From an uncultured Actinomycetes bacterium (lineage in GTDB: Bacteria > Actinomycetota > Actinomycetes > Nanopelagicales > Nanopelagicaceae): a DNA stretch of 20,960 bases. Position 1 is the first letter of the stretch. Every line of letters begins with the position of its first letter. The notes under the pieces were generated by a model. It was not told the DNA's origin, did no database searches, and was given only the letters and a program-made list of their open reading frames with translations. This document shows, piece after piece, positions 1-20,960 of the stretch. The position numbers and the translations under genes are program-made. The stretch is from the NCBI GenBank assembly GCA_937860175.1, contig CALMBJ010000112.1, positions 1 through 20,960 of the forward strand, read 5' to 3'.

Positions 1-46
1 TACACAGAGTAGATCGTCGGCAGCGTCAGATGTGTATAAGAGACAG
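1..46. other. Illumina Nextera adapter with i5 index (artefact)
   Basis: These bases match the Nextera/Tn5 read-1 library adapter, not genomic DNA. Bases 1-5 (TACAC) are the end of the P5 oligo. Bases 6-13 (AGAGTAGA) match a standard 8-base i5 index. Bases 14-27 are TCGTCGGCAGCGTC, and bases 28-46 are the Tn5 mosaic end AGATGTGTATAAGAGACAG. Read on the minus strand, the mosaic end adds the residues LSLIHI to the neighbouring gene, a familiar sign of untrimmed adapter. Genomic sequence starts at base 47. Confidence 0.98.
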
Positions 47-748
47 CCAATATGCTTCGCAAAAATAGAACTCTGATAGCGCGCTTTGCCATAACAAGAA
101 GCCGCCCAGACGTTGCTCACCGGAAGTTCGAATCAACAGCTCGGGATCTGGTTGGCCTGCGGTGTATAAAAACTTTGAAATATCTTCAGCTGTTAACTTC
201 TCTTTTGCATCAGTGATTGAGTGACCGGCAGACTCTTCCTCACTTAAGTAACTCTTAACCGCATCAACAATCTCGCGACGTCCGCCGTAGCTGATGGCGA
301 CATTGACCTCTACCCCATCATTGCGAATTGGCTTGAGTGAGCTGAGCTTTTCTTCCAGCCATGGTGGAAGCAGGTCAAGGGCGCCCACCGCTTTAATGTT
401 CCAGCGACCGGTGGCGGCTAACTCATCAACGGTGTCGCCAATAATCTTGAGTAGCTGGTCGATCTCTTCCTGCGAGCGCTTGAAGTTATCGGTAGAAAGC
501 AACCACAAGGTGACAACCTTTACCTGGGCATCATCACACCAACCCAGGAAATCAATGATCTTGTTTGCCCCAGCCTTATGGCCGTGGGGATCGTTGTTAG
601 TTGGATTTGATTTAGCCCAGCGACGATTTCCGTCGAGGATTACACCAACATGGTGCGGGGTTTTTGAGAAATCTAAGGATCGAACTAATCGCCGCTCGTA
701 GAGTGGATAGATCAGAGATTTGATCGGTTTATGAATACTGTCGAACAA
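47..748 (-). CDS. uppS: Isoprenyl (cis-prenyl) transferase, 3' end missing
   Basis: A cis-prenyltransferase that condenses isopentenyl diphosphate onto an allylic diphosphate to make Z-prenyl diphosphates, precursors of the cell-wall lipid carrier. Visible motifs are the substrate-binding DGNRRWA (catalytic Asp at about residue 39), LLSTDNFKRS, SYGGRREIVDAV and PDPELLIRTSGEQRLGGFLL. The N-terminal PLYERRL stretch and the GEQRL motif resemble Mycobacterium Rv1086 (short-chain Z-FPP synthase) more than the long-chain UppS, so chain length is open. The frame can begin at TTG 763, but TTG 748 has a GGAG seven bases upstream and is preferred. The start overlaps the DUF3817 gene by 20 bases, suggesting coupled translation. 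The true C-terminus is missing: the last genomic codon is the Trp at 47-49, and the six residues after it come from adapter. Confidence 0.9.
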
Positions 749-1028
749 CTCTGCGCTCCGCAAAAAAGGATGCGATCGGAAGGGTTCCGGCCAGGATCAA
801 CCAGATGATCTTCTTTAAAGGCCAGCCAGCTTTAGTTGAAAACTGAATTGCGACAAGTACATATGCGGCATAAATCCAGCCATGGACAAAGGGGATCCAG
901 GCGACCGCTTCCTTCCATTCTGGGTTATCAAATAGGTACACCACCGGCAGATCTACAAACCACAGCAATAGAGACATTACTCCGGCAACTAGCGCCATAA
1001 CTCGAAACCGCTTTACTGCTCCGCTCAT
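729..1028 (-). CDS. DUF3817 family small membrane protein
   Basis: A 99-residue integral membrane protein. Three hydrophobic segments lie at about residues 9-28, 42-62 and 74-90. The pattern FRVMALVAGVMSLLLW, then PFVHGWIYAAYV, then GTLPIASFFAERR is typical of DUF3817 proteins of Actinobacteria. Molecular function is unknown. Its ATG overlaps the TGA of the upstream SURF1-like gene (ATGA), and there is no clear ribosome binding site, so it is probably translated by coupling. Its 3' end overlaps the isoprenyl transferase start. The membrane location follows from the sequence; any link to oxidase assembly or lipid metabolism is only suggested by neighbours. Confidence 0.85.
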   Translation of the reverse strand: MSGAVKRFRVMALVAGVMSLLLWFVDLPVVYLFDNPEWKEAVAWIPFVHGWIYAAYVLVAIQFSTKAGWPLKKIIWLILAGTLPIASFFAERRVVRQYS

Positions 1029-1735
1029 GGGGTAACTCTACGACGATAGAAGGGTAGGTAAAGGACAACCACGGCCATAAGCCACCAAATCACCACATAA
1101 GAGATGTGCTGCCAATAAAAACCCGGAATCTTGGGGTTAATCTTTTCTTCAGTCACGCGTGATCGTTGCAAATCTTGGCCATCGCTAGCTTCAGATCGAG
1201 CCAGGATGTAGCCATCATATAAATCGAGGTCGGTTAGCCCGACAACAACTGCGCTATCTAATCTCGAAATAACACCCGGTGTGTTTTCGGCGCGATCTCC
1301 AGATTGGCTTGCAACCAAAACACCTGTGAGATCAATATCCATCGATTGTTGAATATCTGGGTTGAGTAAACGCTCTGACCACAATCCTCTGACAACCAGA
1401 ATCGCTGATCGCTCATCAACCTGAGCAAGTGCAACCTCCCAATCAGTTACGACACCATTTCCATCATCTTGATTGGGCGCTCTGAAGTTGGCGATGTACT
1501 TTCCTGTTACTGAAACAGTTCTATTAAATGCCTGTGCCTCTAGCGGTTGTCGGGCTTGAGCAACGCTTTGCAAAGGAACTACCGTGGTATCAATTGTTCG
1601 AGCGATCTTTAAACTTGCCTGTAAATCAGCAGCGCGCTGAAGCTGCCAAAAACCTAATCCAACAAATAGTGCGGCAACTGCTAAAACTGCAACACCTTGG
1701 AAAATCCTGGTAAGGAGATTACTCCTTTGAGTCAT
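1025..1735 (-). CDS. SURF1-like cytochrome oxidase biogenesis protein
   Basis: A 236-residue membrane protein of the SURF1/Shy1 family, which helps assemble heme-copper cytochrome oxidase. Two terminal transmembrane helices flank a large extracytoplasmic domain: helix 1 at about residues 11-29, followed at once by the family signature GFWQLQR, and helix 2 at about 210-229, followed by the basic tail YRRR. The middle region carries the expected VTGKY and LVVRGLW strands. It overlaps the small membrane ORF upstream by 17 bases and the DUF3817 gene downstream by 4 bases, so the four minus-strand genes at 47-1859 look like one transcript. Family assignment is firm; the target oxidase is not in the window. 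Confidence 0.87.
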   Translation of the reverse strand: MTQRSNLLTRIFQGVAVLAVAALFVGLGFWQLQRAADLQASLKIARTIDTTVVPLQSVAQARQPLEAQAFNRTVSVTGKYIANFRAPNQDDGNGVVTDWEVALAQVDERSAILVVRGLWSERLLNPDIQQSMDIDLTGVLVASQSGDRAENTPGVISRLDSAVVVGLTDLDLYDGYILARSEASDGQDLQRSRVTEEKINPKIPGFYWQHISYVVIWWLMAVVVLYLPFYRRRVTP

Positions 1736-1859
1736 CGCTTCGATCTATGTCCATGAAGCGCTTATAAAAACTGCGCATCAAAAAGACAACCACGATAAGC
1801 AAGATTCCGACCGTTAATGAGCCGGCTGAACCCATAAATATTTGTTCTTCTTGTTCCAT
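1719..1859 (-). CDS. Small single-pass membrane protein, 46 aa
   Basis: A short ORF of 46 residues beginning MEQEEQIFMGSAGS. It has one hydrophobic helix (LTVGILLIVVVFLM, about residues 15-28), followed by a basic stretch RSFYKRF and an acidic tail DIDRSDDSKE. The positive-inside rule puts the C-terminus in the cytoplasm. It overlaps the SURF1-like start by 17 bases in another frame and would be the first gene of that operon. Its ATG lies 14 bases from the start of the divergent DUF4307 gene, leaving almost no room for a leader. I do not recognise a family. Support comes from the membrane-protein layout, gene packing and the lack of any other explanation for this gap. Confidence 0.6.
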   Translation of the reverse strand: MEQEEQIFMGSAGSLTVGILLIVVVFLMRSFYKRFMDIDRSDDSKE

Positions 1860-1861
1860 GC

Positions 1862-1867
1862 GATAAT
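1862..1867 (+). promoter_or_regulatory. -10 element for a probable leaderless DUF4307 transcript
   Basis: The hexamer GATAAT ends six bases before the ATG at 1874. That spacing puts the transcription start on the A of the start codon, giving an mRNA without a 5' leader, which is common in Actinobacteria. There is no ribosome binding site before this ATG. No convincing -35 hexamer is visible. Confidence 0.5.
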
Positions 1868-1873
1868 CATGTC

Positions 1874-2263
1874 ATGCAAAACCCAGATGCGTTCAACTAT
1901 GAAGAGCGGTACGGCGTTGCCAAGAGCACAAAGTGGCCCGCTATAGCCCTTGTTGTCGGCATCCTGGGAATTGGTTGGTTGCTCTGGACTGCGCTGTATC
2001 ACTCCAATCCACCGTTGCGCTCACAGTTAGTCTCCTTCACAATCACCAATGATCGTGAAGCAACTGTGCGCTACTTCATTGAGCGAACCGATAGCCAGCA
2101 AGTTGTGGTGTGCACACTTATCGCCCGTGATTTCTACAAGAACGTTGTTGGCCAAATTGATCAAGAGATCGGTGCGGGTAAATCAAAAGTTGAACTGGTC
2201 ACCGTCATTCCCACGCGTAGCGAATCGGTAAATGCCGATGTATCCAGTTGTCGCCTTAAGTAG
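1874..2263 (+). CDS. DUF4307 domain membrane-anchored protein
   Basis: A 129-residue protein with an N-terminal cytoplasmic stretch containing ERYG, one membrane helix at about residues 22-42, and an extracytoplasmic domain of about 85 residues. That domain runs from VSFTITNDREATVRYFIER through VVCTLIARDF to TVIPTRSESVNADVSSCRLK. This is the layout of the DUF4307 family of Actinobacteria, which typically lies next to greA as it does here. Two cysteines in the outer domain could form a disulfide. Function is unknown. Transcription probably starts at the ATG itself. Confidence 0.83.
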   Translation: MQNPDAFNYEERYGVAKSTKWPAIALVVGILGIGWLLWTALYHSNPPLRSQLVSFTITNDREATVRYFIERTDSQQVVVCTLIARDFYKNVVGQIDQEIGAGKSKVELVTVIPTRSESVNADVSSCRLK

Positions 2264-2271
2264 TTAGCCAG

Positions 2272-2277
2272 TACCGT
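2272..2277 (+). promoter_or_regulatory. Possible -10 element for greA
   Basis: TACCGT fits the TANNNT pattern and ends eight bases before the greA ATG at 2286, in the 22-base gap after DUF4307. If used, the greA mRNA would have almost no leader. greA could equally be read from the DUF4307 transcript. Confidence 0.25.
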
Positions 2278-2285
2278 TACCCCTT

Positions 2286-2759
2286 ATGACACAGACATGG
2301 TTAACCCAGGAAGCGGCAGATCGCCTGCGCGCTGAACTTGCGCAGCTTGAAGGTCCGGGCCGCAAAGAGGTAACCGCAAAGATTGAAGCTGCTCGCGCCG
2401 AAGGTGACCTTAAGGAAAATGGTGGTTACCACGCAGCTCGTGATGAGCAAGGCAAGATGGAAGCGCGCATCCGTCAGTTAAAGCAGATGCTTGATAACGC
2501 TCATATTGGAACACCACCAGCAAGTGCAGATGGAAAGGTTGGCGCCGGAATGGTCGTCACCGCAATTATTGCTGGCGATGAGATGAAGTTTTTAATTGGC
2601 TCACGTGAAATCTCTTCAGGTGATCTCGATGTGTACAGCGAAAAATCACCGTTGGGTGCAGCGGTTCTTGGCCAAGATATTGGCGCAAAGGTTTCTTACA
2701 CAGCACCTAATGGTCGCGAGATCTCAGTAGAGATTGTTGCCGCCGAGTTTTACGCTTAA
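2286..2759 (+). CDS. greA: Transcription elongation factor GreA
   Basis: GreA enters the RNA polymerase secondary channel and stimulates cleavage of backtracked RNA. The N-terminal coiled coil (about residues 6-75) carries the tip motif EGDLKENGGYHAARDEQ with Asp41 and Glu44, the same numbers as the catalytic acidic pair of Escherichia coli GreA. The C-terminal FKBP-like domain (about 82-157) includes EKSPLGAAVLGQDIGAKVSY. The length of 157 residues is normal. The residues GGY in the tip replace the AEY of most GreA proteins, a conservative change. No ribosome binding site is obvious before the ATG. It ends convergently with the ABC exporter operon. Confidence 0.96.
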   Translation: MTQTWLTQEAADRLRAELAQLEGPGRKEVTAKIEAARAEGDLKENGGYHAARDEQGKMEARIRQLKQMLDNAHIGTPPASADGKVGAGMVVTAIIAGDEMKFLIGSREISSGDLDVYSEKSPLGAAVLGQDIGAKVSYTAPNGREISVEIVAAEFYA

Positions 2760-2775
2760 GTATCTAAAGCAAAAC

Positions 2776-2816
2776 CAAGAATTACTACAACCAAGAGTTA
2801 ATTGGAGTAGTTCTTG
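2776..2816 (-). terminator. Hairpin at the end of the ABC exporter operon
   Basis: Bases 2776-2788 pair with 2804-2816 (13 positions, two mismatched), with a 15-base loop. On the minus strand the stem covers the last codons and stop of the ABC permease, and is followed by the T-rich tract GTTTTGCTTTA. This is a plausible but imperfect terminator between convergent genes. Confidence 0.35.
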
Positions 2817-3592
2817 TACTTTCGAATACTCAATGGAATAAAGATCGCCATCAAGATAACCATGTAGAGCAGAGATGTCTCTAGTGGATGCTGGCTAGGC
2901 CATGAGTTGGCTGTTGCACCAAACTGATTTTCCAGACCAAACAACTGACGACAAGCCGCAACCATCGTTGAAACCGGGTTCCACTCAGCAAAGTACTGGA
3001 GCGCTCTTGGCATTCCCGTCGTTGGCGCAAAGGCGTTCGATAAGAAGGTCAATGGGAAGGTCACCAAAAAGCCAACGCTTTGAACAGTGCGGGCCTCTTT
3101 GACTGACAGGCCAACCAAAATTCCAATCCAAGAAAGTGCGTAACCAAACATGAAGAGGAATAAGAAAGCCAAGGTGGTTTGAAGGATTCCTGATGTTGGT
3201 CGCCAGCCCACTGCATAACCTGCGATAGCCATCACCGCCAGCACCAAGATATTAAGCAGAGCATCACCAAAGGTGCGACCGATAATTACCGCACCTCTTG
3301 AGATTGGTAGTGATCTAAAGCGATCGATCAATCCTTTTTTCATATCCTCAGCTAAACCAATTGCTGTAGATGCCAAGGTGAAGGCAACTGTCTGGACGAA
3401 GATTCCAGGCATTAAGAGCTGCACATATCCACCAGGTTGACCCGTATCAATTGATCCACCAAATACATAGCGGAACAAGAGCACAAACATAACGGGTTGA
3501 ATTGTTGAGAAAACAAGTAGTTCGGGTACGCGTGCTAATTGAAGAAGCTGGCGCTTGGTAATAATCATTGCATCGTAGATTGCATTTCTCAT
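2798..3592 (-). CDS. ABC-2 type exporter permease (DrrB family)
   Basis: A 264-residue ABC-2 family permease with about six membrane helices. It carries the family motifs MPGIFVQTVAFT, the amphipathic KKGLIDRFRSLPISR between helices 2 and 3, and the C-terminal NPVSTMVAACRQLF. It pairs with the ATPase directly upstream: its ATG overlaps the ATPase TGA by four bases (ATGA). Daunorubicin-resistance-type pairs export drugs or lipids, but the substrate cannot be read from the sequence. The basic SIRKYKNYSN tail should be cytoplasmic. The 3' end lies in a hairpin that may terminate the transcript. Confidence 0.9.
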   Translation of the reverse strand: MRNAIYDAMIITKRQLLQLARVPELLVFSTIQPVMFVLLFRYVFGGSIDTGQPGGYVQLLMPGIFVQTVAFTLASTAIGLAEDMKKGLIDRFRSLPISRGAVIIGRTFGDALLNILVLAVMAIAGYAVGWRPTSGILQTTLAFLFLFMFGYALSWIGILVGLSVKEARTVQSVGFLVTFPLTFLSNAFAPTTGMPRALQYFAEWNPVSTMVAACRQLFGLENQFGATANSWPSQHPLETSLLYMVILMAIFIPLSIRKYKNYSN

Positions 3593-4572
3593 TTCTTGCC
3601 GCCTCTCTTCTTCTTTGCAACTGGCTCTTCGACCGTCTCCTCCGCAACGTGACCTGTCAGTGACAAGAACACATCATCAAGAGATGGGCGCTTTAAGCCG
3701 ATATCTAGCGGATGAATCTTGGCATCATCCATAGCACGCAGCGCATCCATCAAGTCTTTTGAACCATGAAGCACTGGTGCGCTGATTGTTCGGTGATCTA
3801 CATGTGTTGCATTGCCGCTGATCTTTGCAACGATTTCATTTGTCTTGTCCAAATCTGAAGGCTCTACCGTGATTTCTAAGCGCTCTCCACCTACCTGCTT
3901 TTTCAAAGCATCAGATGTACCGCGGGCAATTACAGTTCCGCGATCAATAACTGCGATCTCATCGGCAAGTTGGTCAGCCTCTTCTAGATACTGTGTAGTT
4001 AAAAGTAGCGTTACTCCGCCCTTTACGAGCTCTTGAATGACGCCCCACATGTCTTGGCGACCACGTGGATCTAAGCCAGTTGTTGGCTCATCCAAAAAGA
4101 GGATCTTTGGCTTAACAATTAGAGATGCTGCTAGATCAAGGCGTCGTCGCATACCGCCTGAATAAGTTTTGATGGGACGACGAGAAGCCTCAGTTAAATC
4201 AAAACGCTCTAGTAACTCATTGGCGCGATCAATCGAACTTTGTCGACCTAGGTGATACAAACGACCAAACATCACCAAGTTGTCCCAGCCAGTTAATGTC
4301 TCATCAACAGCTGCATACTGACCAGATAAACCAATTTGCTCGCGAACCTTGTCTGGATGCTTAATGACATCAATACCCGCAACAGTTGCTGAACCCGAAT
4401 CAGGCTTGAGCAAGGTGGCTAGTATTCGCACAGTTGTTGTTTTTCCAGCACCATTAGGACCAAGTACGCCTAAGACAGTGCCTTCTTCAACATCAAGAGA
4501 TAGATCATTAAGGGCTTTGACCTCGCCGTTGCGATAGGTCTTTACTAAGTGTTCGGCTATAACTGATTTCAC
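3589..4572 (-). CDS. ABC exporter ATP-binding protein (DrrA family)
   Basis: The ATPase of the exporter. From the GTG at 4572 it has 327 residues. Walker A is GPNGAGKT (about 38-45), the signature is YSGGMRRRLDL, and Walker B is ILFLDEPTTGLDP. The switch region reads LLTTQYLEEADQLAD, so a Gln stands where most ABC ATPases have His; this is usual in DrrA proteins. The C-terminal domain ends with the DrrA-type RPSLDDVFLSLTGH and a lysine-rich tail. The frame can be extended to TTG 4608, but that TTG lies inside a good promoter whose predicted start falls on GTG 4572, so I prefer the shorter form. It is divergent from the MFS gene; whether the two transporters are functionally linked is unknown. 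Confidence 0.92.
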   Translation of the reverse strand: MKSVIAEHLVKTYRNGEVKALNDLSLDVEEGTVLGVLGPNGAGKTTTVRILATLLKPDSGSATVAGIDVIKHPDKVREQIGLSGQYAAVDETLTGWDNLVMFGRLYHLGRQSSIDRANELLERFDLTEASRRPIKTYSGGMRRRLDLAASLIVKPKILFLDEPTTGLDPRGRQDMWGVIQELVKGGVTLLLTTQYLEEADQLADEIAVIDRGTVIARGTSDALKKQVGGERLEITVEPSDLDKTNEIVAKISGNATHVDHRTISAPVLHGSKDLMDALRAMDDAKIHPLDIGLKRPSLDDVFLSLTGHVAEETVEEPVAKKKRGGKK

Positions 4573-4579
4573 ATCTTTA

Positions 4580-4608
4580 ATACTACCTCTAGCCCACCCT
4601 TCATCCAA
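4580..4608 (-). promoter_or_regulatory. Promoter of the ABC exporter operon, leaderless
   Basis: On the minus strand a -35 TTGGAT (4608-4603) is followed by 17 bases and a -10 TAGTAT (4585-4580). Seven bases later comes GTG at 4572. Hexamers and spacing are close to consensus and place the transcription start at or next to the GTG, so the mRNA would be leaderless. Confidence 0.6.
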
Positions 4609-4630
4609 GCAATATCAACTGTTAAGCAAG

Positions 4631-4636
4631 TAGAAT
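4631..4636 (+). promoter_or_regulatory. -10 element for the MFS gene
   Basis: TAGAAT lies nine bases before the MFS ATG at 4646, predicting a leader of at most a few bases. There is no ribosome binding site before this ATG and no recognisable -35. With the exporter promoter on the other strand, 4573-4645 is a compact divergent control region. Confidence 0.4.
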
Positions 4637-4645
4637 TAATCCTCT

Positions 4646-5875
4646 ATGAAGATGCAATCACCATTTAGAGATCTACCCCGCGAAGTTTCATCACTTATCG
4701 CAGCTTCCTTTTTTGTTGCCGTTGGCTTCGGAATCGTTATGCCAGCTATTCCAGTCTTTGCAAAATCCTTTGGAGTCAATAACGCGGCAATTGGTTTAAT
4801 GGTTTCAGCATTTGCGATCACTCGCTTTGCATCTGGCTTGATCTCTGGAGTTCTAGTCGACAAATTTGGTGAAAGAGCAGTGTTTTCTACTGGAATCTTT
4901 ATGGTCTCGGCCTTTACCTTTTTGGCAGGTATTTCACAGAGCTACGAGCAGCTACTGTTCTTTAGGGCTGCAGGTGGCTTGGGCTCTTCCATGTTCTCTG
5001 TTGCGGCAAGTTCAGTAATTTTGCGTTCAGTAAGTGACTCTCAACGTGGACATGCACAATCTGTATACCAAGGCTCATTTATCGTAGGCGGAATCGCTGG
5101 CCCTGCAATTGGTGGAGTTTTATCTCTTATCTCATTACGTGCACCATTTTTTGTTTACTCAGTCTTGTTGTTGTGTTCAGGGTTAGTTGCGTTGATTTTC
5201 CTAAAGGGTGATTCAATCGGTGCAAAGGTAAAGAACAGCGAAGCAGAGGCTGCAACCACCGTTCGAGAAGCGCTTGCGATGCCGGCATACCGAATCGCAC
5301 TCGTATTGGCTTTCATCGGAACTTGGGTTTTCTTCGGTATGCGCGCTTCGATTTTGCCGGTCTTTGTTACAGAAGAGTTAGGTTCGACAACTGCGATTGT
5401 TGGATATGGTCTGGCGATTTCAGCGATGGTGCAGGGCGCAATTCTCTTACGTGCTGGGCGATACTCAGATGCAAAGGGCCGTAGAGCGGCATCAATAATT
5501 GGTGCCAACATTGTCTTTCTTGGAATTTTGATCCTGACCTTTGCGGTAAATCCCCTGATGTACATCATTTCGATGATCGTTCTTGGCTTTGGTGGGGCTT
5601 ACCTTTCAATTACACCCGCCAGCATTGTTGGCGACATTATTAAGGGCAAGGGCGGCAAGGTAATCGCTGTCTTTCAAATGGCAGGTGATGCCGGCATGAT
5701 CTTTGGGCCGATCATTATTGGTTGGATCTCCGATATTTACTCATATAGAACAGCTTTTGGAGCATCTGCGGTTATCTTCTCGCTAGTTTTGATCCTGGTC
5801 TATCGAATCCCTGAGACCAGAAATGTCGATGGGCCCCAGGTTAAGAACCTGAAGCCCATCGATGAAGATCTCTAA
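4646..5875 (+). CDS. MFS transporter, drug-efflux-like (12 TM)
   Basis: A 409-residue major facilitator with twelve predicted helices in two halves. The cytoplasmic loop 2-3 motif is GVLVDKFGERAVFSTG (G-x-x-x-D-K-x-G-E-R). The equivalent loop in the second half is GRYSDAKGRRAASIIGA, so both halves keep the gating motif. The segment SSMFSVAASSVILRSVSDSQRGHAQSV and the GGIAGPAIGGVLS stretch (motif C-like, helix 5) suggest a proton-coupled antiporter of the DHA1 type, but the substrate is unknown. It sits back to back with the ABC exporter and ends 14 bases from the convergent Bax inhibitor gene. Its last 17 or so codons form a strong hairpin, reported separately. Confidence 0.88.
   Translation: MKMQSPFRDLPREVSSLIAASFFVAVGFGIVMPAIPVFAKSFGVNNAAIGLMVSAFAITRFASGLISGVLVDKFGERAVFSTGIFMVSAFTFLAGISQSYEQLLFFRAAGGLGSSMFSVAASSVILRSVSDSQRGHAQSVYQGSFIVGGIAGPAIGGVLSLISLRAPFFVYSVLLLCSGLVALIFLKGDSIGAKVKNSEAEAATTVREALAMPAYRIALVLAFIGTWVFFGMRASILPVFVTEELGSTTAIVGYGLAISAMVQGAILLRAGRYSDAKGRRAASIIGANIVFLGILILTFAVNPLMYIISMIVLGFGGAYLSITPASIVGDIIKGKGGKVIAVFQMAGDAGMIFGPIIIGWISDIYSYRTAFGASAVIFSLVLILVYRIPETRNVDGPQVKNLKPIDEDL
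5826..5862 (+). terminator. Strong hairpin in the last codons of the MFS gene
   Basis: TCGATGGGC (5826-5834) pairs perfectly with GCCCATCGA (5854-5862). Inside, after a 2x2 internal loop, CAGGTT (5837-5842) pairs with AACCTG (5846-5851), leaving an AAG loop. The stop codon follows 11 bases later. There is no clear T-tract on either strand, so it may be a processing or stability element, or a weak two-way terminator between convergent genes. Confidence 0.4.
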
Positions 5876-5889
5876 CTTATTGGATCTAC

Positions 5890-6678
5890 TTACTCATCTC
5901 CACGCAGGATTGAAAGAACACGTAGAACCTCTAGGTACAACCAAACGATTGTGACCATGAGACCAAAAGCTGCTCTCCATGACTCTGACTCTGGAGCACC
6001 AGCTGCAATTCCCTTTTGAATTGAATCAAAATCAAGGATCAAGAAGAAGGCTGCTAGAACCATTCCACCTGTTGCGATGATGAGACCAAGTCCACCGATG
6101 CTGTAGATGCTTGTTCCGGTGATGAATGAGGAAACAAGTGAAACAACAGCTAGTACTAGGTAACCGATGAGCGCTGTCATCAATACCTTTGTGAACTTAG
6201 GTGTAACGCGAATGCGTCCGCTCTTAAATGCAAACAACATTCCAGCAAATGCGCTGAGTGTTACCAAGATTGCCTGGCTAACAATTCCGTTGTAAGCGGT
6301 GTTGTACATGTTGCTGATTGTTCCGAGTGCAAGACCCTGGAAGGCTGCATATGCAATTGCTAGCGCAGGCTTTACTGTCTTGCTAAATGAGTTAACCATT
6401 GCAAGAGCAAATCCACCAAGGAAGCCGAGCAACAATGCGCCGCCACCTAGGTTAAGTGACCAGGCAACAGCTCCTACAGTTACCAACACTGCAAACATGA
6501 TCGCTGTGCGCGCAACAACATCATCAATTGTCATACGACCTGTGCGCAATGATGATGCGGCAGGTGTGTTGTACAAATTCTCTAGCGCTGCTGGGTCTGA
6601 GTTAATTGTGCTCGGATCGAATGCAGCGTATCCACGCTGATTAAACGCCCGTCCAAGAACAGGGTTTGAACTGCGCAT
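5890..6678 (-). CDS. Bax inhibitor-1/YccA family membrane protein
   Basis: A 262-residue protein from the ATG at 6678, which has the ribosome binding site AAAGGAG nine bases upstream; a longer frame to 6705 exists but would translate that site. A soluble N-terminus (MRSSNPVLGRAFNQRG, then YAAFDPS) is followed by about seven membrane helices. The segment AFQGLALGTISNMYN and the C-terminal EVLRVLSILRGDE fit the actinobacterial Bax inhibitor-1/YccA group (TMBIM-like). Relatives include pH-sensitive calcium-leak channels, but the role in Actinobacteria is not established. The gene has its own promoter and a leader containing a perfect hairpin. Confidence 0.88.
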   Translation of the reverse strand: MRSSNPVLGRAFNQRGYAAFDPSTINSDPAALENLYNTPAASSLRTGRMTIDDVVARTAIMFAVLVTVGAVAWSLNLGGGALLLGFLGGFALAMVNSFSKTVKPALAIAYAAFQGLALGTISNMYNTAYNGIVSQAILVTLSAFAGMLFAFKSGRIRVTPKFTKVLMTALIGYLVLAVVSLVSSFITGTSIYSIGGLGLIIATGGMVLAAFFLILDFDSIQKGIAAGAPESESWRAAFGLMVTIVWLYLEVLRVLSILRGDE

Positions 6679-6701
6679 ATCTTTGTTCTCCTTTTGTAGG
6701 G

Positions 6702-6720
6702 CCACCAGAGCATCTGGTGG
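6702..6720 (-). promoter_or_regulatory. Perfect hairpin in the Bax inhibitor gene leader
   Basis: CCACCAGA (6702-6709) and TCTGGTGG (6713-6720) are a perfect 8-bp inverted repeat around a three-base loop. It lies just upstream of the AAAGGAG ribosome binding site and downstream of a candidate promoter. It could be a 5' stabilising hairpin, or a DNA operator near the transcription start. Confidence 0.5.
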
Positions 6721-6735
6721 TGTGGTGCAGGGGCA

Positions 6736-6741
6736 ATCGTA
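6736..6741 (-). promoter_or_regulatory. -10 element of the Bax inhibitor gene
   Basis: On the minus strand TACGAT fits TANNNT and would start transcription near 6728, giving a leader of about 50 bases that begins just before the hairpin. No clear -35 is visible. Confidence 0.4.
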
Positions 6742-6803
6742 CGGTTAGTGAAGGGTTACGGCTAAGTAATCGCACGCTCAGATGCTTAAAATGGGCTTAG
6801 AGA

Positions 6804-6879
6804 TGGTGCCCCCGGTCGGACTCGAACCGACACTGGAAGGATTTTAAGTCCTCTGTCTCTGCCATTGGACTACGGGGGC
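6804..6879 (-). tRNA. tRNA with anticodon UAA (Leu), short variable loop
   Basis: A complete 76-base cloverleaf with encoded CCA. The acceptor stem GCCCCCG pairs perfectly with CGGGGGC, and the discriminator base is A. The D arm has a 3-bp stem (GTC/GAC). The anticodon stem GAGGA/TCCTT encloses the loop CTTAAAA, so the anticodon is UAA. The T arm is GTCGG-TTCGAGT-CCGAC. The variable region is only five bases (CCAGT), so this is a class I tRNA, whereas bacterial tRNA-Leu normally has a long variable arm. UAA reads the leucine codon UUA and A73 fits leucine, but charging by LeuRS is not assured. Confidence 0.9.
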
Positions 6880-6898
6880 CACGAGCAAGTTCTGCGGA

Positions 6899-6927
6899 AG
6901 TTTACTTGATGCGGGGCTTTAGCCGAA
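6899..6927 (-). promoter_or_regulatory. Possible tRNA promoter
   Basis: On the minus strand TAAACT (6904-6899) could be a -10 element, placing the transcription start about 12 bases before the tRNA. TTCGGC lies 17 bases further upstream but is a poor -35 match. Confidence 0.3.
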
Positions 6928-6957
6928 ACTGAGCCTAGATTCTGCAAAATCCACGGT

Positions 6958-6963
6958 TACGAT
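6958..6963 (+). promoter_or_regulatory. -10 element for a probable leaderless dinB-like transcript
   Basis: TACGAT ends exactly six bases before the ATG at 6970, so transcription should begin on the A of the start codon. There is no ribosome binding site before this ATG, which supports a leaderless mRNA. No -35 is recognisable. Confidence 0.5.
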
Positions 6964-6969
6964 GAAGCC

Positions 6970-7311
6970 ATGGACCATAACCAACTACTTGAAAAGTATC
7001 ACTCATCTGCGATCTCATTTGTTGAAGAGGGCAAGAAGATTTCAGCGCAAAACCTCAACCTTTCCAAGGATGGGGAATGGTCCGCCGCATTTGTAATCCA
7101 CCACATCGCAGATGCCGAGATTCAATTTGGTGTCAGATATGCAAACGCCTTAGCTGAAGAGAATCCGACGATTGTTCCCTTTGATGAGGAGAAGTTTCCA
7201 ACTGGCTTGCAGTATGACAAGCGAAATGTCGCTACCTCGCTTCAATCTTTAGCCGCATCACATGCGATGAATTATGAGATTTTAAAGAACGCATCAGATG
7301 TTGATTGGTAA
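6970..7311 (+). CDS. DinB-like protein, cut by an in-frame TAA
   Basis: A 113-residue N-terminal part of a DinB/YfiT-type four-helix protein, a family of metal-dependent enzymes that includes thiol transferases. The first metal-ligand region appears as AAFVIHHIADAEIQFGVRYAN, and a second conserved His may be SHAMNYEIL. The frame stops at TAA 7309-7311 right after DVDW. The same frame continues without another stop to 7422, with sequence that completes the domain, so this stop looks like a single-base nonsense change or a sequencing error. As written, the protein lacks its last helix and C-terminal histidines, and would probably be inactive. Confidence 0.75.
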   Translation: MDHNQLLEKYHSSAISFVEEGKKISAQNLNLSKDGEWSAAFVIHHIADAEIQFGVRYANALAEENPTIVPFDEEKFPTGLQYDKRNVATSLQSLAASHAMNYEILKNASDVDW

Positions 7312-7422
7312 CGAATCTCTACACATCCTCAGCGCGGGCCAGTCACCTTATTGCAGTTAGTAACACTTTCTGCAAATCATATTGAGGGACATATCGATCA
7401 ACTCAAGAACGCGGCTATTTAA
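7312..7422 (+). pseudogene. C-terminal part of the DinB-like gene after the stop
   Basis: In the same frame as the preceding DinB-like ORF, this stretch encodes 36 residues from RISTHPQRGPVTLLQL through SANHIEGHIDQLKNAAI and ends at TAA 7420-7422. The motif HPQRGPVTLLQL, then HxxxH (HIEGH), is the expected last helix of DinB_2-type proteins, including a metal-binding His. The reading frame is undisturbed, so any mutation is recent or apparent only. Its last eight bases overlap the end of the convergent uracil-DNA glycosylase gene. Confidence 0.75.
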
Positions 7423-8134
7423 AACTCTTTGCCTTTTTGAAAATTGAGTTAAGCATCGGTTCGGTGAGTTTTCCAGTAAATGTGTTTTGCTGACTTGGGT
7501 GGTAACTGCCTAAGACCAGATGCTTCACACCATCTGCGCTAACAAAGGTAAAGCTTTCGCCATGGCCAAACTTGGGTGTTGGGCTCGGTATTTGGTGACC
7601 AAGTACACGAAGGCTCTTAATGATTGCACTCCATGCAAAACTACCCAAAGCCACAAAAGTTCTAGCTGTTGGCAAAAGAAGCTCTATCTCATTAACTAGA
7701 TAATCAGAGCACTCACTCTTTTCCTCAGTTGAGGGCTTGTTATCTGGTGGGGCACATCGAACCGCGCAGGTAATACGGGTATCAATAAGTTTCTGTCCAT
7801 CATCTGCTGATGTACTTGTGGGCATACTTGCCAAACCATTCTTGTGTAAGGCTTTGTAAAGCCAATCCCCTGATGAATCTCCGGTGAAGATTCGCCCTGT
7901 TCGGTTAGCGCCATGGGCACCGGGCGCTAAGCCAACGATGAGGATTCGAGCATCTGCTGGACCAAAGCCAGGCACCGGCTTGCCCCAGTACTTTTCATTC
8001 TCGTAGGACTTACGTTTTACAACTGCAACCTCTTCGCGCCATTGAACCAAGCGTGGGCATTTAGTGCAGGCAATTATCTTTTGATCAAGAAGTTTTATGG
8101 ATTTAATTGCGGGCAAGTGAAAATGCCATTCCAT
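7415..8134 (-). CDS. udgB: Uracil-DNA glycosylase, family 5 (UdgB)
   Basis: An iron-sulfur uracil-DNA glycosylase that removes uracil (and, in family 5, other deaminated bases) from DNA. The motifs are GLAPGAHGANRTGRIFTGD (the family-5 form of motif A) and SYHPSQQNTFTGKLT (DNA-intercalation motif). The cysteines of CTKCPRLV near the N-terminus, and those of RITCAVRC and ECSDYL, are candidate cluster ligands. The frame is open upstream to GTG 8173, deep inside ppx. ATG 8134 and TTG 8116 are more likely starts; family members begin a few residues before the CxxC, so TTG 8116 cannot be excluded. The overlap with ppx (32 bases from ATG 8134) makes it the last gene of the mfd-to-udg block. Confidence 0.9.
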   Translation of the reverse strand: MEWHFHLPAIKSIKLLDQKIIACTKCPRLVQWREEVAVVKRKSYENEKYWGKPVPGFGPADARILIVGLAPGAHGANRTGRIFTGDSSGDWLYKALHKNGLASMPTSTSADDGQKLIDTRITCAVRCAPPDNKPSTEEKSECSDYLVNEIELLLPTARTFVALGSFAWSAIIKSLRVLGHQIPSPTPKFGHGESFTFVSADGVKHLVLGSYHPSQQNTFTGKLTEPMLNSIFKKAKSFK

Positions 8135-9017
8135 CCAAGATATCTGACTCAGAGGCGATGAACTCTGTGGCACCTGTTGCTTTCATGATCTCTGAAAGGA
8201 CAAGCGCACCCGCTGCAATTACATCGACACGACCTGGGTGCATGTAACCCAATTGCAAACGTTGTTCGCGGGATGTGTTCGCAAACATAGTGGCTGCATC
8301 ATGGGTTTGTTGCGCACTGATTCGAGAAAGATGAATTGCATAACGATCGTATTCGGGAAGCTCAAGTGCGGCAGCGGCAACTGTTGTAGCTGTCCCTGCA
8401 ACTGCCACAAGGGTCTTTGCTTGTGTAATCGGAACAACCGCTGCTGCTTGAGCAATCGCAGCTTGAATATCTGTGCGCGCAGCTTCGATCTGTTCTGACT
8501 TGGCCGGATCTGAGGCAAAGTGTCTTTCAGTCATGCGCACACAACCGATGTTGACGCTGCGAGCAGCTTCAACGGTTGATGTACCGAAGACAAACTCAGT
8601 TGAGCCTCCCCCAATATCAACCACCAAGAATGGACCGTTACTTGGATCTAAATCCTTAATTGCACCTGCAAAGGAAAGCGCTGCTTCTTCATCGCCTGAG
8701 ATAACCTCAAGCTCAATTCCTAAACGCTCACGAACACCATCGACAAATAAATGACGGTTAGTTGCATCGCGTGTAGCGCTAGTGGCACAAAAGCGAATCT
8801 TTTCTACGCCACGCTTAGCGATCTCAGCTGCGAATTTATCAACTGCGGCAAGGGTTCTGGCTATTGCATCTGGGTGGAACTGACCTGTCTCATCAACACC
8901 TTGCCCTAGGCGAACAATCTCCATGTCGCGAACAACTTCACGAAAGTTGTTTCCATCGATATCTGCAATCAGTAAACGAATTGAGTTGGTTCCGCAATCA
9001 ATTGCCGCTACTCGCAT
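8103..9017 (-). CDS. ppx: Exopolyphosphatase, Ppx/GppA family
   Basis: A 304-residue Ppx/GppA phosphatase of the ASKHA fold, hydrolysing polyphosphate and/or pppGpp. Motifs in order are AAIDCGTNSIRLLIAD (phosphate loop 1), SGDEEAALSFAGA, VVDIGGGSTEFVFG (phosphate loop 2), VAGTATTVAAAAL, and the C-terminal SESDILDGMAF. It lacks the C-terminal HD-like domain of E. coli Ppx, as do the short mycobacterial Ppx1 and Ppx2. The position beside DUF501 and ftsB-like matches Rv1026 (Ppx2). ATG 9017 is chosen because it begins the conserved domain and has GGAAG eight bases upstream. It overlaps DUF501 by 10 bases. Confidence 0.92.
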   Translation of the reverse strand: MRVAAIDCGTNSIRLLIADIDGNNFREVVRDMEIVRLGQGVDETGQFHPDAIARTLAAVDKFAAEIAKRGVEKIRFCATSATRDATNRHLFVDGVRERLGIELEVISGDEEAALSFAGAIKDLDPSNGPFLVVDIGGGSTEFVFGTSTVEAARSVNIGCVRMTERHFASDPAKSEQIEAARTDIQAAIAQAAAVVPITQAKTLVAVAGTATTVAAAALELPEYDRYAIHLSRISAQQTHDAATMFANTSREQRLQLGYMHPGRVDVIAAGALVLSEIMKATGATEFIASESDILDGMAFSLARN

Positions 9018-9496
9018 GGGTTGTTCTTCCACCAATCAGGAAGCTTTGCCAGCGCTTCATCGCCCAAGGGGTTTACGCCAGGGCCGGCTGAAAGTGAGTG
9101 GGCAATGAGTGAGTGCAAACACTTAACGCGTGTAGGCATTCCACCTGCTGAAACATTATCGACCTCGGGAACATCTACTCCTAAAGCAGATCGTGCTGCG
9201 ATGTAATCATCATGTGCTGCGTGATACGCACCGGCTAACTCAGCATCTGTTTCTAACCGCTCATTCATCTCACCCATGAGCCCAGTTGTTTCAAGGGTTG
9301 AAATAGCCGCAGTTAGTCGTGGGCAGGTTGCGTAGTAGAAAGTTGGAAATGGCGTGCCATCTTCAAGTCGAGGTGGAGTTTCGACAACCGCTGGATTTCC
9401 GCAAGGGCAGCGGTAAGAGATTGCATGTACATCTCGAGGCGTGCGACCTAACTGCGTTTGGATGCAATCAAGATCGTTCTGTGTGACATCGCGCAT
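9008..9496 (-). CDS. DUF501 domain protein
   Basis: A 162-residue cytoplasmic protein of the DUF501 family, conserved in Actinobacteria between the FtsB-like and Ppx genes. Signature stretches are YRCPCGNPAVVETPPRLEDG, then PFPTFYYATCPRLTAAIS, and near the end SAGGMPTRVKCLHSLIAHSL followed by GPGVNPLGDEAL. The conserved cysteines (CxC, TCP, KCLH) and histidines could bind a metal, but function is unknown. Its ATG overlaps the ftsB-like stop by one base (TAATG), and its end overlaps ppx, which implies coupled translation. Confidence 0.9.
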   Translation of the reverse strand: MRDVTQNDLDCIQTQLGRTPRDVHAISYRCPCGNPAVVETPPRLEDGTPFPTFYYATCPRLTAAISTLETTGLMGEMNERLETDAELAGAYHAAHDDYIAARSALGVDVPEVDNVSAGGMPTRVKCLHSLIAHSLSAGPGVNPLGDEALAKLPDWWKNNPCE

Positions 9497-9897
9497 TAAT
9501 TGCCGGTTTCGCTAATTGATGCGATCAAACGTGAGTACCAAGGTTGACCATCGGCTAATGAACTTGCAACTTTGGTCGTGCTGTTTTGCGTAGCATTGGT
9601 ACGACCTTCAGTAACGATGTATTGACGTTCTCCTGGAAGTACAAAGTGCAGACGTTCACGAGCTTGCGACTTCACATACTCAGGATCCTGCCACAGCAGC
9701 AACTCTTCACGCGCTTTTTGAAGAGCGGTGTTATCTGCAGAAAGCTGTGACTTTAGCGCGCTGATTTGTGCACGTTGTGTGAAGTAATGCTTTACCGGTG
9801 GCGCAATCGTCAATGCGAGAACAAAGAAGATTACAGATAGAGCTAAAACGCGATTAGAGGTACGACGACGACCAAAGCGAAGTTGTCGACGTGCCAT
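9496..9897 (-). CDS. ftsB: FtsB/DivIC-type septum formation initiator
   Basis: A 133-residue bitopic membrane protein of the DivIC/FtsB family, part of the divisome FtsQLB-type complex. A basic cytoplasmic N-terminus (MARRQLRFGRRR) is followed by a membrane helix at about residues 17-37. A coiled coil at about 42-70 leads to the hallmark LLWQDPEYVKSQARERLHFV, then LPGERQY. A flexible tail of about 35 residues follows. It lies nine bases after eno and is joined to DUF501 by a TAATG overlap. This eno / ftsB-like / DUF501 / ppx order is conserved in Actinobacteria. Confidence 0.9.
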   Translation of the reverse strand: MARRQLRFGRRRTSNRVLALSVIFFVLALTIAPPVKHYFTQRAQISALKSQLSADNTALQKAREELLLWQDPEYVKSQARERLHFVLPGERQYIVTEGRTNATQNSTTKVASSLADGQPWYSRLIASISETGN

Positions 9898-9906
9898 GGC
9901 TAATTC

Positions 9907-11310
<1,404 letters not shown>

Positions 11311-11949
11311 CTATGCGGGGCCAATCTCTCGGCTAATCCGCATGGCCTCTTTGCGAAGCGCTGCTTCTGCATCAATTCCATTGGCGTGGGCCCATGCAAT
11401 CACCGCTAAAAGGGCTTGCCCCACAGCGCTTTCATCAGCTGGCCCATCGATCGAGAGGGTGTCTGGAGTTTTCACTTCGACGCCATATTTTTCAGCGCGG
11501 TAGAGCAGTTTTTCAACTAATGGAAGCGCTGGTTGTGACATCGCAACTCCATCGAGCGGAGATGTGCGGCCCTTTTCCTTCTTCTTTAGCTCCTCCCAAT
11601 TTTCAAGCACCTCTTTGGAATCTCGAACCTCGACACCCGCAAAAACATGTGGGTGTCTGCGAATTAACTTGTCCGCAATTCCTTGTGCGACATCCTCAAT
11701 TGAAAATGGATCTGTTGGATGTTCCTGCGCCATACGCGCATGGAAGTAAACCTGCAAAAGTACATCGCCAAGCTCTTCCCGCATATCAACTCGGTTATCA
11801 GCTTGAACCGCATCGACAAACTCGTAAGACTCTTCTAGTAAGTATTTAAGAAGTGACTCGTGTGTTTGCTCTGCATCCCATGGGCAACCGCCAGGAGAAC
11901 GCAAGGTGTCCATGACTTCAACAAGACGCTGAAGTTGAGATCCTTGCAT
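11311..11949 (-). CDS. mazG: Nucleoside triphosphate pyrophosphohydrolase MazG
   Basis: A 212-residue MazG, an all-alpha NTP pyrophosphatase that hydrolyses (d)NTPs to monophosphate and pyrophosphate and clears damaged nucleotides. The N-terminal half holds the domain: SPGGCPWDAEQTHESLLKYL, then EESYEFVDAV and EELGDVLLQVYFHA supply the E-x-x-E and E-x-x-D magnesium ligands. The end of the conserved domain is HPHVFAGVEV followed by NWEELKKKEK. The C-terminal part is a shorter, weaker second MazG-like region, as in other actinobacterial MazG proteins. It follows the SurA-like lipoprotein gene after 11 bases. Confidence 0.94.
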   Translation of the reverse strand: MQGSQLQRLVEVMDTLRSPGGCPWDAEQTHESLLKYLLEESYEFVDAVQADNRVDMREELGDVLLQVYFHARMAQEHPTDPFSIEDVAQGIADKLIRRHPHVFAGVEVRDSKEVLENWEELKKKEKGRTSPLDGVAMSQPALPLVEKLLYRAEKYGVEVKTPDTLSIDGPADESAVGQALLAVIAWAHANGIDAEAALRKEAMRISREIGPA

Positions 11950-11960
11950 GCGATTGCAGC

Positions 11961-12566
11961 TTATTCGTTTGAAGGAGTAACAGCAGATTCAGCAGAGTCT
12001 GCAGGAACTACATCTGCGATCGCTGGATCCCACTTACCGTAGCGAGGGTTGACGGTTACGCCAATCTCTTTCGCCTTGGCAACTACAAGCTTTTGAATCT
12101 CTGAACCTAGTTGATCTTCAGTTACACCTGCAGCAACTAAGGTTTGGCTGATCTTGTCAGAGTATGCAATCGCTTCGATGTAGCGATCTAAATCTTGCGG
12201 AGCGATGCCTGCATTAACAAGTGCCGTAGGTAGTGCTGCTTCTCCACCAACCTGCTCGAGGATGCTTGCACGACGGGTGTCGATCTCGGCCTTTGTTACG
12301 TTGAGCTTTAGCTCTTGACCAACTTCACGCAGCAAGGTGCCAAGAAGGTGGAAGCGAAGTTGTGAAACGTTAAGGGTTGCGCCAGTCTCAAGCTGCATCT
12401 GCGATACATCGACCTTTGCACGCTCTGACAAAATCGCATCGATGCTTCCCTGAACAGTTGCTTGCGTAATCTTTGTATCGCCCACAGTTGCTGCTGCGCC
12501 TACTTGCGAGCATCCCGCCAATAGAAATGTTGCTGCTACAGCGGTGATTGCCAGGATCTTCTTCAT
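11961..12566 (-). CDS. Lipoprotein with SurA N-terminal-like domain
   Basis: A 201-residue predicted lipoprotein. The N-terminus [19 protein letters not shown] is a lipoprotein signal peptide with lipobox LAGC (Cys19). After it, AAATVGDTKITQATVQGSID and the following helical region resemble the SurA/PrsA N-terminal chaperone domain, without a rotamase domain. The likely role is as an extracytoplasmic chaperone or envelope factor; this is inference. The C-terminal tail (DSAESAVTPSNE) is low complexity. Its ATG overlaps the mfd TGA by four bases (ATGA). The position between mfd and mazG is seen in other Actinobacteria. Confidence 0.85.
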   Translation of the reverse strand: MKKILAITAVAATFLLAGCSQVGAAATVGDTKITQATVQGSIDAILSERAKVDVSQMQLETGATLNVSQLRFHLLGTLLREVGQELKLNVTKAEIDTRRASILEQVGGEAALPTALVNAGIAPQDLDRYIEAIAYSDKISQTLVAAGVTEDQLGSEIQKLVVAKAKEIGVTVNPRYGKWDPAIADVVPADSAESAVTPSNE

Positions 12567-15500
12567 TCTGTACTCGCTTTCGGTGCATCGCTTAATTGAT
12601 GTAGGGCCTCGACGACCCAGGCCAGAAGAGAAGTATCCACTATTTCAGGCGCATTCTGGGACGGATTCCAAGAGGCAGCCTTCGGTAGCGCCACTAAAAC
12701 TGTGCTCGCTGCACCTTTATAGAGGGAGCCAGGGTACAAACGTGTCAAACGTAACTGACGGGACTCTGGAAGAAGCAAGGGAGCAAGGCGAAGGAACTTT
12801 CCTTGAACAACAACTTCAGTCAACTTTGCCGCCTTTGCTTGTGCGCGTAGCGCTGCAACACCAAGCAAAGCTTTGGCCTCTTCTGGTAAATCGCCGAAGC
12901 GATCAAGTAGCTCTGCCTCAATTGATGCAACATCGCTAGGCGCCTTTACATCTGCAAGCCTTCGATAGAGATCTAATCTTAATCTTTCACCTGGAACGTA
13001 TTCAGATGAAAGGTGCGCATTAATTGGAAGTTCAACCTTGCATTCAGAGATCTTCTCTTCAGTTTCGATGATCCCTGATTTGTACTCTTGAACCGCTTCT
13101 CCAACCATTCTCATATACAAATCAAAGCCAACATCTGCAATATGGCCAGATTGTTCTCCGCCCAATAGATTTCCGGCGCCACGTATTTCAAGATCCTTCA
13201 GTGCAACCCGCATACCCGAACCCAAATCGGTATTTGTTGCAATAGTTTTTAACCGTTCATGGGCAAGCTCTGATAACGGTTCATCGGCTGAGTACAAGAA
13301 ATAGGCGTATGCGCGCTCTCGGCCACGGCCAACACGTCCACGTAACTGATGAAGTTGAGATAAACCAAAACGATCTGCTCGCTCAACAATCAGGGTGTTT
13401 GCATTTTGGATATCTAATCCGCTTTCAACAATTGTTGTACAGACAAGGACATCAAAGTCTCGGTTCCAGAAAGCCAGAATGACATCCTCTAACTCGCCCT
13501 CTGACATTTGGCCATGTGCAATACGGATTCTTGCTTCAGGGACCATCTCTTTCAGGCGCATCGCGGTTTTATCAATTGTGTCTACTCGATTGTGTAAGTA
13601 AAAAATCTGGCCATCTCGTAGTAATTCACGGTGAATCGCTGCGGTTATCTGTGCCTCTTCTGCTGGCCCTACATAGGTCAGGATTGGATGACGCTCTTCT
13701 GGTGGGGTTGTAATGGTGGACATTTCGCGGATTCCGGTAACAGCCATCTCTAGTGTGCGCGGAATAGGGGTTGCAGACATGGCAAGCACATCAACAGTTG
13801 TGCGCAGCTTCTTAAGCGACTCCTTTTGTTCAACTCCAAAGCGCTGCTCTTCATCAACAATTACTAAACCAAGATCCTTAAACTGAACATCGTTAGACAG
13901 GATTCGATGTGTTCCAACAACAACATCGACGGTACCGGCAGATAGCTGTTCCAGAATCTCTTTGCTCTCTTTTGCTGAGTTAAATCGAGATAACCCTGCA
14001 ACCTTTAATGGAAAGCCTGCATACCGTTCGGCAAAGGTCTTTGAATGTTGTTGCACTAACAAAGTTGTTGGAACAAGTACCGCAACCTGCTTGCCATCTT
14101 GAACCGCTTTAAAGGCGGCACGAATTGCGATCTCAGTCTTTCCATAACCAACATCGCCACAGATGATTCGATCCATTGGGTACGGACGTTCCATATCCTG
14201 TTTAACATCATTAATAGTTGAGAGCTGATCTGGAGTTTCGATGTAAGAGAAAGAGTCTTCTAGCTCTCGTTGCCACGGGGTATCGGGAGAAAAGGCAAAG
14301 CCGGGTGAACTAGTTCTTGCCGCATAAAGTCGAATTAACTCGCCAGCAATTTGGCGCACAGCTTTACGGGCACGGCCCTTTGCTTTTTGCCATTCTCCGC
14401 TACCGATGCGGTGCACCGTAGGTGTTTCGCCACCAACATACTTTGATACCTGTTCAAGTGCATCTGTTGGAACAAAGATTCTGTCTCCGGGTTGACCACG
14501 CTTTGCTGGCGCGTACTCGATGATTAAGTATTCGCGGGTCACGCCAGCAACTGTGCGTTGTAGTAGTTCAACGTAACGACCAATTCCATGTTGTTCATGA
14601 ACCACATAATCACCAGCGGTGAGTTCTAGTGGATCAATAGCTTGCTTGCGCTTTGAGGGTAACCGCTCTGTATCTTTAACACTTCCCTTACTGCCCGTTA
14701 AATCACGTTCAGTCATAAAGAAGATTTGGTCAGCTGCACTTTCAAAGCCATGTGCCAATACCGATGTTGTTAGGTGGATGCTTCCCTTAGTTGGGGTTGC
14801 GGTGAGCTTTTCTGCAATGTGCACCGGTAAATCAGCACCACGCAGGATTCCTGCATATCTTTCAAGCATTCCGTGGCCATGTGTTGCAAATACTGTGGTG
14901 CGATTTTCAGTTAGGGCTTGGCGTAATGCTTCAATTGCGCGATCAACATCACCTCGCATCGGATCAATCGCAGCAAAATCCAAAAATGTCGTTTCTGGAT
15001 CTAGATCTGTTCCAAAGGGGCTGAGTTCTTTGGCGCTCATACCCGCCTTAGTGATCTCATCTAGTAACTCATCCCAAGCCATATAAGTGCCCGCTCCATC
15101 ATGCAGTGGAGCAGCTCCACCCAGCGCAGCGTTAGACCATGAAGCATTAAGGAACTCTTCATTGGTTGCCAACAGATCTGCAGCACGAGATTTAATGCGT
15201 TGTTCATCGATAAAGATGAGTTGAGTATTGGCTGGCATACGAGCAAGCAAGCTCTCGGTCTCATCGATGAGTAATGGAATCAAGGACTCCATTCCCTCAA
15301 AGCTCATACCTTCTGCGATCTTTGTCAGCATCTCAGCTGCCGCCGGGTACTCATCAACAACTTCAAGTGCTCTGTGTTTAATAGCGGTATCTAGTAACAA
15401 TTCACGACATGGATAAACATCAACCGAACCCACTACGGCTTTAAAGGTTCTTTGGTCGGAAACTTCAAAGAAACTCAAATCTTCAATCTCGTCACCAAAG

Positions 15501-16036
15501 AAATCAATTCGGATTGGGTGATGGCTTAGTGGTAAAAAGAGATCGACAATTCCGCCGCGAACAGCAAACTCACCACGGCGTTCAACTAAATCGGTGCGTG
15601 TGTAGGCAAGAGAAGATAGATGGCGAACTAGCTCATCAAATGATTGCTCTTTACCGATCTCTAATTGAAGAAGCGGCAAGGTGCCAAGTTTTTTAATGAT
15701 TCGGTGGATTGCACCACGAACGGGTGTTACAACAATTGGATTAGTGCTCTGTTTTTGTTGCAGGGCGTAAAGGGTTTGAATTCTGCGCGCCACCGTATCG
15801 CTGCGTGGGCTTAACCGTTCATGCGGCAGAGTTTCCCAAGCCGGAAACTCAAGCACATTGTCGTAGAGCTCTCGTAACTCATTGACAAGATCCTCCGAGC
15901 TTCGACTAGAGCTGGTAACGATCAAGAGTGGGTGAGATTGAGCCCGAGCCGCTGCGATGAAGGGGTACAGGGATTGCGGTGCCACGATATGAGATGCATC
16001 GGAATTAAGTGGCAAGGCTGGAATTAACCCGCGCAT
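12563..16036 (-). CDS. mfd: Transcription-repair coupling factor Mfd
   Basis: An ATP-dependent translocase that removes stalled RNA polymerase at lesions and recruits UvrA. At 1157 residues it is full length. The N-terminal third is the UvrB-like module, with [19 protein letters not shown], then IVDLFLP. The RNA-polymerase-interacting domain begins at about residue 470 ([18 protein letters not shown], Gly475). The helicase core follows: Walker A GDVGYGKT at 627-634, DEEQ at 728-731, [12 protein letters not shown], and motif [19 protein letters not shown]. The C-terminal domain begins near [20 protein letters not shown]. The ATG has GGAG seven bases upstream and a hairpin in the leader. It is probably the first gene of the long minus-strand block. 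Confidence 0.98.
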
Positions 16037-16056
16037 AATTACTCTCCAATGCAGTT

Positions 16057-16084
16057 AGGCCCCAACTCCAAAGGAGGGGGGCTT
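16057..16084 (-). promoter_or_regulatory. GC-rich hairpin in the mfd/ppc divergent region
   Basis: AGGCCCC (16057-16063) pairs with GGGGCTT (16078-16084, one G-T), and CTCC (16066-16069) with GGAG (16073-16076). The loop is AAA, with a 2x1 internal loop. In the mfd direction it lies in the leader just before the ribosome binding site, without a T-tract, so it is not a terminator. A TAGACT at 16100-16095 could be the mfd -10. No convincing ppc promoter could be assigned. Confidence 0.45.
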
Positions 16085-16141
16085 GATAGCGCTCAGTCTA
16101 ATTTAGTTTTGCTATGAGTCGTTACCTGAGAGGATTGCCCA

Positions 16142-18463
16142 ATGAGCCAGAGCCAGATCGCTACCGATGATGCAGATCTTCGTAGCGATGTGCGTCGATT
16201 GGGCGATCTTTTAGGTCAGACCTTGGTTCGCCAAGAAGGACCAGAGCTTTTGGCACTTGTAGAAGAGGTTCGTAAAGCCGTTCGCGAAGGTAGTGGCGCA
16301 GAAATTCTTGCCCAGCTTTCAGTTGAAGATTCAGTTCAGCTAGTTCGCGCATTTAGTACATATTTTCACTTAGCAAATGTTGCAGAGCAGGTTCACCGTG
16401 CGCGGGTTTTGGCCGAGGCGCGAGTAACTGGTGGCTCTTGGTTAGCTCGTGCTGTTGATCGAATCGATGCGGCTATGAAGGCGCAAACACCTGGACATGA
16501 GTTAACAAAGGAAGAGATCACCGAATGGGTTAGCGCAATGTCGGTGCGCCCTGTTTTTACCGCGCACCCTACTGAGGCTGCACGTAGATCGGTACTTAAC
16601 AAATTGGGAAGCATCGCAGATTTACTTGATGATCCACGCAACCCTTCACAACAGGAACGGCTTGCAGAAACCGTTGATCTTCTGTGGCAAACCGATGAAC
16701 TTCGCTTAGGTCGACCAGAGCCATTAGATGAAGCGCTCAATGCTTTGTATTACTTAGATGATTTGTTTACTGAAACAGTTCCTGAAGTTCTCAATGATTT
16801 TGCAAAAGAGATGAAGCGAATCGATGTTGAGGTTCCGATCACCGCTCGCCCACTTTCCTTTGGAAACTGGATCGGTGGAGATCGCGATGGAAACCCAAAT
16901 ATCACCGCTGAAGTCACGACATCAGCTATGGAGCTGCAGGTATCTCACGCTATACGTGTGACTATCGCTGCGATGAACGCGCTGCGCCAGATGTTGTCGG
17001 TTTCAACAAAGATTGTTGGCGCAACGCCTGAGCTTTCAGCATCTGTTGCAAAGGATCTACAACATATTCCAGAGTTTGAACCACGTTTCTTACGCCTTAA
17101 CGCCGAAGAGCCATACCGCTTAAAGGCAACGGCGATTGTTCATCGCCTGGCATTTACCCGCGATCGTCACGCCAAGGGCGCACCACATGTTGAGAACCGT
17201 GATTATGCAGATACCGCAGAGCTTTTGGCCGATCTGGTTTTGATGCGCGATTCACTGCTGGCCCACCGCGGCGAACTGATTGCTACCGGCTTACTTGAGC
17301 GCACGATTCGCACCATTGCAGCCTTTGGAATTAACCATGCAACTATGGATGTTCGAGAGCATTCTGATGCTCATCACAATGTCCTTAAGCAGATCACTGG
17401 TATCGATGGATATCTTGAGAAGTCACATGATGAAAAGTTTGCTCTACTTGCTCAGATGCTCGCCGATGACCTTCGCTTTGATACCTCAAAGCTTGAAGCC
17501 TTGGGTACGAAAACAGTAGATACCTTTACCGCGATCAATGATTTGATCGATCGCTTTGGCCCAGAGGCTATTGAGACTTACATCGTTTCAATGACAAAGG
17601 GTGCCGATGATCTAATTGCAGCGGTAGTTATCGCTCAACAAGCCGGTCTTGTCTCATTGAAGGAAAAGAAGGCGCGCATTGGCTTTGCTCCATTGCTAGA
17701 AACCGTTGCAGAGCTTCGCGCAGCTGGTGAGATTCTTGAAAAGCTTTTAAGTAACCCTGCATACCGTTCCATCGTTGCACTGCGCGGTGATGTGCAAGAG
17801 GTAATGCTTGGTTACTCAGATTCAAATAAAGATGCCGGAATTGCAACAAGCCAGTGGGAGATCCACCGAGCCCAACGATCTCTGCGCGATGTAGCTATGA
17901 AGCATGGCGTGAAGTTGTGCTTGTTCCATGGACGTGGTGGTTCAGTTGGCCGCGGTGGTGGCCCAACTTATGATGCTTTGATCGCTTTACCTTGGGGTTC
18001 AGTTGATGGACAGATCAAGATGACTGAGCAAGGCGAGGTTATTAGCGACAAGTACGCGCTTGCATCCCTTGCCCGTGAAAATGTTGAGTTAACACTTGCC
18101 GCATCTTTAGAGGCAACGATTCTCAATCGTGGGCCACGACAGAGCACGCAAGAGCTTGCTGCCTGGGGCGAGTGCATGCAGCTTGTGAGTGATTCATCAT
18201 TTAAACGTTATCGCGCATTGATTCAGCAACCAGATCTACCCGCTTACTTCTACACCTCAACCCCCGTTGAACAACTTGGCGAGCTCTTCTTAGGATCACG
18301 TCCATCAAGGCGTCCAGATGCTGCCGGTGGACTTGATTCATTACGTGCGATTCCGTGGGTCTTTGGTTGGACTCAATCTCGACAGATTGTGCCTGGCTGG
18401 TTTGGCGTGGGTTCTGGCTTAAAGGCTGCGCGCGAAGCCGGTCATTCAGCGCTGCTTTCATAG
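16142..18463 (+). CDS. ppc: Phosphoenolpyruvate carboxylase, cut by an in-frame TAG
   Basis: PEPC carboxylates phosphoenolpyruvate to oxaloacetate, refilling the TCA cycle. AGAGGA seven bases before the ATG is the ribosome binding site. The active-site elements are intact: TAHPTEAARRS with His142, GYSDSNKDAG with Lys563, HGRGGSVGRGGGP at 596-608 with Arg604, and RAIPWVFGWTQSR. The frame stops at codon 774 with TAG (18461-18463), but continues open in the same frame to 18850 with the rest of a normal PEPC, for 902 residues in total. At the stop position E. coli PEPC has a residue just before MCRDWPFF, so one base change in a sense codon explains the TAG. As written, the enzyme lacks its last 128 residues and is unlikely to be active. 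Confidence 0.93.
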   Translation: MSQSQIATDDADLRSDVRRLGDLLGQTLVRQEGPELLALVEEVRKAVREGSGAEILAQLSVEDSVQLVRAFSTYFHLANVAEQVHRARVLAEARVTGGSWLARAVDRIDAAMKAQTPGHELTKEEITEWVSAMSVRPVFTAHPTEAARRSVLNKLGSIADLLDDPRNPSQQERLAETVDLLWQTDELRLGRPEPLDEALNALYYLDDLFTETVPEVLNDFAKEMKRIDVEVPITARPLSFGNWIGGDRDGNPNITAEVTTSAMELQVSHAIRVTIAAMNALRQMLSVSTKIVGATPELSASVAKDLQHIPEFEPRFLRLNAEEPYRLKATAIVHRLAFTRDRHAKGAPHVENRDYADTAELLADLVLMRDSLLAHRGELIATGLLERTIRTIAAFGINHATMDVREHSDAHHNVLKQITGIDGYLEKSHDEKFALLAQMLADDLRFDTSKLEALGTKTVDTFTAINDLIDRFGPEAIETYIVSMTKGADDLIAAVVIAQQAGLVSLKEKKARIGFAPLLETVAELRAAGEILEKLLSNPAYRSIVALRGDVQEVMLGYSDSNKDAGIATSQWEIHRAQRSLRDVAMKHGVKLCLFHGRGGSVGRGGGPTYDALIALPWGSVDGQIKMTEQGEVISDKYALASLARENVELTLAASLEATILNRGPRQSTQELAAWGECMQLVSDSSFKRYRALIQQPDLPAYFYTSTPVEQLGELFLGSRPSRRPDAAGGLDSLRAIPWVFGWTQSRQIVPGWFGVGSGLKAAREAGHSALLS

Positions 18464-18850
18464 ATGCTCAAGGAGTGGCACTTCTTCACAACCTTTATTA
18501 GCAACGTTGAAATGACATTGGCAAAGACTGATTTGGCACTTGCTAAACGTTACGTTGAAACCTTGGTTCCGGAAGAGCTGCACCACTTCTTAGATGAGAT
18601 CCAAGCTGAATTTGATTTAACCGTCTCTGAAATTCTTACCCTTACACAAAAAACAAGTTTGTTGGGTGATCAAGAGATCTTGGCCCGCACCTTGCAGGTG
18701 CGCGATGCATATCTTTCCCCAATTCATTTATTACAAGTGAATTTGTTAAAGCGGGTCAGAGATGCTGGTGATTCAGCAGATCCGGTTCTGCGTCGTGCTT
18801 TGTTACTAACAATCAACGGCGTTGCTGCAGGCTTACGCAATACCGGCTGA
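18464..18850 (+). pseudogene. ppc: C-terminal part of PEPC after the in-frame TAG
   Basis: This is the same frame as the preceding PEPC part. It encodes 128 residues, starting [20 protein letters not shown] and ending with the hallmark C-terminus [12 protein letters not shown] of PEPC. The segment WxFF...[14 protein letters not shown] matches the conserved C-terminal helices that pack on the active site. An ATG follows the TAG directly, and AAGGAG occurs only after it, so independent translation is unlikely to be designed. The coding quality is undisturbed, arguing for a very recent mutation or a sequence error. Confidence 0.88.
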
Positions 18851-18869
18851 TTTAACTATTTCAATTTGA

Positions 18870-19439
18870 TTAACTGTTATAGGCAGATTGCGTTGCCTCT
18901 AAACCCTTTGTAATCAAAGATTCGACGACATCAGCTCCACGAACAACAAACTCAGCTAAATCCTTTTGTTCTACCTTTGAGAAAGCCTTGAGCACAAAGT
19001 CGGCAGGATCTTGTTGACCCATCGGGCGCCCAATTCCTAAACGAACCCGGAAATAATCTGGGCCACCAAAGGATGAGGTCATTGATTTCAAACCATTGTG
19101 GCCATTGTCGCCACCGGCAAATTTGGTGCGGATAGCTGCAAATGGAATATCTAACTCATCATGTAAAGCGATGATCTTTGCTGGCTCTACTGAGTAAAAA
19201 CTTGCCAGCGCCTTAATTGGCCCACCGGTTTCATTCATGTAACTCTTTGATTTTGCAAGGATTACCGAATGAGTGCCCGCTTCTAACTTAAAGGCGGCGA
19301 TATCGTTGCGTGATTTATGTGTTGAGAATTTAATTGAGTGGCGATTAGCGAGTTCATCAATCACCATCTGGCCGATGTTATGACGGGTGGCAGCGTATTT
19401 TTCTCCTGGATTACCCAGGCCCACTACCAACCACGTCAT
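18870..19439 (-). CDS. pth: Peptidyl-tRNA hydrolase
   Basis: Releases tRNA from peptidyl-tRNA that has dropped off the ribosome. The 189 residues are the normal length. The active-site residues are present with nearly E. coli numbering: Asn10 and His20 in GLGNPGEKYAATRHNIG, Asn69 in KSYMNETGG, Asp94 in LHDELDIP, and Asn115 in GGDNGHNGLKSM. It follows rplY after 39 bases, in which a short palindrome (19447-19459) lies; the pairing rplY-pth is common in bacteria. It converges on ppc with 19 bases between the stops, where I see no clear terminator. Confidence 0.97.
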   Translation of the reverse strand: MTWLVVGLGNPGEKYAATRHNIGQMVIDELANRHSIKFSTHKSRNDIAAFKLEAGTHSVILAKSKSYMNETGGPIKALASFYSVEPAKIIALHDELDIPFAAIRTKFAGGDNGHNGLKSMTSSFGGPDYFRVRLGIGRPMGQQDPADFVLKAFSKVEQKDLAEFVVRGADVVESLITKGLEATQSAYNS

Positions 19440-19478
19440 AACAACAAACCCTAAGGGTTAAGCCTTGCTTTCTATTGC

Positions 19479-20081
19479 TTATTCAGCTGCAGGTGTTGCT
19501 GCTGGTGCATCTGCTGCTGGTGCAGCTGTCTCTTCAGCTGCTGCAGTTGACTTCTCTGACAAGTGAACAACGATCATCTTTGGATCAGACTCAAGTTCAA
19601 CACCTGCTGGAAGCTTTACATCTGCTGCGTACTTTGAGGTACCTGATGCAAGACCCTGGATATCAAGCTCTAGGAAGTTAGGGATAGATGATGCATCTAC
19701 GCGAACTTCGATTGAGTTGTGTACATGCTCAAGGATTCCATCACGATCATGCTCGCCCACTGTGTGAACAGGAACTGAAACAACAACCTTCTCGCCACGA
19801 CGGACTAGAACTAGGTCGATGTGCTCAAGGATCTGCTTTAGTGGATCGCGAACGATTACCTTTGGAAGCGTTAGTTCGGTCTTGCCATCAATTGTGATGT
19901 CTAGAAGAACGTTTGACTGCTTCAGTGCAACGCCGATCTCTTTAGCGTTAAGAGTGATGTGAAGAGGCTTCTCTCCGTGACCATAGATAACTGCTGGAAC
20001 TAAACCATCGCGACGTGCACGACGTGATGCGCCCTTACCAAATTCAGTACGAGTGGTTCCGACGATCTTTACTTCTGCCAT
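19479..20081 (-). CDS. rplY: 50S ribosomal protein L25/CTC
   Basis: A 200-residue long-form L25 (CTC/TL5 type), which binds 5S rRNA. The N-terminal L25 domain (about residues 1-92) includes RTEFGKGASRRARRDGLVPA, then VIYGHGEKPLHI. The beta-rich C-terminal domain (about 95-180) includes PVHTVGEHDRDGILEHV. The last 25 residues are an Ala/Pro-rich acidic tail encoded by near-repeats with a 15-base period. In Bacillus CTC is a general stress protein. The AGGAG ribosome binding site, seven bases before the ATG, lies inside a perfect 11-bp hairpin followed by six Ts, so expression is probably controlled in the leader. prs is upstream and pth downstream on the same strand. Confidence 0.96.
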   Translation of the reverse strand: MAEVKIVGTTRTEFGKGASRRARRDGLVPAVIYGHGEKPLHITLNAKEIGVALKQSNVLLDITIDGKTELTLPKVIVRDPLKQILEHIDLVLVRRGEKVVVSVPVHTVGEHDRDGILEHVHNSIEVRVDASSIPNFLELDIQGLASGTSKYAADVKLPAGVELESDPKMIVVHLSEKSTAAAEETAAPAADAPAATPAAE

Positions 20082-20082
20082 G

Positions 20083-20127
20083 AAAAAACTCCTGTCATCT
20101 CAGTAATACATGAGTCTGACAGGAGTT
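20083..20127 (-). promoter_or_regulatory. rplY leader hairpin: terminator shape that hides the RBS
   Basis: AACTCCTGTCA (20087-20097) and TGACAGGAGTT (20117-20127) form a perfect 11-bp stem. A second helix, CTCA (20099-20102) with TGAG (20111-20114), closes the loop GTAATACA. On the minus strand the 3' arm contains AGGAG, the rplY ribosome binding site, and runs straight into six Ts and then the ATG. So one structure has the form of an intrinsic terminator and also sequesters the start site. It may attenuate read-through from prs, switch rplY translation, or both. Confidence 0.75.
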
Positions 20128-20218
20128 GGATACCTTGCCGTCGATAACGGTTCCGATTGAAACCCTCGCCAGAATGGTAGAAGTCTATGAGATTAGGGAG
20201 AAAGCTCCAAATCCCCGC
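20128..20218 (-). promoter_or_regulatory. prs-rplY intergenic region upstream of the hairpin
   Basis: A 91-base stretch without a gene. TACCAT (20179-20174 on the minus strand) is a possible -10 that would start a leader of about 80 bases before rplY. GGAG/CTCC just after the prs stop is a weak hairpin without a T-tract. No strong promoter is evident. Confidence 0.25.
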
Positions 20219-20960
20219 TTAGGAGTGACCATCAAAGAGGCTAGTGACCGAACCATCTTCAAAGACCTCGCGGATCGCACGGCCTAGCAGTGGAGCGATT
20301 GAAAGCACAGTCAGATTGTCAAACTTTTGATCCTCTGAAATTGGCAAGGTATTTGTAATAACTACTTCTGAGGCACGGCAGTTCTTTAAGCGATCAACCG
20401 CTGGCCCACTAAATACAGCGTGAGTTGCAGCGATGATTACATCTGCAGCGCCTGCTTCAAACAAAGCATCGACAGCCTTTGTAATTGTTCCCGCTGTATC
20501 GATCATGTCATCGATAACTACACATGTTTGACCTACAACATCTCCAACAACGCGACCTGTTACAGACTCGTTTGGAATACGTGGGTCGCGGGTCTTGTGA
20601 ATAAATGCGATTGGGCAGCCACCCAAAAGATCTGACCAGCGCTCAGCGACACGTACCCGACCAGAGTCAGGAGAAACGATTGTTAAACGTGTGCGATCTA
20701 CCTTGCTGCCAACGTAATTTGCAAGCATAGGAAGTGCAAAGAGGTGATCAACTGGACCATCAAAGAAACCTTGAATTTGTGAGGTGTGAAGATCAACGGC
20801 CATGAGGCGATCTGCACCTGCGGTCTTGAAAAGATCTGCCATTAAACGTGCGGTGATTGGCTCACGACCGCGGCTCTTCTTATCTTGACGTGCATATCCG
20901 TAAAAAGGAGTAACCACTGTGATGCGCTTTGCTGATGCGCGCTTTAGCGCATCGACCATG
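20219..20960 (-). CDS. prs: Ribose-phosphate pyrophosphokinase, N-terminus off window
   Basis: PRPP synthase, making phosphoribosyl pyrophosphate from ribose 5-phosphate and ATP for nucleotide, His and Trp synthesis. About 246 C-terminal residues are present. They include the catalytic flexible loop YGYARQDKKSRGREPI, the metal site VDLHTSQIQGFF, and the PRPP loop CVVIDDMIDTAGTITKA. The C-terminus ENTLPISEDQKF-type region (here TNTLPISEDQKF) and the final SVTSLFDGHS are typical. The Met at the window edge (MVDALKRASAKR) aligns to an internal position about 80 residues into the family, so the true start lies beyond base 20960. It is upstream of rplY in the same direction. Confidence 0.96.
   Translation of the reverse strand, partial: MVDALKRASAKRITVVTPFYGYARQDKKSRGREPITARLMADLFKTAGADRLMAVDLHTSQIQGFFDGPVDHLFALPMLANYVGSKVDRTRLTIVSPDSGRVRVAERWSDLLGGCPIAFIHKTRDPRIPNESVTGRVVGDVVGQTCVVIDDMIDTAGTITKAVDALFEAGAADVIIAATHAVFSGPAVDRLKNCRASEVVITNTLPISEDQKFDNLTVLSIAPLLGRAIREVFEDGSVTSLFDGHS

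Follow-up and report, generated by a model that had tools for sequence, protein, structure and literature searches.

In Escherichia coli, the gene rplY is subject to autogenous translational repression by its product, ribosomal protein L25, and the gammaproteobacterial L25 operator consists of an irregular hairpin in front of the ribosome binding site together with a conserved weak Shine-Dalgarno (SD) sequence GAGA, whereby these features are limited to species with a short bL25 (as described in a section of PMC10931766). For Actinobacteria, leaders of the ribosomal proteins L17 and L31 have been predicted by Eckert and Weinberg (2020), and the relevant section of that article mentions an L25 leader for Enterobacteria only (PMC7247131). 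Altogether, little is known about ribosomal-protein regulation in Actinobacteria, according to a passage in PMC8470358.

Here, we analyzed the rplY leader within a DNA stretch of 20,960 nt from an uncultured actinobacterium (hereafter called the window). It precedes the same gene as the gammaproteobacterial L25 leader, but its SD is AGGAG and not GAGA, and its bL25 has two domains (PF01386 and PF14693), whereas the gammaproteobacterial system belongs to a short one-domain bL25 (same section of PMC10931766). It resembles the actinobacterial L17 and L31 leaders as a cis-acting RNA in front of a ribosomal protein gene, although the genes are different (section of PMC7247131 cited above). Conserved structured RNA in the 5' leader, as in autogenous ribosomal-protein leaders, was found, and so was the stable stem with a following U-tract of intrinsic terminators (11 bp and U6 in the window), which is atypical of the family. 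Upstream of E. coli rplY (L238), the model R2 of the leader described below gave no match, its best hit (7.1 bits) lying elsewhere, whereby the comparison was one-way, with the actinobacterial model only. Homology to the E. coli rplY leader was considered and not found, the irregular hairpin not being recovered by R2. In the full-text literature (subscription papers and preprints being outside this scope), no report of an actinobacterial L25 leader was found, and the rplY leader family is apparently new to the literature. We favor the interpretation that this leader is a three-strand RNA switch, which most likely mediates autogenous repression by bL25 (probability roughly 0.62).

Table 1. Coordinates of the rplY leader and its neighborhood in the window
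Feature	Position	Strand	Basis
rplY, ribosomal protein bL25, two-domain CTC/TL5 form	19479..20081	-	Pfam PF01386 and PF14693 above cut-off
U6 run after the stem, terminator-like	20083..20088	-	Present in 13 rplY-linked variants; search pattern demands most of U6
SD-sequestering hairpin, perfect 11-bp stem	20087..20127	-	Fold; kept in 13 genus genomes
SD AGGAG of rplY, within the 3' arm	20089..20093	-	Sequence
Mediator (anti-core and anti-SD) strand AACUCCUGUCAGA	20115..20127	-	Duplex and fold tests
Conserved leader core: 5' strand UUCUGGCGAGGG, variable stem GGUUUC/GGAACC, 3' strand CCGUUAUCGACGG	20134..20175	-	Covariance models
Core 5' strand UCUGGCGAGGGUU, pairs with mediator (12 of 13 pairs)	20161..20173	-	Duplex test
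-10-like box TAGACT, presumed rplY promoter	20182..20187	-	TANNNT box recurrence in relatives
-35-like hexamer TTGGAG, weak, 17 nt ahead of the -10-like box	20205..20210	-	Read from sequence
Presumed prs (ribose-phosphate pyrophosphokinase), 3' part, upstream gene, runs off the window	20219..20959	-	ORF

The SD hairpin of the window and its variants in the genus

The minus strand at 20083-20127 reads AACTCCTGTCA-GACTCATGTATTACTGAGA-TGACAGGAGTT-TTTTC-ATG, whereby AACTCCTGTCA (20127-20117) is fully complementary to TGACAGGAGTT (20097-20087) on this strand and forms an 11-bp stem with it. The loop contains a 4-bp inner stem, and the ATG of rplY is located at 20081-20079 (minus strand), preceded by a C. 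The 55-nt hairpin folds with -21.4 kcal/mol (z -4.69), and none of 200 shuffled sequences was equally stable; a longer fold of 179 nt including the hairpin gave a weaker signal (z -2.21; 6 of 200 shuffles equally stable). With loops of 3-30 nt, one perfect 11-bp inverted repeat was observed in the 21-kb window, compared to a mean of 0.4 and a maximum of 3 in 60 shuffles. An 11-bp inverted repeat alone is not rare in 21 kb, and the hairpin stands above chance because of its position on the SD and its conservation, not because of the repeat length. In a simple terminator scan, which considers loops of 3-8 nt only, the SD hairpin was not among the listed terminators. The sequence-only reading had proposed a perfect 11-bp stem with the AGGAG of rplY in its 3' arm, followed by a spacer of six Us to the ATG, as a device that hides the ribosome binding site. 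Sequence and fold confirmed the stem, and the predicted sequestration of the SD is supported; in 13 genus genomes the hairpin is kept with matched changes in both arms. As to the spacer, six Us do follow the AGGAG, but the spacer is UUUUUUC and two of the six Us belong to the stem. The hairpin is real, yet it is the 3' part of a larger rplY leader, in which a conserved core comes first and the 5' arm of the hairpin lies within a strand that we call the mediator.

Variants of the window hairpin were searched in 135 genus genomes with the pattern AGGAGTTTTTTCATGGC, allowing one mismatch, whereby the pattern itself demands most of the U-run. This yielded 19 places in 18 genomes, whereby 13 of the places are located at rplY, each in a different genome. 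The core strand is AUUCUGGCGAGGGUUUC in each of these 13 variants. Their stems are of two types, CUCCUGUC/GACAGGAG in seven and CUCCUAGU/ACUAGGAG in six, which differ in the alignment by an A inserted in the 5' arm and by an altered 3' arm that restores the pairing, while AGGAG, U6, and the core-pairing mediator motif GUCAGA are constant across both. The GUCAGA pairs with the lineage's own altered core UCUGGC. Compensatory stem changes with the AGGAG kept, which the earlier reading had named as support for its hairpin, were thus present. In the L25 tree, the 13 variants do not form one clade; there are four label changes, at least three of which are forced by well-supported branches. Since the variants are in separate tree groups, the leader has been gained or exchanged more than once. 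The 13 variant loci lie within L273-L290, and the stem types do not follow the L25 tree, G020 with the window-type stem standing beside G060. The separate groups and the distribution of the stem types suggest that the leader may be exchanged apart from the L25 coding sequence.

It might be that the hairpin mainly acts as an intrinsic terminator or attenuator that also hides the SD and does so alone. The 11-bp stem of the stability given above with its UUUUUU would fit this explanation, as would the U6 that follows the co-changed stem arms in all 13 variants, while most other genus leaders have no U-run and contain A-rich spacers. Against it speak that the variant is patchy (13/135 genomes, four changes on the tree, with a pattern that required most of the U-run), that two of the six Us are inside the stem, and that GUCAGA pairs with the altered core, so that the hairpin does not act alone. 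The close relative L005, whose L25 is 91% identical, has a different 3' part and no U-run. The persistence of the hairpin in close relatives, on which the sequence-only reading had let its case depend, held for 13 of the 135 genus genomes and failed for others such as L005. Its proposal of a stand-alone attenuator was set aside as a general function because of this patchy U-run form and the different 3' parts in relatives, and we consider a hairpin acting alone as unlikely. In the window lineage, termination is plausible given the U6 after a stable stem; attenuation would be at most local, whereas SD pairing is broader.

The conserved leader core and its occurrence upstream of rplY

Upstream DNA of rplY was collected from genomes of the window's genus and family after protein searches, which found rplY in 93 of 101 genus genomes and 139 of 151 family genomes. 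This gave 157 family loci, 155 of them with a usable gene start, whereby L006 and L134 (contig ends) are not among the 155. The core was present upstream of rplY in 153 of the 155 regions, and both misses are contigs that end inside or before the core. Its consensus is GGCGAGGG, a variable stem of few pairs, and CCGUNAUCGA, with 17 invariant columns in an alignment of 58 sequences. In the window, the core was matched by the covariance model R1 with an E-value of 5.5e-9 (genome search) and by R2 with 37.8 bits, the runner-up in the window scoring 8.3. The distance from the core to the start codon ranges from 12 to 120 nt in the family regions. In several family genera the leader is short, with the core ending 12-23 nt from the start codon, so that the SD would be located at or beside the closing helix and a closing core would hide it. 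The G074 bin contains two rplY copies, one of which (L154) has the short leader of another family genus, probably due to bin contamination.

Of 143 distinct family upstream regions, 142 have a TANNNT box 12-30 nt before the CGAG of the core, compared to an expectation of 37.5 based on shuffled segments; the usual offset is -20 or -21. The box is likewise present in 44 of 46 class regions. This near-fixed distance implies that the RNA probably starts at the core and that rplY has its own promoter; in the window, the putative transcription start would be near 20175. The gene upstream, which we take to be prs from its recognizable sequence, is not a constant neighbor: 117 of 152 family regions showed the C-terminal prs motif within 300 nt upstream and 35 did not, whereas the core occurs in all 152. 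Thus, the core travels with rplY and not with prs. That the element uncouples rplY from prs, as had been suggested from the sequence, is plausible in view of the promoter-like box between prs and the leader.

Beyond the family, rplY was detected in 388 of 394 class genomes, and R1 matched in 151 of the 394 at E<=0.01, which is a lower bound since some cores with longer stems were missed. Most genomes had a single R1 match, located at rplY. There were 48 non-family matches at E<=1e-3; among 40 of these compared by eye, 37 are positioned just upstream of rplY on the same strand and three elsewhere. Model matches away from rplY were seen in G381, for the second match of G387, and at L224. In 20 class genomes without a listed R1 match, the core was still found upstream of rplY in 12 and was absent within about 420 nt upstream in eight. 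These eight loci (L241, L242, L243, L245, L248, L249, L251, and L252) point to loss or replacement of the core in some families. Named genomes were scanned with the pattern CGGCGAGGGN{4,34}CCGTNATCGACG, which gave at least 119 matches. For 92 of the 119 listed, the start of an L25 gene follows at a distance of about 13-168 nt; the other 27 comprise three at contig ends within 64 nt, one with 193 nt of remaining sequence, and others mostly in long open frames. For the 80 listed matches with titles, L25 is downstream in none of the 11 from outside the actinobacterial class, compared to 63 of the 69 not named outside it (three of the rest run off the contig and three are in long open frames). The genera among the listed matches include Streptomyces, Mycobacterium, Mycolicibacterium, Nocardia, Rhodococcus, Microbacterium, Brevibacterium, Nocardioides, Kribbella, and Trueperella. 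It is hardly in doubt that many actinobacteria possess a conserved rplY leader.

A search of 296 phylum genomes with R2 (E<=0.001) matched 15, of which 13 are the window's own genome or class members and two belong to another class. The latter two were rejected as real cores, both being located inside a long open frame, which presumably encodes elongation factor G. No true core was found outside the class among the 296 phylum genomes with R2, a search that is insensitive, as it missed the core-bearing class genomes G268, G316, and G329. The core is also present ahead of L25 frames with no more than 103 and 122 amino acids (L228 and L235). These are presumably too short for both domains, in which case the L25 proteins would have the 5S-binding N domain in common.

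The structure of the core was assessed in A3, an alignment of 69 distinct rows that was fitted to the covariance model and is hence biased towards the structure (L224, L232, L214, L216, L215, and some duplicates were left out), and in A1, an independent MAFFT alignment of family sequences only. In A3, the proposed pairs are formed in 91.8% of the cells, and each of the forms UA, AU, GC, and CG is represented at the two variable stem pairs. The covariation score was 0.192 compared to 0.051 for shuffles and 0.030 for the best slid version. Five pairs changed on both sides, which was equalled by 0 of 500 shuffles, while the count of further pair types was equalled by 56 of 500; of the 60 rows that have letters at the outermost P1 pair, 36 do not pair there. 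A1 also gave a raised covariation score (0.156, shuffles 0.054, slid versions at most 0.069); both-side changes and further pair types in A1 were not above shuffles, with 249 and 455 of 500, respectively, at least as high. Without a model, the stem averaged 4.94 pairs in 48 distinct non-family cores (2000 shuffles at most 3.19) and 3.67 pairs in 78 distinct family cores (shuffles at most 3.03). Stem length is freely variable, and in 24 of the 78 family stems pairing ends after two invariant GC pairs. The invariant CGA/UCG, the adjoining G opposite A, and the GUNA bulge may constitute a protein-binding site. Searches with Rfam release 15 gave no family over the core, neither for the window (up to E = 5) nor for 20 relatives (up to E = 2).

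The core might respond to a ligand other than L25, such as another ribosomal protein, a metabolite, or an assembly factor, with rplY merely as output. L25 as ligand is itself inferred, and an exact 5S mimic was not found, GGCGAG and GUNAUCGA being absent from eight 5S loci in a plain string comparison; autogenous ribosomal-protein leaders often, but not always, mimic the rRNA binding site. On the other hand, it is rplY and not prs that the core accompanies, and most genomes have their one model match at rplY. L25 of E. coli is a known autogenous repressor of its own mRNA (section of PMC10931766 on this repression), and by this analogy L25 is the candidate ligand. A different ligand is therefore rather improbable to us, and autogenous control by L25 is, by analogy, the likely mode. 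The leader sequence AUCGACG is complementary over 7 nt to CGUCGAU of the family 5S, a match that is imperfect in the 5S of other families.

The mediator strand and the proposed three-strand switch

The first 11 nt of the mediator are the 5' arm of the SD hairpin, and this strand can pair either with the core or with the SD. In the window, the mediator-core duplex reaches -12.5 kcal/mol, and 4.5% of shuffles are as good. In a typical genus member, the duplex is formed by GUUCCGGC-G-AGG and CCU-GCUGGAAC, and in Mycobacterium-like leaders by CACGGC-G-AGGG and CCCU-G-GCCGUG. Duplex tests were carried out on 90 non-redundant long leaders, 80 of 170 having been removed as redundant. Among the 55 family leaders, mediator-core pairing was better than 95% of shuffles in 26 and was not in 29; for the 35 class leaders, the counts were 13 and 22, respectively. 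The leader's own 5' flank was better than a swapped one in 50 of 55 family and 29 of 35 class leaders (Wilcoxon 1.6e-9 and 2.1e-5, p-values that ignore kinship and overstate the significance, since the leader sequences are related). This preference is reciprocal: UUCCG-type leaders favor UUCCG and UCACG-type leaders favor UCACG, and the UUCUG type of the window favors its own flank (-12.8 vs -9.5 with UUCCG). The comparison of flanks indicates that mediator-core pairing is lineage-specific. In the SD tests, from which L194 and L250 were left out, mediator-SD pairing was above chance in 14 of 55 family and 9 of 34 class leaders, and the own SD was better than a swapped one in 40 of 55 and 28 of 34. 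The two pairings overlap by at least 5 nt in 54 of 55 family and 27 of 34 class leaders. Significant mediator-core or mediator-SD pairing is lacking in roughly half of the leaders, and the dual complementarity is partly built in because the core GAGGG resembles an SD. In L234 and L235, the core 5' flank CUCCUCG is exactly complementary to the SD CGAGGAG, which would be an alternative core-SD coupling.

For the growing transcript of the window, the minimum-energy fold passes through three stages. At 60 nt it is the core hairpin, at 70-90 nt this is replaced by the core-mediator duplex, and from 95 nt onwards the core is restored together with the SD hairpin; the core-mediator state leaves the SD free and the last state closes it. 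For the full leader, the SD-closed (OFF) state has -38.3 kcal/mol compared to -28.6 kcal/mol for the core-mediator (ON) state. Given this advantage of 9.7 kcal/mol for OFF, a switch in the window lineage could only operate kinetically. At full length, the leaders L018 and L056 have their energy minimum in the core-mediator duplex, in which the mediator does not hold the SD. The Mycobacterium-like L190 and L192 adopt neither proposed state at full length, and their fold before the SD is core-mediator.

That the SD-closed fold is the minimum-energy one in the window could also mean a constitutive or temperature-like occlusion, in which the hairpin merely lowers rplY translation, with neither ligand nor switch. 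Such plain occlusion is improbable: it leaves unexplained the near-invariant core across the class and the lineage-specific mediator-core complementarity, and L018 and L056 pair the core with the mediator. A DNA element such as a promoter or operator, for which the position of the conserved block directly after the -10-like box could be quoted, is very improbable, given that the stem positions covary at a freely variable stem length and that the mediator covaries with the core from 50-100 nt away.

A three-strand switch in the rplY leader appears as a reasonably probable explanation. L25 would likely bind to the conserved core, which presumably lies at the 5' end of the mRNA. In the ON state, the mediator would pair with the core 5' strand and leave the SD free; in the OFF state, it would pair with the SD instead. 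On the simplest reading, whatever keeps the core folded frees the mediator and the SD closes; excess L25 would hold the core folded, and the released mediator would then close the SD. In the window lineage, with its perfect mediator-SD hairpin and U6, the OFF state might in addition stop transcription immediately ahead of the ATG, for which the chances are almost even. Attenuators and riboswitch expression platforms act by antiterminator/terminator or anti-SD switching. The rplY leader has in common with them three mutually exclusive strands and a conserved sensor with a variable downstream part, whereas its output is a single ribosomal protein gene and its presumed ligand the protein product. 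The downstream part varies by lineage, with the SD in the core closing helix, in an SD hairpin, or in a terminator-like hairpin.

Taken further, and tentatively, an undescribed leader family might control bL25 in many actinobacteria, including Streptomyces and mycobacteria. Its 5' sensor and mediator would form a three-state switch that closes the SD at excess L25, the downstream half being rebuilt between lineages among the three arrangements just named, with the SD hairpin doubling as intrinsic terminator in the window lineage, and the leader allele of that lineage would move between strains apart from the L25 coding sequence. A leader common to Streptomyces, Mycobacterium, Nocardia, Microbacterium, and others would mean that an L25 control system exists for the two-domain form as well, the core would offer a defined RNA for L25-binding tests, and the leader would be a case of one sensor joined to different outputs in closely related strains.

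Further observations in the window

At 6806-6879, a minus-strand tRNA is present, and the plus strand weakly scores as a Plastid-ycf2 5' UTR; with a score below the family cut-off, the latter was rejected as an artefact of the tRNA. At 16142-18850 (plus strand), two adjacent ORFs of 773 and 128 amino acids in the same frame look like one gene, presumably that of phosphoenolpyruvate carboxylase as recognized by name, which is split by an in-frame stop at 18461-18463, either a real break or an assembly error.
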